A stretch of 64,000 nucleotides of DNA from Senegalimassilia faecalis. Its GTDB lineage: Bacteria; Actinomycetota; Coriobacteriia; Coriobacteriales; Eggerthellaceae. A program made the position numbers and the translations under genes. The stretch is from assembly GCF_004135645.1 (NCBI RefSeq), contig NZ_SDPW01000001.1, forward strand, positions 744,001 through 808,000. Direction: 5' to 3'. Shown here piece by piece: positions 1-64,000 of the stretch (positions are counted from its first letter, which is position 1; every line of letters begins with the position of its first letter). The notes beneath the pieces are model-generated. The model was not told the DNA's origin. It searched no databases and worked only from the letters and a program-made list of their open reading frames with translations.

Positions 1-1408
<1,408 letters not shown>

Positions 1409-1436
1409 CTACTTACTTAAAGCGTGCGCTTGAGCG

Positions 1437-1724
1437 CTATTCGAACACGGCGTACAGATCGTCGGCGCGAAGGATGAGCACGTCCTCGCCGTCAACCTTG
1501 ATCTCCTGGCCGCCGAACTTGCCATAGACGACCTTGTCGCCAACCTTGACCGGCACCGGCACCAGGTTGCCGTCCTTGTCGGGCTTGCCAGCGCCCACTG
1601 CCAGAACGACGCCGCTCTGAGGCTTCTCCTTGGCCTCGGATGCGATGAACAGACCGGAAGCCGTGGTCTCCTCAGCTTCGTCAGCCTTCACGATAACGCG
1701 ATCGCCCAGGGGTTTCAGATTCAT
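1437..1724 (-). CDS. groS: 10 kDa co-chaperonin GroES
   Basis: Heptameric lid of the GroEL folding chamber. The 95-residue product has the usual family length and begins MNLKPLGDRVIVKADEAEE. It contains the mobile-loop segment ETTASGLFIA and the conserved DGEDVLILRADD near the C-terminus. A longer frame exists upstream, but this start is chosen because it matches the family N-terminus and has AAGGAAGG at the right distance. It is the first gene of groES-groEL and lies directly behind the CIRCE operator. Confidence 0.97.
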   Translation of the reverse strand: MNLKPLGDRVIVKADEAEETTASGLFIASEAKEKPQSGVVLAVGAGKPDKDGNLVPVPVKVGDKVVYGKFGGQEIKVDGEDVLILRADDLYAVFE

Positions 1725-1803
1725 AACGCTGCCTTCCTTTCGCATCGATTACGCGAGATTGGTTTCGCATACCCGTTATTTAACCACTCTGTGTTGCTGA
1801 GTG

Positions 1804-1830
1804 CTAGCACTCTTTGGTAACGAGTGCTAA
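1804..1830. promoter_or_regulatory. CIRCE operator (HrcA-binding site)
   Basis: An inverted repeat CTAGCACTC, 9-nt spacer, GAGTGCTAA matches the CIRCE consensus TTAGCACTC-N9-GAGTGCTAA except for one base. It lies just downstream of the groES promoter, where HrcA repressor would block transcription until heat shock. HrcA itself is not in the window. Confidence 0.95.
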
Positions 1831-1841
1831 ACACATCGCCT

Positions 1842-1869
1842 ACTATAGCAGCCGCCCCGCCGATTGCAA
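1842..1869 (-). promoter_or_regulatory. groES-groEL sigma70-type promoter
   Basis: On the minus strand, TTGCAA (-35), a 16-nt spacer and TATAGT (-10) precede the CIRCE operator by about a dozen bases. This is the expected layout for a CIRCE-repressed heat-shock promoter. Confidence 0.7.
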
Positions 1870-1888
1870 GCAGAAGCGTTAGAAATAT

Positions 1889-1920
1889 GAAGCCCCGCGA
1901 AAACTTTTTCGCAGGGCTTC
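1889..1920. terminator. hairpin, possible terminator after the NarL-type regulator
   Basis: GAAGCCC-CGCGAAAA pairs with TTTTCGC-GGGCTTC around a tiny loop. It is about 160 nt past the stop of the minus-strand response regulator and before the groES promoter. The T-tract is weak, so termination is an inference. The rest of the interval from 1921 to 2080 shows no convincing gene. Confidence 0.5.
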
Positions 1921-2080
1921 ACCATAGAGGAATTAGTACAGGCGGAAAGAAGGCGGTTTGCGACCTTCCCATCGCTGAATCAAGCGAAAGCGGAACTGAA
2001 TCGGAAGCGCGGTAGTCGCAAAAGCGACTTTCCCGCCGCTGGCCAAATTGCAAGGCGAATCGCAACCGCCGCTGCCGCCC

Positions 2081-2815
2081 TTACGCCACGCCAGGCTTCA
2101 CCAGGCCGCTTTCGTAGGCGCGCACCACCAGCTGCGCGCGGTCGTGGGCATCAAGCTTGCCCATGATACGCGCAAGGTGGGTTTTCACCGTTGCCGGGCT
2201 GATGAACAGTCGCTCGCCGATCTGCTCGTTGTTCAGGCCGCGCGCCACCAGCGTGAGAATCTCGCGCTCGCGGTCGGTCAGCTGCGACAAGCCCGCCGCT
2301 GCGGCCGCGGCCGGCGTTGCCGGGCGCGTGGCCACGAACGTTTCGATGAGCCGCCGCGTGATGGACGGCTCGATAAGCGCATCGCCGGCGGCCACCACGT
2401 GGATTGCCGACACGATCTCGTCGGGCTCGGCGTCTTTCAGCAGAAAGCCGCCTGCGCCGGCCGACAGCGCGTCGTACACGTATTCGTCCAGGTCGAACGT
2501 GGTGAGGATGAGCACCTGCGTGGACGCAAGCGCGCCGTTTGCGCGGATGGCGCGCGTAGCGTCGATGCCGTTGACGCGCGGCATGCGGATGTCCATGAGC
2601 ACCACGTCGGGACGCAGCTTCTGCGCCAGCTCCACCGCTTGGTCGCCGTCGCGCGCCTCCCCCACCACCTCAAGGCCGTCGTAGGACGACAAGATCATGC
2701 GAAAGCCGCTGCGCACCAGGTCCTGGTCGTCAGCGATGAGCACGCGGATGGGCGCGCCGCCCGCCGCACCTGCGCCTGCGGCGCCTGCAGGCCCGCCAAT
2801 CAGATTCTCGCCCAT
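2081..2815 (-). CDS. NarL/LuxR-family response regulator
   Basis: Cytoplasmic transcription factor of a two-component system, 244 residues. A short Gly/Ala-rich N-terminus is followed by a receiver domain (about residues 22-140) with acidic pair DD at 29-30 and phospho-acceptor D75 in DVVLMDIRMP. The C-terminal helix-turn-helix is of LuxR type (LTDREREILTLVARGLNNEQ, then SPATVKTHLARIMGKL). The start MGENLIGG is chosen because it lies 6 nt after the stop of the kinase gene; a longer open frame upstream runs inside the kinase. It is cotranscribed with the kinase, its evident partner. Confidence 0.92.
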   Translation of the reverse strand: MGENLIGGPAGAAGAGAAGGAPIRVLIADDQDLVRSGFRMILSSYDGLEVVGEARDGDQAVELAQKLRPDVVLMDIRMPRVNGIDATRAIRANGALASTQVLILTTFDLDEYVYDALSAGAGGFLLKDAEPDEIVSAIHVVAAGDALIEPSITRRLIETFVATRPATPAAAAAAGLSQLTDREREILTLVARGLNNEQIGERLFISPATVKTHLARIMGKLDAHDRAQLVVRAYESGLVKPGVA

Positions 2816-2820
2816 GTCGT

Positions 2821-4080
2821 TTACGCCTCCGTTCCTTTCAGCGGGATGCTTGCCCGCACGCAAAATCCACCCTGCGGCGCATCGCCGGCCGCAAACCAGC
2901 CACCCAGCACGCGCACGCGCTCGGCCATGCCCGCCACGCCGTGTCCCGCGCCATCGGCCGCCTGCGGAAGCGGTTCGTCCTGCCCGGGGCAGGCCGCCGG
3001 GCGGCCGCAGCCCACGCCGTCGTCGGCCACCAGCAGCGTTGCCGCACCGTCTTCCACGGCGAAACGCAGCGTCGCATGGTGCGCCTGCGCATGCTTCACC
3101 GCGTTCGTGCACGCCTCGCGCGCCACCGTGAACAGCGCCATGTCGATGTGCGCCGGCACCTGCGCGCGGTCGTAGCCTTCCATGTCAAGCGTCACATCAA
3201 GGCCCGCACCGCGCAGATAGGACTCCAGCTCGCCCACCTGGTTCGTGCCCGCCGCCGGCACGGTTTCGGCCACGTCGTCGCCATGACGCAGCACGCCGAT
3301 CATGGAGCGGATGTCGTCAAGCGCGCTTTTCGCCGTGGTGCGCGCCGTGGACACGGCCTCCTTCGCCATCTGGGGGTTGCGGTCAAGCAGGCGCTCGGCC
3401 GCCGCCAGCTGAATGCTGACGGCCGACAGCGAGTGCGCCGTGATGTCGTGCACCTCGCGCGCGATACGCACGCGCTCCTCCTCCACGCGCCGCGCCGCCT
3501 CTTCCTCGCGCGTGCGCTCGGCCTCGGCCGCGCGCTGCTCCACCTCGTGCACGTAGGCCGCATGCGTGCGGTACGCGTAGCCCGCCAGCACGGCCGCCAC
3601 CATCAGCGCGATGTTCTGGAAACGCGTGAAGAACACCATGCTTGCCGCCTGCATGGGCGCGTCGCCGAACAGCAGCGACAACACGGCCAGCACGCCGCAC
3701 ACCACGCCCGGCACCGTGCCACACTCCACCGCCACCGTGTACAACGCCACCAGCGGGCCCACCACCGTCATGGAGAAGCCCGAGAACTTCAGCTGCAGGC
3801 CCAAGAATATGACCAGGCAGGCGGCGAACACGGGCAGCGGGAAGCGGCGGCGCAGCACCAGCGGCACCACCGTCATGGCCAGGCCCACGAACACCTGCAG
3901 GTCGGGCACCACGTTCACCATGCCCAGGTATTGGCGCAGCGCCAGGTCGGGGATGATGATTGACGACGCCGTCAGCATCAGCTGCACGCAGCCGAAGGCG
4001 AACGCCAAAAGCATCACCGCCGCGTCGACGGCCCAGTCGCGCGCGGTCATTTCACGTTGTGTCATCAGCAAGTTTTCCAT
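2821..4080 (-). CDS. DesK/NarX-type sensor histidine kinase
   Basis: Membrane sensor of about 419 residues. Four to six hydrophobic segments occupy roughly residues 18-170, followed by a charged coiled coil (EQRAAEAERTREEEAARRVE). A HisKA_3 dimerisation domain has the phospho-histidine H211 in REVHDITAHSLSA, and a C-terminal HATPase domain has the glycine box DDGVGCG. Start choice is uncertain: a GTG at 4098 and an ATG at 4062 are alternatives; 4080 has GGGG just upstream. The stimulus is unknown. Adjacent on the same strand is a Tat-exported flavoprotein, a plausible but unproven target. Confidence 0.9.
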   Translation of the reverse strand: MENLLMTQREMTARDWAVDAAVMLLAFAFGCVQLMLTASSIIIPDLALRQYLGMVNVVPDLQVFVGLAMTVVPLVLRRRFPLPVFAACLVIFLGLQLKFSGFSMTVVGPLVALYTVAVECGTVPGVVCGVLAVLSLLFGDAPMQAASMVFFTRFQNIALMVAAVLAGYAYRTHAAYVHEVEQRAAEAERTREEEAARRVEEERVRIAREVHDITAHSLSAVSIQLAAAERLLDRNPQMAKEAVSTARTTAKSALDDIRSMIGVLRHGDDVAETVPAAGTNQVGELESYLRGAGLDVTLDMEGYDRAQVPAHIDMALFTVAREACTNAVKHAQAHHATLRFAVEDGAATLLVADDGVGCGRPAACPGQDEPLPQAADGAGHGVAGMAERVRVLGGWFAAGDAPQGGFCVRASIPLKGTEA

Positions 4081-4152
4081 GGCCCCATAGTAAGCCACGC
4101 GCCCGGCCGCGCGCCATACGCCGCCAAGCGTATTCCGAACCGCATGCCACCT

Positions 4153-5628
4153 TTATGCCGCGCCCAGGTCTGACGCGACGGCCTTTCCCGTGAAAATGCC
4201 GAACGCGCCGTTCGTGGTCAGGCTTTCGCCGCCGCCTTGCGCCGCCGCGCCGCAGCAGTACACGCCCGGGATGGCCTTGCCGGCGCCGTCGAGCAGCCGG
4301 CCGTTTTCGTCCACCACCGCGCCGCCGCGCGTGCGGAAGCGCACGGGGAACTGCTTGAGCGCATAATAAGGTGGCTTCAGGTCGTCCAGGAACTGCAGGC
4401 GCCCGAAATCGGAGTCTTTGCCGGCGCTGACCATACTGGAATAGCGGTCCCACGTCTTTTTCAGCACGTCTTCGGACACGCCCATGTTGCCCGCCAGCTC
4501 CTCCACCGTTTGGCACGGGCCCACCACGCGCGAAGCGTTTTTCGCCGTGATCTGCGCCGCGCTGCGCGACTGCCCGCTTTCGGAGATGCGCCCGTCGAAG
4601 ATGGTCCAGAAGTAGCCGCGCTCTTCGGAGAAGCACGTTGCGGCCAGCGTGCGCATGTAGTCCTCGCTGGCGAAGCGGTTGCCCTGCGCGTCCACCACCA
4701 GCGTCACCGCGAACATGCTCCACGCCGCCGCGGGCGGTAAATCACTGGTCAGCGACGGGGTAACGGCCATGTCGGCCAGCTTGGCGCCCAGCGCCTGGCA
4801 CAGCTTGTGGCCCTCGCCCATGGACGCAGCCGTGTAGCACCCCACGCGCTGCCACGCGGGCAGGTAGTCGCGCACCAACGCCTGATTGCTGGCGAACCCG
4901 CCCGTGGCAACCACCACGGCGCGCGCATGCACGTCGGTGACCGTGGGGGCTTCCTTGCCCGTGACGAAGCGCACGCCGCACACGTGGTTGTCCTCGTCAA
5001 GGATGAACGCGCTGGCGCAATAGCCCGTGGAGAATTGCACGCCTTTGCTGGACAGCTTGTCGCGCAGCGGCATCATGATGCTTTCCGTGTCGCCGATGCC
5101 GTTTTTCGGCAGCACGCGGCGGCGGTTCGCCTCGTTGGCCGTGTACGTGGCGGGGTCGTCGAACTGCGCGCCATACGAGTCGCGCATGCGGTCGACCCAC
5201 TCGGGCGCGGCGTAGAACAGGCGTTTCGCGAAATCGAGGTCGGTCACGCCCGCGGCCCTCAGCGTTTCGCGACGGCTGGGCCACACGTCGTCGCAGCTTT
5301 CCGTGATGCCGGCATCTTTCTGCACCTTGCTGCCCACCACGTCCATGACGGCGTTCGACTCATAGCTTTCGCCGCCCAGCACGTCAAGCTTTTCGGCCAC
5401 CATGACCGAAAGCCCCGCCTCGGCCGGGTCCATGGCGGCCGAAAGCCCTGCCACGCCGCTGCCCAGGATCAGCACGTCCACGGACGCGGAAAACGACACC
5501 GCGGGCTGGCCGAGCACGCCCGTGCCCTCGGCCGACGGGGTCGACACCGCCGAACAAGCGGAAAACGCCGGCACCGCCGCGACGGCCGCGGCCGCGCCCA
5601 CAAGCTTGAAGAACGCTCGACGCTGCAT
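4153..5628 (-). CDS. Tat-exported FAD-dependent reductase (fumarate reductase flavoprotein-like)
   Basis: Extracytoplasmic flavoprotein of 491 residues in the FAD_binding_2 family. It begins MQRRAFFKLVG, a twin-arginine signal, followed by a hydrophobic stretch and PAFSACS, which could be a lipobox. The dinucleotide-binding motif LILGSGVAGLSAA follows. The C-terminal FAD motif is GVYCCGAAAQGGGES. The start used has GAAAGG nine bases upstream; a frame extending to 5652 lacks one. Members of this family are numerous in Eggerthellaceae and reduce diverse organic acceptors; the substrate here cannot be read from sequence. No FMN-binding or haem domain is fused to it. Confidence 0.85.
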   Translation of the reverse strand: MQRRAFFKLVGAAAAVAAVPAFSACSAVSTPSAEGTGVLGQPAVSFSASVDVLILGSGVAGLSAAMDPAEAGLSVMVAEKLDVLGGESYESNAVMDVVGSKVQKDAGITESCDDVWPSRRETLRAAGVTDLDFAKRLFYAAPEWVDRMRDSYGAQFDDPATYTANEANRRRVLPKNGIGDTESIMMPLRDKLSSKGVQFSTGYCASAFILDEDNHVCGVRFVTGKEAPTVTDVHARAVVVATGGFASNQALVRDYLPAWQRVGCYTAASMGEGHKLCQALGAKLADMAVTPSLTSDLPPAAAWSMFAVTLVVDAQGNRFASEDYMRTLAATCFSEERGYFWTIFDGRISESGQSRSAAQITAKNASRVVGPCQTVEELAGNMGVSEDVLKKTWDRYSSMVSAGKDSDFGRLQFLDDLKPPYYALKQFPVRFRTRGGAVVDENGRLLDGAGKAIPGVYCCGAAAQGGGESLTTNGAFGIFTGKAVASDLGAA

Positions 5629-5650
5629 GCAAGTAAGCCTTTCAGCCGGC

Positions 5651-5686
5651 AAACGGCGGCCTGCAAGAAAAAGCGGGCCGCCGTTT
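5651..5686. other. perfect hairpin upstream of the flavoprotein gene
   Basis: AAACGGCGGCC and GGCCGCCGTTT form an 11-bp perfect stem with a 14-nt loop, centred about 40 nt before the flavoprotein start. There is no T-tract, so it may be a 5'-UTR structure or operator rather than a terminator. The remainder up to 5946 shows no gene I can support. Confidence 0.5.
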
Positions 5687-5946
5687 GGTTGGTTATCGAA
5701 GCCATGGTAACGCCGAAGGGGCAGGCCTGCGCCCGCCCCTTCCGAAATGCGTCAGATATTCGCGCCAAAGGCGCACAGCCAGCGCATGGGCGCGGGGCCG
5801 GGTGCGCCCCGCTTGCGCGAGGCCGCGCTGACAAGCCAACCGCCGCGCGTTCGCGGAATCGCACGTGACCACTCTCCCACCCCAAAGCACACGCATCACG
5901 CGCATCGCCCGGCACGCCTTGCGCGGGACGATGCGCAGCCGCACAC

Positions 5947-6765
5947 CTAGTCGTAGAACTTCGTGTCCGGGAACGGCGGCTCGAGGGCGCGCTTGAACGC
6001 CTGCGACTCCACCTTCGCCAGCACGCGCTCGACGTCGGCGCGATTGAACCCGGCTTCCACCAGGCCGTTCTCGTTTACGCCGTGCTCGTAGTGCGCGATG
6101 AGCATGCGGTCAAGCGTGGCGTAGTCGATGCCCATGGACTTCTCGTCCTCCTGGCCGGGGGCAAGCTCGGCACTGGGCGGCTTCACCAGCACGTGCTGGG
6201 GGATGGGCGGCACCTGCCGGTCGCGCTCGGCGCGCTCGTTGCGCCAGCGGGCAATGGCGTACACGTCGGTTTTGTACAGGCCGCCGATAGGGGCGAACGC
6301 GCCGGCCGTGTCGCCGTACAGCGTGGAGTAGCCCATCATGGACTCGCTGCGGTTGCCCGTGTTCACCAGCATCCAGTTGTTCGCGTTCGAAAGCGCCATA
6401 AGCACGACGGTGCGGCAGCGCGCCTGGGTGTTCTCCGACGCCGTGCCGGCCAGCTTGCCGCAGCCCGAACGGCGCAGCACCGCCTCGAACGCCTCGAACG
6501 GCTCGCAGATGGACACGACGTGTGTTTCTATGCCCAGGCTCTCCGCCAGCTCGCGCGCATCGTCAAGCGAGTGGTCGGTGGAGTACGGGCCCGGAAGCAT
6601 GACGCCGTGCACATGCTCGGGGCCGAACACGTCGGCGCACAGCGTGGCGATGACGCTCGAGTCGATGCCGCCGGAAAGCCCCACCACCATGTCGGTGAAG
6701 CCGGCGCCTTCCGCATAGGCGCGCAGCGCTTCGGCGCACGCCTGGTACATATCGTTCGCTCGCAT
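5947..6765 (-). CDS. nadE: NH3-dependent NAD+ synthetase
   Basis: Cytoplasmic last step of NAD biosynthesis: nicotinate adenine dinucleotide + NH3 + ATP to NAD+. The 272-residue product has the PP-loop SGGIDSS (residues 31-37), GNRSESMMGYSTLYGDTAGAF and the C-terminal PPFPDTKFYD. No N-terminal glutaminase domain is present, so it is the short ammonia-using form. The start MRANDMYQACAEALRAY has GAAAGGA upstream; a longer in-frame extension is non-conserved. Its stop is about 320 nt upstream of the Tat flavoprotein start. Confidence 0.96.
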   Translation of the reverse strand: MRANDMYQACAEALRAYAEGAGFTDMVVGLSGGIDSSVIATLCADVFGPEHVHGVMLPGPYSTDHSLDDARELAESLGIETHVVSICEPFEAFEAVLRRSGCGKLAGTASENTQARCRTVVLMALSNANNWMLVNTGNRSESMMGYSTLYGDTAGAFAPIGGLYKTDVYAIARWRNERAERDRQVPPIPQHVLVKPPSAELAPGQEDEKSMGIDYATLDRMLIAHYEHGVNENGLVEAGFNRADVERVLAKVESQAFKRALEPPFPDTKFYD

Positions 6766-6796
6766 AAGCCGTCCTTTCAGCGCAAGCGGAATTCCT

Positions 6797-7483
6797 TCAC
6801 GTGCTAGTATGCCCAAGCCATGTTTCCGGGCTATTGCGAAACGCCCACAGCTTGGCAACAGGACGAAAAGCATACACAAAAGGGCCCGCTGCCGGGGCCT
6901 TCTGCACTTGCGAATCCTTTAGCGCTTGCGGCGTTTCACCAGCCTCGTTCACGTAGCATAGCTCGGCTGTCACCGATGCCGGACGCAGACCGTCCACGTC
7001 GTTCTCGTCATTCCACGCCTTCTTCACGCTGATGCCGTCGCCGATGAACGTACCGCAGCCCTTCCCCTTCGTGTAGGTGATGGTCTTCTTGTTCTGGTCG
7101 GCGAAGTCGTACGTTGCGCCCGCATCCTCGTGCGCGCTCAACGTACCGGACAGCGCGGTTGTTTCCGCCTTCACTTAGTTCATGTCGATGAACGGGGCGT
7201 TGGCGGTATCGAGGTCCTGCGCGATGGTACGCGGGAACGTCACCTCAGAGCCACCCGTCACCCGACTATTCTTGAATTTAATGACATCATGCTTGTTGAT
7301 GTTCTCAGAATACAGCTTGAACGCGTCGGTGTTGTTGCCGAACACGATACCCTGGTTGTACCAGTACATGCCGCTTGGCAGCTGCCCCTGGGCGCTTTGC
7401 GTGCTGGCTTGGTTTTCGTCCGCCGTTGCCACCTTCGTCAGCGGCGAAAGCCCCACCACCAGGATGGTGGACATGACCTGCAC
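6797..7483 (-). pseudogene. remnant of a Cna-B-domain surface protein
   Basis: Two consecutive same-frame segments are separated only by TAA at 7175-7177. The first (MQVMSTILVVGLSPLTKVATADENQ...) looks like the end of a signal peptide and a mature N-terminus. The second contains ISVKKAWNDENDVDGLRPAS, the typical start of a Cna-B (SpaA pilin-like) repeat. There is no good start codon with a ribosome binding site, no LPXTG sorting signal, and the C-terminal part after about 6920 reads as non-protein-like. I read this as a decayed pilin or adhesin gene. Confidence 0.65.
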
Positions 7484-7569
7484 CTGCTGATAGTTGACGT
7501 ACAGCAGCCGTTTTCAAGCGTGGGCGTGGCAGACGCACCGCCCACCAGGCTTGAATATGTTGAAAAATG

Positions 7570-8217
7570 CTACTGGATGGCGCGAATCTGCTCGGCCAGC
7601 CATGTGGCCCATTCCTCCACGCCATCGCCTTTCGTGGCCGCAATCGGGAAAATGGGCGCCTGCGGGTTAGCCTGGCGCACGTTTTCGCAAAACGCCTGGC
7701 AATCGAAGCCAAACGCCGCCACGGTGTCCACCTTGTTCAACACCACGGCCTGCGACGCGCGAAATGCGCCCGGACATTCCAGCGGCTTGGCGTCGCCTTC
7801 GGACACAGACAAGATCACCGCCTTCGCGTTCTCGCCCAGGTCGAAGTCGGCGGGACGCGCCAGGCTGCCCGCGTTCTCCACGATCACCAGGTCAAGGCGG
7901 GCAAAATCCAGCTCACCGACGGCACAGTTGAGCGCTTCGGCGTCCAGGCAGCACGCGCCGTCCACGTCAACCCGCACGGCCGCGATGCCCTGCGCCTTGA
8001 TGCGCTCAACATCCGCGTTGCTGGCTTTTTCGCTTTCAACCACGGCGATGTTGAACTCGTCGCGCAGAGCCTCGATAGTGGCCAGGATGGTGGACGTTTT
8101 GCCCGAACCGGGGCTGGCCAGCAGGTCAAGCAGGTACACGTGGTGCTCGGCGAAGCGACGGCGCAAAGCGGCCGCCATTTGATCGCTTTTGATGAAAGCA
8201 GATTGCTTCGTATCCAT
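7570..8217 (-). CDS. hypB: hydrogenase nickel-incorporation GTPase HypB
   Basis: GTP-dependent nickel chaperone for [NiFe]-hydrogenase maturation; 215 residues. The P-loop LASPGSGKTSTI is near residue 35, and later GTPase motifs are VIVENAGS and VVLNKVDT. The short N-terminus lacks the His-rich nickel store found in some HypB proteins. GGAAGGAG precedes the ATG. It is next to hypA on the same strand with a 225-nt gap. No hydrogenase structural gene is in the window. Confidence 0.95.
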   Translation of the reverse strand: MDTKQSAFIKSDQMAAALRRRFAEHHVYLLDLLASPGSGKTSTILATIEALRDEFNIAVVESEKASNADVERIKAQGIAAVRVDVDGACCLDAEALNCAVGELDFARLDLVIVENAGSLARPADFDLGENAKAVILSVSEGDAKPLECPGAFRASQAVVLNKVDTVAAFGFDCQAFCENVRQANPQAPIFPIAATKGDGVEEWATWLAEQIRAIQ

Positions 8218-8442
8218 ACGCACGGCGCTCCTTCCTGGTGATGGCGAATAGTGCAAAAAGCATGCGGCGAACCTCTGCCCAAGCAGCTCTCAACGAAGCA
8301 GCCAAAGGCGCCCGCGCAGCAAATCGGGCCACAAGCTTAGCGCCCAGCCCCGCCACGACAACACCGCCACAAGCCAAGGCGCAAAACCCGGCGCGAGCGC
8401 TCCAACGCCCGCAAAGTAAAATCTTGTAGCGACGCCAAAGCG

Positions 8443-8796
8443 CTAGTCGTCGGGCAAATCGACCTCGATGGAATCGATTTGCATCTCGCGTCCGGCAATC
8501 AGCTGCGTGGCGTAGCTGCCGCACTTCGGGCACATCATGTGGAAGCGGTCGTGCTCGTACTCGGCACCACAGTCAAGGCAGCGGCTTTTCGGCTTCACGA
8601 TATTGATGTCAAGCTCCGCGCCCTCGCTGATGGTACCTTCCGTCAGCACCTCGAACGCGAAGCGCAACGAGTCCTCGATGGCCTCGGTCATCTCGCCGAT
8701 GGACAGCACCACCTTCAGCACCTTCGTGGCACCGGCTTGCGCAGCAGTTTGCTCCACTGCGTCCATGACGCCCGTCATGATTCCCAGTTCGTGCAT
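8443..8796 (-). CDS. hypA: hydrogenase maturation nickel metallochaperone HypA
   Basis: Delivers Ni to the hydrogenase large subunit together with HypB. The 117-residue protein starts MHELGIMTGVMDAV, with the N-terminal nickel-binding MHE, and has the zinc site CLDC...CPKC. AAAGGAGC precedes the ATG. The 225-nt gap to hypB (8218-8442) contains no convincing gene. Confidence 0.96.
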   Translation of the reverse strand: MHELGIMTGVMDAVEQTAAQAGATKVLKVVLSIGEMTEAIEDSLRFAFEVLTEGTISEGAELDINIVKPKSRCLDCGAEYEHDRFHMMCPKCGSYATQLIAGREMQIDSIEVDLPDD

Positions 8797-8914
8797 GATG
8801 CTCCTTTGCACACGCGATGCGCGCGGCCCCAAGCCGCGCACGGATGATACGCATCCATACTAGCCCATCAACAGCAATACGCCCCGCGAATCCCTGCAAA
8901 GCACCGAAACGCAC

Positions 8915-8942
8915 GGAAGCCCGTGCGTTTGCACGGGCTTCC
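8915..8942. terminator. strong hairpin after tatC
   Basis: A perfect 12-bp stem, GGAAGCCCGTGC paired with GCACGGGCTTCC around GTTT, lies about 60 nt past the tatC stop on the minus strand and upstream of hypA. The position fits a terminator for the tat operon. Confidence 0.65.
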
Positions 8943-9003
8943 GGAACAATCAGTAACAGCAAGCGGTAAAACAGCAGGCAAGTTTGCGAAGCCTGCGACC
9001 TGG

Positions 9004-9834
9004 CTACTTGCGCTTGACGGCCTTCAGCGTTTTCGGCTTGTTGATGCCGGCTTCCTCGGCCTCTTCCTTTGCCAGCTCGTCGTTCTGCTTCTTGATGCGG
9101 TTGCGCAGCGCCACGCGCGCCAACAGCAGCGACACCTCGTACAGCACGATCAGCGCAGCGAACATGAGCGCCATGGTGACCGGCGAAGCGTCAGGCGTGA
9201 TGATGGCGCAGAACACCAGCAGGCCAACATAGATGCCGCGCCAGCTGTTGCGCAGTTTCTTGTACGGCACCACGTTGAACACCACCAGGTAGAAGATGAT
9301 CAGCGGCAGCTCGAAGGCAACGCCGAAGCCTAGCAGGAACTTGATGATGATGTCCACATACGTAGACATGCGCGGCGTAACGGTGCCCAGGCCAAGCGCC
9401 TGGTCGGTCAACCACTGGAACGCCGGGTTCAGGATGATGCAATAGCAAAACACTACGCCCACAATGAACAGCGCCACGGCGGCAACGAACGTGGGGATAA
9501 ACCACTTGCGCTCGTTGGGCTTAAGCGCCGGCAGGAAAAACGCCAGCAGCTGCCACAAGATAACCGGCGAACAGGCCACGATGGCCGCCCAAATGGAAAT
9601 CTTGAAGCGAGTGCCGAACGCTTCGAACGGGTCGATGGCCATGAACGACGGCAAGCCGTCGGGACCCTTCGGCAGGTAGTCGGCGATGGGGATCATGAGG
9701 AACTGACCCATGGTAGGCGTGGCGAAGTAGAACACGCACACGCCGATGAGCAGGCACACGACAATGCGCACCAAGCGCATGCGCAGCTCGCCCAAGTGAT
9801 CGAAAAGGGGCATACGCGCCGGTCCGATAGGCAT
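9004..9834 (-). CDS. tatC: twin-arginine translocase subunit TatC
   Basis: Polytopic receptor of the Tat system, which exports folded redox proteins such as the flavoprotein, NapG-like and Mo-reductase precursors in this window. The 276-residue product begins MPIGPARMPLFDHLGELRMR, containing the conserved HLGELR, followed by about six hydrophobic segments including FEAFGTRFKISIWAAIV and ITPDASPVTMAL. The C-terminus is basic and extended. It starts 4 nt after the tatA/B stop, so the genes are cotranscribed. Confidence 0.97.
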   Translation of the reverse strand: MPIGPARMPLFDHLGELRMRLVRIVVCLLIGVCVFYFATPTMGQFLMIPIADYLPKGPDGLPSFMAIDPFEAFGTRFKISIWAAIVACSPVILWQLLAFFLPALKPNERKWFIPTFVAAVALFIVGVVFCYCIILNPAFQWLTDQALGLGTVTPRMSTYVDIIIKFLLGFGVAFELPLIIFYLVVFNVVPYKKLRNSWRGIYVGLLVFCAIITPDASPVTMALMFAALIVLYEVSLLLARVALRNRIKKQNDELAKEEAEEAGINKPKTLKAVKRK

Positions 9835-9837
9835 CGG

Positions 9838-10392
9838 TTATTCCCCCTTTGCTTCGGTAGATGCGGACTGGTTGGCAGCAGGTGCTGCAGAAGCCGGGGC
9901 GGCGGCAGGCGTTGCGGCCTCGGTGGACTTCGCGTCGGCGGCGGCAAGGGCGGCCTGCTTGGCAGCTTCGGCCTTCTCGGCATCGGCGGCCTGCTTGGCA
10001 GCGCGCTCGCGGTCGTAGCGGGCCTTGCGCTCGCTGAAGCTTTCCTGCTTCGCAACGGTGCGCGGCTGCTGGGAAGCGGCCTTCGAAGGTGCGGAATGCG
10101 TTGCCTGCACGGCCTTGCTAGCGCTGTTCACCGCCTTGCTGGCACCATTCGCGGCCTTCTTGCCCGCGTCGGCGGCCTTTTCCATAACGTCAAGCGGGTT
10201 CTTGAACGGTTCGTCGGAATCGGGGTCGTACACCTCGTTCTTGATAACCTTGTTCATTTCCTCCTGCGCGTTGCGGAATTTGCCGATTGCCTTGCCCAAC
10301 GTTTTTGCCATGGCAGGCAGCTTGTCGGGACCGAACAGCAGAAATCCGAACAGCAGAATGAGGAATAACTCAAATCCACCGATACCAAACAA
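9838..10392 (-). CDS. TatA/TatB-family translocase subunit
   Basis: Single-span membrane component of Tat export. It opens FGIGGFELFLILLFGFLLFG, then the hinge PDKLPAMAKTLGKAIGKFRN and an amphipathic helix. About 100 residues of Ala/Lys-rich, low-complexity sequence follow, making it (184 residues) longer than a typical TatA. The glutamate in the membrane segment favours a TatB-like assignment, but the two cannot be separated confidently. The start is TTG with AAAGGGG upstream. It sits just before tatC. Confidence 0.9.
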   Translation of the reverse strand: MFGIGGFELFLILLFGFLLFGPDKLPAMAKTLGKAIGKFRNAQEEMNKVIKNEVYDPDSDEPFKNPLDVMEKAADAGKKAANGASKAVNSASKAVQATHSAPSKAASQQPRTVAKQESFSERKARYDRERAAKQAADAEKAEAAKQAALAAADAKSTEAATPAAAPASAAPAANQSASTEAKGE

Positions 10393-10690
10393 AGCAATCC
10401 CCTTTGTAAGATGTCCACTACGTCCGTTGGGGCGCCAGCGAAGCGCACAACAACAGCCATTTATAGTAGCACATTCGCCCGCAGCGCCTTCGAGCGCAAG
10501 TCCTCTACAGAAAAAGTATTCCTGGGGAATTTGGCGAACTTTTCGGCGCGCAAGGCACTAAGCGACGAATGGGCGCCGCACGTGCAAAGGCGAAGCGAGC
10601 CGCCAGCCCGCAATCGCAAGCGTAGACCGCGGGGATGCAAATCGCAACGACAAGAACGCGTAAACGCAAAGGCACGGCGAAACGCAAAAC
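10393..10690. other. intergenic region upstream of tatA/B
   Basis: No convincing gene. On the minus strand a TACTAT hexamer at 10463-10468, about 75 nt before the TTG start, could be a -10 element; no clear -35 is seen. Confidence 0.35.
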
Positions 10691-10720
10691 GGGCGCCCCG
10701 CCGAAAACGACGGGGCGCCC
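10691..10720. terminator. hairpin terminator after the small membrane protein gene
   Basis: GGGCGCCCCG and CGGGGCGCCC form a perfect stem around an A-rich loop, about 30 nt past the stop of the minus-strand small membrane protein gene. Confidence 0.65.
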
Positions 10721-10747
10721 GCAACGTGCAACTTGGACACGCGTTGC

Positions 10748-10942
10748 CTACATGGACAGCACGGACAGCGCGATGGTGGGAATGCCCAACGCCAGCACCA
10801 GGATGACGCACACGACAATGGTGAAGATCTTCTTCGTGCGCTCGGCGCGCTCACGGCGGGCCTTCTCCTTGCGTTCACGTTCCTGAGCAGCCTTGATGCG
10901 CTCGGACTTCTGCTTTGCCGTAAGCTTTTGATTCGTTCCCAT
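10748..10942 (-). CDS. small single-span membrane protein of unknown function
   Basis: A 64-residue protein: a strongly charged Lys/Arg/Glu-rich N-terminal half (KQKSERIKAAQERERKEKAR) likely forming a helix or coiled coil, then one hydrophobic segment (IFTIVVCVILVLALGIPTIA) at the C-terminus. GAGGTAGGAC lies before the ATG. It begins 4 nt after the amidohydrolase stop, so it is translated from the same message. I do not recognise a family. The topology suggests an inner-membrane protein with its charged part in the cytoplasm. Confidence 0.75.
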   Translation of the reverse strand: MGTNQKLTAKQKSERIKAAQERERKEKARRERAERTKKIFTIVVCVILVLALGIPTIALSVLSM

Positions 10943-10945
10943 GTC

Positions 10946-12298
10946 CTACCTCAACTTGCTGCGAATCTCGATGACGCGAGCGATGTTGCGCGCCACTTCC
11001 ACGCCCACGTGCCAATGGTTCTTCTCGTACAGCACCTTGCCGGCAACCATGGTCATCATCACATCGGAGCCGTTGCAGGCATTGACCACCGAGGAAACGG
11101 GGTCGGTGGTGGGCGTTTGATGCGAACCGGACAGGTCGACGGCAATGACGTCGGCCTGCTTGCCCACGTCAAGGCTGCCCACCTTGTCGTCGATCTTCAG
11201 CGCGCGAGCGCCGCCCATGGTGGCCATCTCCAGCATGGTTTCCGACTGCATGAACTCGCGCGAGTTCACGGCGCGCTGCAGCAGCATGCCGATGTGCATC
11301 TCGGCGATCATGTCGGTGGAGTCGGTGGCAGCGGGGCTGTCGGTGCCCAGGCCCACGCGCAGGCCGTTGTTCAAAAACTCGCTCAGCGGGGCCACGCCCA
11401 TGCCCAGCTGCGCGTTGATGCGCGGGCAGCTGGCAATGGATACGTCGTATTCCTTCAGCTTGCGAATGTCGTGGCCGCTGACGTAAACGCCGTGCACCAT
11501 CATGACGTTGTCGCTTTCGAACGCGCCCCAGTTCAGCGCGTAGTTCACCGGCGTGGTGCCCGTGGGCAACCACGGCGGAATCTCCACGAAGCCGCGCTTG
11601 GTGTCCATGGAGTGCACGGAAAACGGCGAGGATCCGTAGCGCACGAAATCGCATTCCTCGCGATCGCCGGCCAGGCGCAGCGCAACGGGCACGTTCTCCT
11701 TTTTGGCGAACTGCGCCACCTTACGGAACATCTCGGGATGGCACGCGAACACGGCCGACGGCGAAAGGCCGATGGTGACGCGGCTGGAATCAACCTCTTC
11801 GCGCCAGTGCATGAGGTCGTTTTCGGCCTGGTGCATGGCGAAATCCACACGGCGGCGATCCATGGCGCCGACCTCACGGTAGATGACGCTGCGCATGCCG
11901 AGCTTCTGCGTGGCCGTGCAGCTGGCGCCCGACGCCGTGATGTCAGCGACGGTGGTGATGCCGCTGGAAAGCGCTTCCAGGCCGCCAAGGACGGCCGAGT
12001 CGTACCAGTCGGCCACATCGAGCTTCGCGGACAGCTCGCGCATGGTCATAATCCACGTTGCGTAGGGCACGTCGTGCACGATGCCGCGCAGCACGGCGTT
12101 TTCCAGGTGCGTGTGCAGGTCGACGAAACCGGGCAGCAGCGCCGCCTGGCCATAATCGGACGTTTCCTCGTCGGGATAGCGCAACTTGAGCATGGCGGCG
12201 GTTCCGACGTCGCGGATAACGCCGTCGCGAACGAGCACGGCGCCGTTGTGGATGGGCTCCGAAGTGATGGGAAGCACGTACTGCGCGCACAAAAGCAT
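10946..12298 (-). CDS. amidohydrolase (TRZ/ATZ, SAH/MTA deaminase-like)
   Basis: Metal-dependent hydrolase or deaminase of 450 residues with a TIM-barrel catalytic domain. The metal motif HTH is in GFVDLHTHLENAVLRG, a further metal histidine is likely in MVHGVYVSG, and GLGTDSPAATDSTD carries the catalytic aspartate region. The C-terminal beta-domain has VGSLDVGKQADVIAVDL. It resembles MtaD/SsnA-type enzymes acting on aminopurine compounds, but the substrate is not determined. Start MLLCAQYVLP has GAGG upstream; the longer frame to 12484 has unrelated sequence. Confidence 0.88.
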   Translation of the reverse strand: MLLCAQYVLPITSEPIHNGAVLVRDGVIRDVGTAAMLKLRYPDEETSDYGQAALLPGFVDLHTHLENAVLRGIVHDVPYATWIMTMRELSAKLDVADWYDSAVLGGLEALSSGITTVADITASGASCTATQKLGMRSVIYREVGAMDRRRVDFAMHQAENDLMHWREEVDSSRVTIGLSPSAVFACHPEMFRKVAQFAKKENVPVALRLAGDREECDFVRYGSSPFSVHSMDTKRGFVEIPPWLPTGTTPVNYALNWGAFESDNVMMVHGVYVSGHDIRKLKEYDVSIASCPRINAQLGMGVAPLSEFLNNGLRVGLGTDSPAATDSTDMIAEMHIGMLLQRAVNSREFMQSETMLEMATMGGARALKIDDKVGSLDVGKQADVIAVDLSGSHQTPTTDPVSSVVNACNGSDVMMTMVAGKVLYEKNHWHVGVEVARNIARVIEIRSKLR

Positions 12299-12455
12299 GG
12301 ATGGCCTCGCTTGTTCCGTGATTTGCAAGTAAACACGTATGATAGCACCGATGCGCCCGCCCGCCGGGCATCCACGAAAGCAACGCGGTAAGCGGAAAGT
12401 GGGTACCGCGGGGATGCAATGCGACGAGGAGACAGGAGCGACAAAGGACCCGAAA

Positions 12456-12498
12456 CGACGGGGCGCCTGGTGTCGCAGCGTCATCAGGTGCCCCGTCG
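12456..12498. terminator. hairpin terminator after the OmpR-type kinase gene
   Basis: CGACGGGGCGCCTG pairs with CAGGTGCCCCGTCG across a 15-nt loop, with one G-T pair. It lies about 57 nt past the kinase stop on the minus strand. Confidence 0.6.
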
Positions 12499-12554
12499 CC
12501 CCACCGCCCGGCCAGCACTAAATGATGTCCGGGCAGCCTGCACCTCCGCAGCTC

Positions 12555-14069
12555 TTACTTTATTGGAAGCGTTGCCGTGAACGTGGTGCCCGCCTCTTGC
12601 GTGCTGGCAACCGTTAACGTGCCGCGATGCTCTTCGGCGATGGCGCGCGCGATGGCGAGCCCCAGGCCATGGCCGCCCGCGCCGCTGGTGCGCGCCTTGT
12701 CCGCGCGATAGAAGCGATCGAACACATGCGGCAGGTCTTCGGGCGCAATAGGCGCACCGGTATTGCGCACCGTAAGCTTCGCGTGCTTGCCCGTCTCCGA
12801 AAGCGTTACTTCCACTGCGCCGCCTTCGTCAACGTACTTGCACGCGTTGTCGATAAGCGTGCCCGCCAGCCGGCGCAAGCGCTGCTTGTTGCCGGAAAGC
12901 GAGATGCCGGGTTGCACGTACGATTCCAGCTGCACGCCGCGCTCGAACGCCACGGACTCGAACTGCAAAAGCTCGCCTTCTACCAGGTCGGACAGGTCAA
13001 CGGGCTCGAAATTCGCCCGCGGCGCTCCCGCGCCTGCGGCGGCCTCTTCCTCGTCCATCTTCGCCAGCTCCAGCAAATCGCCCACCAGGCCCTGCATGGC
13101 CTCGGCCTCGTGCTGCGTGCTTTCAAGCCACTGGCTTTGGCTGGCAACGCTGCGCTCGGGGTGCTCAAGGGCAATGGACGTATTCGCCAGGATTACGGTA
13201 AGCGGCGTTTTCAGGTCGTGGCTGGCGTCGGCCACGAACCGGCGCTGCTGCACCCATGCACGCGCCACGGGGCCAAGCGCCCAGCGGCTGAAGAACAGGC
13301 TGATGACGAAGAACACGGCCAGCGTGGCAACCTCGATGACAGCCAGCGTTGCCGCAAGGCTTTCCCAGCCCCGCGCCGAGCTGATGTCGGCGAACGCCAG
13401 ATACATGTCGCCGCCCGCCTGACGCTTCAAGTAGAACAGGCCGGAATCGGAAAGCTTGCCGAAGCCCTCGGCGGCATCGGCAAGCTCGGCGCCCGCCTGC
13501 TCAAGCACGTCGTCGCTGATGGATGCCGTGTTGAAGCGACCCGACGCCGCCGTGACACCGTTGGCGTCTACCGTAAACAGCGCCACGGGAATAACCTGGC
13601 CGCCGCCCTTGTCGCGCCCGCCGATGGTGGGCCCGCCGAACCCGTCCGCATCATCGGCAACGCCAGCGGTAAACGTGCTTGCGCCAGCGCCGGTTGCGGT
13701 AGGAGAATCCTTGCCCGTCGCGTCAGAAGAAGAGGCGGCCGAAGCCGAGCCGCCGTCAGGCGTTTGCGCCGCGGCGGCAGGCTGGCCGCCTTCCCCGCTT
13801 GCGGCGGCCTGATCGGCCGAAGGACCCTCGCCCTCCGGAGCCGCGCCTCCATCGGGCTGGCCGTCTTTGCCCGGCTGGCCATCTTTGCCCGGCTGCTGTT
13901 TTCCCTGATGATCGGACGCCTGGTTCACCACGTCGTTCAGCGTGGCCTCAACCACCGCCACGCTTTGCTGGTAGTTCACCACGCAAATGGTGGCAAACAC
14001 CGCCGTCAGCACCACGGCAACGGTGATCATATTCAGGGCGATGAACTTGATGCGGAGCTTCTTCAGCAT
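12555..14069 (-). CDS. sensor histidine kinase with collagen-like extracellular loop
   Basis: EnvZ/OmpR-class membrane kinase, 504 residues. There is a transmembrane helix at about 10-33, an extracytoplasmic region at 34-238 and a second helix at about 239-260. The HisKA domain has H284 in DASHDLKTPLT and the HATPase has DNACKYV, HVFDRFYRAD and GHGLGLAIA. The unusual part is residues about 55-150: Gly/Pro/Gln/Asp/Ser-rich sequence with collagen-like triplets (GKDGQPGKDGQP). Its partner regulator ends 12 nt upstream, so the two form one operon. The ligand is unknown. Confidence 0.93.
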   Translation of the reverse strand: MLKKLRIKFIALNMITVAVVLTAVFATICVVNYQQSVAVVEATLNDVVNQASDHQGKQQPGKDGQPGKDGQPDGGAAPEGEGPSADQAAASGEGGQPAAAAQTPDGGSASAASSSDATGKDSPTATGAGASTFTAGVADDADGFGGPTIGGRDKGGGQVIPVALFTVDANGVTAASGRFNTASISDDVLEQAGAELADAAEGFGKLSDSGLFYLKRQAGGDMYLAFADISSARGWESLAATLAVIEVATLAVFFVISLFFSRWALGPVARAWVQQRRFVADASHDLKTPLTVILANTSIALEHPERSVASQSQWLESTQHEAEAMQGLVGDLLELAKMDEEEAAAGAGAPRANFEPVDLSDLVEGELLQFESVAFERGVQLESYVQPGISLSGNKQRLRRLAGTLIDNACKYVDEGGAVEVTLSETGKHAKLTVRNTGAPIAPEDLPHVFDRFYRADKARTSGAGGHGLGLAIARAIAEEHRGTLTVASTQEAGTTFTATLPIK

Positions 14070-14081
14070 GCGCGCGCCGCC

Positions 14082-14768
14082 TTACGCCGCAGACTGGCCG
14101 TCGACGGCAAGCCGATAACCAGCCTTGCGGATGGTCTCGATGCACGCTTTCGATCCCAGGAAGCGCATCTTTTTGCGCAGGAAGCTGACGTAGGCTTCCA
14201 CGTTGTTGTCCTCGGCCGTGGACTCGATGCCCCACACCCGCTCGATAAGCAGCTCTTTCGACACCACTTGGCCCGGGTTGCTCATAAGCACTTTCGCCAG
14301 GGAAAACTCCTTGTACGACAGGTGGATGGTCTTCTGTCCGCACGTCAGGTCGTAGCTTTCCAGGTTCAGCGACAAGTCGCCCGCCGCAAGCTTTTCGAGC
14401 ACCACCTCGCCCTGGCGACGCGTGAGCGCACGCAAGTGCGCCAGCAGCTCGGCGGGGCTAAACGGCTTGGTCATGTAGTCGTCGGCCCCGCTGTCAAGGC
14501 CGGTGATCTTGTCGGGCACGGCGTCGCGCGCCGTCAGCAGCAGCACCGGCGTGCTGACGCTTTTGCGGCGCAGCTCGGCCACCACGGTGAAGCCGTCCAT
14601 TTTCGGCAGCATGACGTCAAGGATGACCACGTCATAGATGCCGCTTTCCGCATACGCCAGGCCATCGGCGCCGTTGTGCACCACGTCGACGCCGTAGTGG
14701 TTTTCCGTCAAGATATGCGCAAGCGCCTGCGCCAGGCGTACGTCGTCTTCCACGATGAGAATCTGCAT
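14082..14768 (-). CDS. OmpR/PhoB-family response regulator
   Basis: DNA-binding partner of the adjacent kinase; 228 residues. The receiver domain starts MQILIVEDDVRLAQAL with phospho-acceptor D51 (VILDVMLPKMDG) and the conserved lysine in DYMTKPFSPAEL. The C-terminal winged helix has LSYKEFSLAKVLMSNPGQVV and ends in the usual ETIRKAGYRLA. GAAAGG precedes the ATG; an upstream in-frame extension is not conserved. First gene of a two-gene operon. Confidence 0.95.
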   Translation of the reverse strand: MQILIVEDDVRLAQALAHILTENHYGVDVVHNGADGLAYAESGIYDVVILDVMLPKMDGFTVVAELRRKSVSTPVLLLTARDAVPDKITGLDSGADDYMTKPFSPAELLAHLRALTRRQGEVVLEKLAAGDLSLNLESYDLTCGQKTIHLSYKEFSLAKVLMSNPGQVVSKELLIERVWGIESTAEDNNVEAYVSFLRKKMRFLGSKACIETIRKAGYRLAVDGQSAA

Positions 14769-14930
14769 GGTGTGCCTTTCGTTACCGCAAGTTCGCGCCA
14801 AGCCAAGCGCGAATGCCCCGCCAGCCGTGCCGCGCCAACCGAACGTCAGCAAGCAAACGACATGGGAAGGCGCAATCGTTCACCCAACAGTATACGGTGA
14901 ACCCTGAAAGCGGGCTGAAAAGGCTTTACG

Positions 14931-15162
14931 TTGGCACGTTTCCGAGCTTTCCGAATCCAAAGTCATTCGAGAGCTTTCTTTTGGCATGTTTTTGAGCTTT
15001 CCGAGCCTTTATCCATCTGCAATCAAACCTTTTTGGCACGTTTTGCGATTTTCCGTAGCTAATCAGCGGATACTAGCGGGAACGAGATTCGGAAAGTTCG
15101 AAAACGTGCCAAAAACCCGGAAGCGACTGTCACAAGACTCGGAAAGTTCAAAAACGTGCCCG
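14931..15162. repeat. array of five ~26-bp repeats at ~50-bp pitch, three direct then two inverted
   Basis: The core TTGGCACGTTT...GCTTTCCGA occurs at 14931, 14981 and 15033 on the plus strand. Its complement (TTCGGAAAGTTC...ACGTGCC) ends at about 15112 and 15162. The pitch is 50-52 bp throughout. It fills most of the intergenic space between the regulator promoter and the ferredoxin gene's 3' end. No coding frame is credible here. Function is unknown. Confidence 0.8.
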
Positions 15163-15175
15163 GGAGGTCCAACGC

Positions 15176-15208
15176 AAGGAAGGCCGCCCACCCGGACGAC
15201 CTTCCTTC
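15176..15208. terminator. hairpin after the ferredoxin gene
   Basis: AAGGAAGGCCG pairs with CGACCTTCCTT (one G-T/C-A interruption), about 40 nt past the stop of the minus-strand ferredoxin gene. A probable terminator without a long T-run. Confidence 0.5.
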
Positions 15209-15245
15209 TGCTTGCAATTTGTGATTCCGCTTGCAGCCTGCGGCT

Positions 15246-16430
15246 CTAGCGTTCGTAAACCTGGTCGCAGCCGAGCAGGTCTTTCATGGTGTGCCAAATC
15301 TGGTGCGGGTCGCCTATGGGGTGCGCCAGCGGCTTCATCTCGTAGCGTTCCACCGCGCCCGACAGCAAGTCGACGGCGAACACCTCGTCGGACAGCGTCA
15401 GTGCCTGCTTCGGGCAGATGTCGGTGCAGCAACGGCACTTCACGCAATCGCCCGGGAAGTGCTCGACGCCGAACGTTCCGTCCTCGTCAGTGAACTTGCT
15501 GATGGCGCCCGTCGGGCAGAACGTGGCGCACATCTGGCAGCTGCTGCATTTGTCCGGGTCGATGATGACGTGGCCCCACAGACGCGTCTCGATCATGACG
15601 TCCTGCGGCTCGCCCAGGCTGGCCAGGCTGTTCAGCAAAAGCTCGCGGCGATCGGGGATGAAATGCGGCAGCGTGCCGTCTTCCATAACCTTCTGGAAGC
15701 GCGACTCGGGCTTGTCCTCGATGCCCAGCGTTTCCTTGACGGCGAAGTCGGCCGTGGTGCCGGCAGCCGTTTTGGCCTCGGACTTCATTTCCTCGAAGAA
15801 GTGGCGCTTGTCGGCGTCGAAACTGGCCTTGCCCTCCAGGCGCGCGCAGCGCGGGAACTTGGCTACCAGGTCAACGCGCATGCCGTTGTTCCAGGTTTCC
15901 AGCAGCGTATTGGCGGTGTCGCGCACCTGCTCGGCCATGTGGAAGCCGGTGGCGTGCGGGCATTCGCCGCACTTGCCCTCAACAAGGCTGACGTGCTTGG
16001 CGCCGGCAACGGCCAGCGTGGTGAGCAGGCTTTCCTCGACGCGGCCCAGGCACGTGACGGGCACGACCTTCGTGCGGTCGATCAGACCTTCGGCGGCATT
16101 CACGATCTGCTCGCACGCGATGATGACCTCACCATCGGCGGCACGCATAGCCTGGATGCACTGATGCAGCAACTCGGCGTCGTTGGGACGGTGCGCCTCA
16201 AGCGCGCACGTCGGGCACACGGTGGCGCACGTGCCGCAGCCGATGCACTTTTCCGGCGAGATGATCAGCTCGTTGTCCTCATAAGAAATGCAGCCTGACG
16301 TGCACACTTCGGCGCATTTCAGGCATTTTGCGTTACGATTGCGCACAACGGCGCAGCGGTTCTGGTGAACCGTGATATCGGCGCTCTGCAGTTTTTCGAG
16401 CAGACCGAAGAAATTCTTTGCACTTGGCAT
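15246..16430 (-). CDS. multi-cluster 4Fe-4S ferredoxin-type protein
   Basis: Cytoplasmic electron-transfer protein of 394 residues. An N-terminal two-cluster ferredoxin domain has CLKCAEVCTSGC and CIGCGTCATVCPTC (about residues 35-80). The middle domain (about 95-170) has a pattern like the hydrogenase/F420 delta subunit, including CLGRVEESLL and CGECPHATGFH. The C-terminal two-cluster domain has CSSCQMCATFCPTG and CVKCRCCTDICPKQ. No signal peptide is present. AAAGGGG lies before the ATG. It sits near the TorD-NapGH genes and probably serves the same respiratory network; this is inference from context. Confidence 0.85.
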   Translation of the reverse strand: MPSAKNFFGLLEKLQSADITVHQNRCAVVRNRNAKCLKCAEVCTSGCISYEDNELIISPEKCIGCGTCATVCPTCALEAHRPNDAELLHQCIQAMRAADGEVIIACEQIVNAAEGLIDRTKVVPVTCLGRVEESLLTTLAVAGAKHVSLVEGKCGECPHATGFHMAEQVRDTANTLLETWNNGMRVDLVAKFPRCARLEGKASFDADKRHFFEEMKSEAKTAAGTTADFAVKETLGIEDKPESRFQKVMEDGTLPHFIPDRRELLLNSLASLGEPQDVMIETRLWGHVIIDPDKCSSCQMCATFCPTGAISKFTDEDGTFGVEHFPGDCVKCRCCTDICPKQALTLSDEVFAVDLLSGAVERYEMKPLAHPIGDPHQIWHTMKDLLGCDQVYER

Positions 16431-16568
16431 TGCTGCCCCTTTCTCGTCTACCCCCTTGCAAACCGCCAGTATAGCGGTTCCCCACACCAGTCGCCCCCAC
16501 GACCCGAAACGTTAACGCCGGCAAACAGCGCGAAGGCAGAGGCTGACTGCCCTGCCTTCGCGAATGCG

Positions 16569-17396
16569 CTACTTGAACGCGCCCGTTGCGGCGTCGAACT
16601 CGCGCACGGTGCCGTCGGCGTACTCGATGCCCCACGTGCCGTAGTCCACGTCGAACGCGGGGAGCACCGGAGCCGCAAACGCGGGCTCGGGCTGCTCGGC
16701 CGCATCTGCCTCGCCGGCCTCAGCAAACTCAGCGGCCTCGCCCTCGGCAACGACATCGACGGCCGCAACGGCTTCCTGAACTGCAGCTTCGTCGACCTCG
16801 GCAGCCTGCTCTTCCGTAACCCCAGCGGCCTGATCGGCCTCGGCTTGCGCCTGCGCCGCCTCGGCGGCGGCCAACTGCGCCTCGTAGCTGGCGCGCGACG
16901 GGATGCGCACGCACGCGATGCCTTCGCCCAGCGCGCCCTCGTTCATAAGGTCGCGCACGCGCTCGACCATGTCCACGCCCTCGGCCGGGAACGACGAGTC
17001 GCTGCCCGTCTTCACCGCCATAAGCGCGTTGTCGCCGAACTCCAGCTCAAGCCAGTGATACGGAAACGCCGGCTCGCCGTTTTCAGCGTGGATGTTGTTA
17101 GCAGCCGTGATGGTGTTCGACACCTTCGCGAACATGTTGTGCAGCCACTTCGGCATGACGCCCTGCCACAGCTCTTCGGCGTCGGCGTTGGACTTGTCCC
17201 AATACGGGCGGTGCAGCTTGATCATGAAGCGCATGATGTTTTCCACGCGCGCTTCATCGACCGGCGCATGCGACTGCACCAGCGACGGCGCCACGTAGGA
17301 ATACGAGCGCTTGATATCGGCAACCTGCTCGTCGTTGAATAAACGTTCGTCCAGGTCCATACGCAAAATTAAAGAGGGTCGAATAAAAGCGGTCAT
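16569..17396 (-). CDS. conserved hypothetical protein with acidic Ala/Glu-rich linker
   Basis: A 275-residue protein with a folded-looking N-terminal part (about 1-165, including NIMRFMIKLHRPYWDKSNAD and FPYHWLELEFGDNALMAVK). A low-complexity Ala/Glu/Asp/Val segment (about 170-250) and a short tail GTWGIEYADGTVREFDAATG follow. No signal peptide or membrane span. The ribosome binding site AGGAAAGGAAG is strong. It is divergent from the TorD-NapGH operon across about 400 nt of regulatory sequence. I do not recognise the family. Confidence 0.75.
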   Translation of the reverse strand: MTAFIRPSLILRMDLDERLFNDEQVADIKRSYSYVAPSLVQSHAPVDEARVENIMRFMIKLHRPYWDKSNADAEELWQGVMPKWLHNMFAKVSNTITAANNIHAENGEPAFPYHWLELEFGDNALMAVKTGSDSSFPAEGVDMVERVRDLMNEGALGEGIACVRIPSRASYEAQLAAAEAAQAQAEADQAAGVTEEQAAEVDEAAVQEAVAAVDVVAEGEAAEFAEAGEADAAEQPEPAFAAPVLPAFDVDYGTWGIEYADGTVREFDAATGAFK

Positions 17397-17602
17397 GGCT
17401 CATCTTCCTTTCCTGAGAGCAATGCGGACCGCGCACGCCCCCGCGCGCGTCGGTACTGCCTTCCACTTGGATTCTTCCCCAAACCCCGTCGCGAAGTATC
17501 GCGCAACCGCCGGCGCGTTGTCAAACGCCAGTTGCCGAAAGCGTTGCGGACAAGCTTGCTTTTATCCTGCAGAAAGCATAACGAACCGCGCGAAATCAAC
17601 CC

Positions 17603-17632
17603 TTGACACCGCCGGCGCGCCACCCCTATCAT
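17603..17632 (+). promoter_or_regulatory. sigma70-type promoter of the TorD-NapGH operon
   Basis: TTGACA and TATCAT are separated by 18 nt and read toward the operon. The first start codon follows about 170 nt later, implying a long 5' leader. Confidence 0.7.
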
Positions 17633-17639
17633 CGGTTGT

Positions 17640-17800
17640 GGGGAGTCCGCCTGCGTGCGAGAGGCGCGCGGCAGACATGTTTGCAAAAGTCGGAGCTTCA
17701 GGGGTGAAGTTCCCGGAGTCGGCCTGACGGGCCGGCACTGTAGCGTCGAGCCGCTTGGGCTGGCGCTTGTTTTGTTGTAAGCAATGTCTGGGAGGGGCGG
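17640..17800 (+). promoter_or_regulatory. long structured 5' leader of the TorD-NapGH operon
   Basis: The untranslated leader contains several consecutive short hairpins, for example CTTCA-GGGG-TGAAG, a GGCC/GGCC stem and AGCC-GCTT-GGGCT. A stretch (GGGTGAAGTTCCC...GGCACTGTAGCG) recalls the cobalamin-riboswitch core, but no B12-box-like 3' part is recognisable. Its function is not established. Confidence 0.35.
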
Positions 17801-17803
17801 AGC

Positions 17804-18625
17804 ATGTCTGATTCCACTTTCGATCTGTTCGATTCCGAGCTTGATGAGTTCGATCCGCTAGAGGACACCGGCGCCGACGAAGAAGAGGACGAGGGCGGCG
17901 ACATCGCTGCTATCAGCGCCGCAACCGATACGCCCGGCGAACAGCCGGCCGAGCCCGTCGACACGCGCACGCCCGAAGAGCGCATCGACGACCTGTTCAA
18001 ATCCATGGCCCCGCGCCGCAAGGTGCTGCTGGGCATCCTGACCTTCGTGGAAGAGCCGCAAACCGTCACCGACGTGAACGCGCACGTCGACAAACTGCAG
18101 GAAGACAACTTCAGCGTGTACACGGCCGCAAACCTGTGCAGCCTGCTTGAGCGCGCCGGCGCCATCGAGCGCGTCACCGCCGACGGCACGCCGGCCGACG
18201 AGGTTGAAACCGAGCCGAAGACCGTCGTCGTGGACGGCGTGGAGTACCTGGAAGCCGCCGAACCCGTTGAGGTGTTCTGGCGCATCACCGAGGCTGGCCA
18301 GGCAAAGCTTGATTCCGACAAACCCATCGACCGCCTTCGCACCCTGCTTGAGGAAGACGCGAAGTACGCCACCATCTACAAGCGCATCCTAATGCTGTGC
18401 AACGACGCGTCCGGCGCCACCACGCCCACCATCAACGGCGTTGTGGACAACGACCCGCTGGTGCAGAAGCCGCGCCTGTACGCGCCGCACTTCGTGGACA
18501 AGCTGGAGAAATGCGACGCGCTTGAATGGCGCAAGGCGTGGTTTACCACCGAAATCGGTAAGCAGGGCCTGGAAATGCTGGCAGATGTCGTGGACGAGCC
18601 CACGGCTGAATACGAGGAGAAGTAA
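17804..18625 (+). CDS. hypothetical protein, possibly winged-helix, first gene of the TorD-NapGH operon
   Basis: A 273-residue soluble protein. Residues 1-60 are very acidic and low in complexity (DEEEDEGGD). Residues 60-160 look like a helical, winged-helix type fold (RIDDLFKSMAPRRKVLLGIL, then YTAANLCSLLERAGAIERV). The C-terminal part again resembles a small helical domain (DALEWRKAWFTTEIGKQGLE). No known catalytic motif. Two bases separate its stop from the torD start. It may be a regulator or an accessory assembly protein; I cannot decide. Confidence 0.8.
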   Translation: MSDSTFDLFDSELDEFDPLEDTGADEEEDEGGDIAAISAATDTPGEQPAEPVDTRTPEERIDDLFKSMAPRRKVLLGILTFVEEPQTVTDVNAHVDKLQEDNFSVYTAANLCSLLERAGAIERVTADGTPADEVETEPKTVVVDGVEYLEAAEPVEVFWRITEAGQAKLDSDKPIDRLRTLLEEDAKYATIYKRILMLCNDASGATTPTINGVVDNDPLVQKPRLYAPHFVDKLEKCDALEWRKAWFTTEIGKQGLEMLADVVDEPTAEYEEK

Positions 18626-18627
18626 TC

Positions 18628-19326
18628 ATGGCTGAGAACACCAACACCGCCGAAGAGGCAACCATGGACGAGCTTATCAAGCTGATTGAGCAGCGTGCCG
18701 CAACGTACGGCCTGCTCAGCCGCTTGTTCCGCGTGGAAATCGACCAGGAACTGCTTGACCAGCTGCACGGTATGCGCTTCCCCGCCGCCACGGGCAACTC
18801 CGATGTTGACGAGGGTTACCTGCGCCTGGCGAAGTACCTGTCTAACACCTGGGAGAACAGCCTGACCGACCTGGCCGTGGACTACACGCGCGTGTTCATC
18901 GGCCACGGCGTGGACGCCTTCTCGGCCGCTTACCCGTTCGAAAGCGTGTACACATCCGAGAAGCGCCTGCTCATGCAGGACGCCCGCGACGAGGTGCTGG
19001 CCATCTACCGTTCCGCTGGCCTGGACAAGCAGGACAGCTGGAAGGAAGGCGAAGACCACGTGGCGCTGGAGCTGGAGTTCGAGCAGATTCTGGCCAACCG
19101 CACCGTTGAGGCGCTGCGCCGCGGCGACGAGGACGAGGCCGCCGCGCTTCTGACCACGCAGCAGAACTTCCTGGAAGACCACCTGCTGTCCTGGGTGCCC
19201 ATGATGACGGCCGACATGAAGCGCTTCGCGAAAACCGACCTGTACCAGGGCCTGGCGTATCTGACCGATGGCTTCCTGAACACCGACAAGGCGTTTTTGG
19301 ACGACGTCCTCACCGACGAGGAATAG
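18628..19326 (+). CDS. TorD/DmsD-family redox-enzyme maturation chaperone
   Basis: Cytoplasmic chaperone (232 residues) that holds Tat-dependent molybdoenzymes during cofactor insertion. The all-helical body has family marks: early RAATYGLLSRLF, then DYTRVFIGHGVDAFSAAYPF with ESVYTSEKRLLMQ, and HVALELEFEQIL. No molybdoenzyme catalytic gene is adjacent, so its client may be encoded elsewhere. It is followed by a hairpin and then the napG-like gene. Confidence 0.92.
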   Translation: MAENTNTAEEATMDELIKLIEQRAATYGLLSRLFRVEIDQELLDQLHGMRFPAATGNSDVDEGYLRLAKYLSNTWENSLTDLAVDYTRVFIGHGVDAFSAAYPFESVYTSEKRLLMQDARDEVLAIYRSAGLDKQDSWKEGEDHVALELEFEQILANRTVEALRRGDEDEAAALLTTQQNFLEDHLLSWVPMMTADMKRFAKTDLYQGLAYLTDGFLNTDKAFLDDVLTDEE

Positions 19327-19333
19327 GCACCGC

Positions 19334-19369
19334 CCGCGGCGCGCGCGTTGAAACCGGCGCGCGCCGCGG
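19334..19369 (+). other. GC-rich hairpin between torD-like and napG-like genes
   Basis: CCGCGGCGCGCGC pairs with GCGCGCGCCGCGG around a loop GTTGAAACCG, directly after the TorD stop. There is no T-tract. It could be an mRNA-processing or partial-termination element tuning downstream expression. Confidence 0.5.
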
Positions 19370-19442
19370 TGACACTGCAAGGTTTCCCGGCGTGGAGGGC
19401 GCCGGCGTGGGGGCCGACATCGGGCGAACGAAAGAAGGAGCG

Positions 19443-20165
19443 ATGACTACTACAGAAAACCGCACGGACCTGCCCGAAGGCCGCGCGGACAAGACGAGCC
19501 AGGCAGCGGGCGCGGCAAGGGCGCAAGCTGCCGAAAAGCAGGAGAGGACCGGCGGCATGACCCGCCGCACGCTGTGCCTGGGCATCGGCGGCGCCGCCGT
19601 GATGCTGGGCTTGGGCGGGCTGAAGTACGTGGCCCCGCAGGCCATCATTCGCCCTCCGGGAGGCCAGGATGACGAGCGCCTAATCAGCGCATGCATCCGC
19701 TGCGAGAAGTGCTACGAGATCTGTCCGCGCGACGTCATTCGCCCGGCGCACATCGAAGACGGCATCCTGAACATGCGCACGCCAACGTTCGATTTCAGCG
19801 ACAACTACTGCGACTGGTGCACCGAGGAAAACGGCGGCACCCCGCTGTGCGTAAGCGCTTGTCCCACGAAGGCGCTTGAGCTGCCGGCCGGCGCCACGAA
19901 GGAGAACACCATCATCGGCCGCGCCGTCATCAACACCGACTGGTGCCTGGCGTACAAGCTGATCGGCTGCCGCTTCTGCTACGATGCGTGCCCCTACCAG
20001 GCCATGGAGCTTGACGGCGACAATCGCCCGGTGGTCCTTGAGAACAAATGCAACGGCTGCGGTGCCTGCGAAAGCGTGTGCGTGTCGCTGCAAAACGGTT
20101 CCATTTCCGAGGGCGCCACGGCGCGAGCAATCACCATCCAGCCGCTTGACCAGGTAGAAAGGTAA
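19443..20165 (+). CDS. NapG/MauM-type ferredoxin with Tat signal
   Basis: Electron-transfer protein of 240 residues with up to four 4Fe-4S clusters: CIRCEKCYEICP, CDWC with CVSACP, CRFCYDACP and CNGCGACESVC. A hydrophilic 38-residue N-terminus precedes MTRRTLCLGIGGAAVMLGLG, a twin-arginine membrane-targeting segment. It probably sits on the outer face of the membrane and exchanges electrons with the NapH-like partner, whose gene begins 9 nt later. AAGGAG precedes the chosen ATG; the internal ATG at the Tat motif is an alternative. Confidence 0.92.
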   Translation: MTTTENRTDLPEGRADKTSQAAGAARAQAAEKQERTGGMTRRTLCLGIGGAAVMLGLGGLKYVAPQAIIRPPGGQDDERLISACIRCEKCYEICPRDVIRPAHIEDGILNMRTPTFDFSDNYCDWCTEENGGTPLCVSACPTKALELPAGATKENTIIGRAVINTDWCLAYKLIGCRFCYDACPYQAMELDGDNRPVVLENKCNGCGACESVCVSLQNGSISEGATARAITIQPLDQVER

Positions 20166-20174
20166 GGTGCGGTC

Positions 20175-21140
20175 ATGAAAAAGAATTCGAAGACGCTGCG
20201 CACCTTAACGGCGCTTGCCGTCATCGTCATTGTGTTCGTCGGCTTTTTGACGAACCTGGGCATCGGCACCATTTCGGCGCCGGGCATCTGGGACATCTCC
20301 ATCCTGTGCCCGCTGGGCGCGCTGGGCACCATGCTTGCCAGCAAGATGATGGTGCCGCGCGCACTGGTGTCGCTGGTCATCATGGTGGTGCTTATCGTCA
20401 TCTTCGCCCGCGCGTTCTGCGGCTGGATCTGCCCGGTGCCGCTGGTGCAGAAGCTGCGCGACCTGTTCAGCAAGCCGCAAGCTAAAGAAGCGAAGGCCAA
20501 AGACGCCGACGGCGCCAAGGCCGCCAACGTGGCCCCGCTGACCGACGAGGAGAAGGCCGCGCTTGCCACCGGCTGCGAGAAGGACGCGAAGGGCCTGGCC
20601 GGCTGCGCCAGCTGCGCGAAGAAGCGCGGCGACGCCGTTGACGCCCGTCATTTCGTGCTGGGCGGCGCGCTGGTGTCCACGTTCATCTTCGGCTTCCCGG
20701 TGTTCTGCCTGGTGTGCCCCATCGGCTTGACGTTCGCCACCATTTTGCTGCTGGTGAACCTGTTCGGCCAGGGCGATGTCACATGGTCGCTCATCGTGGT
20801 GCCGGCGCTGCTGATCGCTGAAGTGGTGCTGTTCAAGAAATGGTGTCACAAGCTGTGCCCGCTGTCGGCGTTCATGAGCCTTATCGCGAAGCTGAACCGC
20901 ACGTTCAAGCCCACCATCGATGACGCGAAGTGCCTGGAAACCAGCAAGGGCGCCACGTGTGGCCGTTGCGGCAAGGCCTGCAACGAGGGCATCGACCCGC
21001 GCCACCCCGAGCTTTCCGAGGCCGCCTGGAGCGAGTGCACGAAGTGCCGCAGCTGCGTGGACGCGTGCCCCGCGAACGCCATCACCATGCCGCTGATCGC
21101 CAAGAAAGGCGAGAAAGTTACGCTGGCGAAGAACGAGTAG
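20175..21140 (+). CDS. NapH-type membrane ferredoxin (4Fe-4S polyferredoxin)
   Basis: Quinol-oxidising membrane protein, 321 residues. It has four to five hydrophobic segments, cytoplasmic cysteine motifs CPLGAL, CGWICPVP, CLVCPIG and CHKLCPLSAF, and a C-terminal two-cluster ferredoxin domain (CGRCGKACNEGIDP and CTKCRSCVDACPAN). A Cys-containing charged loop (CEKDAKGLAGCASCAKK) interrupts the membrane part near residues 135-152. Together with NapG it should feed electrons to a periplasmic acceptor; no catalytic subunit is encoded nearby. Confidence 0.93.
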   Translation: MKKNSKTLRTLTALAVIVIVFVGFLTNLGIGTISAPGIWDISILCPLGALGTMLASKMMVPRALVSLVIMVVLIVIFARAFCGWICPVPLVQKLRDLFSKPQAKEAKAKDADGAKAANVAPLTDEEKAALATGCEKDAKGLAGCASCAKKRGDAVDARHFVLGGALVSTFIFGFPVFCLVCPIGLTFATILLLVNLFGQGDVTWSLIVVPALLIAEVVLFKKWCHKLCPLSAFMSLIAKLNRTFKPTIDDAKCLETSKGATCGRCGKACNEGIDPRHPELSEAAWSECTKCRSCVDACPANAITMPLIAKKGEKVTLAKNE

Positions 21141-21144
21141 TTGC

Positions 21145-21321
21145 TTGACCTGCGGCAACGCCATTGCTGCAGGATTTGCCGCCGGCGACACGTGCACGCT
21201 GGCGGGGCTTGCGGGCGGCGGGCGCACAGGCGCCTTGCCGGCCGGCAGCCAGCGCGGGAACTGGTACTTCCCGCGCAGCACGACGGGAATCGCCGGGCCG
21301 CGCGCCCGGCCTCCCGGGTAG
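21145..21321 (+). CDS. possible small Cys-containing protein after napH
   Basis: A 58-codon frame from a TTG shortly after the NapH stop reads LTCGNAIAAGFAAGDTCTLA and continues Gly-rich. It has C-x2-C just around the start and a normal high-GC third position, but only a poor ribosome binding site (GAACGAG). Either a small metal-binding protein or a chance frame. Confidence 0.25.
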   Translation: MTCGNAIAAGFAAGDTCTLAGLAGGGRTGALPAGSQRGNWYFPRSTTGIAGPRARPPG

Positions 21322-21369
21322 AGGGTGGCTTAGCAAGGGCCTTGGGGGATAGGCCACCTTCTACCCGGG
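21313..21369. terminator. long inverted repeat after the NapH region
   Basis: CCCGGGTAGAGGGTGGCT pairs with AGGCCACCTTCTACCCGGG with two mismatches, around a 20-nt loop. A likely terminator or palindromic element closing the TorD-NapGH operon. From here to 21743 I see the palindrome listed next and nothing else I can support as a gene. Confidence 0.5.
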
Positions 21370-21476
21370 AGCAGCGCTCTCTCACCCCCCTCCCTCCCCA
21401 CAGAAGAGGGCGCCGCTCCCCCTTGCACCATTGAAGCGCGCTTCGCCTCGCACCCCTCCATTTCGCGAAGCGCAAA

Positions 21477-21509
21477 AGTGGGACAGAGGGACAGTCCCTT
21501 TGTCCCACT
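21477..21509. repeat. REP-like palindrome, copy 1
   Basis: AGTGGGACA ... TGTCCCACT with inner GGGACAGTCCC. The same element recurs at 45738-45772, and a variant with the same inner core is at 38322-38354. It is intergenic in all three places. Confidence 0.75.
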
Positions 21510-21743
21510 CCCCCGTCGCAGCCGGCAAGCATCGGCGCGCGTGGCGAGGGGGTGCTTTGCGAACGCAAGGTAAAGCGTTCGTTGTTTTATGGAATATACC
21601 GCGGACGCGCTTGCGCGTTCGCTCATCGGAACGCAAGGTTCTGGCGTTCGCCGCGCAAGAGCGTCAATGCTCGCAGCGGGGCACAGGACCAACGCGTTCG
21701 CCATATATATAGGTATAAGCAGACATCAGCTGGGAGGTCTGAA

Positions 21744-23645
21744 ATGACGCAGGATCAATCGCAGGTTGCCGCAACGCGCATCGTTGGCGGTGTGGGCACC
21801 GGCAAAACGCAGGAACTTATCAGCCGCGCGGTCGAGGCGCTGAAGCAGGGCGCGAAAGCCACCGACGTGCTGGTGCTGTGCGCCACGCCGCAAGCCGCGC
21901 TGGCGTTCAAGGCGCGCCTTGACGCCGCCGCCGAAGCTGCGGGCGTAAGCGCCGCCGACGTTGCGGTTACCACGCCGCGCGCGCTGGCGCTCGACGTGAT
22001 GAGCGACGCCGAGGCCATCCGCTGGTCGGGCCGCGAGCCGCGCCTGCTGACCGATTACGAGAAGCTGTTCCTGCTTGAGGACATGAAAGTCAGCGGCCTG
22101 CGCCCGAAGCGCCTGCGCGAGATGCTGAAATTCTTCTACCGCAGCTGGACCGAGCTTGCCGACGACGATGAGAACTGGCTGTTGGCCGGCGAGGAATCGA
22201 ACATCCACGAGCTGGTGAAGGCGAACCTGGCGTTCACGCGCAGCATCCTTGAGCCCGAACTGGGCAACCTGGCCGTGAACTACCTGCGCAGCCATGCCGG
22301 CGCGCGCGATGCCCACGCGTTCGCCCACGTGTTCGTGGACGACTACCAGCGCATCAGCAAGACATCGCAGCTGTTGGCAGGCCTGGTGGCGCGCGAATCG
22401 CTTACCATTGCGGGCGACCGCGTGGCCTGCGTGGAAGTGTACGACAGCTACCCGTACGCCGCCGGCCTGGACGAGTTCGTGGACGCGCACGCCGGTGCCG
22501 CCGACGTTGAGCTGACCGAGTGCCGCACGTGCGCCGCGGGCGCGCAGGCTGCTGCGAAGCTACTGGCCGACCCGGCTGTGGAGTCCGTGGCATTCCGGCC
22601 CGCAGACAGCGCTGCCGCAGGTGCAACCGAAGTGCTTGACTTCCCCGAGCCCGAAAACGAATTCGTGGGCGCGGCCAAGCGCGTGGCCGACGCCGTTGCC
22701 GAGGGCGTGTCCCCGGCCGACGTAGTGGTGACCGTGCCGAACGGCATCTGGGCGCGCAACATCACGAAGGCCCTGCTGGCCGCAAAGGTTCCCGCGCGCA
22801 TCCTGACCGACCGCCAGCCCGTGCGCGGCGACATCCGCGACAACGCGCGCTGCGTGCCGGCGCGCGTGCTGACGGCGCTTGACCTGGTGGCAAATCCCGA
22901 GAATGCGCTGGCATGGCGCTGCTGGTGCGGCTACAACGACTGGCTGGCCAACAGCTCCGCCATCGCGAACCTGCGCGCGTACGCCGACGAGCGCAACGGG
23001 GGCCTGGTGGCAGCACTGCGCGACGTGCTGGGCGGCGCACAGGCCGTGAGCACAGGCGAGATCGACCGCGTGGTAGGCGCCAAGCGCGTTGCCGATGCGC
23101 ACGCAGCAGGCCTTTCCGTAATCGAAGCTGCCGCAGGGCTTGAAGGTTCCGCACTGCTGGACAAGCTTGCCGAGCTGGTAACCGGTGAGGCGGGAGCAAC
23201 CGCCCCGGCCGTGGTGCGCAGCCTGTGTCTGGCCAGCGAAGACAACTCCGCCGCCGCCATGGCCGCACGCTTCCGCGCTCGCCTGCTGGCCCCCACCATC
23301 GACGCCGCCGACGCCGTGCAGGTTGTGCTGTACGACCAGGTTGCGGGCCTGTCGCCGAAGATGCTGGTGGTTGCCGGGTTCGTGGCCGGCTTCATCCCGT
23401 GCCGCGAGTACTACGACAGCGCCGAGATGCCGCTTGACAAGCAGGAGCGCGAGCACGAGAAAGACGTGCGCCGCGCGTACGCCCTGGCTGGCAAGGCAAG
23501 CCAGAAGCTGGTGGTGTCGCGCTTCGGCATGACCGACCTGGAGACGGCCGGGCGCCTGAAGCTGCACATCGGCCGCATCCGCCTGCAAAACGGCACGCGC
23601 ATGTGCATCATCCCGCCCAGCGACTTTACCGAGCAGCTAGCATAA
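21744..23645 (+). CDS. UvrD/AddB-like SF1 ATPase with atypical Walker B
   Basis: A 633-residue protein resembling the N-terminal half of UvrD/Rep helicases. The P-loop RIVGGVGTGKTQEL is at about residues 12-25, motif-Ia-like TPRALALDVM follows, and the Walker B region is HVFVDDYQRISKTSQLLAGL, where the usual DE is DD. Later TIAGDRVACVEVY matches motif III and REHEKDVRRAYALAGKASQK resembles the C-terminal motif. No nuclease domain is seen. GGGAGG precedes this ATG; a longer frame upstream runs through repeat sequence. It may be a repair helicase or a helicase-like ATPase. Confidence 0.75.
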   Translation: MTQDQSQVAATRIVGGVGTGKTQELISRAVEALKQGAKATDVLVLCATPQAALAFKARLDAAAEAAGVSAADVAVTTPRALALDVMSDAEAIRWSGREPRLLTDYEKLFLLEDMKVSGLRPKRLREMLKFFYRSWTELADDDENWLLAGEESNIHELVKANLAFTRSILEPELGNLAVNYLRSHAGARDAHAFAHVFVDDYQRISKTSQLLAGLVARESLTIAGDRVACVEVYDSYPYAAGLDEFVDAHAGAADVELTECRTCAAGAQAAAKLLADPAVESVAFRPADSAAAGATEVLDFPEPENEFVGAAKRVADAVAEGVSPADVVVTVPNGIWARNITKALLAAKVPARILTDRQPVRGDIRDNARCVPARVLTALDLVANPENALAWRCWCGYNDWLANSSAIANLRAYADERNGGLVAALRDVLGGAQAVSTGEIDRVVGAKRVADAHAAGLSVIEAAAGLEGSALLDKLAELVTGEAGATAPAVVRSLCLASEDNSAAAMAARFRARLLAPTIDAADAVQVVLYDQVAGLSPKMLVVAGFVAGFIPCREYYDSAEMPLDKQEREHEKDVRRAYALAGKASQKLVVSRFGMTDLETAGRLKLHIGRIRLQNGTRMCIIPPSDFTEQLA

Positions 23646-23646
23646 A

Positions 23647-23678
23647 GGCTGGCGAAGGGAGCAGATGCTTCGCCAGCC
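23647..23678 (+). terminator. hairpin terminator after the UvrD-like gene
   Basis: GGCTGGCGAAG and CTTCGCCAGCC form a perfect 11-bp stem starting 2 nt after the stop codon. Confidence 0.65.
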
Positions 23679-23718
23679 ACAACGTAGGGCTGGGCGAATG
23701 TGCGCCAGTAGCAAACAA

Positions 23719-23806
23719 GCGCGAAGCGTGTCACTGCCCCCCAAAGGGAATTTGGTGACGCGCTTCGCGCTTTCTAGTTAGGGAAGAGCTTTCGCTCTTC
23801 CCTACG
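23719..23806. repeat. palindromic intergenic repeat, copy 1
   Basis: AGCGCGAAGCGTGTCAC pairs with GTGACGCGCTTCGCGCT (one mismatch), followed by a second hairpin TAGGGAAGAGC-TTTC-GCTCTTCCCTA. The 58 bp from 23749 match 38396-38453 with the arms of the second hairpin changed on both sides. It lies between two convergent genes. The remaining sequence to 23953 holds no gene. Confidence 0.7.
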
Positions 23807-23953
23807 AGTCTTCTTGCAAGGCAGCCTATTTGAGGTACAACACCCGCTCAACTCTACGCCCTGGAGCCCAGTAGCCACCTGAATTTTCGGGTGCACGCGT
23901 TGAGCAATGTTCCGCTAGAGCAAAAGCGGGTCAACATTCATCGCAACGCTGGC

Positions 23954-24316
23954 TTATAGCAGGGCTGCTTCCCAGTCCGCCTCTTTGAAGCCGGCGAGCA
24001 CGAAGTCGGGGCCGACGACGATCGGGCGCTTCACCAGCATGCCGTTCGTTGCCAGCAGGTCGTAGGCCTGCGCGTCGGACATGCCCGCGTCAAGCTGCGC
24101 CTTCACGTTCAGCTGGCGATACAACTGCCCGCTGGTGTTGAAGAACCGGCGCAGCGGCAGCCCGCTTTTCGCGTGCCATTCGGCCAGCTCGGCAGCCGTG
24201 GGGTTGTCGGTCACAATGTCGCGATCGACATACGCCACGCCATGCGCGTCCAGCCACGCCTTCGCCTTCCGACACGTCGAGCACTTCGGGTATTCCACAA
24301 ACAGCACTTCCTGCAT
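23954..24316 (-). CDS. ArsC/Spx-family protein (arsenate-reductase-like)
   Basis: Thioredoxin-fold protein of 120 residues. It starts MQEVLFVEYPKCSTCRKAKA, giving the CxxC pair of the YffB/Spx branch. Later LRRFFNTSGQLYR and LVKRPIVVGPDFVLAGF carry the conserved Arg and cis-Pro region of ArsC proteins. It may be a glutaredoxin- or thioredoxin-linked reductase or a redox regulator; arsenate reduction is not shown by context, as no ars operon is present. AAGGA lies before the ATG. Confidence 0.85.
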   Translation of the reverse strand: MQEVLFVEYPKCSTCRKAKAWLDAHGVAYVDRDIVTDNPTAAELAEWHAKSGLPLRRFFNTSGQLYRQLNVKAQLDAGMSDAQAYDLLATNGMLVKRPIVVGPDFVLAGFKEADWEAALL

Positions 24317-24367
24317 AGTTGTTCCTTCCTCGCACCAGCGCACACCACCGCGCGCCTTCGCTATCGG

Positions 24368-24455
24368 TCTGTTCAGTATACAGAACAGATTTCACCCATT
24401 TTTGTTCTGTATACTGAACGGATTCACCTATAATCTGTTCTGTATACAGAACAAC
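24368..24455. promoter_or_regulatory. three palindromic operators spaced exactly 33 bp, with -10 box
   Basis: Three copies of a palindrome of form TGTTC-N-GTATAC-N-GAACA have centres GTATAC starting at 24376, 24409 and 24442, each 33 bp apart (about three helical turns). A TATAAT at 24429-24434 abuts the third copy. The array precedes the DUF4143 ATPase gene and suggests cooperative repression, possibly autoregulation. Confidence 0.8.
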
Positions 24456-24471
24456 CTCGAAAGGTTTGCTC

Positions 24472-25746
24472 ATGAACCACGAGATACTGAAGACAATCAT
24501 CTTCGATCAACACCAGGTCATCAAAAACGCGACTATTGTACCGCGACGCTATTCATTCGACCCCCAAGCAAATTACGTTGTTACGGGCCTGCGCAGGTCG
24601 GGCAAATCTACGCTGCTCTACAAAGTCGCGCAAGATTTGGTTCGCGCTGGAGCAACATGGAATCAAATCATTTACGTCAATTTCGAAGACGAACGCCTCG
24701 CTGAATTCGGGCTCAATGATTTCAACGACATCACCGAAACCCTTGCCGAGCTCACCGACAAGCAAGGTTTTTTCTTCTTCGACGAAATCCAAAACATCCC
24801 TGGGTGGGAAAAATTCGCCCGTAGGCTTGCCGACGCAAACGAGCGCGTCTACATAACCGGCAGCAACGCAAGCATGCTCAGCAGCCAAATCGCCACGACA
24901 CTTGGAGGGCGATACCTTACGAAGCACGTAAGCCCCTATCGGTTTGACGAGTACCTTGAAGCCCTCGGAATCCCTCACGACAGCGGCGCCATCTACGCCA
25001 CGAAATCGCGGGGACGAATTCTGGGAGCGTTCGATTCGTTTTACCAAAACGGAGGTTTTCCCGAATCGCTGAGATATCAGTCGCAGCGCGAATACGTCGA
25101 AAGCGTTTACCAGAAGGTGCTCCTGGGCGACGTTGCCGCACGCAACAATGTTCGCAACCCCGATGCCCTGAGGGTGCTCATGAAGAAAGCCGCGGAGACC
25201 GTTGGACGCGAGTCGTCGTACACGATGCTTCACGGCATGCTAAGCGGCATCGGCTACAAAGTCGGCAAGAATACGGTCATCGACTACCTTGCGATGGCCA
25301 GAGAGGCATATCTGCTGTTCGACGTCGAAAACACCGTAGCGAAGTTTGTCGAACGCGAAGGCAACCCAAAACGCTACTTCAGCGACAACGGGCTGCTCAA
25401 TTTATTCCTTGTGGACAAAGAGCCCACCTTGCTCGAGAACGAAATCGCCGTCGCTTTGCGGGGGGTGTTCGGCGAAGGACTGCGCTATATCAGGTCCGCG
25501 AAAACAGGAATCGACATCGACTTCTTCGTTCCCGAAGAAGGGCTGGCCGTTCAAGTTGCATATTCCCTTTCCGAAAGCGCACGCCCGCGCGAAGTCGGCA
25601 GCCTGGTGAAGCTTGCTCACGTGGACGATTCTGTGCGCAGACTTGCGATCGTGACGAAAGAAGAAGAGGGCGAAATCCAAGAAAATGGGGTACGCATTGA
25701 AGTGAAGCCCGCCTGGAAGTTCCTGCTGCAAGACTGCGTTCGATAG
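24472..25746 (+). CDS. AAA_14/DUF4143-type ATPase
   Basis: A 424-residue protein with an N-terminal AAA ATPase: P-loop TGLRRSGKST near residues 39-48, Walker B FFFFDEIQNIPGW, and sensor-like VYITGSNASML. A C-terminal DUF4143 domain has KRYFSDNGLLNLFL and ENEIAVALR, then GIDIDFFVPEEGLAVQVAYS, typical of the PD-(D/E)xK-like end of the family. Function of the family is poorly known; members are common on accessory DNA. GAAAGG precedes the ATG. Base composition is visibly lower in GC than flanking genes, suggesting transfer. A deleted second copy exists at 37.3 kb. Confidence 0.88.
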   Translation: MNHEILKTIIFDQHQVIKNATIVPRRYSFDPQANYVVTGLRRSGKSTLLYKVAQDLVRAGATWNQIIYVNFEDERLAEFGLNDFNDITETLAELTDKQGFFFFDEIQNIPGWEKFARRLADANERVYITGSNASMLSSQIATTLGGRYLTKHVSPYRFDEYLEALGIPHDSGAIYATKSRGRILGAFDSFYQNGGFPESLRYQSQREYVESVYQKVLLGDVAARNNVRNPDALRVLMKKAAETVGRESSYTMLHGMLSGIGYKVGKNTVIDYLAMAREAYLLFDVENTVAKFVEREGNPKRYFSDNGLLNLFLVDKEPTLLENEIAVALRGVFGEGLRYIRSAKTGIDIDFFVPEEGLAVQVAYSLSESARPREVGSLVKLAHVDDSVRRLAIVTKEEEGEIQENGVRIEVKPAWKFLLQDCVR

Positions 25747-26314
25747 GGCGGGCAGCGCGGCCGCAGCCCACGCATCCCATGCGCCGCTCGCCCTGGAACG
25801 CCTTCTTGTAGTCCTGCCAATCGGGAATCTTGAAGCCGGCCAGCGCGATGCTGTTGCACACGTTCTCAGCGTCGTCGATGGGCCACTTCTCGTCGTCGGT
25901 CTCGCCGTCGCAGTACAGCCGGCCCGACTCGATGGTCTTGTAGATGCTGGTGGCGTCTGCCCAGCTGGGGTTGCACTTCGGGTTCGTGCGCTTCATGGGG
26001 TACTTCAGGCGGTCCGGATGGTACGCGGCTTGCAGCGATGCCTGGCCCTTCGAGCAGTGGTTGCCCATGGACTAGAAGGCGGCCTCGTCGCCTTCGCTGC
26101 GGATGACCTTGCCGTCTTGCACGTACACCCACACGCCGCATTCCATCTTGCCGCAGCCGCGGCACGTGGAACGAATGCGCTTGACCTCGCCGGTCGACGT
26201 GGAGCTGGCGCTGGATTCGGCCAGCGCGGTGCCGGTGCCTGCGATTCCGACCGCAGCAGCGGTAGCGGCAGTCATCTTCGCGAACGTGCGACGCGTCATC
26301 GTGAGCTTGCCCAT
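25747..26314 (-). pseudogene. decayed Tat-exported molybdopterin oxidoreductase (DMSO-reductase family)
   Basis: The N-terminus MTRRTFAKMTAATAAAVGIA is a Tat signal, followed by CRGCGKMECGVWVYVQDGK, the family's 4Fe-4S motif. Reading then stops at TAG (26072) where relatives appear to have Gln, and resumes in frame as SMGNHCSKGQASLQAAYHPD. After KRTNPKCNPSWADAT the sequence jumps to a C-terminal-looking segment (YCDGETDDEKWPIDDAENVC ... DWQDYKKAFQGERRMG). Hundreds of residues are missing. The 5' end still has the strong ribosome binding site AAAGGAGGATGC. A nonsense mutation plus a large deletion make it non-functional. Confidence 0.85.
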
Positions 26315-26627
26315 GCATCCTCCTTTCTTGTGGCGCGCTTGCGTGGTGCGCCGTCTCCTCTTGCGGTTTGCGGCCTCTCGTCCGAGCCGCTTGCCGCCCC
26401 TCTAGTCGGCCGCGGGGCGTGCCCGCCGCCGACTTCGAGCTGCCGCGCACTGCCTTGGGCAGGGCTTGCGCGCAGCGCGTTCGACACTGGCCACGATACG
26501 GCGACAAGCGGGCGGCGCGAATCCGGCCGGTTGCATGGTTGAGGGCGGAATGGCGAAATCATGTCAGTAGCATGATGGCGTTGACCTGAGAAGACATTGG
26601 TTAACGAGTTAGGTTTGATTAACATGA

Positions 26628-26819
26628 GCAGCGGCCGAGAATGCGCGCGAAACCGAGATCATGACGATGTTCGCCAAGGGTCGCAACCTGGCCTACATCC
26701 AAGAGCAGCTATGCCTGTCAAAAAGCACAGTCAGCACCCACCGCCAGCACATCTACCAAAAGCTCGGCGTGCACTCAAGCCAAGAGATGATCGACCTGAT
26801 CCAAGAGGAGAAGGCGTAA
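26628..26819 (+). pseudogene. C-terminal remnant of a LuxR-type regulator
   Basis: About 60 codons read as the end of a LuxR helix-turn-helix: ETEIMTMFAKGRNLAYIQEQ, then SKSTVSTHRQHIYQKLGVHS, ending QEEKA. The frame is cut by a stop just upstream and there is no start with a ribosome binding site. In Eggerthellaceae LuxR regulators often sit beside reductase genes, so this is probably the lost regulator of the neighbouring dead reductase. Confidence 0.75.
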
Positions 26820-26844
26820 AGAAGGACGGTCCCGACCTTCGCAT

Positions 26845-26990
26845 GGACACTTGGAGACGTAGCGTTATCTGTCCGGGATTCCCCGTCGCGAAGCGATGTC
26901 CGCCGCCCAAGAGACGGCGGGGAGCCGACCTGGGCCGCACTTCCCCCGCGACCGCAATCCGGACGGATAACGCTACGTCCCCAAGTGTCC
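26845..26990. mobile_element. 146-bp MITE-like element, copy 1
   Basis: Terminal inverted repeats of about 32 bp (GGACACTTGGAGACGTAGCG... and its near-complement, two mismatches) enclose about 80 bp that include a palindrome CGTCGCGAAGCGATG. Copy 2 at 37573-37718 has the same length and interior. No coding frame. It follows the LuxR remnant by 25 nt. Confidence 0.75.
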
Positions 26991-27016
26991 GCCCGAAGTG
27001 TCCGACGGCAAAGGCT

Positions 27017-28237
27017 TTACTTCGCTTTAATCAGTAGTTTTACCTCATTCGCAATTTTTTTCGGGTTGCGAACGATTCCGCGCGCATATCGCACCAGCTG
27101 CAACGCCGGGCGCAATGGCGCGATTCTGGAAGCGCGCGGGAACAAGTACCCCAGCGCCTCATCGTTGGTTAAGCGCTCGCGCAGGTAACCGCGCTTTGCG
27201 GCGCCCAAATCGCCTTCGTGCTTCGCCTTCTGCTTATCAAGCCGGTTCTCCACCATTCGATTGCTGTTGCCATACGTACCGCTCCTCAGTAAATAGCGAA
27301 GGAGATCCGCTTGCTCGAACGGCAGCGGATCAACGGCGCAAGCTCCGCCGAAGCCCACGTCAGCCAGCGCACGCACACGAGCCTCGAAATCGAGCAGACC
27401 AGTCTCTCGCAACTCGGAGAACACATAGTCCCAATCCATGTCCATACCTTTAACGTCAAGAAGCACACGCGTATCGACCACGAAGCGGATACCGCAACCT
27501 GCGGCATCGAAGTGCTTGAACGCGTGCGCCATAATATAGACGTATTCATCCTCATCAGAGAAGCGGAACAGATGCGGGTCGTGCTCATCTCGAATAGCGC
27601 GTTTCCATGGGTTTTCGTAGTAAGCGGCCATGGGGCTTGAGGACGACACGAGGCAACGATGCGGTTCGAAATTGAAGATCGGCTGCTTTTCGAACGACTC
27701 ATGATTGCCCACGCGCAACGACTTCGTGGTGTAACCCAAGTCATGCATCACGCGCTCGATAACACGGATGCCACGCTCCACCGTCGCTTCGCGCTCCGCA
27801 TGCGTTGCGCCGCAAATGCGGAAGCCTTCGTCCTCGATAGGCTCAACAAACCCGTACAGAAAGTCGTTGTCAGCCATAGATCGCATTTCAGGACGCGGGT
27901 AATAATCCGCCAGAAGCGCGCCTTTCATTGGGAGGCACGATAGGCCCTCGAGCGCCAATGCAGCAAATACCAGCTCTCGTTCCGCATCGAAGCGAACTCG
28001 ACGAAACAGCGTTATCTGGGCTTCGTTTTCCCATTGCCTTCTCAGATCAGCGGGAATATCGTCACGGGTTTCCGCGCCAAACCACGCCATACCCTCAACG
28101 CTGTTATGTTCAGCAAGCGCATGCACGCACCGCCAGGTCACGCCGACGGGTATTGGCTGCGCTGGCACGTCATGCAGACCGCAATCGATGAGATGCACCA
28201 GATATCGTCCCGCCCGATCGAGCATTTCGTTTTCCAC
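27017..28237 (-). CDS. nucleotidyltransferase-like protein (lasso-cluster NT type)
   Basis: A 406-residue protein of the uncharacterised nucleotidyltransferase family found in some lasso and other peptide clusters. The catalytic-looking segment SCLPMKGALLADYYPRPEMR followed by SMADNDFLY keeps the lysine-glycine and a D-x-D pair of the superfamily. HLFRFSDEDEYVYIMAHAFK follows. It probably transfers a nucleotide to, or modifies, a peptide or carrier; target unknown. The start is GTG with GAAAGGATG upstream. It is the last gene of a minus-strand run of six. Confidence 0.75.
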   Translation of the reverse strand: MENEMLDRAGRYLVHLIDCGLHDVPAQPIPVGVTWRCVHALAEHNSVEGMAWFGAETRDDIPADLRRQWENEAQITLFRRVRFDAERELVFAALALEGLSCLPMKGALLADYYPRPEMRSMADNDFLYGFVEPIEDEGFRICGATHAEREATVERGIRVIERVMHDLGYTTKSLRVGNHESFEKQPIFNFEPHRCLVSSSSPMAAYYENPWKRAIRDEHDPHLFRFSDEDEYVYIMAHAFKHFDAAGCGIRFVVDTRVLLDVKGMDMDWDYVFSELRETGLLDFEARVRALADVGFGGACAVDPLPFEQADLLRYLLRSGTYGNSNRMVENRLDKQKAKHEGDLGAAKRGYLRERLTNDEALGYLFPRASRIAPLRPALQLVRYARGIVRNPKKIANEVKLLIKAK

Positions 28238-28284
28238 AATGCATCCTTTCTCATATACCCGCCGAAATAGAAAACGGGGAAACG

Positions 28285-28326
28285 CTCAGAGCAAGTGCCC
28301 TGGCTCCAAAGCCTCCTGAGCGTCGT
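28285..28326 (-). other. hairpin between ABC and nucleotidyltransferase genes
   Basis: ACGCTCAG and CTGAGCGT pair across 26 nt within the 139-nt gap. It could be a partial terminator or mRNA-processing site separating the last gene from the operon. Confidence 0.35.
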
Positions 28327-28376
28327 ATCGCCATCTTGCCAATTCACTATCGCAAGCTTCAGTAGCCTGCCTCGCG

Positions 28377-30245
28377 CTATCGTTCGACGCAGGCCCCCTT
28401 GCGCATTTCCACTACGCGATCGCATGCGGCAAGCGTCGCCTCCCGATGCGTCACCAGCACGGCAGCCCTGCCGGGCAGTGCGCGCAGGTTGGCCAGCATC
28501 CTGCGCTCGGTTTCGGCATCGAGCGCCGAGGTCGCTTCATCAAGCAGCAGCACCGGCGCCTGGCTGTATACGGCGCGCGCAACGGCCAGCCGCTGCATCT
28601 GCCCCTCAGATAACCCCGTTCCGCGCTGCCCTAAAGGCGTGTCCAATCCCTGCGGCAACGCCCTAATGAAGTCCCATGCACATGCCGCCTTGCAAGCAGC
28701 AACAACGCGTTGCAAATCAAGGTCGTTACCCTGTTCGGCAAAAGCGACAGTATCGCAAATCGTACCTGCCATCAGGCGATTTCCTTGCGGAACAAACGCA
28801 AAAAGCCCCTTTGCCTCGCAAAGCGGGACACGTATGCCGCCAGCATCCTGCGCCCACGCCTCGCCCGATTGCGGCATATATGCGCCCAGCAGCAACTTCG
28901 TCAACGTTGACTTGCCAACACCGCTCGGACCAGCCAGGCCCACGAATTCGCCCGCATTCAGCGCAAAATCGCAGCCATGCAGCACATCATCGCCGCAATC
29001 ATACGCAAACGACGCTCCACGCAACTCCAACTTTGAGAACGATGCAGATTCGAAAACGACATCATCGCCGGCAAAGACCTCGGCACTCATGCTTGCTTTC
29101 GTCGCGACATTAACTTGCATTTTGACATCAAGGCCGGACGAGCCGCTGCCTCTCGACCGCGCACCAGCTCCGTCGCCTTCTGAAACATTGATTGCACTTG
29201 CTTGCAGAACAGCACCAACGCTATCCCGCAAAGTCGTTGTACTTTGCTTGCCATCTATCTCCCGATTGAGCCCCATAAGGCGCTCAGAACTTGCAAGCAT
29301 GGACGAGTATTTTGAGAACGATCCACCTAAGCTGGAAAACGGTGACTGAATCTGACCTATAAGCTGAACTATCGCCATAAGCGTTCCGTAGGTGCAGGTT
29401 CCGTTAAGGATGCCAAAGCCGCACCAACCGAAGCCCAGCACATACCCCATCTGCACCGCCAGCACAAGCGCCGTGCTGCAGCCGTTGGAAACATCCGCCT
29501 TACGCAAACGCGCACATCGGTGAGCGGCCATGGCGCGCTCGGCGCGCTCGCATACCTTACGTTCGCAGCAAAACGCGTGCACAACCAACAAACTGTCCAA
29601 GCATTCCTGCAGGTAACTGCGCATATTTCCTTCAGCTTCCTGCATGCCCGCATGCAGTCGCTTCAGTAGCGGGCGCACAGCCAATGAAGCTGATGCGGCA
29701 ATGCAGCCGCCAACCACAAAAACAAGCGTCAAGCTTGGCGCCAGGGCAAACAAGGCTGCTACAACACCAACCAAGCGAACCGTCATGGAAACCATTGTCG
29801 GAATGAGGGTGCAGGCGCCATCGGCAACAACGGAAACGTCCGAGGTCATGCACGTCATCAGCTCTCCGGAATGCCGATGCTGCACGCGTTCGTATGGCTG
29901 TGCGAGCACGTCGGCAAAGGCGCGGCAACGCAGCTGATTCTCGAAACGCGACAGGGTTCGCTCAAGAAGAGCCCGATTGGCGGCGATACAAGCGACCTGA
30001 ACGCACAGAATCCCGGCGAACACTCCACACCACAGCCAGAAACCATTGAAGCTTCCTGCAACCGCCTCATCAATGGTCTTCTGCATCGCCAGCGCAAAGC
30101 CGACAGCGTTTAATGCCATCAGACTCTGTAAACCACACAGCGCCACAATGCGAGTAAGCCCCGCTCGGCCAATGACGCCAGCAATCCAGCGGCGCGCAGG
30201 CATCCCGCCACCGAACACATGTTGCAGCTTCTGCCTTATATTCAT
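28377..30245 (-). CDS. ABC exporter, fused permease and ATPase (peptide type)
   Basis: A 622-residue half-transporter. A six-span membrane domain occupies about residues 25-315, and the ATPase domain has Walker A GPSGVGKST (439-447), signature LSEGQMQR, Walker B VLLLDEATSALD and H-loop VTHREAT. There is no N-terminal C39 peptidase. An unusual Ser/Gly/Ala-rich insertion (about 332-400) separates the domains. The ATG overlaps the stop of the peptidase gene (ATGA), so translation is coupled. In context it should export the mature peptide product of this cluster. Confidence 0.88.
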   Translation of the reverse strand: MNIRQKLQHVFGGGMPARRWIAGVIGRAGLTRIVALCGLQSLMALNAVGFALAMQKTIDEAVAGSFNGFWLWCGVFAGILCVQVACIAANRALLERTLSRFENQLRCRAFADVLAQPYERVQHRHSGELMTCMTSDVSVVADGACTLIPTMVSMTVRLVGVVAALFALAPSLTLVFVVGGCIAASASLAVRPLLKRLHAGMQEAEGNMRSYLQECLDSLLVVHAFCCERKVCERAERAMAAHRCARLRKADVSNGCSTALVLAVQMGYVLGFGWCGFGILNGTCTYGTLMAIVQLIGQIQSPFSSLGGSFSKYSSMLASSERLMGLNREIDGKQSTTTLRDSVGAVLQASAINVSEGDGAGARSRGSGSSGLDVKMQVNVATKASMSAEVFAGDDVVFESASFSKLELRGASFAYDCGDDVLHGCDFALNAGEFVGLAGPSGVGKSTLTKLLLGAYMPQSGEAWAQDAGGIRVPLCEAKGLFAFVPQGNRLMAGTICDTVAFAEQGNDLDLQRVVAACKAACAWDFIRALPQGLDTPLGQRGTGLSEGQMQRLAVARAVYSQAPVLLLDEATSALDAETERRMLANLRALPGRAAVLVTHREATLAACDRVVEMRKGACVER

Positions 30246-30829
30246 TGGGACTTGTCTTTCCCGGGTTCTTCGCATACACCAGATGCGTCGACGGCAGCAC
30301 GCTGTCCGGACTCACGCTTGCCGCAGCTCCCTGCAACGCTAGCGGCGTCTGACCCAATCGCGCGATGACGCGCCTGCCTTTTGCTGCCCTTCAAGCACCG
30401 TTTAGCGCGCCCGGCAAAAGCACGTGCCCGCATAGCATAACGGCGTAGCGGATAAATCGCATACCACGCACGCACATACGCTCGATAAGGCAAACCGTCC
30501 ATATCTATCTTCTTCTCACCACGATAAAGCCCCGTCAGCACGCCGATAACGCGCTCATCTGGAATATCGGGTTCCTTGTTTAAGCAGTTATCGCCTAACA
30601 TGGTGTAGCTGTCAGAGTGAACCTCGACGCATCGATGCAACACATAGTCGTCACCGCGGCGATACAGAGGAACCTCGAACCTGCGAAGCCGACGGCCATG
30701 CAGCGGCTCGACGACGATGGTATCGCGCCGGTTGCGCAGCATCGGACACATGCTCACCCCTACCGTAGTGCTCACGTACACACCTTGCTGAGCAAGCACC
30801 TCTTCTATATGTTTGCCGGACCGAGACAC
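30242..30829 (-). CDS. S24/S26 signal-peptidase-like protein
   Basis: A 195-residue protein of the short S26 (LepB/LexA-fold) branch. The serine motif is TTVGVSMCPMLRNRRD (S26 of the product), then RRGDDYVLHRC and YTMLGDN, the conserved boxes of the fold. A classical catalytic lysine is not evident, as seen in other peptide-cluster members. The C-terminal 65 residues are basic and poorly conserved. There is no clear membrane span. The GTG start is 3 nt after the pqqD-like stop. Likely role: leader removal or a non-catalytic partner. Confidence 0.78.
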   Translation of the reverse strand: MSRSGKHIEEVLAQQGVYVSTTVGVSMCPMLRNRRDTIVVEPLHGRRLRRFEVPLYRRGDDYVLHRCVEVHSDSYTMLGDNCLNKEPDIPDERVIGVLTGLYRGEKKIDMDGLPYRAYVRAWYAIYPLRRYAMRARAFAGRAKRCLKGSKRQARHRAIGSDAASVAGSCGKRESGQRAAVDASGVCEEPGKDKSQ

Positions 30830-30832
30830 CGC

Positions 30833-31096
30833 CTATGCCAAAAATCCCTCTTCAGCAACCTGCTTCACAAACGCAGCAACATCCGTCGCGGCTTTCTCGC
30901 CGTCTACTTCATACGCAGACACAAGGTCAGCCGCAATCTCCTCGTTCGATTTGCCCGCCGCAAGTCCTTCCCAGATTACGCGACCCGTCTCGTTCAGCTT
31001 GATCATGCCGTGAAAGCCCTTGCTAGCTTCGCCGGTGGCGATAACGACCACCTGACCGGCAACTTCACGCAGCACAAAACCCTCTTTGATACGCAT
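30833..31096 (-). CDS. PqqD-family RiPP recognition element
   Basis: An 87-residue winged-helix protein: RIKEGFVLREVAGQVVVIAT, then IKLNETGRVIWEGLAAGKSN and EEIAADLVSAYEV. This is the PqqD fold used to bind leader peptides of ribosomally made modified peptides; stand-alone copies are called B1 in lasso clusters. GGGAAGAGG precedes the ATG. It lies between the kinase-like and peptidase-like genes. Confidence 0.9.
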   Translation of the reverse strand: MRIKEGFVLREVAGQVVVIATGEASKGFHGMIKLNETGRVIWEGLAAGKSNEEIAADLVSAYEVDGEKAATDVAAFVKQVAEEGFLA

Positions 31097-31226
31097 AACG
31101 CCTCTTCCCGATAAACCGGAGACAGCAGCAGCCGCACATCTGCCTCCCAATGATTAGCAACAAATAAGGTGCTTACTCACCTCGAAAGTCGATTGTCGAG
31201 AGAAGCAAGCACTGGCGTTCCGATAG

Positions 31227-32024
31227 CTAGATTGCCGGCCGATACGGCAATCCCGTAAGCGCTTCGAAACTTGTACGAACGGCGTCTTCGGACATATCGC
31301 AAGCCAGCGAAAACAGAGGCACGCGCGAGACCAGCGCATCAAGCAAGTCAAGCGTGTTCCCCGCCGCACAAGCGTCTCCAGGCAGGTAAACCTGACGTAC
31401 CACCTTGCCCAAACACGCAGCTGGTTCTATACGGCAAATAGACGAAGCCCCCACGTCGCTGCGCGAGATCAGCACGATACCCGCCAGGGGAGCCGACGCA
31501 TTCTCCTGCCAGCCTTCTTTACCTGCCCAAGGCGTACCGTACGCAATGGGTGACTCATCGGCGGCCGCAGGAATGCGCACGAACGGCTTGTCGCCGTTCA
31601 CGACTCGCACGCCCGCACCCAGGTATTGCCGCCATAGCATAATATGTGTCGATTTGCCCGTTCCGCTTGGCGCCATGAACAGATACGCTTTGCCCGCGTA
31701 TTGGATAACCGCCCCATGCACCAACATGCGATTGTGTTGCGGCAGCTCATTCGCGATGCTGCGCAAAACCGCCAACGTTTCCAAATACGAATCCGCCCAA
31801 TGGCGACCTTCAGTCGCAATCGCTCGCTCGGCATCAATGGCTTCTTGGGACATCAATACAACCAAGTCCGCAGCCACAGCATCGTCGCACTTTTCCAAGT
31901 AGTCTTTGCACAGATGCCGAACATCCTGATGAAGAGCCAGTATGTCTACCGTCAAGCCGGCAAGACGAACCCGAAAACGCGTTTTCTCGAGCCCGTTGCC
32001 ACCATTATCCGCGTGCTTCTTCAT
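31227..32024 (-). CDS. HPr-kinase-like peptide/protein kinase
   Basis: A 265-residue protein resembling the C-terminal domain of HPr(Ser) kinase. The P-loop FMAPSGTGKSTHIMLW lies around residues 118-130, followed by VVNGDKPFVRI and YGTPWAGKEGW, matching the HprK-like kinases of lasso clusters (for example the paeninodin kinase), which phosphorylate the precursor. It begins 3 nt after the stop of the Ser/Gly-rich gene. The 130-nt gap to the pqqD-like gene holds a weak hairpin. Serine phosphorylation of a cluster peptide is a reasonable inference. Confidence 0.85.
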   Translation of the reverse strand: MKKHADNGGNGLEKTRFRVRLAGLTVDILALHQDVRHLCKDYLEKCDDAVAADLVVLMSQEAIDAERAIATEGRHWADSYLETLAVLRSIANELPQHNRMLVHGAVIQYAGKAYLFMAPSGTGKSTHIMLWRQYLGAGVRVVNGDKPFVRIPAAADESPIAYGTPWAGKEGWQENASAPLAGIVLISRSDVGASSICRIEPAACLGKVVRQVYLPGDACAAGNTLDLLDALVSRVPLFSLACDMSEDAVRTSFEALTGLPYRPAI

Positions 32025-32027
32025 AAC

Positions 32028-32567
32028 TTAGTAGTAACCCGTCCAAACGCCACCTTCGCTCGAAGGCTTGTCAGAAGAGCCTACTCCGCCATTACCCGAA
32101 TTGCTGGAATTCGAGTTGTCGGACTCGCCATTACCACCAGAAGCATTACCGTCACCGGAGCCTTCCGCCGCCGGCTGATCGTTGCGCGAATCGGAGGCAT
32201 CGCCATTACCGCCGGCAATGCTGCCAAAGTCCACCACATTGTCAGCCGACCCATCGTCCGCACCGCCACCGGATCCGATACCTGCTGCCGCAGAGCCCGA
32301 TCCACCAGATCGACTCTGGCCAACCGGCGACTGCGAGTTCGTCCCCTGCGTCGTCTTCTGGCCGCTCGACTGCGCATCGGATTTATCGTTCGCAGGTTGC
32401 TCGGTAGTCGCACCGACTTGCTTAGCATCTTCCGACTTCGCCGAATCATCGCTTTTACCGCAGGTGACTAAAGCGATAGTAGTCGCGATTAGCAAGAGCG
32501 CGACGAATATCGCGATTGCGGCAATAGTTATTTTCTTCTTATCTATTGGAGCACATTTTGCGTACAT
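32028..32567 (-). CDS. membrane-anchored Ser/Gly/Asp-rich protein, first gene of the peptide-maturation operon
   Basis: A 179-residue protein with a short cytoplasmic N-terminus (MYAKCAPIDKKK), one hydrophobic helix (about 13-35, ending LVTCG) and about 145 residues of Ser/Gly/Asn/Asp/Gln-rich low-complexity sequence. It ends GGVWTGYY. AGGTGA lies before the ATG; longer upstream frames are possible. It is 3 nt before the kinase gene. It could be a substrate, a surface display scaffold or a sensor; I do not recognise a family. Confidence 0.7.
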   Translation of the reverse strand: MYAKCAPIDKKKITIAAIAIFVALLLIATTIALVTCGKSDDSAKSEDAKQVGATTEQPANDKSDAQSSGQKTTQGTNSQSPVGQSRSGGSGSAAAGIGSGGGADDGSADNVVDFGSIAGGNGDASDSRNDQPAAEGSGDGNASGGNGESDNSNSSNSGNGGVGSSDKPSSEGGVWTGYY

Positions 32568-32773
32568 ACTCACGTCACCTGCTTCCCCGGAGAACGAACA
32601 CGCTTTCTTTAGCATGAGCAAAGCGTGCCGAGCAACAAACCGCTTTTCATACGAGAGCCGCTCGGCATTAGCTCTCACCCGTATCCAGAATCCCTATCTC
32701 TCGCCGACAAGCATCTTCAAACGCCTGCATCATTAAACAGAATGGCAAACGAGTGCGCTCGGTTAAAACCAAA

Positions 32774-32803
32774 AGCCCTCGTGATTCAATAATCACGAGG
32801 GCT
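32774..32803 (-). terminator. intrinsic terminator after the 39-residue peptide gene
   Basis: AGCCCTCGTGATT and AATCACGAGGGCT form a perfect 13-bp stem. On the minus strand a T-rich tract (TTTTGGTTTT) follows. It separates the adhesin-peptide transcript from the kinase-PqqD operon. Confidence 0.9.
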
Positions 32804-32807
32804 ATGA

Positions 32808-32927
32808 CTATTGCTGTAAGGCAGGGAACCCAGGATTTACTACGGTATCGCCAGACGAATCCGTAATCACATCCTCTCCCAGAAGCACCACTTGCATCGT
32901 CGGTTCTTTATACTGCTCTTTTTCCAT
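32808..32927 (-). CDS. 39-residue peptide, candidate RiPP precursor
   Basis: Translation gives MEKEQYKEPTMQVV, then LLGEDVITDSSG, then a tail ending FPALQQ. AAAGGGAT lies 8 nt before the ATG and a strong terminator follows the stop. The N-terminal half has Y6-x-x-P9-x-M11, the motif that PqqD-like B1 proteins recognise in lasso leaders, plus a Thr (T22) where lasso leaders have their penultimate Thr. The tail lacks Asp/Glu at positions suited to a lasso ring. It begins 13 nt after the adhesin stop. Confidence 0.75.
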   Translation of the reverse strand: MEKEQYKEPTMQVVLLGEDVITDSSGDTVVNPGFPALQQ

Positions 32928-32940
32928 CGCTTATCCCTTT

Positions 32941-35900
32941 CTATTCGCAAGCTTGAATGACTTTGTTTGCATAATCTATTTCATTGGCCCCAGCCAGAGA
33001 ATAATCCCTGATGAGCTGGGCAACTTCATAGACGGATCGCTGTTGATAGCCGACTTCGCTTGCGGTTACTTCAGTTCCGTCAGCCGTCTTGTATTCCACA
33101 AAAGCTTTTTCACTGATAAGCGCCTTGTAACTTGCCTTCGGAACCGGAGCGAAAACGATATTGGAAGTCACCGTACCGTCAAGAAGATTCAGCTGGCGAT
33201 CCTTCGCAATGGTTCTGTTGACGCTGCCGCCAGGGATATACCAATCCCATCCGTTCTGAACAAAGCTGCACTGTTCCGGTATAGACAAGTCGTAGCCAAA
33301 ACGAAGCGAGGTTGACGTAATGGCATCGCCCAAATCCATACGCAGCGACCCGCCCTTGAAATGAATCAAATCGCTAACCTTGACAAACTTGGGGTAAGCT
33401 TGTCCATTCGCTTCTTCCGCTGCGTAGGCTTCGGTGAAGCTAGAATCCTTGTACCAGCCAGCAAAGGCGTAATCGCTGGACATGTTGAAGTCAGCGTTGT
33501 TGATAGCCATTCTGCCGCCATTAGCATTAGTGTAGTCTGCAAGGCTATAGGACTGGTTGACATCGCTTGCAAGCACAGCGTAATCGGAGAACTTCGCAGT
33601 CTCGAACGTGACTGCACCACCCTGCTCGTCAACGTTGGTAGGATCTATAAGGTCAACCTCGTCGTTGTGGACGCGTGCAACCGTGACCTTCTTGCCAGCG
33701 ATAACTTGGGGATCAACCTCAATCGTTACCTCGATGGGATCCGCAGTCTCCTTGACGGGGACCGTAGCGGCAGCAGTCACATTGTTGTCGGAGTCCTTAA
33801 CCTCCGTCACCATATCAACGGAAAGCTCAAACGGCACAACAGTCGCATTCTTGGCGGTATCGGCAATTTGCTGGTTCGCTACAACATCCTGATTAGCCTT
33901 AACAACAAGTTGGACGTTAACCGACGCTCCGCTCTTTGTTGCCTCCTCAGCAACCTTGTTGACTTCATCTGCCTTGCCCATAGCACTTGCGTCAACGGTA
34001 ACGCCGCCGATATTGACCTCACTTGCGCTAGTTTCGACCGTAACATACTTAATCGACTCAGCAGCCTTTGCCGCCGACTCAGCAACCTTCTGCTGCTCGG
34101 CTTGCTCGACAACTACGCCAGAGGTGGAAACGGAGCCAGAAGCACTGCCACCCTCAGGTTTGACTTCTACGCCCTTTTCAGCGATGCCATAAGTGCCGTC
34201 GCTGTTCTTAACGCAAGCAAAGCCCTTGGCGCAGCAATCAGAGGGGACTTCAGCAGAGAACGTGCCACCGGAAACGGCAGCATTGCCACGATTTTCCGCA
34301 TTGTAATAATTGCGAATCATCGTTTTGCCGCCTGCAAAACTTCCGCCAGAGACCTTGAGGTCATCTGTGTCCTGCCCGTAGGAAGATGTGAAGAGAACGG
34401 AAGGAGCCGTGCCCTCGGCAGTGAAGCTGCCCCCGGAGATAGTCGCCTTGCTCCAGTTCATAATCACATACTGGCTCGTATTGGTGAACGTACCGCCAGT
34501 GATTTCAAGCGTAGTGTTCGACCCGTTCTTCACCGCGTTGACGCCGCCAGAGAAGATGCCGCCTTTAATAACCATCTTTGCATTGGTGTCATCGGCGTTA
34601 CAGAGATTGCTAGAATAGCCTCCCGCATTGCGGACAGTCGCCCCGCCCTCAATAGTCATGGTTCCTTTATTCTGAACCGTATACCAGCTATTGCCTCCAT
34701 TGCCATAGAGCTCGAGCGCGCCTTTCTCCTGACTACGCTCGAACAACCCGCCCTTGAGCGTAGCCGTACCATTGTTGACCAACGCACCCTTAGCATGTGT
34801 GACGTTGTCAACCGTGCCGGTCTTCGCGGTGCTGGAGTCTGCGACAATCAGCGTGCCATTATTAGTGATGGTGTGGTCCCTGACGTTGGTGAGCTTGAAG
34901 CCATTAAGGTCGAGCGTAAGGTTCTTGCCCTCGGCGACCGTCACGTCCTCGGCGGCATTCGCCAGCAACTTGACGGTGTCGCCGTCCTTTGCGACATCGA
35001 TGGCGGCTTGAACGGATGCATAGTTGGCGTTAGCCACTTGAGCCACAGCTTTTGAAACGGTATATGTTGCATCAGTGTCTTCGCCAGACTTCATGACGCA
35101 ATAGCCATCAGCCATGAAGTTCGTGCCTTCGCCTTCAGCCGTATTGTTCGAGGGATCGAAACCCTTAAACGCACCGCCGGCAACCCTAATGTCTGCTTCG
35201 CCAGCCTTGCAATTCTCATCTTTGCAGTTTAGCGTCCATGCAGGCGTAGCGGACTCAAACGTGCCACCCTTAACAACGATGTTGCCTTGATAAGCATAAA
35301 TCATATCGAACTGCTGGCAATCGGTGTTCGTAATCTGCTGCTTATAAGTTCCACCTTCAAGAGTGACCTTGGCGGCAGTCGACTCCGTCTGCACGGCCAT
35401 AGCATATTTGCTGTTCTCAACAGCGGTAACCACGCCATAGCCCTTGATGGTTAAATCGCCAACCAGCTTAACATCAAATACACCGTGGGCACCATTGCCC
35501 GTGATGTTGTGACCATTCAGGTCAATGGTGACTTTATCTTTGATTTCGTAATAGTTGCTAGGCTCATTGATATCCTGCAGCAGCTTGACAACATCGTTAG
35601 TGCCCGCAACGGCATTAATGGCACTAGAAAGCGTGGGATAATTGACCCCGTTGACCTCTGCCGGAGGATTCGTCTTGGAAAGCCCATACATACCGTCACC
35701 AGACGTCACTACCGAGTAGCCATCTGCCAAGGTTGCTCCATTGGCGGAAGGGTCGGTAGAAAACTTGCCAGCTGAAACGGTAATCTTAGAATCATCCGTT
35801 TTTGCAGGGTAATTCGCAGCAGCATCAAAGACCAGCGCTGCGCAGGGGAGCTGATTTTTATTGTCGCCAACCCAACCCTTAATGCTACCCGTGCAGTTAA

Positions 35901-36871
35901 AGGTACCACCCTTAACTGTTACATTACCGGCACGCGCAACGATACCGGCACCGTTCGTGATGTTGAACGTACCGCCAGAGACGGTAATCTTGTCTTTCCA
36001 CGGAGCATAGATACCACAGGCGATATAGCCATCGGTAACGATGGCACCGTTGAAGATGCCGCCTTTAATCGTGATTTCGTTGGATTCACCATCACGATCG
36101 GTGCCGTTACCGGCGATTACCGCATTATCGGTAGCGTTAAACGTACCATTTTTAATCTGGATGTAAGATCCGGTTGCTTTGCCCGTGATTACGGCGCCTT
36201 CGCGTCCCTCGTAGGTGCCCGAATTAATGAAGAGTTTGGAATCATCTCCACCAACTGCAACTGCAACGTTTTCCGAAGAAGAAACTTTGCCAGGCTCTTT
36301 GCTTGTCGATCCGCCCGAAAGATACAAAGTACCATTATTCAGTATTGCGGTACCTTTAGACGCAATAGTATGATTCATCAAATTAATGGTGATGCTTTTA
36401 CCCTTAGGAATAACGACCGATTCGGTCAGCGTTACATCCATCGCCAACATCACAGTATTGCCATTTGCTGCCGCGTTAACGGCATCTTGCAGCGTTTTGT
36501 ATCCGTCGCCCTTGCCGCGAATTGTAGCAACAACGGGCTCCTCAATCTCGGTTGCGCCATCTTCTGCTGCAAGCTTCTGAGCCGCAGGCGTCTCAGCTTC
36601 CAGCAGGGATTCGTCGGCATTCTGAGCTGCCGACTCTTGCCCGTTAGCAACTACCTTGCTGGAACCTTCATCTACCGAGTTCGAATCAGCTAGATTCTCA
36701 GAACCCCCCCCCCAGCGTGTTCTCGGCTTGAGGCTGTTCGGCAGCTGCGCCCGATTCAGCACTCGCGTCGCCGTCGCCGGCCCAAGCCGAAACTGGCGCA
36801 TTAAGCGACACGACCATAGTAGCCGCTACCAGCACGGAGAGCGCTTTGTTGCCCAATGATGCCCTAGCCAT
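32941..36871 (-). CDS. large beta-helix surface protein, frameshifted at a poly-G tract
   Basis: Secreted protein of about 1,310 codons once the frame is corrected. Signal peptide [20 protein letters not shown] ending near APVSAWAG. Then many right-handed beta-helix-like repeats with GGTF, GGIF and GGSF strands (about residues 90-900), and an InlB-like repeat ([14 protein letters not shown]) in the C-terminal part. No LPXTG or membrane anchor is present at the end (VIQACE). Ten G at 36704-36713 put the signal peptide out of frame with the body; nine or twelve would restore it. AAGGAAGG precedes the start. A phase-variable adhesin in the OFF state is the best reading. Confidence 0.85.
36704..36713 (-). 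repeat. homopolymeric G10 tract, probable phase-variation switch
   Basis: Ten consecutive C on the plus strand (G on the coding strand) lie about 53 codons into the adhesin gene, directly after the signal peptide and a short linker. The tract changes the reading frame between signal peptide and passenger. Confidence 0.8.
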
Positions 36872-37310
36872 CCCGTCACCTTCCTTTCGTTTCCCGACGC
36901 GCCTACGCAGAGCGTTCGCGATGCTTCGTCTTGACAACGCGATACGTGACCAGGTGACCGTCGGCGCAGCTTAAATTCCATATGCAGCTTGCAATGCGGC
37001 GGCACCTTACAGCTGAGACGATTTTATCGTCACCCCCCGCCCAGGTCAACGCAAGCAAAACCACTTGAAGTAAACTTTGGATTAAACGAACTTACCGATT
37101 GTCACCAGCGAATACACTTTTGCAACCAACGACATTCAACTGGTTTAGCCCCGCCGACATCATTACCACCTGAGCATCTAGCTCGACTGCGCCAACCAAC
37201 CCTTTTTCATCAATCAAGCGAAGCACAGTGGAGCTCGAGCACGCTCCGCGAAAACCGCCACGAACGCTTAGAGGCTCGCACCGTCGCGCATCCAGCCCTT
37301 CCTCCACCTG
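36872..37310. other. intergenic region upstream of the adhesin gene
   Basis: About 440 nt between the adhesin start and the DUF4143 remnant. A minus-strand frame opposite 37083-37260 reads partly protein-like (VLRLIDEKGLVGAVELDA) but has no start or ribosome binding site. Probably gene debris plus the adhesin promoter, which I cannot pin down. Confidence 0.4.
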
Positions 37311-37475
37311 TTCGGTATATTGAACAAATACGTACCGAATCTGTTCAATATACCGAGCGGATTCGACGCTGCATCTGCCCATCGTCACGAAAGAGGAAGA
37401 ACGCGCCATCGAAGAGGACGGCAAGCGCACCGAAGTCAAACCCGCCTGGAAACTCCTGTTGCCAATCCGGGATAG
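37311..37475 (+). pseudogene. deletion remnant of a second DUF4143 ATPase gene with its operators
   Basis: Two palindromes (GTATAT and ATATAC centres at 37315 and 37348, again 33 bp apart) match operators of the 24.4-kb gene. They are followed almost immediately by PIVTKEEERAIEEDGKRTEV-KPAWKLLL, which aligns with the C-terminus of the intact protein. Promoter and last 30 codons are thus joined by a deletion of about 1.2 kb. Confidence 0.8.
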
Positions 37476-37494
37476 CATCTCCTGGATTGGCAAC
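37458..37494. terminator. hairpin at the end of the DUF4143 remnant
   Basis: GTTGCCAATCC and GGATTGGCAAC form a perfect 11-bp stem over the last codons of the remnant, probably its old terminator or part of the insertion junction. Confidence 0.45.
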
Positions 37495-37572
37495 ACCTTC
37501 TTGGACACTTTTCTTAGATAGTCAGCCCCGCCAATCTGAACTCGACCGGGCTCATGTAGCCGAGCATCGAGG
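37495..37572 (-). mobile_element. 3' end of an IS3-family insertion sequence
   Basis: On the minus strand the frame [18 protein letters not shown] then stop (37514-37516) is the characteristic C-terminus of IS3-type OrfB transposase (usual form RRHSxLGYxSPxEFE). An IS-end-like TGGACACTTTTCTTAG lies next to it. The rest of the IS is missing; the fragment ends exactly where the 146-bp element begins. Confidence 0.7.
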
Positions 37573-37718
37573 GGACACTTCGGGGACGTAGCGTTATCTG
37601 TCCGGGGTTCCCCGTCGCGAAGCGATGTCAGCCGTCCAAGTGGCAGCGGGGAGCCCGCCTAATCCGCACTTCCCCGCGACCGCAATCCGGACAGATAACG
37701 CTACGTCCCCATGTGTCC
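37573..37718. mobile_element. 146-bp MITE-like element, copy 2
   Basis: Same length, inverted ends and interior as the copy at 26845-26990. After its right end an additional half-copy of the terminal sequence (GGACAGATAGCGCTACGTCC) and short CGAAGCGTCC repeats follow to about 37775. Confidence 0.75.
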
Positions 37719-37865
37719 GGACAGATAGCGCTACGTCCCCGAAGCGTCCCCCAAGTGTCCGCGACCCGAAGCGTCCGACCGCTGAAGCCATCGAGGCATG
37801 CGCTGCCATTGCGGCCTTCGCAATGCGTTATGCTAATGAGTAAGCATGTACGAAAGGAGGGCCTT

Positions 37866-38312
37866 ATGCGGGCTTTGGTGCAGCGCGTGACGCATGCGCA
37901 GGTGGATATCGATGGCGAAACGGTGGGCTCGTGCGAGCGCGGGTACCTGGTCCTGCTGGGCGTGGGCGCGGACGACGGCCCCGAGCAGATCGAGCGGCTG
38001 TGGGGCAAGATCTTCAAGCTGCGTATCTTCGAGGATGAGAACGGCAAGACGAACCGCTCGCTTGCCGACGTGGACGGCCAGGTGCTCATCGTTTCGCAGT
38101 TCACCCTGTACGCCAACTGCAAGAAAGGCAACCGCCCCTCGTTCACGAACGCCGGCGCGCCCGATGCGGCCGAGCGCCTCTACGAGCAGTTCGTAGCCCG
38201 CGCCCGTCAAGACGTGCCGCACGTGGAAACCGGCCGCTTCGGCGCCATGATGCAGGTCAGTCTCGTAAACGACGGCCCCTTCACCATCTGGCTTGACACC
38301 GACGAGTTATAA
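37866..38312 (+). CDS. dtd: D-aminoacyl-tRNA deacylase
   Basis: Cytoplasmic proofreading enzyme that hydrolyses D-aminoacyl-tRNA; 148 residues, standard length. It starts [20 protein letters not shown], has the active-site [18 protein letters not shown] and the C-terminal GxP-type loop [13 protein letters not shown] with [25 protein letters not shown] precedes the ATG. It is a monocistronic gene on the plus strand, followed by repeats and convergent with the glutamine synthetase gene. Confidence 0.96.
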
Positions 38313-38321
38313 GGTTTCGCC

Positions 38322-38354
38322 AACCTGACAAGGGGACAGGTCGTTTGTCAGGTT
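38322..38354. repeat. REP-like palindrome, variant copy
   Basis: AACCTGACA ... TGTCAGGTT with an inner GGGGACAGG-like core. It has the same architecture as the elements at 21477 and 45738 but different outer arms, changed on both sides. Confidence 0.6.
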
Positions 38355-38395
38355 AAGGCCCGATTGACAAGCACCCTCTCCTAGCTTTTTTTTCG

Positions 38396-38453
38396 AATTT
38401 GGTGACGCGCTTCGCGCTATTTTATTTGGATCGAGCTTTCGCTCGACCCTACG
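38396..38453. repeat. palindromic intergenic repeat, copy 2
   Basis: 58 bp related to 23749-23806: identical GGTGACGCGCTTCGCGCT and a hairpin with loop TTTC whose arms differ between copies but stay complementary (TCGAGC/GCTCGA here). It is again between convergent genes. Confidence 0.7.
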
Positions 38454-38535
38454 GTTCAATATGCATCCGAACCCAAACCCGCCTGTTGAATAGGGCGTCA
38501 AGACCGTTTTGCCCCCTTTTCAACCCCATACGTAA

Positions 38536-38562
38536 AAGAAGCCGCCCAATGGGCGGCTTCTT
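38536..38562 (-). terminator. terminator of the glutamine synthetase gene
   Basis: AAGAAGCCGCCC-AAT-GGGCGGCTTCTT is a perfect stem followed on the minus strand by TTTT. It lies just past the stop. Confidence 0.9.
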
Positions 38563-38588
38563 CAAATCCCGGATGTTTTCCCGCTCGA

Positions 38589-40697
38589 CTAACAGTAGAA
38601 CAGGATGTCGTTGTAGGTGGGCACGGGCCACAGGTCGTGCGCTACCACGCACTCCATGGCGTCGACGCCGGCACGCAGGCGTTCCATCTTCGGCACGATC
38701 TCGTGCGCGTACTTGTTCGCCTTCTCCTGCTCGTCGGCGATGGCGCGCGCCTCAAGGTGCGCCTCATGCAGGTCGTTCAGCGCGGCGTTGATCTCCTTAA
38801 TGCCGTCGGTGACCTTCTTCAGCAGCTCGTCCTGCACAGACGTGTCGATGCCTGCGGCGGCGGACTTCAGCTCGTTGATCTCGTTCGCAACCAGCGTGGC
38901 GTACTTGTTGATGGCCGGCAGGTACGTACGGCGCGTCATGCGCTTCATGGTGCGCACTTCGATGTTCATAAGCTTGGTGTACTTCTCAAGCTTCACCTCG
39001 TAGCGGCTGCGCACCTCCACCTCGGACAGCACGTTGAACTCTTCGAACAGCTTGATGCTTTCGGGCGCAACGTACGCCGGCAGCGCATCGGCCGTGGTGC
39101 GGTTGTTGGCCAGGCCGCGGCGCTCGGCCTCGGCGGGCCACTCGTCGGAGTAACCGTTGCCGTTGAAGATGATGCGCTGGTGCTTCTTCAGCGTCTCCTT
39201 GATGTAGGCGATGGCGGCAGACTCGAACTCCTCGCCCGTCTTGCCCTCCATGGCGTCGGCGAAGTCCTTCAGCGACTTGGCCATGGCCGTGTTCAGCACC
39301 ATGTTGCAGTCGGCCAAGTTCACCGCCGAGCCCGGCATGCGGAACTCGAACTTGTTGCCCGTGAAGGCGAAGGGGCTGGTGCGGTTGCGGTCCGTGTTGT
39401 CCTTCAGGAAGTTCGGCAGCACCGAAACGCCCAGGTCAACGGCAACCTTTTCCGCAGACGTGTACTCGTGGTCGTCCACAAGCGCGTCCACGATGGCGCC
39501 CAGCTCGTCGCCCAGGAAGATGGACACGATCGCCGGCGGGGCCTCGTTGGCGCCCAAGCGGTGATCGTTACCAGCCGACGCGACGGTCATGCGCAGCAAC
39601 TCCTGGTAGTCGTCGACCGCCTGGATGACGCCCGTCAGGAACACCAGGAAGCGCAGGTTGTCCATGGGCGTTTCGCCAGGGTCAAGGAAGTTCGTCTTGC
39701 CGGCGGAAATGGACCAGTTGTTGTGCTTGCCCGAACCGTTGATGCCATCGAACGGCTTCTCGTGCTGCAAGCACACCAAGCCGTGATGGCTGGCCAGCAG
39801 GCGCATCTTTTCCATGGTCAGCAGGTTCTCGTCGATGGCGCGGTTTGCGTTCGTGAACAGCGGCGCCAGCTCGTGCTGCGCGGGGGCAACCTCGTTGTGC
39901 TTGGTCTTCGCCGACACGCCCAGCTTCCACAGCTCGCTGTCCAGCTCCTTCATGAACTCGTTGACGGTGGGGCGGATGGCGCCGAAGTAATGTTCCTCAA
40001 GCTCCTGGCCCTTCAACGGGGAGTAGCCGAACAGCGTGCGGCCCGTCATGATGAGGTCGGAGCGCTTCGCGTAGTCCTTCTCGCTGATCAGGAAGTACTC
40101 CTGCTCGGCGCCGACGGTGGGGATCACGCGATCGACATGCTCGCCGAACAGCGCCAGCACGCGCTTGGCCTGCTCGTCGATAGCGCTCATGGAGCGCAGC
40201 AGCGGGGTTTTCTTGTCAAGCGCCTCGCCGGTATAGCTGCAGAACGCGGTGGGGATGCACAGCACCTCGTCCTTGATGAACGCGTAGCTGGTGGGGTCCC
40301 AGGCAGTGTAGCCGCGGGCCTCGAACGTGGCGCGCAGGCCGCCGGACGGGAAGCTGGAGGCATCGGGCTCGCCCTGGATGAGCTCCTTGCCCGAGAAGCT
40401 CATGATGGCGCGGCCGTCGCCGGTGGGATCCAGGAAGCTGTCGTGCTTCTCGGACGTGATGCCGGACAGCGGCTGGAACCAATGCGTGTAGTGCGTGGCG
40501 CCCTTCTCGATTGCCCATTCCTTCATGGCGTGGGCAACCACATTGGCCACCTCGAGGTTCAGAGGCTCACCCTTCTGGATGGTCTTCATCAGGTCTTTGT
40601 ACGTTGCAGATGGCAGCCGCTCCTGCATCGTGTGCTCGTTGAACACCATCGAGCCGTAGATCTCAGGAATTTTCGACATAGGCGTGAGCTCCTTCAT
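38589..40697 (-). CDS. glnN: glutamine synthetase type III
   Basis: ATP-dependent ammonium assimilation, glutamate + NH4 to glutamine, cytoplasmic. About 702 residues, the GSIII length, beginning near [20 protein letters not shown]. Active-site segments include [36 protein letters not shown] and [20 protein letters not shown]. Two starts are possible: this ATG with GAAAGG upstream, or the ATG at 40679 with AAGGAG upstream, which fits the family N-terminus better. It is a single-gene transcript with its own terminator. Confidence 0.96.
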
Positions 40698-40975
40698 AGT
40701 TACCTTTCAGACGCGTGCTTCCCTCGAGACTGCTTACGGGTAAGCGGATTTGCCAATTCTCGTAGCTTAGCATCTTGAGCAGACAAGCTGCACGTCAACT
40801 TGCTATAACTTACGGTACCGGCGCTATGTTTCCGGTAGTTTTCAGGGGCGGTAACGTTTCGTTACGCGCGCGGCGTGAAGCCCGTCGCCGCCAACCACTC
40901 CAAGATTCCCCAACGGCAATCAATGCGTAGCCCCGAACAACCGCATATCACAACAAGCGGTAGCATATCTTGCCG

Positions 40976-41113
40976 AAAATCGCTCATGTATGTGATTTAA
41001 TTTGCCGGCCCGAGCAAACAGCCACTTGCTGCTTGCATATGCCCAGGTCACAGCAGTCTGCAACCGATGGGCACTTGGCATGTCACCAGCAAATCACATA
41101 CATGAGCGATTTT
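40976..41113. repeat. 138-bp element with perfect 23-bp inverted ends
   Basis: AAAATCGCTCATGTATGTG... at the left end is repeated as its exact complement at 41091-41113 with a 92-nt interior and no credible frame. It lies in the roughly 650-nt gap between the glutamine synthetase start and the rpsI stop; apart from the rpsI terminator I see nothing else there. Confidence 0.7.
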
Positions 41114-41274
41114 TAATCCGAAACACGCTACTTGCAGCGCATACCGACAACAAATCACCCAATTCCAGTTCGTTGAGGAGCCTTCCTGCCCGCCTTACGC
41201 TCGCCTACCACAGCAAAGTCGCCATTGCGAGGTTCCGCCGCAAGGCTCACCTCGCACTCCTCCTCAAAAACGCG

Positions 41275-41308
41275 GAAAGCCCGCTTCGCAAATGCGGAAC
41301 GGGCTTTC
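41275..41308 (-). terminator. terminator of the rplM-rpsI operon
   Basis: GAAAGCCCG...CGGGCTTTC stem with a T5 tract on the minus strand, about 45 nt past the rpsI stop. Confidence 0.85.
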
Positions 41309-41350
41309 GTGGCTTGCACGGCTGCGTAAACGCAACCGAAAGGTGCAAAC

Positions 41351-41743
41351 TTAGCGCTTGCTGAACTGCGGGCGCTTGCGGGCCTTCTTCAGACCGTACT
41401 TCTTGCGCTCGACCATACGAGCGTCGCGCGTCAGGAAGCCAGCCTTCTTCAGCTCGGCGCGGTAGTCGCCAGCTGCCAGCAGGGCGCGGGAGATGCCGTG
41501 ACGCAGAGCGCCGGCCTGACCCGAGATGCCACCGCCGTCGATGCGGGCGAGCACGTCGAAGTGATCCACAGTATCCGTGACCTTGAACGGGGTCTTGGCA
41601 TAGTCGAGCAGGGCCTCGCGGCCGAAGTACTCTTTGCCGTCACGACCGTTGACAGTCACCTTGCCGGTGCCGGGAACGAGACGCACGCGAGCGACAGCGT
41701 TCTTACGACGACCAGTGCCGTAGTACAATGCTTCATTCGCCAT
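41351..41743 (-). CDS. rpsI: 30S ribosomal protein S9
   Basis: Small-subunit protein whose C-terminal tail reaches the P-site tRNA. 130 residues: [40 protein letters not shown], ending [12 protein letters not shown], the invariant S9 tail. It starts 3 nt after the rplM stop, the usual L13-S9 operon. Confidence 0.98.
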
Positions 41744-41746
41744 GGG

Positions 41747-42181
41747 TTAGTCCTCCATCTTGATCTCGACCGGCTTCTGAGCCATATGCGGGTGCTCAGC
41801 ACCAGCGTACACCTTGAGCTTCATGCCCTGTGCACGGCCCAGCGTGTTCTTCGGCAGCATGCCCTTGACGGCATGCTCGATGACGCGCTCGGGATGCTTG
41901 GCCATGGCCTCGGCGAAGGTCTCAGACTTCAGTCCGCCCGGATGACCGGAGTGGCGATAGTAGCGCTTGTTCAGTTCCTTCGAACCGGTCACGCGAACCT
42001 TGTCCGCGTTGATGATGATCACGAAGTCACCGGTGTCCACATGCGGCGTGTACTGCGGCTTGTGCTTGCCCTTCAGAATGGTAGCAGCCTTGGTAGCCAG
42101 ACGACCGAGAACCTGGTCCTCAGCGTCGATGATGTACCATTTGCGCTCAACTTCATGGGGCTTAGCGTGATACGTCTTCAC
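41747..42181 (-). CDS. rplM: 50S ribosomal protein L13
   Basis: Early-assembling large-subunit protein, 144 residues: [36 protein letters not shown] and the family signature [20 protein letters not shown]. First gene of the rplM-rpsI operon. Confidence 0.98.
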
Positions 42182-42805
42182 TTTTTTTCCTCCATGTCCT
42201 TCCTGTTACGCTGTGCGACCACAGCGCACAGGGTGTCGTTTTTCAAAAGTGCAGGTCTGTTGGCCGCCGGTTTCCTACGCCAGCACGCCGGGCCAGGGTC
42301 TGGACACCCCATCCAGTGGCGCTGCCTCCACCCTACGTTTACGGGGCTTTTGAAAGCGAACTTTTGTAGTCTACGGGTTTTGGCGCGAGCAAGTCAATGG
42401 GCCACGAATGCTCAACTGGGGAAATCCCGTGATTTTCACACGGATTGCACAGGTCCCGAGCGCGCGTTTACGCAAACTGCAACAGGCAGACGGGCGTGCC
42501 GGTTATCGCCCCATCCTTGCGCGCGCTTTCGCATAGACGAGGAGCCCGACACCAACGCGAGAGGCGCATTTCGCGGCAAATTCATCGAGCAGGAACGCGT
42601 CTAATTTCTGACGGTTTCGCTTTCCGCGCTTACTCTAGGGACTGCCCGTCTCGCGTCTTGCGCAATCCCTCGGGGCGATAACTTGCTTTCTGGTTTGCCA
42701 ATAGCCCGGCTTTCGGATGCTTTGATATCATGGTGCCAACGGTATTTCGCGCTCGGCAAACGGCAAACCGCCCGAACGTGCATATATAGAAAGGAAGCAT
42801 ACGTC
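42182..42805. other. divergent promoter region of rplM and metA
   Basis: About 620 nt without a supportable gene. It must hold the rplM promoter and leader on the minus strand and the metA promoter on the plus strand. I see no SAM-I-type riboswitch core and no tRNA. A short hairpin GCGCTGTGG/CCACAGCGC-like lies near 42210-42230. Confidence 0.4.
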
Positions 42806-43732
42806 ATGCCTATCCGCATCCCCGACCAGCTGCCTGCAACCGAGCAGCTTGAAAGCGAGAACATCTTCGTGATGACGGAGCATCGCGCCATGCACCAGGA
42901 CATTCGTCCGCTGCGCGTGCTGCTGCTCAACCTTATGCCGAAGAAAATCGAGACGGAAACGCAGATCATGCGCAAGCTGTCCAACACGCCGCTGCAGATT
43001 GAAGTGGAGCTGCTGCACACCATCAGCCATGAGTCGAAAAACGTGTCGCAAGAGCACCTGAAAACGTTCTACCGCACGTTTGACCAGGTGAAAGACAACC
43101 GCTATGACGGCATGATCATCACGGGCGCGCCCGTTGAGCTGCACGAGTTCGAAGACGTGGACTACTGGGACGAGCTGTGCCGCATCATGAAGTGGTCCAC
43201 CACGAATGTGCACTCTACACTGCACATTTGCTGGGGCGCACAGGCGGGCATCTTCTACCACTACGGCATCCAGAAGCACGAGCTGCCGAAGAAGCTGTCC
43301 GGCGTGTTCAACCACGACGTGCTGAAGCCCTCCAGCCCGCTGGTGCGCGGCTTCGACGACAAGTTCTGGGCGCCGCATTCGCGCCACACCACCGTCGACG
43401 CCGCCGACATCGAGGCCGATCCGCGCCTTGAGATCGTGGCGCAGTCCGACGAGGCCGGCGTGTACATCGCGAAGAGCATCGACAGCCGTCACTTCTTCGT
43501 GTTCGGCCACCCCGAGTACGACACCGACACGCTTCGCAACGAGTACAACCGCGACGTGAACAACGGCCTTGACGTGCCCGTTCCCGCGCACTACTTCCCC
43601 AGCGACGACCCCACGCAAGAGCCGGTCAGCACGTGGCGCGCGCACGCGCAGCTGCTGTACACGAACTGGCTGAACTACTACGTGTACCAGACCACGCCCT
43701 ACGACCTGGACAGCCTCGGCGACGCCGAGTAG
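42806..43732 (+). CDS. metA: homoserine O-acyltransferase MetA (acetyl-CoA type by key residue)
   Basis: Activates homoserine for methionine synthesis; 308 residues. Catalytic Cys in [16 protein letters not shown], His in [12 protein letters not shown], and the N-terminal [13 protein letters not shown]. In [17 protein letters not shown] the position that is Gly in the E. coli succinyltransferase is Glu, the residue associated with acetyl-CoA use in Bacillus MetA, so homoserine acetyltransferase is more likely. AAAGGAAG precedes the ATG. It stands alone with a downstream terminator. Confidence 0.93.
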
Positions 43733-43880
43733 CAATGCGGCAGGGGGGGCGCCGGCTATGCTCGAAGCGCTGAAGACCGAATGAGCGCCGGCATTCAACG
43801 AGTGCGGAAGAGGAAGCGCGCCAAACTCGTGCCGAAACAGCCGGCAACGGCTTGACGCCGTAGGTTGCCCCAACCGATTG

Positions 43881-43912
43881 GCAGGGCCCCACGCCGTGGT
43901 GCGGGGCCCTGC
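43881..43912 (+). terminator. hairpin downstream of metA
   Basis: GCAGGGCCCC and GGGGCCCTGC pair around a 12-nt loop that itself contains CGCC/GTGC pairing. It is about 150 nt past the metA stop and before the next small gene. Confidence 0.6.
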
Positions 43913-43970
43913 CTGCGCTTAGATGAGATAATGCTTCCGGACTAAAAACGGGAAGGAGACGAGCAGCCCC

Positions 43971-44183
43971 ATGGCGAAGTATTACACGCTGAAACCGCAG
44001 GTCACGCCTTTGCCGAAAGCTGATGATGCGAAGGACTCGGCTGCGAAGACGGCGAAGGACGGTGAGCAGCCCAAAGACGATCCGTTCATTCGCGCCGAGG
44101 CCGAAGACGACGACGGGTACGACCCTTATTCGGACCGTCCGCCCACGCCCGAGCCGCAGTTTCAAGCGAACCCTTGGGATTAG
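43971..44183 (+). CDS. small acidic, Pro-rich protein of unknown function
   Basis: A 70-residue hydrophilic protein: MAKYYTLKPQVTPLPKADDA, then Lys/Asp-rich sequence and a C-terminal DDGYDPYSDRPPTPEPQ. No membrane segment, no cysteines; probably disordered. It has a ribosome binding site GGAAGGAG about 13 nt upstream and its own terminator, which support it as real. No family recognised. Confidence 0.7.
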   Translation: MAKYYTLKPQVTPLPKADDAKDSAAKTAKDGEQPKDDPFIRAEAEDDDGYDPYSDRPPTPEPQFQANPWD

Positions 44184-44187
44184 AAGA

Positions 44188-44228
44188 CCGCCCGCGCTGG
44201 AGAATCCAACGCGGGCGGTTTGTTTTGG
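44188..44228 (+). terminator. intrinsic terminator of the small acidic protein gene
   Basis: ACCGCCCGCG and CGCGGGCGGT form a perfect stem followed by TTTGTTTT, 5 nt past the stop. Confidence 0.9.
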
Positions 44229-44255
44229 AGAGCGGTACGCCGCGACCGATGGCTT

Positions 44256-44957
44256 TTACTTTTCCGCTGCGCCCAGGAACAGAGGGCTTTCGTTCCAGGT
44301 CAGGAAGTCTTCGAGTTTGAGGTCCTCGAAAGTTTTGACAGCGTGTTCGGCGCCGGCCTGCATTGCCTCCCACGTGCCGGCGTCGTCGCTATCGTACACG
44401 CCGAGCGTGCGGTAGCCCGCGTTGCGCAGCGTGTCGATGGCATACGCGGAATCCTCCACGCCCCAAGTGGTTTCCTTCGGCGTGCCCATGATTTCGCGCG
44501 CGCGGTCCCACACATCGGGCTGGCGCTTCGTGGAATGCACGTCCTCCACCGACAGCACGCGGTCGAGCAGCGGCGCGAACCCGCAGCGCTGCATGCCCGC
44601 CATCAGGTACGGCTTCGGGCTTGACGACGCCACGGTCAGGTGCGCCCCCGCCTCGGCAAGCGCGCGAGCGAACTCAAGCGCGCCCGGCCGCGCTTCGGCG
44701 CGGTTGCGATAGAAGTCGAGCATGTACTCGTCGATCGTACGCACCACGTCGCGGTCGTCTTCGCCCAAGCCGAAGTGCTCGTGGAAATACGCGCCGCATT
44801 CGGGAATGCTCATAGGCGCAAGCGCGGCGATATCGTCGGCAGTCAGTTCGCCACCTGCGCGTTTTGCCAGGTCATATTGCAACTCATGCCACACACCCAT
44901 CGAATCGAGCAACGTTCCGTCGCAATCGAAGATCACGCCGATATTCGAAGCATCCAT
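44256..44957 (-). CDS. HAD-superfamily phosphatase
   Basis: A 233-residue phosphoglycolate-phosphatase-like hydrolase: motif I GVIFDCDGTLLDS near the N-terminus, motif II VASSSPK, motif III lysine in STKRQPDVWDRA and motif IV VEDSAYAIDTLRNAG. The helical cap lies between motifs I and II. The substrate is unknown. It is separated from pyrE by 73 nt on the same strand and may share its transcript. Confidence 0.9.
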   Translation of the reverse strand: MDASNIGVIFDCDGTLLDSMGVWHELQYDLAKRAGGELTADDIAALAPMSIPECGAYFHEHFGLGEDDRDVVRTIDEYMLDFYRNRAEARPGALEFARALAEAGAHLTVASSSPKPYLMAGMQRCGFAPLLDRVLSVEDVHSTKRQPDVWDRAREIMGTPKETTWGVEDSAYAIDTLRNAGYRTLGVYDSDDAGTWEAMQAGAEHAVKTFEDLKLEDFLTWNESPLFLGAAEK

Positions 44958-45030
44958 ATTTGTCTCCTTATTACGGAAAAGGCGGGCTTATGCTGCCCGC
45001 CCCCCGAAAACTTGAGTTATGCCCGCGCGG

Positions 45031-45717
45031 TTATTCCTTGGCGCCGTACTGCTCGTAGTACTTGTCGATGGCGGCCTTGATGTCGTCGCTGATGACAACT
45101 TCGCCTTCCACCTCTTTGTTGTACAGGCACTCTACAACTTCGGCCATGCTAACGATGGACGCCACCGGGAAGCCGTACTTCTCCTGCACTTCCTTCTGCG
45201 CCGTAACGACGCCGCCCTTGCCCACTTCCATGCGGTTCAGGCTAACGATCAGGCCCTTCACGTCCACGTCGGCGGCACCCTTCAGGATGGGGTACGTCTC
45301 GTCGATGGACTTGCCGGACGTGGTGACATCCTCGACCATGATGACGCGGTCGCCGTCGTGCAGGTCGGCGCCCAGCAGGTTGCCCTTATCTGCGCCGTGG
45401 TCCTTCACTTCTTTGCGGTTGCAGCAGTAGCGCACTTCCTTGCCATACAGCTCCTGCAGCGCGATGGCCGTGACCACCGCCAGCGGAATGCCCTTGTAGG
45501 CCGGGCCGAACACCACGTCGAAGTCCAGGCCGAAGTTGTCGTGGATGGCCTGCGCGTAGTACTTGCCCAGGCGATGCAGCTGCTCGCCCGTGACGTACGC
45601 ACCCGCGTTCATGAAGAACGGCGACTGACGCCCGCTTTTCAGCGTGAAGCTGCCGAACTTCAGCACATGGCTCTCCACCATAAAGTGGATGAACTCTTCC
45701 TTATACTGCTCCATCAT
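45031..45717 (-). CDS. pyrE: orotate phosphoribosyltransferase
   Basis: Pyrimidine synthesis: orotate + PRPP to OMP. 228 residues with the PRPP-binding motif VIMVEDVTTSGKSI, plus GPAYKGIPLA and FTLKSGRQSPFFMNAG. AAAAGGGG sits just before two consecutive ATGs; the first is used. It lies upstream of the HAD gene, and its leader region contains a REP-like palindrome and a structured repeat. Confidence 0.95.
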   Translation of the reverse strand: MMEQYKEEFIHFMVESHVLKFGSFTLKSGRQSPFFMNAGAYVTGEQLHRLGKYYAQAIHDNFGLDFDVVFGPAYKGIPLAVVTAIALQELYGKEVRYCCNRKEVKDHGADKGNLLGADLHDGDRVIMVEDVTTSGKSIDETYPILKGAADVDVKGLIVSLNRMEVGKGGVVTAQKEVQEKYGFPVASIVSMAEVVECLYNKEVEGEVVISDDIKAAIDKYYEQYGAKE

Positions 45718-45737
45718 ATCCCCTTTTCCGTATACCA

Positions 45738-45772
45738 GAGTGGGACAAATGGACAGTCCCTTTGTCCCACTC
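45738..45772. repeat. REP-like palindrome, copy 2
   Basis: GAGTGGGACA ... TGTCCCACTC with inner GGACAGTCCC, nearly identical to 21477-21509. It lies between the pyrE start and the structured repeat. Confidence 0.75.
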
Positions 45773-45780
45773 TCACTCAC

Positions 45781-45942
45781 AGGTCCACCAAAGTCAGCGA
45801 GGGCGCTTGTGGTGCGTCGTATTCGGTTGAAGCAAGCGGGCATTGGCCTTTGGGCCATGCCCGCGCAGCTGAAATCGAAGACGGCGTGCCACAAGCGGCC
45901 ACAGCGTCGAGCAGGTCCGCCGGCCGGCAGGCCGGCGGAACC
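45781..45942 (-). repeat. structured repeat family, copy A (after hom)
   Basis: A 162-nt element starting 2 nt past the hom stop. Minus-strand order: a GC-rich hairpin (GGTTCCGCCGGCC/GGCCGGCGGACC), conserved CTCGACGCTGTGG, an outer stem CGCTTGTGG/CCACAAGCG, an inner hairpin GCGGGCATGGCC/GGCCAATGCCCGC and a conserved 3' end CGCTGACTT. The stems differ from those of copies B and C by paired changes. Confidence 0.85.
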
Positions 45943-45944
45943 TC

Positions 45945-47228
45945 CTAGTCTTCTACGCGGATAACGCTGGGTTCGGCGCGCAGGACGTCGTCGAGCTGGC
46001 CGATCTCTTCGAGCACACGGCGCACGCTGGCCTCGCTGGCGGTGTGCGTGACATAGCTGAGGTTCACCGTTTCGTGCTCGGCGCTGCCGCGCTGCACCAC
46101 GCTGCGCACGCTGACGCCGTGTTTGGCGAACACGCCGGCCATAGAAGCCAGCACGCCGGAACGGTCAGCCACGGCGAAACGAATGTAGTACTTCGTGTGC
46201 AGCTGCTCCATCGGCACGATGGGCAGGTTGTCGGTGCACGTGCAGCCGACAACAGGCGGGATGCCCAGCGTCATGTGGCGCGCCACCTCAAGCACGTCGC
46301 CCATAACCGCCGCAGCGGCCGGGCCCGCACCGGCGCCTTCGCCGAAGAACATGGTTTCGCCCACGGCGTCGCCCGTGACGTAGATGGCGTTGTACACGCC
46401 GTTGACCATGGCCATCTGGTGCGCCTTCGGCAGCATGGTGGGATGCACACGCACGTCAATGCCCTCGGGCGTGCGATGAGCCAGCGCCAGCAGCTTGATG
46501 ACATAGCCCATGTCGTCAGCCGTGTCCATGTCAAGCTGCGTGATGTTGCGGATGCCCTCGGTGTACACGTCGCCCAGCTTCACGCGGCTGTTGAACGCAA
46601 TGGATGCCAGGATGGCAATCTTCGCGGCGGCGTCGAAACCGTCCACGTCAGCGGTGGGGTCGGCCTCGGCGAAACCCTTCGCCTGCGCCTCGGCCAGCGC
46701 ATCGTCGTAGGACAGGCCGTCGTCGACCATGCGCGAAAGCATGTAGTTCGTGGTGCCATTCACGATGCCCATGACGGACGTGATCTCGTTGCTGATGAGC
46801 GAATGCTTCAGCGGCTGGATGATGGGAATGCCGCCGCCGACGCTGGCCTCGAAGCCCACTTCCAGGTTCTTCTCGCGCGCCAGGCCCATGACCTCTTCGC
46901 CGTACGTTGCCATAAGCGCCTTGTTGGCGGTGACCACGTTTTTGCCGGCGTTCAGCGCACCCAGCACGATGTCGCGCGCAACGGTGGTGCCGCCGATAAG
47001 CTCGATGACGATGTCGATTTCCGGGTCATTCAGGATATCGTTGAAGTCGTCTGTGAACAGGTCGGACACGCCATGCGCCTCGGCCTGTTCGGGATTGCGC
47101 GAGCACACGCGCACAAGCTCCATGTCAACGCCCAGACGGCGCTTGAAATCCTCGCGATGGTTGTGCAGGATGTCGATGCAGCCGCCGCCGACGGTGCCCG
47201 TTCCCACAAGTCCAAGTTTGATGGTCAT
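45945..47228 (-). CDS. hom: homoserine dehydrogenase
   Basis: NAD(P)H reduction of aspartate semialdehyde to homoserine, feeding threonine and methionine. 427 residues: N-terminal Rossmann KLGLVGTGTVGGGCIDIL, catalytic core VTANKALMATYGEE and GIVNGTTNYMLSRM, and a C-terminal ACT domain (FAVADRSGVLASMAGVFAKH) for feedback regulation. GAAGGGGG precedes the ATG. It lies downstream of lysA on the same strand, with a structured repeat between them. Confidence 0.96.
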   Translation of the reverse strand: MTIKLGLVGTGTVGGGCIDILHNHREDFKRRLGVDMELVRVCSRNPEQAEAHGVSDLFTDDFNDILNDPEIDIVIELIGGTTVARDIVLGALNAGKNVVTANKALMATYGEEVMGLAREKNLEVGFEASVGGGIPIIQPLKHSLISNEITSVMGIVNGTTNYMLSRMVDDGLSYDDALAEAQAKGFAEADPTADVDGFDAAAKIAILASIAFNSRVKLGDVYTEGIRNITQLDMDTADDMGYVIKLLALAHRTPEGIDVRVHPTMLPKAHQMAMVNGVYNAIYVTGDAVGETMFFGEGAGAGPAAAAVMGDVLEVARHMTLGIPPVVGCTCTDNLPIVPMEQLHTKYYIRFAVADRSGVLASMAGVFAKHGVSVRSVVQRGSAEHETVNLSYVTHTASEASVRRVLEEIGQLDDVLRAEPSVIRVED

Positions 47229-47325
47229 ATATCCCCCTTCAGAAAAGGCAGTTCCCAACAGTTCCGCTCCAAGCCAACTCAACGAACCTGCCTACCCCAA
47301 ACCCGCAGGTCAAACTAAATGCCGC

Positions 47326-47486
47326 AGGTCCAACAAAGTCAGCGAGGGCGCCTGTGGTGCCCGGAATCGGCCTGAAGCAAGGCGGCATTGGCCTTTGGGC
47401 CATGCCGCCGCAGCTGAAGGTCGAGGCCGGGTGCCACAGGCGACCACAGCGTCGAGCGGTCCGCCGGCCGGCAGGCCGGCGGAACC
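47326..47486 (-). repeat. structured repeat family, copy B (after lysA)
   Basis: A 161-nt element ending at the lysA stop. Outer stem CGCCTGTGG/CCACAGGCG and inner hairpin GGCGGCAT/ATGCCGCC differ from copy A at paired positions, while CGACGCTGTGG and CGCTGACTT are conserved. A short partial duplication of its left edge (GCAGGTCAAACTAAATGC) lies next to it. Confidence 0.85.
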
Positions 47487-48899
47487 CTAAAGATCACGAT
47501 GATAAAGGTCGGCGTAGGTTTCGCGACGGGTGGTCACGCGTGCTTCGCCGTCCTTCACGAACACGATGGCGGGACGCGGCTGGCCGTTGTAGTTGCTGGC
47601 CATGGTGTAGCAGTACGCGCCGGTGCCGAACACGGCAACCACGTCGCCCACCTCGGGCGTCTGCAGCGGCATGTCGATAACCACGGCGTCGCCGCTTTCG
47701 CAATGCTTGCCGCACAGCGTGACGATCTCGGTACGCGGCTGGCCCGCCTTGTTCGCGATGGTCGGTTCGTAGTCGGCATGATACAACGCCGTGCGGATGT
47801 TGTCGGACATACCGCCGTCAATGGCCACGTACTTGCGGATGTTCGGCAGCGTTTTCAGGATTCCGATGGTGTACAGCGTGATGCCGGGCGTTGCCACCAG
47901 GCTGCGGCCGGGCTCAACGGCCAGGCGCGGCAGCTTCACGCCCAAGCGCTCGCAGTTCTCACGCACGGCGTTGACGGTGCATTCCGCGAACTGGTCGATG
48001 GTGGACGGCTTGTCCTCGGCGGTGTAGGCGATGCCCAGGCCGCCGCCCATGTCCAGCTCCTCGACCTCGTAGCCGTACGTTTCCTTCACGCGCGCGATGA
48101 ACTCCACCATGACCTGCACGGCCTCGGCGAACGAATGCAGCGCGAAAATCTGCGAGCCGATGTGGCAGTGGAGGCCAGCCAGATGCACGTTCGGAGCCTC
48201 CAGGGCGTCCTTCACGCATTTGAAGGCGAAGTCGTTGAGCATGGTGAAACCGAACTTGCTGTCCTCGCAGCCCGTGCGGATGTACTCGTGCGTGTCGGCC
48301 TCCACGCCAGGGGTGACGCGCATGTAGATGTTCTGAGTGACGCCCAGCTCGCCGGCAATTTCGCTCACGCGCGCCAGCTCGATTCTGCTGTCAACCACAA
48401 TGCGGCCTACACCTGCGGAAATGGCCTCGCGCAGCTCCTGCGGCGTTTTGTTGTTGCCGTGCACGAACACGCGCTCCATGGGGAAGCCCGCCTGCTGCGC
48501 GCACCACAGCTCGCCACCGCCGGACACGTCCAGGCACATGCCCTCCTGCGCGGCGATGCGCGCGGCCTCCTTGTTCAGAAACGCCTTCGACGCGTAGATG
48601 ACGTCGGAGTTTTCGTAACGGCTGCGGAACGACGTGAGGTACGTTTCCATGCGGTTGCGCAGGTCAGCCTCGTCCATGACGTACAGCGCGGTGCCTTCCT
48701 TGTGCGCCAGCTCAACCATGTCGACACCGCCCACGAACAGGTGGTCGTCGCGAACCTCGGCCGTCATGGGCAGCACGGCGCCCAGGTCCATGGTGGTTCG
48801 GTTGTCGGGTTGCTTCGTGTGGTCTGATGGTGCCAAAGACATGGGAGCGCTCGCTTTCTTCGCATTTCCAGACGCCTGTTGCGCGAGCTTGTTGCCCAC
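47487..48899 (-). CDS. lysA: diaminopimelate decarboxylase
   Basis: PLP-dependent final step of lysine synthesis. About 470 residues from this GTG; the N-terminal 40 are poorly conserved and a start at 48842 or later is equally possible, since no clear ribosome binding site marks any candidate. PLP lysine in DVIYASKAFLNKEAA, HGNNKTPQEL, LHCHIGSQIF, EPGRSLVA and CGKHCESGDAV are diagnostic. It precedes hom, joining lysine and threonine/methionine branches of the aspartate family. Confidence 0.94.
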   Translation of the reverse strand: MGNKLAQQASGNAKKASAPMSLAPSDHTKQPDNRTTMDLGAVLPMTAEVRDDHLFVGGVDMVELAHKEGTALYVMDEADLRNRMETYLTSFRSRYENSDVIYASKAFLNKEAARIAAQEGMCLDVSGGGELWCAQQAGFPMERVFVHGNNKTPQELREAISAGVGRIVVDSRIELARVSEIAGELGVTQNIYMRVTPGVEADTHEYIRTGCEDSKFGFTMLNDFAFKCVKDALEAPNVHLAGLHCHIGSQIFALHSFAEAVQVMVEFIARVKETYGYEVEELDMGGGLGIAYTAEDKPSTIDQFAECTVNAVRENCERLGVKLPRLAVEPGRSLVATPGITLYTIGILKTLPNIRKYVAIDGGMSDNIRTALYHADYEPTIANKAGQPRTEIVTLCGKHCESGDAVVIDMPLQTPEVGDVVAVFGTGAYCYTMASNYNGQPRPAIVFVKDGEARVTTRRETYADLYHRDL

Positions 48900-49285
48900 G
48901 GCAAACTAGCGACGTTTTTAATCCGAACCATAGTACCAGCCCGCGCGCGATGCACCATGTCCGGCGCGTAAATTTCGCGCGTAAAACAGGTAAGGAAGTG
49001 CGAGGCTTCCAGAAGCAGGGACGCCGGCTGTTCGAGCGCAGGTGCGCCAATCATCCCGCGAGCCGCAACCCTGCGTTCAGAGCGCTCGACGCGAATTCAG
49101 CTGCAAGCATTCACGCTGCCGCCTGAATATATTGGCGCCGGTCGATCCACCGCCCTCGATGTCGTTTCGCTTTTGGGGAATGCAAGTCATTCACGGCGCC
49201 CTCGCGCTTGTTTTATCACGGCCGGAATCCTGCGGCCAGATGCGGTACCATGGGTGCCAGCGATATCGTTTGAAAGGGGAAAACA
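48900..49285. other. divergent region between lysA and the MoaE-like gene
   Basis: About 390 nt with no supportable gene. No lysine-riboswitch core is visible on the minus strand. A hairpin-like GGCCGGAATCCTGCGGCC lies near 49220. Confidence 0.35.
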
Positions 49286-49681
49286 ATGGCGAAACCCGAA
49301 CCGTCTATGGACCAGTGGCTGGCCGAGGCGAAGCAAGATCCGAAAGCCGCGCAGTGCGGCATGTTCCTGACGCACAACGGCGTGGTACGCGTAACGCCGA
49401 AGGCGCAGGTGCGCGAGGGCGTCGAGGGGCTTGGCGATGTGGCGCAGGTCGACTTCAGCTACGACGCCGAAGGCCTTGAGCAAGCCGTCAAGGAAGCACT
49501 CACCTGGCCGGGCGTCTATTATGTACGCGTATGGCTCAACGAGGGCGTGCTGAACGTGGGCGATTCGCTCATGTACGTGCTCATCGGCGCCGATATCCGC
49601 CCGCGCTGCATCGACGCGCTGCAGAAGCTGGTCGGCAAGATCAAGAACGAGCTGGTGGTGGAGAAGGAGATCTACGCGTAG
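49286..49681 (+). CDS. MoaE-like molybdopterin-synthase subunit homologue
   Basis: A 131-residue protein resembling MoaE: early MFLTHNGVVRVTPKAQ (the GxVR region), then VYYVRVWLNEGVLNVGDSLM and LIGADIRPRCIDALQKLVGK, ending ELVVEKEIYA, which keeps the lysine near the C-terminus. MoaE joins with MoaD to put the dithiolene sulphurs into molybdopterin, fitting the molybdoenzyme theme of the window. The usual HR dyad is replaced (RVWLNEG), so activity is uncertain. GAAAGGGG precedes the ATG; it is monocistronic. Confidence 0.7.
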   Translation: MAKPEPSMDQWLAEAKQDPKAAQCGMFLTHNGVVRVTPKAQVREGVEGLGDVAQVDFSYDAEGLEQAVKEALTWPGVYYVRVWLNEGVLNVGDSLMYVLIGADIRPRCIDALQKLVGKIKNELVVEKEIYA

Positions 49682-49718
49682 AGGCAAGCGACGCGCCTGT
49701 ATCTCGTTCCAAATACGA

Positions 49719-49755
49719 AACGGTGGCGAAGGGATATCCTTCGCCACCGTTTTCT
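49719..49755. terminator. bidirectional terminator between the MoaE-like gene and purL
   Basis: AACGGTGGCGAAGG and CCTTCGCCACCGTT form a perfect 14-bp stem, with TTTTCTTTTT on the plus side and TTTCG on the minus side, between convergent genes. Confidence 0.92.
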
Positions 49756-49767
49756 TTTTCGTGCGCT

Positions 49768-52700
49768 TTAGTCCGTGAAGTAGCGGACGCCGCTTTCGAA
49801 CAGGGGCATGAACTTGTTGCCCGGGACGTTCTTGTACAGACCGTTGCCGCGGCGTTCCACGTGACCCATCTTGCCGAGCACGCGGCCGTCGGGGCTGGTA
49901 ATGCCCTCGATGGCCATGACCGAGCCGTTGGGGTTCACGTCCCAATCCATGCTGGGCTGGCCGGCCTCATCAACGTACTGCGTGGCAATGCGGCCCGTCA
50001 CCTCAAGCTCGTGCAAAAGCTCGGGGCTGCACACGAAACGGCCTTCGCCATGGCTGATGGCCACGGTGTGGATGTCGCCCGGCTCGCACTGGGACAGCCA
50101 CGGGCTCAAGTTGCTGGCCACGCGCGTGCGCACCAAGCGGCTTTGGTGACGGCCGATGGTGTTGAACGTCAGCGTGGGGCAGCTGTCGTCCATGGGGCGG
50201 ATGTCGCCGTACGGCACCAGGCCCAGCTTCACAAGCGCCTGGAAACCGTTGCAGATGCCCAGCATCAGACCATCGCGGTTGAACAGCAGATCGCGCACCG
50301 CTTCGGTAACCTCGGGGGCGCGGAAGAACGCCGTGATGAACTTCGCCGAGCCGTCGGGCTCGTCGCCGCCGGAGAAGCCGCCCGGCAGCATGATGATCTG
50401 GCTGTTCTTGATGGCCTCGACCAGGGCCTTCGTGCTTTCGGCAACAGCGGCCGGCGTAAGGTTGTTGATGACCAGCGTGTCGGCCACTGCACCCGCCTGC
50501 TCGAACGCGCGAGCGGAATCGTACTCGCAGTTCGTGCCGGGGAACACCGGGATGATGACGCGCGGGCGGGCAATGGTGCCGTTGTACGTGAGCGGCAGGC
50601 GGTTGTCCACCGTCACCTGCTTCACCGGCTCGCCGGAGCGGCGATACGGGTACACGCTTTCGATACCCGACTCCCACGTTTCCTGCAGCGCGGCCATATC
50701 AAGCGTCTCACCTGCGGCAACGAACTGATATGCCTCGGTGGTGGCGCCGATGACGGCAACGTCAAGGTTGTCGGTTGCCTGAGGCAGCTGCGCATCGTCG
50801 GCCAGTTCCACCAGGAAGCTGCCGTACGCAGGCGCGAACAGCGCATCGGCGTCCGCGTCGTCAAGCGACACACCGAAGCCGTTGCCCACGCACATCTTGA
50901 ACAGCGCCTCGGCGATGCAGCCGTAACCCGGCGTGGAAACCGCCAGCGCCGCACCCGAGCCGATAAGCTCCTGCATGGCGTCCATGGCGGCCAGCGCGTC
51001 CTCGGCCGCCGGCGCGATGCCCTCGGCGTCGTAGCAGCGCGGCGCCACCAAGGCCACGCGATGGCCGGCCCCCTTGAACTCGGGCGACGTCACGCGGCCG
51101 ACCTTGCCCACTGCCGTGGCGAACGACACCAGCGTGGGCGGCACGTCAAGCTGCTCGAAGCTGCCGGACATGGAGTCCTTGCCGCCGATCGACCCGATGC
51201 CCAGGTCAACCTGAGCCATAAGCGCGCCGAGCACGGCCGCCGTGGGCTTGCCCCAACGGTCGGCGTCGCCGCGCAGGCTTTCGAAGTATTCCTGAAACGT
51301 CAGGTACATGTCTTGGCGCTTGAAGCCGGCCGCCACCAGGCGCGCGACGGACTCGACCACGGCCACGTACGAGCCGACGAACTGGTCGGCCTCGGTCAGA
51401 TACGGGTTGAAGCCCCAGGCCATGCCGCTGCACGTGGTGGTTTCGCCATCAACGGGCAGCTTGGCAACCATGGCCTGCGCCGGCGTGAGCTGGTACTTGC
51501 CGCCGAACGGCATAAGCACGGTGGCTGCGCCGATGGTGGAGTCGAAGCGCTCGGACAGACCCTTGTTCGAGCACACATTCAAGTCGCCGACCAGGGAGTT
51601 CATGCGCTCAGCAAGCGTAGTGCCCTCCCAGGTGCGCGCGTAAGCGCCGCCGTCGGCCACGTGCACGTCCTGCTGCTTGGGCGCACCGTTGCTGGCCAGG
51701 AACTCGCGGCTGACGTCGATGATGGCTTCGTCGTTCCACATGACGCGCACGCGCGGCTCCTCGGTGACCTCGGCCACCACGGTTGCCTCGAGGTTCTCCT
51801 CGTGCGCGTAACGCAAGAACTCGTCCACGTCGGCAGCGGCGATGGCGCAGGCCATGCGCTCCTGCGACTCGGAGATGGCAAGCTCGGTGCCGTCGAGGCC
51901 GTCGTACTTCTTCGGAACCTTGTTCAGGTTGATGCGCAGGCCGTCGGCCAGCTCACCGATGGCCACGGAAACGCCGCCGGCGCCGAAGTCGTTGCAGCGC
52001 TTGATAAGACGGCATGCCTCGCCGCGACGGAACAGGCGCTGGATTTTGCGCTCCTCGGGCGGGTTGCCCTTCTGCACCTCGGCACCGCAGTGCTCAAGCG
52101 ATTCCAGGTTGTGCTCTTTGGAGCTGCCCGTGGCGCCGCCAATGCCGTCGCGGCCGGTGCGGCCGCCCAGCAGCACCACCACGTCGCCCGGAGCAGGCGT
52201 TTCGCGGCGAACGTGGTCAGCCGGCGTGGCCGCCACCACAGCGCCGATTTCCATGCGCTTGGCAACGTAGCCGGGGTGGTACAGCTCGTGCACCTGGCCC
52301 GTGGCCAGGCCGATTTGGTTACCGTAACTGGAGTAACCGGCAGCAGCCGTGGTGACGAGTTTGCGCTGCGGCAGCTTGCCGGGCAGCGTTTCGGACACGG
52401 GCGCCAGCGGGTTCGCCGCACCGGTGACGCGCATGGCCTGGTACACGTAGCTGCGGCCCGACAAGGGGTCGCGGATAGCGCCGCCCAGGCATGTGGCCGC
52501 GCCGCCGAACGGCTCGATTTCCGTAGGATGGTTGTGCGTTTCGTTCTTGAACAGGTACAGCCAGTCCTGGTCTTCCCCGTTCACGTCCACCTTGCACTTC
52601 ACCGTGCAGGCGTTGATTTCCTCGGACTCGTCCAGGCCGGTGAGGATGCCCTTGGCCTTCAGCCACTTCGCGCCGATGGTGCCCATGTCCATAAGGCACA

Positions 52701-53487
52701 CGGGCTTGGCGTCGCGGCCCAGTTCGTGGCGCATGTCCAGGTACTGCTCGTACGCGGCCTTCACGCGCTCGTCATCGATGGCAACGTTCGTCATTTCCGT
52801 GCCGAACGTGGTGTGACGGCAGTGGTCCGACCAGTACGTATCGATCATCTTGATTTCGGTGATGGTGGGGCAACGGCCTTCGCTTTGGAAGTACTGCTGG
52901 CAAAACGCCAGGTCAGCCTCGTCCATGGCCAGCTCGCGCTCATCGATGAAGCCCTGCAGCTCGTCGGCGGTAAGGTCAAGGAAGCCGTCGAGCACCTCGA
53001 CAGGCGCCGGCTGGGGCTGCGCCATGGCCAGCGTTTCGCGCACATCAAGCGACGCCTCGCGCGCCTCGATGGGGTTGATGACGTAGTGCTTGATAGCGTC
53101 CACGTCTTCGCTGGTCAGCGCGCCGGAAAGCAGGTACACCTTCGCGCTGCGCACCTCGGGACGCTCGCCCTGGCTGATGAGCTGGATGCATTCGCTGGCC
53201 GAAGCCGCGCGCTGATCGAACTGACCGGGCAGGAATTCCACGGCGAACACGAGCGCGCCGTCGGCGGCAGGCAGCTCGGAGGTGGCCACGTCAACCTGCG
53301 GCTCGCTGAACACGGTGGGGATGCACTGCTCGAACAGCTCCTGCGAGATGCCCTCCACGTCGTAGCGGTTCACCAGGCGCAAGCCCTCAAGCGCCGTGAT
53401 ACCCAGGATACTGCGCAGCTCGTGCGCAAGCTGCTGGGCCTCAACGTCGAAGCCGGGCTTCTTCTCCACATAGATGCGGGAAACCAT
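49768..53487 (-). CDS. purL: phosphoribosylformylglycinamidine synthase, single-chain
   Basis: Fourth step of purine synthesis (FGAR + Gln + ATP to FGAM). 1,239 residues, the large fused form in which synthase and glutaminase (PurQ) are one chain. Synthase marks: MIDTYWSDHCRHTTFGTEM and KNETHNHPTEIEPFGGAATC. Glutaminase: PVFPGTNCEYDS, catalytic Cys in LGICNGFQALVKLG and His in AISHGEGRFV. GAAAGGAC precedes the ATG. Long open frames on the opposite strand here are codon-bias shadows. Confidence 0.97.
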   Translation of the reverse strand: MVSRIYVEKKPGFDVEAQQLAHELRSILGITALEGLRLVNRYDVEGISQELFEQCIPTVFSEPQVDVATSELPAADGALVFAVEFLPGQFDQRAASASECIQLISQGERPEVRSAKVYLLSGALTSEDVDAIKHYVINPIEAREASLDVRETLAMAQPQPAPVEVLDGFLDLTADELQGFIDERELAMDEADLAFCQQYFQSEGRCPTITEIKMIDTYWSDHCRHTTFGTEMTNVAIDDERVKAAYEQYLDMRHELGRDAKPVCLMDMGTIGAKWLKAKGILTGLDESEEINACTVKCKVDVNGEDQDWLYLFKNETHNHPTEIEPFGGAATCLGGAIRDPLSGRSYVYQAMRVTGAANPLAPVSETLPGKLPQRKLVTTAAAGYSSYGNQIGLATGQVHELYHPGYVAKRMEIGAVVAATPADHVRRETPAPGDVVVLLGGRTGRDGIGGATGSSKEHNLESLEHCGAEVQKGNPPEERKIQRLFRRGEACRLIKRCNDFGAGGVSVAIGELADGLRINLNKVPKKYDGLDGTELAISESQERMACAIAAADVDEFLRYAHEENLEATVVAEVTEEPRVRVMWNDEAIIDVSREFLASNGAPKQQDVHVADGGAYARTWEGTTLAERMNSLVGDLNVCSNKGLSERFDSTIGAATVLMPFGGKYQLTPAQAMVAKLPVDGETTTCSGMAWGFNPYLTEADQFVGSYVAVVESVARLVAAGFKRQDMYLTFQEYFESLRGDADRWGKPTAAVLGALMAQVDLGIGSIGGKDSMSGSFEQLDVPPTLVSFATAVGKVGRVTSPEFKGAGHRVALVAPRCYDAEGIAPAAEDALAAMDAMQELIGSGAALAVSTPGYGCIAEALFKMCVGNGFGVSLDDADADALFAPAYGSFLVELADDAQLPQATDNLDVAVIGATTEAYQFVAAGETLDMAALQETWESGIESVYPYRRSGEPVKQVTVDNRLPLTYNGTIARPRVIIPVFPGTNCEYDSARAFEQAGAVADTLVINNLTPAAVAESTKALVEAIKNSQIIMLPGGFSGGDEPDGSAKFITAFFRAPEVTEAVRDLLFNRDGLMLGICNGFQALVKLGLVPYGDIRPMDDSCPTLTFNTIGRHQSRLVRTRVASNLSPWLSQCEPGDIHTVAISHGEGRFVCSPELLHELEVTGRIATQYVDEAGQPSMDWDVNPNGSVMAIEGITSPDGRVLGKMGHVERRGNGLYKNVPGNKFMPLFESGVRYFTD

Positions 53488-53546
53488 GGACGTCCTTTCT
53501 GTACGTCGTGTGCCGGGCGCACGCGGCGCCCTTCCGAAAACGCAAA

Positions 53547-53567
53547 CGGGCACCGAACCGGCGCCCG
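53547..53567 (-). terminator. hairpin between the two-span membrane protein gene and purL
   Basis: CGGGC-CCG and CGG-GCCCG pair around TT; on the minus strand TTTGCGTTTTC follows, as expected for a terminator of the upstream membrane protein gene. Confidence 0.6.
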
Positions 53568-53620
53568 CTTGCAAATTGCCTTATGAGGCCGAAGCGGGTT
53601 TGTAACCTGCTTGGTCTTGC

Positions 53621-54196
53621 TTACTGGTCCTTCTTCTTGCCGAAGCCGAACAGGCCCTTCTTCTTGGGCTCGGGCTCAGCGGGCGTCTCGGCGGCCTTCT
53701 TCTCGGCGGCGCGCTGGTCGGCCTTCGCCTTCTTCTCGGCGGCGCGTTGCTCTTTACTGGGGTGGCTGAGCACCTCGTCGGCGTACTTCTGGCGCGCCTT
53801 GCGGCACTTCGCGAAGTCGATGTAGAGCGCGGCGATGATGGCAACGTAAGCAAGCGCCAGCGTGACGTACGTTGCCGCGGCCGGCATGCCGAAGCTGTTG
53901 CCGGCGAAGCTGAGGCACGTCAGCACGATGGCCGCGATAAGGCACACCCACCAAATCTTGCGCAGGCGCTTGTACTCCGCGGTGGGCGGGTTGTAGAACT
54001 GGCGGTCGCGCTCCTGCTGTTTGGCGCGCTGCTGCTTGCGTTCGGCCTTCTTCTGCTGCGGCGTTTTCTCGGTGGGCTGGATGCGCACCGAGGACGCAGC
54101 CTTCGTGACCGGCTTGGCGGAAGCGGCGGATTTGCGCGTGGCACCCTTGTGGTTGTCGGTGGTGTAGCGCTCGTTCATCGGGTTTCGTTGGGTCAT
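53621..54196 (-). CDS. two-span membrane protein with charged Lys/Ala-rich tails
   Basis: A 191-residue protein. Basic hydrophilic N-terminus (about 1-78, Gln/Lys/Arg-rich), two hydrophobic helices (about 82-100 IWWVCLIAAIVLTCLSFAG and 106-126 ATYVTLALAYVAIIAALYI), then a charged coiled-coil-like tail with two EKKAKADQRAAEKK-type repeats, ending KKKGLFGFGKKKDQ. The ribosome binding site is weak. Unknown family. It lies between purL and purC on the same strand. Confidence 0.75.
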   Translation of the reverse strand: MTQRNPMNERYTTDNHKGATRKSAASAKPVTKAASSVRIQPTEKTPQQKKAERKQQRAKQQERDRQFYNPPTAEYKRLRKIWWVCLIAAIVLTCLSFAGNSFGMPAAATYVTLALAYVAIIAALYIDFAKCRKARQKYADEVLSHPSKEQRAAEKKAKADQRAAEKKAAETPAEPEPKKKGLFGFGKKKDQ

Positions 54197-54263
54197 GTTC
54201 AGTCGTTTCTAGAATCGAAGAATTGCAGATGCGGCGAAGCCTCTCATTGAAACGCAACACCGT

Positions 54264-54484
54264 AGGTCTCGACTAAGTCAGCGAGGGTGCGCGAGGTGCC
54301 TCAGATTGCCTTGGAGACCGAACATGCCATTGGCATGTTCGGTCTCCATTTATGCGTCCGAGCGGACGCCATCAGCTCAGCTGAGCAGGCCTTATGGCCA
54401 TGCCGCCGCAGCTGAAAGGCAAAATGAGGTACCTCGCGCGGCCGCAGCGTCGAGTGGTTTCGCCGGCCGGCAGGCCGGCGAAAC
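54264..54484 (-). repeat. structured repeat family, copy C (after purC)
   Basis: A 221-nt member that begins 1 nt past the purC stop. The first hairpin is GTTTCGCCGGCC/GGCCGGCGAAAC instead of the CCGC/GCGG form of copies A and B. The outer stem is GCGCGAGGT/ACCTCGCGC. The inner part is enlarged by a long hairpin GGAGACCGAACATGCC/GGCATGTTCGGTCTCC. The conserved CTCGACGCTG and CGCTGACTT remain. Confidence 0.8.
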
Positions 54485-54485
54485 A

Positions 54486-55358
54486 TTAGTACTCGAACTT
54501 CTTGCCGGAAATCTTCTCGTATGCGGCGATGTACTTCTGGCTGGTGCGCTCGATAACTTCCTGCGGCAGGCGCGGCGGGTTGCCCGTGCGGTCCCAGTTG
54601 GCGTTAAGCCAGTCGCGCACGTACTGCTTGTCGAAGCTGGCCTGGTCGCGGCCCTCTTCGTACTCGTCGCCCGGCCAGAAGCGGCTGCTGTCGGGCGTGA
54701 GCACCTCGTCGGCCAAGATGATCTGACCGTCGATGACGCCGAACTCGAACTTCGTGTCGGCGATGATGATGCCGTTTTCGGCCGCGTGGTCGCGCGCGGC
54801 GGTGTACACCTTGATGGCCAGGTCGCGCAGCTGCGTGGCGGCATCTTCGCCGATGATTTCGGCGCAGCGCTCGAAGCTGATGTTCTCGTCGTGATCGCCG
54901 ATTTCGGCCTTCGTGGAAGGCGTGAAGATGGGTTCGGGCAGCTTCGAGGAATTCACCAGGCCCTCAGGCAGCTTGATGCCGCACACGGTGCCCTGCTTCT
55001 GGTATTCCTTTAAGCCGCTGCCGGCCAAATAGCCGCGCACGATGCACTCGATAGGGAACATCTCGGCTTTCTTCACCAGCATGAAGCGGCCACGCAGGTA
55101 GTCGGCGTAGGGCTTGAACTGCTCGGGCAGGTCGGCCACGTCGGCGCTGATGAGATGGTTGCCGATGACGTCCTTGAGATGGTCAAGCCAGAACAGCGAG
55201 ATTTGCGTGAGCACGGCTCCCTTGTGCGGGATCTCGTCCTCAAGAATGTAATCGAATGCCGAAATGCGGTCCGTTGCCACCATCAACAGCTTGTCGCCCA
55301 AGTCGTAAATGTCGCGCACCTTGCCTTGTGCGTCCGGCTTGATGTCGATTCCGCTCAT
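54486..55358 (-). CDS. purC: SAICAR synthetase
   Basis: Purine pathway: CAIR + Asp + ATP to SAICAR. 290 residues: GKVRDIYDLGDKLLMVATDR, RGYLAGSGLKEYQKQGTVCG, LADEVLTPDSSRFWPGDEY and the late DKQYVRDWLNAN. GGAAAGGAAAAG precedes the ATG. Together with purL nearby it forms a purine-related neighbourhood. Confidence 0.96.
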   Translation of the reverse strand: MSGIDIKPDAQGKVRDIYDLGDKLLMVATDRISAFDYILEDEIPHKGAVLTQISLFWLDHLKDVIGNHLISADVADLPEQFKPYADYLRGRFMLVKKAEMFPIECIVRGYLAGSGLKEYQKQGTVCGIKLPEGLVNSSKLPEPIFTPSTKAEIGDHDENISFERCAEIIGEDAATQLRDLAIKVYTAARDHAAENGIIIADTKFEFGVIDGQIILADEVLTPDSSRFWPGDEYEEGRDQASFDKQYVRDWLNANWDRTGNPPRLPQEVIERTSQKYIAAYEKISGKKFEY

Positions 55359-55460
55359 GCCTGCTTTTCCTTTCCTATGCGGTTTCGCGCTGCGCGCACC
55401 GCGCACGCAGCCTGCTTATCCGCGCCGCCCCCGGCGACGTTGTAACCTTGCCATTATCGT

Positions 55461-57221
55461 CTATTTTTCATCGTCGTGCGAGCGTCCGAACGGTATCCCC
55501 GTTTTTTGCGCAAGTCGCTGCTCGCGCTGCTCTTTGCGCTGCTGCTGTTGCTCTTTACGTTGTTGCTGCTGTTCCTTGCGCTGCTGTTGCTGCTGCTCCT
55601 TGCGTTGCTGCTGCTCTTTGCGCTGTTCCTTGCGTTGCTGCTTCTGCTCTTCCTCTTCAGTGTACAGAGGCAGGTTGATGGTGAAGCAAGCGCCCTTGTC
55701 CTTCTCGCCTTCCACGGTGACGAACCCGTTGTGACGGTCGACGATCTCCTTCACCACCGACAGGCCGATGCCCAGGCCGCCGCTTTCGCGCGTGCGGCCG
55801 GCGTCGGCGCGCCAGAAGCGGCTGAACACCATCTTCGCCTCCTCGGGCGTCAGGCCGATGCCCGTGTCGCGCACGGCGATGGCCGCTTTGTCACCATGGC
55901 TGGAAACGCTGACGGTGATGGTGCCGCCCTCGGGCGTGTAGCGCACGGCGTTCGAGATGAGGTTGGCCGTGGCCTGGCGAATCATGTCGGAGTCGCCGCG
56001 CACGCGCACGCCGCGCTCCACCTCGTAGATGAGCTTCAGGCCCGAATCGGCCACGTAGGCCTCATGCGTGGCGATGATGCCGCTGATGAGGTCGCCCACA
56101 TCGAGCACTTCCTTCTTCATGGGGTTGCTGCGGTTTTCCAGGCGCGACAGCTTCAAGATGGCGTCGACCAGGCGCGACAGGCGCTGGACCTCGGAGTTCA
56201 CCGTTTCCAGGCGCTCCTCGTTCGGCTCGAACACGCCGTCGACCATGGCCTCGACCGTGGACTGAATGGCCATAAGTGGCGTGCGCAGCTCGTGCGCCAC
56301 GTCGGTGGTAAGGCGACGCTCCAGCTTGCGGTCGCGCTCGATGGAGTCGGCCATGGCGTCGAACGTCATGCCCAGGCGGGCAATCTCGTCCTCGCCGCGA
56401 ATGCCCGTGCGCGCCGAGAAGTCCCCTTCCTTGATGGCCCGCGCGGTGGACGCCATGGTATTGATGGGGCGCACCAGGTTGCGCGCGAACAGAAAGCCGA
56501 TGCACGACGCCAGCACGATGGCAAGCACCGTGGCGAACACCATGGCCTGATAGGAGTTGCTCGAGAATTGCTCGTCGGCCTGCGTCAACAGCGACTCGCT
56601 GCCGTACACCCAGATGCGCACCGAGCCCACAGCCGTGCCGCCGTATTCGATGGGCGCGCTGGTAAACTGCTGGCTGGCGCTGACGGGCGGGGCAAGCGTG
56701 CGGCTGCTTTCGGAGCCGCCGCTTGACGACTGGCCGCCCGACGTCATACCGCTTTTCGTGCCGCCGTCGTCGTTCTCGATGGTAACAGCCGACGAGTCGT
56801 ACACCGCCTTGCCGGTGGTGTTGTCGATGATGGCCACGCCCACGCCGCTGTTCAGGCTTTCGGCGTACTTCGCCACTGCCTCCACCTGCGGATCGTACAG
56901 CGTGTGCGATGTGTCGTACACCTCTTCGATGCGCGAGGCCGTGCTTTCGGCCAGCGACTTCATGTTCTCTTGCGTGTACGTATGGAAGTGCTGCTGCCAC
57001 ACGAACGACAGCACGCCGATGGCAACCATGGCGGTCATGGCCGCTATCAGGGCGAATGCCATGGTCATGCGCGTGGCGTACGTCAGGTTGTTCCACCAGT
57101 TGCGCACGCCCTGGAACGATTTCTTCTTGCGTTTCTTTCCCTCGGAGGGGCGCTCAACCACAACCGGCCCCGTGGATGCGGAGCCGGTCGTTTGAGCGTC
57201 TTGCGTTGTGTTGGTGTCCAC
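55461..57221 (-). CDS. HAMP-containing sensor histidine kinase with Gln/Arg/Lys/Glu repeat tail
   Basis: A 586-residue membrane kinase. Cytoplasmic basic N-terminus (about 1-48), helix 50-75, extracytoplasmic sensor about 76-222 with a Ser/Gly-rich segment, helix 225-246, HAMP 247-300 and HisKA H310 in DVAHELRTPLMAIQ. The HATPase has ANLISNAVRYTP and RESGGLGIGLSVV. The last 50 residues are tandem QRKEQQQ-type repeats (about 522-571), unusual for the family. The start is GTG with GAAAGG upstream. The partner regulator lies upstream on the same strand with a 76-nt gap. Confidence 0.93.
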   Translation of the reverse strand: MDTNTTQDAQTTGSASTGPVVVERPSEGKKRKKKSFQGVRNWWNNLTYATRMTMAFALIAAMTAMVAIGVLSFVWQQHFHTYTQENMKSLAESTASRIEEVYDTSHTLYDPQVEAVAKYAESLNSGVGVAIIDNTTGKAVYDSSAVTIENDDGGTKSGMTSGGQSSSGGSESSRTLAPPVSASQQFTSAPIEYGGTAVGSVRIWVYGSESLLTQADEQFSSNSYQAMVFATVLAIVLASCIGFLFARNLVRPINTMASTARAIKEGDFSARTGIRGEDEIARLGMTFDAMADSIERDRKLERRLTTDVAHELRTPLMAIQSTVEAMVDGVFEPNEERLETVNSEVQRLSRLVDAILKLSRLENRSNPMKKEVLDVGDLISGIIATHEAYVADSGLKLIYEVERGVRVRGDSDMIRQATANLISNAVRYTPEGGTITVSVSSHGDKAAIAVRDTGIGLTPEEAKMVFSRFWRADAGRTRESGGLGIGLSVVKEIVDRHNGFVTVEGEKDKGACFTINLPLYTEEEEQKQQRKEQRKEQQQRKEQQQQQRKEQQQQRKEQQQQRKEQREQRLAQKTGIPFGRSHDDEK

Positions 57222-57297
57222 GTGGCACGCGACCTTTCGTCACGAAATGAAAGGCGCGGCCGACGCTGCCAGCCGCGCGCTGGCTAGCGATGGCAGG

Positions 57298-58008
57298 TTA
57301 CTGGCCCTGCTTGGTGGGATCCTCGAAGCGGTAGCCCACGCCGTGCACGGTGTGCAGCCACTTGGGGTTGCGCGGGTTGTCACCGATCTTGGCGCGCAGG
57401 TTCTTCACGTGGGAGTCGATGGTGCGCTCGTAGCCCTCGAAGTCGTAGCCGAGCACCTTTTCCACCAGCTCCATGCGCGAGTACACGCGGCCCGGGTAGC
57501 GGGACAGCGTGGTGAGCAGCTTGAATTCGCTGGCCGTGAGGTCGATTTCCTTGCCGGAAACCATGACCTTGTGGCCGGACACGTCGATGGTGAGCTCGCC
57601 GAATTCCAGCACCTCGCGCTGAGGCTCGGAGTCGGCATGCACGCGGCGCAGCAGCGCGCGGGCGCGGGCCACCAGCTCGCGCGGGCTGAACGGCTTGACC
57701 AGGTAGTCGTCGGCGCCAAGCTCCAAGCCGATGATGCGGTCTTCCACTTCGCCCTTCGCCGTAAGCATGATGATGGGCACATCGGAGTTGTCGCGGATGG
57801 CGCGGCAGACGCGCTCGCCGGGCACACGCGGCAGCATGAGATCAAGGATGACCAGGTCAAAGTGATGTTTCGAGAATTCTTCCAGCGCCTCCTGGCCGTC
57901 GCCCACAGCGGTTACCCAGTAGTTTTCACGCTCGAGATAAGCGGTAACGGCATCGCGGATGGCCTTCTCGTCCTCAACCAAAAGGATGCGGCGCGTTTCG
58001 TTGCTCAT
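57298..58008 (-). CDS. OmpR/PhoB-family response regulator
   Basis: A 236-residue DNA-binding regulator and partner of the adjacent kinase. Receiver RRILLVEDEKAIRDAV with D56 in LVILDLMLPRVPG and lysine in DYLVKPFSPREL. Winged helix with LTASEFKLLTTLSRYPGRV and TIDSHVKNLRAKIGDNPRNP, ending VHGVGYRFEDP. AAGGAGTG precedes the ATG. Confidence 0.95.
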   Translation of the reverse strand: MSNETRRILLVEDEKAIRDAVTAYLERENYWVTAVGDGQEALEEFSKHHFDLVILDLMLPRVPGERVCRAIRDNSDVPIIMLTAKGEVEDRIIGLELGADDYLVKPFSPRELVARARALLRRVHADSEPQREVLEFGELTIDVSGHKVMVSGKEIDLTASEFKLLTTLSRYPGRVYSRMELVEKVLGYDFEGYERTIDSHVKNLRAKIGDNPRNPKWLHTVHGVGYRFEDPTKQGQ

Positions 58009-58043
58009 GGTTCACTCCTTAGGAAGTACGGTCCATGTTGACG

Positions 58044-58072
58044 TCCGGCGCGTCCCCCTTGGGCACGCCGGA
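58044..58072. other. hairpin between divergent regulator and Tat-motif protein genes
   Basis: TCCGGCG and CGCCGGA are complementary with further inner pairing. It lies about 40 nt upstream of the regulator start and 80 nt upstream of the plus-strand gene; possible operator. Confidence 0.35.
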
Positions 58073-58150
58073 TGAATGGTGTTTGGGTTTATTGTAACAA
58101 GTGAAGTCAAACCGCTTCGCCCCTGTTGGCGAAATGACATAATTACCGCC

Positions 58151-59779
58151 ATGGTAACCCGTAGAACATCTTCGGGCGGCACCTCGCGCCGCCCTTCCCA
58201 AACATCCCGCGCGAACAGGAGCACCGGCAAGCCGGCCCGCCCTGCACGTGGCGCTTCCGCACGCCCGAATACGGTTACGCGTGGCAGCGTTTCAGCAGGT
58301 CGTAGCCGCGGAACGCATGCAAGCGCACGCCCTGTTGCCGGGCGAGGCCCCGCTGGGCGCGGCAAGGCGACCCGCGGAGGCGCCGTGCGCAATGTCGGCT
58401 CGCGCGGTGCCGGCATGTATGTGGGCACCGCCACGCCCACGCCGCTTTCGGGCACACCGGGGCTTGGCGGCATCGGGCTTTCCGGCGGCGCGCCAAGCAG
58501 CCACGGCACGCCGCGAGCGGCCGCAGGCGATGGCGGACAGACGCTCATCACGCGCCGCGGGCTGCTGCTTGGCGCGCTGGGCGTCGGCGTTGTTGCCGCC
58601 GTGGGCGGCGGCGCGGCGGCCGTTGTCAGCAGCCAGGACAACAAGGCGCCCGACATCCAAACGCTGAAGGTGCCCACGGACGCCGTGTCCTCGATTTCAG
58701 ACTTGTCCCAGATAGACAACGTTGACGACTGCATGACGAAGCTTGGCGAGTACGATCTGCCCTACGGCACGCTCGTGTTCGCCAACGACAGCAAGTTCGC
58801 CTGCTGCCTTCTGCCCACCGAAAAGGCGAAGCCGCTGACGCAGGTTGCCACGCTTTCGCTAAGCTCGGGCACCTACACCGTGGTGCTGGACAAGGCGCAG
58901 GGGCAAGATGACGGCTTCGAGATTTACGATGCGCGGTGCACGTCGCAAGGCGTCGTGTGGACCGAGGCCGACATTCTTGACGGCGTGTGGCGCGTGTTCT
59001 CGGCGCGCCTGAGCTCGGACGGCGGCAGCGTTTCTGGCGTGCAAAAGCTTGACGAGGGGTCCACCAGCGAGTTCGAAACGCCTACGATCGCCGCTGTGGG
59101 CAACCACGCGTTTTGGCAGGTCATGCCGAAAATCGACAACACCGTTTCCGCAGCTTCGCAAATTGCGCAGCTCAAGCGCGCCACCATGGGCAGCACCGAT
59201 GGTAATGTGGTGTACGAGTCCGCTGGCCGCATGGCCACCGCGCCATACGCCTCAAGCGACGGCGTGGTTATCACGCCGCGCGCCGACGGGGCCTCGTCGT
59301 ACTACCAGCTGACGCTTGTCAGCGAAAACGGCGACGTTTCCGACACCGTGACGCTGCCCGCTTCCATGAAGCCGCTTGAGGCCGGATACGGCAAGACGGG
59401 CTTCACGTTCGCGTTCGACGCCACGTACAGCTACGGCGACGGCATTGCCAACTTGGGCACGTATGCCCCGGTCAGCAAGCCGGGCAACGGCGGCTACAGC
59501 GACCAGAAGTGGCTGCGCTTCGACCGCACCCCCACCACCGCGCCGGCGTGGTGCGGCAACTGGCTGATGGTGAAGTCGACAAGCGCCGTGTGCGGCGTGG
59601 ACGTGGAGGGCAAGCGCTATTTCGCGCTTGACGTGGCCAACGGCGCCGACGATTACGGCGAGTGGCTGGCGTCCGAAGGCGCAGGCGACACCGTGGTGAC
59701 GTACTCGAACATCGACTACACCCCCATCGGCGGCGAAGCCGTGAACTGCTGCCGCGTAAAAGTCTGGCAAGCAAAATAG
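58151..59779 (+). CDS. Tat-motif/type-II membrane protein with Arg-rich N-terminus and predicted beta-rich exterior
   Basis: A 542-residue protein. The first 130 residues are Arg/Ser/Gly/Pro-rich and probably disordered. Then ITRRGLLLGALGVGVVAAVGG, a twin-arginine-like hydrophobic segment, is followed by about 385 residues of beta-rich sequence with repeats like GTLVFANDSKFACCLLPTE and GVDVEGKRYFALDVANGADD, suggesting a propeller-like fold. A Tat signal so far inside would leave a large cytoplasmic extension unless translation starts later. No good ribosome binding site precedes the ATG; a CATAAT 7 nt upstream could indicate a near-leaderless message. Function unknown. Confidence 0.75.
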   Translation: MVTRRTSSGGTSRRPSQTSRANRSTGKPARPARGASARPNTVTRGSVSAGRSRGTHASARPVAGRGPAGRGKATRGGAVRNVGSRGAGMYVGTATPTPLSGTPGLGGIGLSGGAPSSHGTPRAAAGDGGQTLITRRGLLLGALGVGVVAAVGGGAAAVVSSQDNKAPDIQTLKVPTDAVSSISDLSQIDNVDDCMTKLGEYDLPYGTLVFANDSKFACCLLPTEKAKPLTQVATLSLSSGTYTVVLDKAQGQDDGFEIYDARCTSQGVVWTEADILDGVWRVFSARLSSDGGSVSGVQKLDEGSTSEFETPTIAAVGNHAFWQVMPKIDNTVSAASQIAQLKRATMGSTDGNVVYESAGRMATAPYASSDGVVITPRADGASSYYQLTLVSENGDVSDTVTLPASMKPLEAGYGKTGFTFAFDATYSYGDGIANLGTYAPVSKPGNGGYSDQKWLRFDRTPTTAPAWCGNWLMVKSTSAVCGVDVEGKRYFALDVANGADDYGEWLASEGAGDTVVTYSNIDYTPIGGEAVNCCRVKVWQAK

Positions 59780-59783
59780 CACA

Positions 59784-59900
59784 GGGCAAGTTGCACCTGC
59801 CCGCTTGTAACGCCCACCTGCGAGTTGCGCCTGCTTGCGAGTTGCAACCACTCGCAAATAACGCTCGCTTGCAAGTAGCGCAATTTGCGAGTTGCAAAGA
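59784..59900. repeat. short degenerate repeats of GCGAGTTGC type
   Basis: GCAAGTTGCA, GCGAGTTGC (three times) and their complements (ACTCGC, GCTTGCAAGT) recur within about 115 nt between two convergent genes. Probably a decayed palindromic repeat or multi-hairpin terminator. Confidence 0.5.
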
Positions 59901-59948
59901 CCGCCCCAAAGCAGTGAGGCATCAATGAAACGCCGGCTTTCGGAAGGA

Positions 59949-60371
59949 TTATTCCTTGTCGGTTTTCACGACGAAGCCGAAATAGATGAGGTGGCCGGCC
60001 CATACGATGGCTAGCACGATGCGGCCGACAGGGACGCTGCCCATGAGGGCGAAGCCGATGGCCAGCAACGCCGTTACGGGAACGAGGATGGTGAGCTTGG
60101 CCTTCAGCGTCATGGAGCGCTTCGTGACGTAGCCCTCGAGCACCTGCTTGTAGAGCTTCGTGCATTTGAACCAGGCGTTCAGGCGCTCGGAGCTGCGCGC
60201 GAAGCAGAAGGCGGCCACCAGGATGAACGGCGTTGTGGGCAGAATCGGCAAGACCACGCCCACCATGCCAAGCGCGAAGCAGAGGAAGCCGCCTGCGGCC
60301 CACAGACCGTGGCGGAGCTTCGAATTGCTGCGTTTTGGCTGGTCGGACGCAAGAATCTGCTCGACTTCCAT
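59949..60371 (-). CDS. YbaN-family (DUF454) inner-membrane protein
   Basis: A 140-residue protein with the family signature MVGVVLPILPTTPFILVAAF followed by CFARSSERLNAWF, then YVTKRSMTLKAKLTI and two hydrophobic helices at the end. Function unknown in the family. The start at 60371 is preferred; an extension to 60518 would translate through a terminator-like hairpin. Confidence 0.85.
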   Translation of the reverse strand: MEVEQILASDQPKRSNSKLRHGLWAAGGFLCFALGMVGVVLPILPTTPFILVAAFCFARSSERLNAWFKCTKLYKQVLEGYVTKRSMTLKAKLTILVPVTALLAIGFALMGSVPVGRIVLAIVWAGHLIYFGFVVKTDKE

Positions 60372-60481
60372 CACTTGCTCGTTCACGTGCGCACCTGCCT
60401 GTTGTTTGAGGTTGTTAACAAATCGCAAGAAGTTTACCAGGGTTACGACCGGGCAACAACCATAGGTAACAAAAATCACAC

Positions 60482-60513
60482 GAGGCCACGCCGGGATTGC
60501 CAGCGTGGCCTCT
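60482..60513 (-). terminator. terminator after the leucine-rich-repeat gene
   Basis: GAGGCCACGC and GCGTGGCCTC form a perfect 10-bp stem about 80 nt past the surface-protein stop. A second weaker hairpin (AAGGC-GCCC/GGGC-GCCTT) is at 60559-60586. Confidence 0.65.
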
Positions 60514-60593
60514 TGCATAGGGGCGTTGTGCCGAAAAGCACCGGCGCGTCCGAGGCGTAAGGCCGCCCCTCGCGAAGGGCAGCCTTGCTGCTG

Positions 60594-63500
60594 CTAGTTG
60601 TTGCGCTTGCGCAGGCGCAGGGCCGCAGCGGAGATGATGGCGCCGAGCGCGGCGATGAGGCCGCCGCCCACGATCGGGGCTACCGGGGCCATGTCGCCCG
60701 TCTGGCTCAGCTTGCCGCTTGCCGCGGTTGCGGAGTTGCCGCTAGCAGCGCCGGGGGAGCCGCTGCCGGCTGCGTTACCGCTTGCGGAGCCGTTGTCAGA
60801 GCCGTTGCCGGCATCACCAGCACCGCCGCCGTTGTTGCCGCCCTGGTCGCCGCTGCCATCGTCCTTACCCGGCTGGTCGTCACCGTCGCCGGGCTTGGCC
60901 GGATCGTCCTTGCCAGGCTGGTCGGGCGAAGCCGCCTTCTCCAGGCCATGGCCAGCCTCCTGCAGCGTTTTCACGGCTGCGTCTACGTCGGCCTGCGTGG
61001 CGTTCTCGTCAGACGCAACCTTTTCGGCATTCGCCAGCGCATCGACCATCGCCTTCCAGCTTTCGGGCGTGTAATCGGACTCGTTCAGTCCCTCGATTGC
61101 CTGTTTGGCATGCTCAATTCCCTTGTTCAAAGCCGACTTGTCGGCCTTCACTTCAACCACGGCATCACCGCTGCGAACCGATGCTGCATTGTTTGCCACG
61201 CCCAGCGTGTTCGTTATCTCAACGCTGTACGCATGCTTGCCGGCCTCGGTCGCGTCGACCGTATACGTGGCATCGGTCGCGCCCTCGATGGCCGCGCCGT
61301 CGCAGAACCACTGGTACGTTAGCACGCCACCATCGGCTGACGTGGCAACCGCCGTCAGGCTGACGGGCTTGCCCACCGTTGTTTCGGTCAGCTCCGGCAA
61401 CTGCGCCGCGAACTCGGGCGCCACCGCAGGAGCAACGCCGCGCACAACCACCTCGGAAGACTTCACCATGGCGCTTGCCCCGTTCGCCGAGGAGGTCAGC
61501 ACCACGTAATACGTGTGCTCCCCAGACAAAACGTCGGGCTCAAAGCTGGCCTGGTTCGCTCCTTCAACGGCCACGCCGTCGCAGAACCACTGATACGTCA
61601 GCTGCTCGCCCGCCGCAGCGGAACCGACAACCGCCAGCACGGGCGCCTGGCCGCCTTCGACCACTGTCACAGGCGCGGTATCAAGATCGCGCACCAGCAC
61701 GGGCGCCGATACTTCGCCAATCACATCGCCGGCCGTCAGCATGGTTGCATCGCGCACCTCGGCGCGCAGGTTCGTACCGTCGGCAGGCACCTGCCAGTTA
61801 ATCGCGCTTGCATCAGACCAATCAGACAGCAGCGTCTCGCTTCCATCGGCGTTCTGCTGGAAGAAGCGGAACTGCTTCTGGCCGTCCACGCCGCCCACGG
61901 CCGTCGCGGTGACCTGCACCGTTGCCCCGGGCACCGTCGGAGCGGCGTTGGTCAGCTCCACGGCAAGCGGCGTGTACAGCTTGATGTGAGAAGCGGTCCA
62001 CGCATCAATGTCAAAGTCGGCCGGTAGCTGACCCCACCATGCGAACATGGCCTCCTTCATGTCCTCGAATTCGGCACTCAGCGAATCCTTCGCAAGCTGT
62101 GCCACTTCCTCGCTTCCGGCGTACACGTACACCTGGTTCACGCGCTCGGCCGTTTCCTCGGCAGTGTCGCCACCGAACGCCGTGCCGGCGATGCTGAACG
62201 CCTCCACCGTAGATGACAGCACAATGGTTTGCAGCGCCACGTTGTTGAAGCGCGCTTTCTTCACGCCTGGCCCGAAGTACGCCGAGGCCATGAAGCCGTC
62301 ATCGGTGAAGTCCATTGAGTCCTCGAACGCCCCCGATCCAGTCATGCCGCGCAGGATCAGGTGGTTCGGCATGTCTCCCATAAACGCGCTGTCGGAGATG
62401 TACGACACGTTCGGCCCGAAATCGGCAACGTCAAGCGGCACGCTGTACAGGCCGTCCACGTGCTCCAAGCTGTTGGGAAAGTTGATGTCCGTCAGCGACG
62501 TGCAATTATTGAACGCGCCCGTATCCAACTGGCGAAGGCCCTCGGGCAGCACGACCTTCTTGAGGTTCGCGTTGTTGCGGAACGCCTGCGCATCGATCTC
62601 CACCGTGCCCGGCGCAACCTCGTATTCCTCGAAGTCGTTCGTGGGCAGCGACAAGATCAGGTGCTTGCCCGACAGCAGCGTGTTGCCGTAGCCGTCCTTC
62701 TCGCCGTTGCTGTACTCCATGTTGCCGTACAGCACGTTGTAGTCAGCCGAATACACGGGGTTGTCCTCGGAAACCGTCAGCTCGGACAGCTCGTTGGCAC
62801 CAGTCACGAACATGGAGATGTTGCCGGTCAGGCCCGCGCCGATGTGCACCTTCTTCAACGCGGAGATGTTGGAGAACGCGCCTTCGCCAAGCGTGGTCAG
62901 CGAATCGGGCATGATGATGGCCTGGATGGCCGAGCTGAGCCCGAAGCACTGATTGCCCACAGACTGCAGACGGTTCAGGTCGGTGCGCAGGTCGACGTCG
63001 GTCAGACTCGTACAGCTATAGAACGCGCTGCCGCCAAGGCTGATAGCGCCGCCGATGTTCGCGCTGGTAATCGCAAGGTTCATGAACGACCCGTGCCCCA
63101 CCGTTTCCATGCCGTCGGGCAGCACCACGGAGCCGGCAAGCTTGCCTTCGCAGAACGAATACTCGCCTGCGCTCTTCAGCGTGCTGGGGAACGTCACCTC
63201 GGTTTCAGCGCCCTGGTAGAACGCGTAGTCGCAGATTTCCGTCACGCCTTCAGGCACGGCATAAGAGCCCGAAACGCCCAGCGGATACGTAATGAGCTGG
63301 CTTCCATCTTTGTTGAACAGCACGTCATCTTTCACGCTGTAGTGCTTGCAATCCTTCGGGATGTTGATGTGCAGCAATGACGTGTCGCCCACGAAACCCT
63401 TGACAAGCGCGCCGTCGGGGATGTTGGCGTTCAAATTGATGGTGGACAGGCTGCCCATGGACGCAAACACGCCTTCGCCAACGCTGTTGACCGAATCGGG

Positions 63501-64000
63501 CACCGTCAGCTCCGTGATCCTCGTAGACGCAAACGCGCTGCCGCCAAGGTACTTCAGCCCCTCGTTGAGCTGCACGGACGTGATGCCCGAGGCAAGGCCG
63601 AACGCGCCATCGCCGATGGTCTTCACGCCAGATGGCATAACGATTTCTCCGGAAAGCGCCGTGCCGCTAAACGCGTTTGAGCCGATTTCCTGCAGCTGCG
63701 ACGGCAGGCCCTTCGTTTCGCCGTCCTGCGCACCTTCCACATCGGCAAGTTTCAGCTCGCCCAAGCCCAGGCACGCCATAAACGCGCCGTCGCCGATTTT
63801 CGTGACGTTGTCGGACACGGTCACGTCGTAAGCCTGCGGGCTCGACGAAAGCGCATCGCTGGGGATAACCGTTGCACCGCCGAAGTCGACCACCTGCACC
63901 GTGGTGCTGGACAGAACGCCCGCGCCCAGTTTCTCCACGGACTTCGGGAACTTCACTTCCTTGAGCTTCAGGTTGTTGTAGAACGCCTGCTCGCCCACTT
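60594..64000 (-). CDS. sortase-anchored BspA-type leucine-rich-repeat surface protein, 5' end outside the window
   Basis: At least 1,135 residues are present; the N-terminus and signal peptide lie beyond the window. Order: BspA/LRR_5 repeats (for example IGDGAFGLASGITSVQLNEG, IGSNAFSGTALSGEIVMPSG) over about 600 residues, then a spacer and three Ig-like beta modules (LTYQWFCDGVAVEGAN twice in near-identical form). A FIVAR-like helical module (NKGIEHAKQAIEGLNESDY) and a Pro/Asp/Gly/Ser-rich wall-spanning segment follow. Last come the sorting signal LSQTGD, a hydrophobic helix and RKRNN. LSQTG is a variant of LPXTG. Predicted cell-wall adhesin. Confidence 0.92.
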   Translation of the reverse strand, partial: VGEQAFYNNLKLKEVKFPKSVEKLGAGVLSSTTVQVVDFGGATVIPSDALSSSPQAYDVTVSDNVTKIGDGAFMACLGLGELKLADVEGAQDGETKGLPSQLQEIGSNAFSGTALSGEIVMPSGVKTIGDGAFGLASGITSVQLNEGLKYLGGSAFASTRITELTVPDSVNSVGEGVFASMGSLSTINLNANIPDGALVKGFVGDTSLLHINIPKDCKHYSVKDDVLFNKDGSQLITYPLGVSGSYAVPEGVTEICDYAFYQGAETEVTFPSTLKSAGEYSFCEGKLAGSVVLPDGMETVGHGSFMNLAITSANIGGAISLGGSAFYSCTSLTDVDLRTDLNRLQSVGNQCFGLSSAIQAIIMPDSLTTLGEGAFSNISALKKVHIGAGLTGNISMFVTGANELSELTVSEDNPVYSADYNVLYGNMEYSNGEKDGYGNTLLSGKHLILSLPTNDFEEYEVAPGTVEIDAQAFRNNANLKKVVLPEGLRQLDTGAFNNCTSLTDINFPNSLEHVDGLYSVPLDVADFGPNVSYISDSAFMGDMPNHLILRGMTGSGAFEDSMDFTDDGFMASAYFGPGVKKARFNNVALQTIVLSSTVEAFSIAGTAFGGDTAEETAERVNQVYVYAGSEEVAQLAKDSLSAEFEDMKEAMFAWWGQLPADFDIDAWTASHIKLYTPLAVELTNAAPTVPGATVQVTATAVGGVDGQKQFRFFQQNADGSETLLSDWSDASAINWQVPADGTNLRAEVRDATMLTAGDVIGEVSAPVLVRDLDTAPVTVVEGGQAPVLAVVGSAAAGEQLTYQWFCDGVAVEGANQASFEPDVLSGEHTYYVVLTSSANGASAMVKSSEVVVRGVAPAVAPEFAAQLPELTETTVGKPVSLTAVATSADGGVLTYQWFCDGAAIEGATDATYTVDATEAGKHAYSVEITNTLGVANNAASVRSGDAVVEVKADKSALNKGIEHAKQAIEGLNESDYTPESWKAMVDALANAEKVASDENATQADVDAAVKTLQEAGHGLEKAASPDQPGKDDPAKPGDGDDQPGKDDGSGDQGGNNGGGAGDAGNGSDNGSASGNAAGSGSPGAASGNSATAASGKLSQTGDMAPVAPIVGGGLIAALGAIISAAALRLRKRNN

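Follow-up and report, generated by a model that had tools for sequence, protein, structure and literature searches.

Organization of the Locus

The window analysed here is a 64,000-nucleotide stretch of the Senegalimassilia faecalis genome (744-808 kb), and the genes in question lie on its minus strand. Six genes had been claimed between 27017 and 32567 by an earlier sequence-only reading, and all six are present. The first encodes a Ser/Gly-rich protein (SG; 32028..32567) with an N-terminal transmembrane (TM) anchor, a low-complexity stalk and a C-terminal tail of WTGYY. This is followed by an HprK-like kinase of the LppK/PadeK type (31227..32024), a PqqD-like RiPP recognition element (RRE) of the LppB type (30833..31096), a predicted S26B/SipW-like leader peptidase of the LppS type (30242..30829), an MsbA-like ABC exporter of the LppD type (28377..30245) and an NTP_transf_5 nucleotidyltransferase-like protein of the LppN/PsmN type (27017..28237). 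The unit as originally drawn is nonetheless incomplete, as a precursor peptide ORF (32808..32927) and a gene for a large adhesin-like protein (32941..36871) just upstream had been missed. The precursor ORF lies between the adhesin-like and SG genes, 13 nt after the adhesin stop. A strong intrinsic-terminator-like hairpin of 13 pairs (32774..32803, minus strand) stands behind the adhesin and the precursor.

The SG stop codon is 3 nt from the ATG of the kinase, the PqqD stop is 3 nt from the GTG of the S26-like gene, and the S26-like and ABC genes share an ATGA overlap. These junctions, from which an operon had been read, hold. The coupling within the cassette is uneven, however, because a gap of 139 nt separates the ABC and NTP transferase genes and one of about 130 nt the kinase and PqqD genes.

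The NTP transferase is recognized by the Pfam family NTP_transf_5 (E 2.8e-39) and carries a D-x-D motif in SMADNDF, while the RRE gene matches PqqD (E 2e-15). In the exporter, the Pfam search found only the ABC membrane and ATPase domains and no peptidase domain. Neither the kinase nor the S26-like protein matched a Pfam family. The structural model of the kinase shows a PEPCK/HPr-kinase fold (pLDDT 92) with HprK/P and PEPCK as its structural matches, and H103, K124 and D145 are kept in 19/19 aligned sequences. In the S26-like protein, the motifs G-x-S-M-x-P, L-H-R and G-D-N are kept in nearly all relatives (12 sequences aligned), and the best matches among solved structures, with weak E-values, include signal peptidase I and SEC11C. 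Judged by these motifs, with Ser26 and His65, it is a putative peptidase of the Ser/His (SipW/Sec11) type, which supports the earlier proposal that an S26-like protein takes the place of the leader protease.

A second, diverged copy of the locus is found in the same genome (L008; G000:C1:1725000-1744999). This copy contains its own adhesin, precursor, SG protein ending in WTGYY, kinase, RRE, S26-like protein and ABC exporter, with the NTP transferase gene on the opposite strand. As the gene set also co-occurs in many other genomes, it represents more than a chance grouping. The GC content of the 24-38 kb region of the window is 52-60%, lower than most of the window and compatible with acquisition. 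In another genome of the same genus (G153), the S26-like, adhesin C-terminal domain (CTD) and leader profiles found no match. Downstream of the cassette there are short remnants resembling a molybdopterin-oxidoreductase N-terminus and a LuxR-type C-terminus (26072-26314 and 26661-26819), with similar long ORFs in L011; they are possibly a scar at the edge of an island.

The Precursor Peptide and Its Leader

The precursor is a 39-aa peptide (MEKEQYKEPTMQVVLLGEDVITDSSGDTVVNPGFPALQQ) with a YxxP leader homologous to the LppA motif. Cleavage is predicted after DVI and phosphorylation at Ser24, which is 18 residues from the Tyr; the C-terminus reads PALQQ. The leader pattern YxxP...DVIxxS is found again next to related cassettes, and equivalent short ORFs adjoin those of L008, L012 (Gordonibacter pamelaeae), L015, L016, L024, L025, L026, L029, L032, L058 and L066. 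A leader HMM trained leave-one-out, with the window sequence excluded, recovered the window ORF with an E-value of 1.1e-9, the next of 1424 open frames scoring 4.1.

All 29 precursors examined, linked or unlinked to a cassette, contain Y/F-x-x-P/L followed 18-20 residues on by a Ser behind a D/E/N-V/I element; in five rows a script had picked an earlier Ser, and the assignment was corrected by eye. Three precursors have YxxL in place of YxxP. No curated Pfam or NCBIfam family matched the precursors over cut-off, and the leader profile found no match among PDB chains. Several precursors reside on contigs other than that of the cassette, adjoining large secreted-looking proteins. In one small genome (G299; L090 and L091), Cys-rich YxxP precursors are repeated, with a large secreted-looking protein after each.

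Comparison with Linear Polyphosphorylated Peptides

The earlier proposal of a RiPP-like pathway was right in outline, but the pathway can no longer be termed uncharacterised, as the same gene set was published in May 2026 by Popov et al., who described and partly reconstituted clusters for linear polyphosphorylated peptides (LPPs) (PMC13381572). The cluster of Paenibacillus alginolyticus is ordered lppA-K-B-S-D-N, and the LPP core set comprises SpI, a discrete RRE, HprK, an NTP transferase and an MsbA-like exporter (PMC13381572). The precursor consensus is YxxPxVLxHQxIxFETxxS, with cleavage after T-1; LppB binds the YxxP of the leader, LppK polyphosphorylates Ser3 of the core, and the SipW-like LppS (S29/H68/D93) cleaves after T-1 together with LppB (PMC13381572). 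Deletion of lppN brought no visible change, and in the authors' host LppN showed no activity (PMC13381572). According to the authors, LPPs are restricted to Bacillota, and clusters are reported at capsule loci (PMC13381572).

The window cassette has all five enzyme families in common with these clusters, which likewise need no cyclase. Both precursors have a YxxP leader, a Tyr-to-Ser distance of 18 residues and a Ser at +3 of the core, although the +3 position in the window presumes cleavage after DVI by alignment with the point between FET and xxS. Ser26 and His65 of the S26-like protein are 39 residues apart, as are S29 and H68 of LppS, and both are invariant. D91 fits D93 of LppS within one residue, with Glu or another residue there in several relatives. 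N35, Y62, D72 and F76 of the window RRE align with N33, Y60, D70 and F74, the residues by which LppB holds the leader at its Tyr and Pro.

There are also differences. The leader of the window and its relatives ends in D-V-I instead of F-E-T and departs from the consensus at its L, H and Q positions. The RRE is not closest to LppB: the RRE profile gave LppB 31.5 bits, against 39.6 for TfuB1 and 38.9 for TbiB1, both lasso RREs, and 32.0 for PbaB1, so that by profile score it is a candidate and not an established member of the monophyletic LPP clade. The hosts here are Actinomycetota rather than Bacillota, the cassette adjoins adhesin and SG genes rather than capsule loci, and some precursors are unlinked to a cassette. 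In view of the DVI end, the RRE and the hosts, the window locus is called an LPP-like variant and not a proven member.

Relationship to Lasso and Radical-SAM Clusters

Much of the cassette would also suit a lasso peptide. Paeninodin/pseudomycoidin-type lasso clusters likewise contain an HprK-like kinase, a discrete RRE, an NTP transferase, an ABC exporter and a related leader, although the window motif has Tyr where the lasso leader has Trp. The window locus differs further in lacking both the macrolactam cyclase and the transglutaminase-like B2 protease. These could in principle be encoded elsewhere, and the genome of the window does encode two Asn-synthase proteins of full length (at 387 kb and 1.34 Mb). 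However, both lie 355 kb or more away, both begin with MCG as AsnB does, and neither has a B2 alongside. A PF13471 (B2) search of the whole genome found no match, and matches to this family in other genomes are weak fragments. The absence of cyclase and B2 noted earlier holds. Nor does a cyclase gene stand just outside the cluster in relatives: no Asn-synthase-like cyclase was found in about 50 relative loci, and the one such match, in L109, was rejected as a lasso cyclase as it is GlmS. The LPP cluster described in 2026, whose protease is of this kind, gives a linear peptide (PMC13381572). A lasso pathway completed by distant genes is very improbable.

A radical SAM HMM matches seven relative loci (L010, L064, L065, L069, L071, L072 and L116) and not the window. 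These RiPP clusters, from Coriobacteriia and Lachnospiraceae, have PqqD, HprK-like and/or S26-like genes, and several have related YxxP precursors. Unlike the window, they encode a radical SAM enzyme, in some cases with a SPASM region, and their cores often contain Cys. They are probably a separate RiPP class that shares the export module. That some precursors cluster with radical-SAM enzymes instead counts against the LPP reading.

Distribution among Genomes

Among 348 Coriobacteriia genomes, the S26-like profile matches 18, the leader profile seven and the adhesin CTD profile five. Every leader-positive genome (7/7) is S26-positive, as are 4/5 of those with the CTD. Of 200 Lachnospiraceae genomes, 34 are S26-positive and include 9/9 leader genomes. 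With the genomes used for profile training removed (in Lachnospiraceae n=199, 33 S26-positive, 8/8 leader genomes among them), the probability of chance association is about 1e-7 in Coriobacteriia and about 3e-7 in Lachnospiraceae, with kinship among genomes ignored. In leader-positive genomes, the leader and S26-like genes are often on different contigs. The co-occurrence in other genomes that the sequence-only reading proposed as a check is thus found. Actinomycetota carriers consist of the window family, with Gordonibacter and Eggerthellaceae relatives, and loci of Olsenella and Bifidobacterium.

Two other arrangements occur in Clostridia. In L018-L023 (Oscillospiraceae/Clostridia), an HprK-like kinase gene directly follows that of a predicted secreted polysaccharide deacetylase, with no PqqD or S26-like gene; the deacetylase was tested against Pfam in L018 and assigned by similar sequence in the others. 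In some Clostridia cassettes, the S26-like gene adjoins that of a ~320-aa protein with no Pfam match, an N-terminal TM segment and a coiled-coil-like end (L014 4223-5176; L015 11454-12422; L024 9620-10579).

The Adhesin and Its Poly-G Tract

The body of the adhesin-like surface protein (32941..36801, minus strand) has no Pfam domain over cut-off. Its signal-peptide segment (36698..36871), with an RBS-like AAGGAAGG, begins with the ATG at 36871 and does not share the reading frame of the body, which is shifted. The break is at a homopolymer of 10 G on the minus strand (36704..36713), and the signal-peptide frame stops just after it. This tract is the only G/C run of eight or more in the window. 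The adhesin of the second copy also breaks, at an 8-G run (L008 2953-2960) in the same place behind the signal peptide; the related adhesin of L058 lacks a run of this kind and stays in one frame. In the Gordonibacter locus L012, a G10 run lies at 4060-4069, upstream of the adhesin start. The breaks fit slipped-strand switching, and so possible phase variation, but may also be homopolymer sequencing errors.

The broken frame, along with the gene remnants downstream of the cassette, could be taken as a sign that the locus is what is left of a RiPP cluster that has decayed and no longer functions. Against this, the cassette genes are all intact with their catalytic residues kept, a diverged second copy exists in the same genome, and a break at poly-G in both copies is the pattern of switching and not of decay. 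Degeneration is accordingly highly unlikely.

The conserved CTD of the adhesin (32944..33558, minus strand) is also present in secreted proteins encoded next to other cassette copies, and recurs beside cassettes or precursors in L008, L012, L016, L029, L032, L058, L066, L107 and L110. It matches no Pfam family over cut-off. An AF2 model consists mostly of beta strands (pLDDT 85); no convincing structural relative emerged from Foldseek, whose beta-sandwich matches had a TM-score below 0.4 on the query.

The Stalk Protein and the Question of Substrate

The SG protein ends in WTGYY in eight loci (the window, L008, L011, L012, L016, L058, L074 and L110), and related Trp tails are seen in L025, L029, L032, L066, L107 and L117. 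A stop-anchored WTGYY DNA pattern was found in 4/278 Coriobacteriia genomes, in three of them at these genes (G000 twice, G241 and G255). The fourth match (G065) may be due to chance, since the reversed control pattern matches two genomes. The leader peptide and SG tails are alike in L110 and L117 (GWSGYY/GWTGYY; DEDGWTVIIVKP/DEDGWTTIIVKP) and similar, as a partial match, in L032. A WTGYY end common to the precursor and SG of the window itself was considered and rejected, as the peptide ends PALQQ.

These tails raise the question of whether the cassette mainly modifies surface proteins: the proper target of the kinase and NTP transferase would then be SG or the adhesin, and the short peptide would serve as an accessory or regulatory signal. 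The recurrence of SG and adhesin genes beside the cassette, the conserved tail, and its likeness to the leader peptide in L110 and L117 would agree with this. Yet SG and the adhesin do not carry the YxxP leader bound by the RRE, in several cassettes the peptide is present but a CTD protein is not, and tails of the WGRLF/WGPVM type contain no Thr. A TM-anchored SG should also exit the cytoplasm by a different route. Finally, the G255 assembly holds an adhesin and an SG protein ending in WTGYY with no S26-like or HprK-like gene anywhere, so that the adhesin/SG pair appears separable from the cassette. Surface proteins as the main substrate are consequently unlikely.

Proposed Pathway and Its Implications

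The locus is most probably of the LPP type of RiPP, in an actinomycetote host and combined with a surface-adhesin unit. Behind this stand the gene content, the co-occurrence of leader motif and protease, the conserved catalytic and binding residues, the lack of lasso enzymes at the locus and the linkage to adhesin and SG genes. From homology to the partly reconstituted lpp cluster, we infer that binding, phosphorylation, cleavage and export take place in this pathway. The RRE would bind the 39-aa precursor by its YxxP leader and present it, and the HprK-like kinase would phosphorylate Ser24, the Ser that is invariant in DVIxxS. The SipW-like protease would then cut off the leader after DVI, and the ABC protein would export the linear phosphopeptide. 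The NTP-transferase-like protein may decorate the phosphate, for which a sugar or a nucleotide is the likely addition, since in pseudomycoidin PsmN attaches hexoses to phospho-Ser (PMC9266682). This step and a cell-surface function with the adhesin and SG stalk are the least certain parts of the scheme.

New here are the actinomycetote hosts, the different leader end and the recurring link with large secreted proteins, which share an unnamed CTD, and with a TM-anchored stalk protein. The peptide, the SG tail and the adhesin may be functionally tied. In one tentative and rather doubtful form of this idea, a single ligand of a surface protein, for instance of the CTD of the possibly phase-variable adhesin, would exist both as the LPP-type peptide and as the WTGYY-type tail of SG. 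The SG protein would then tether the adhesin, and the exported peptide would compete with or modify that tether. If so, control of adhesin display would be the first function for LPPs.

LPPs have no known biological role and have been said to be confined to Bacillota, whereas the same machinery is present here in gut-type Actinomycetota, with Gordonibacter, Olsenella and Bifidobacterium among the relatives. The YxxP...DVIxxS leader signature can be used to find precursors anywhere in a genome. The window locus hints at a cell-surface job for these peptides, a function made directly testable by the position of the precursors next to large secreted proteins and an anchor protein that carries the tail.
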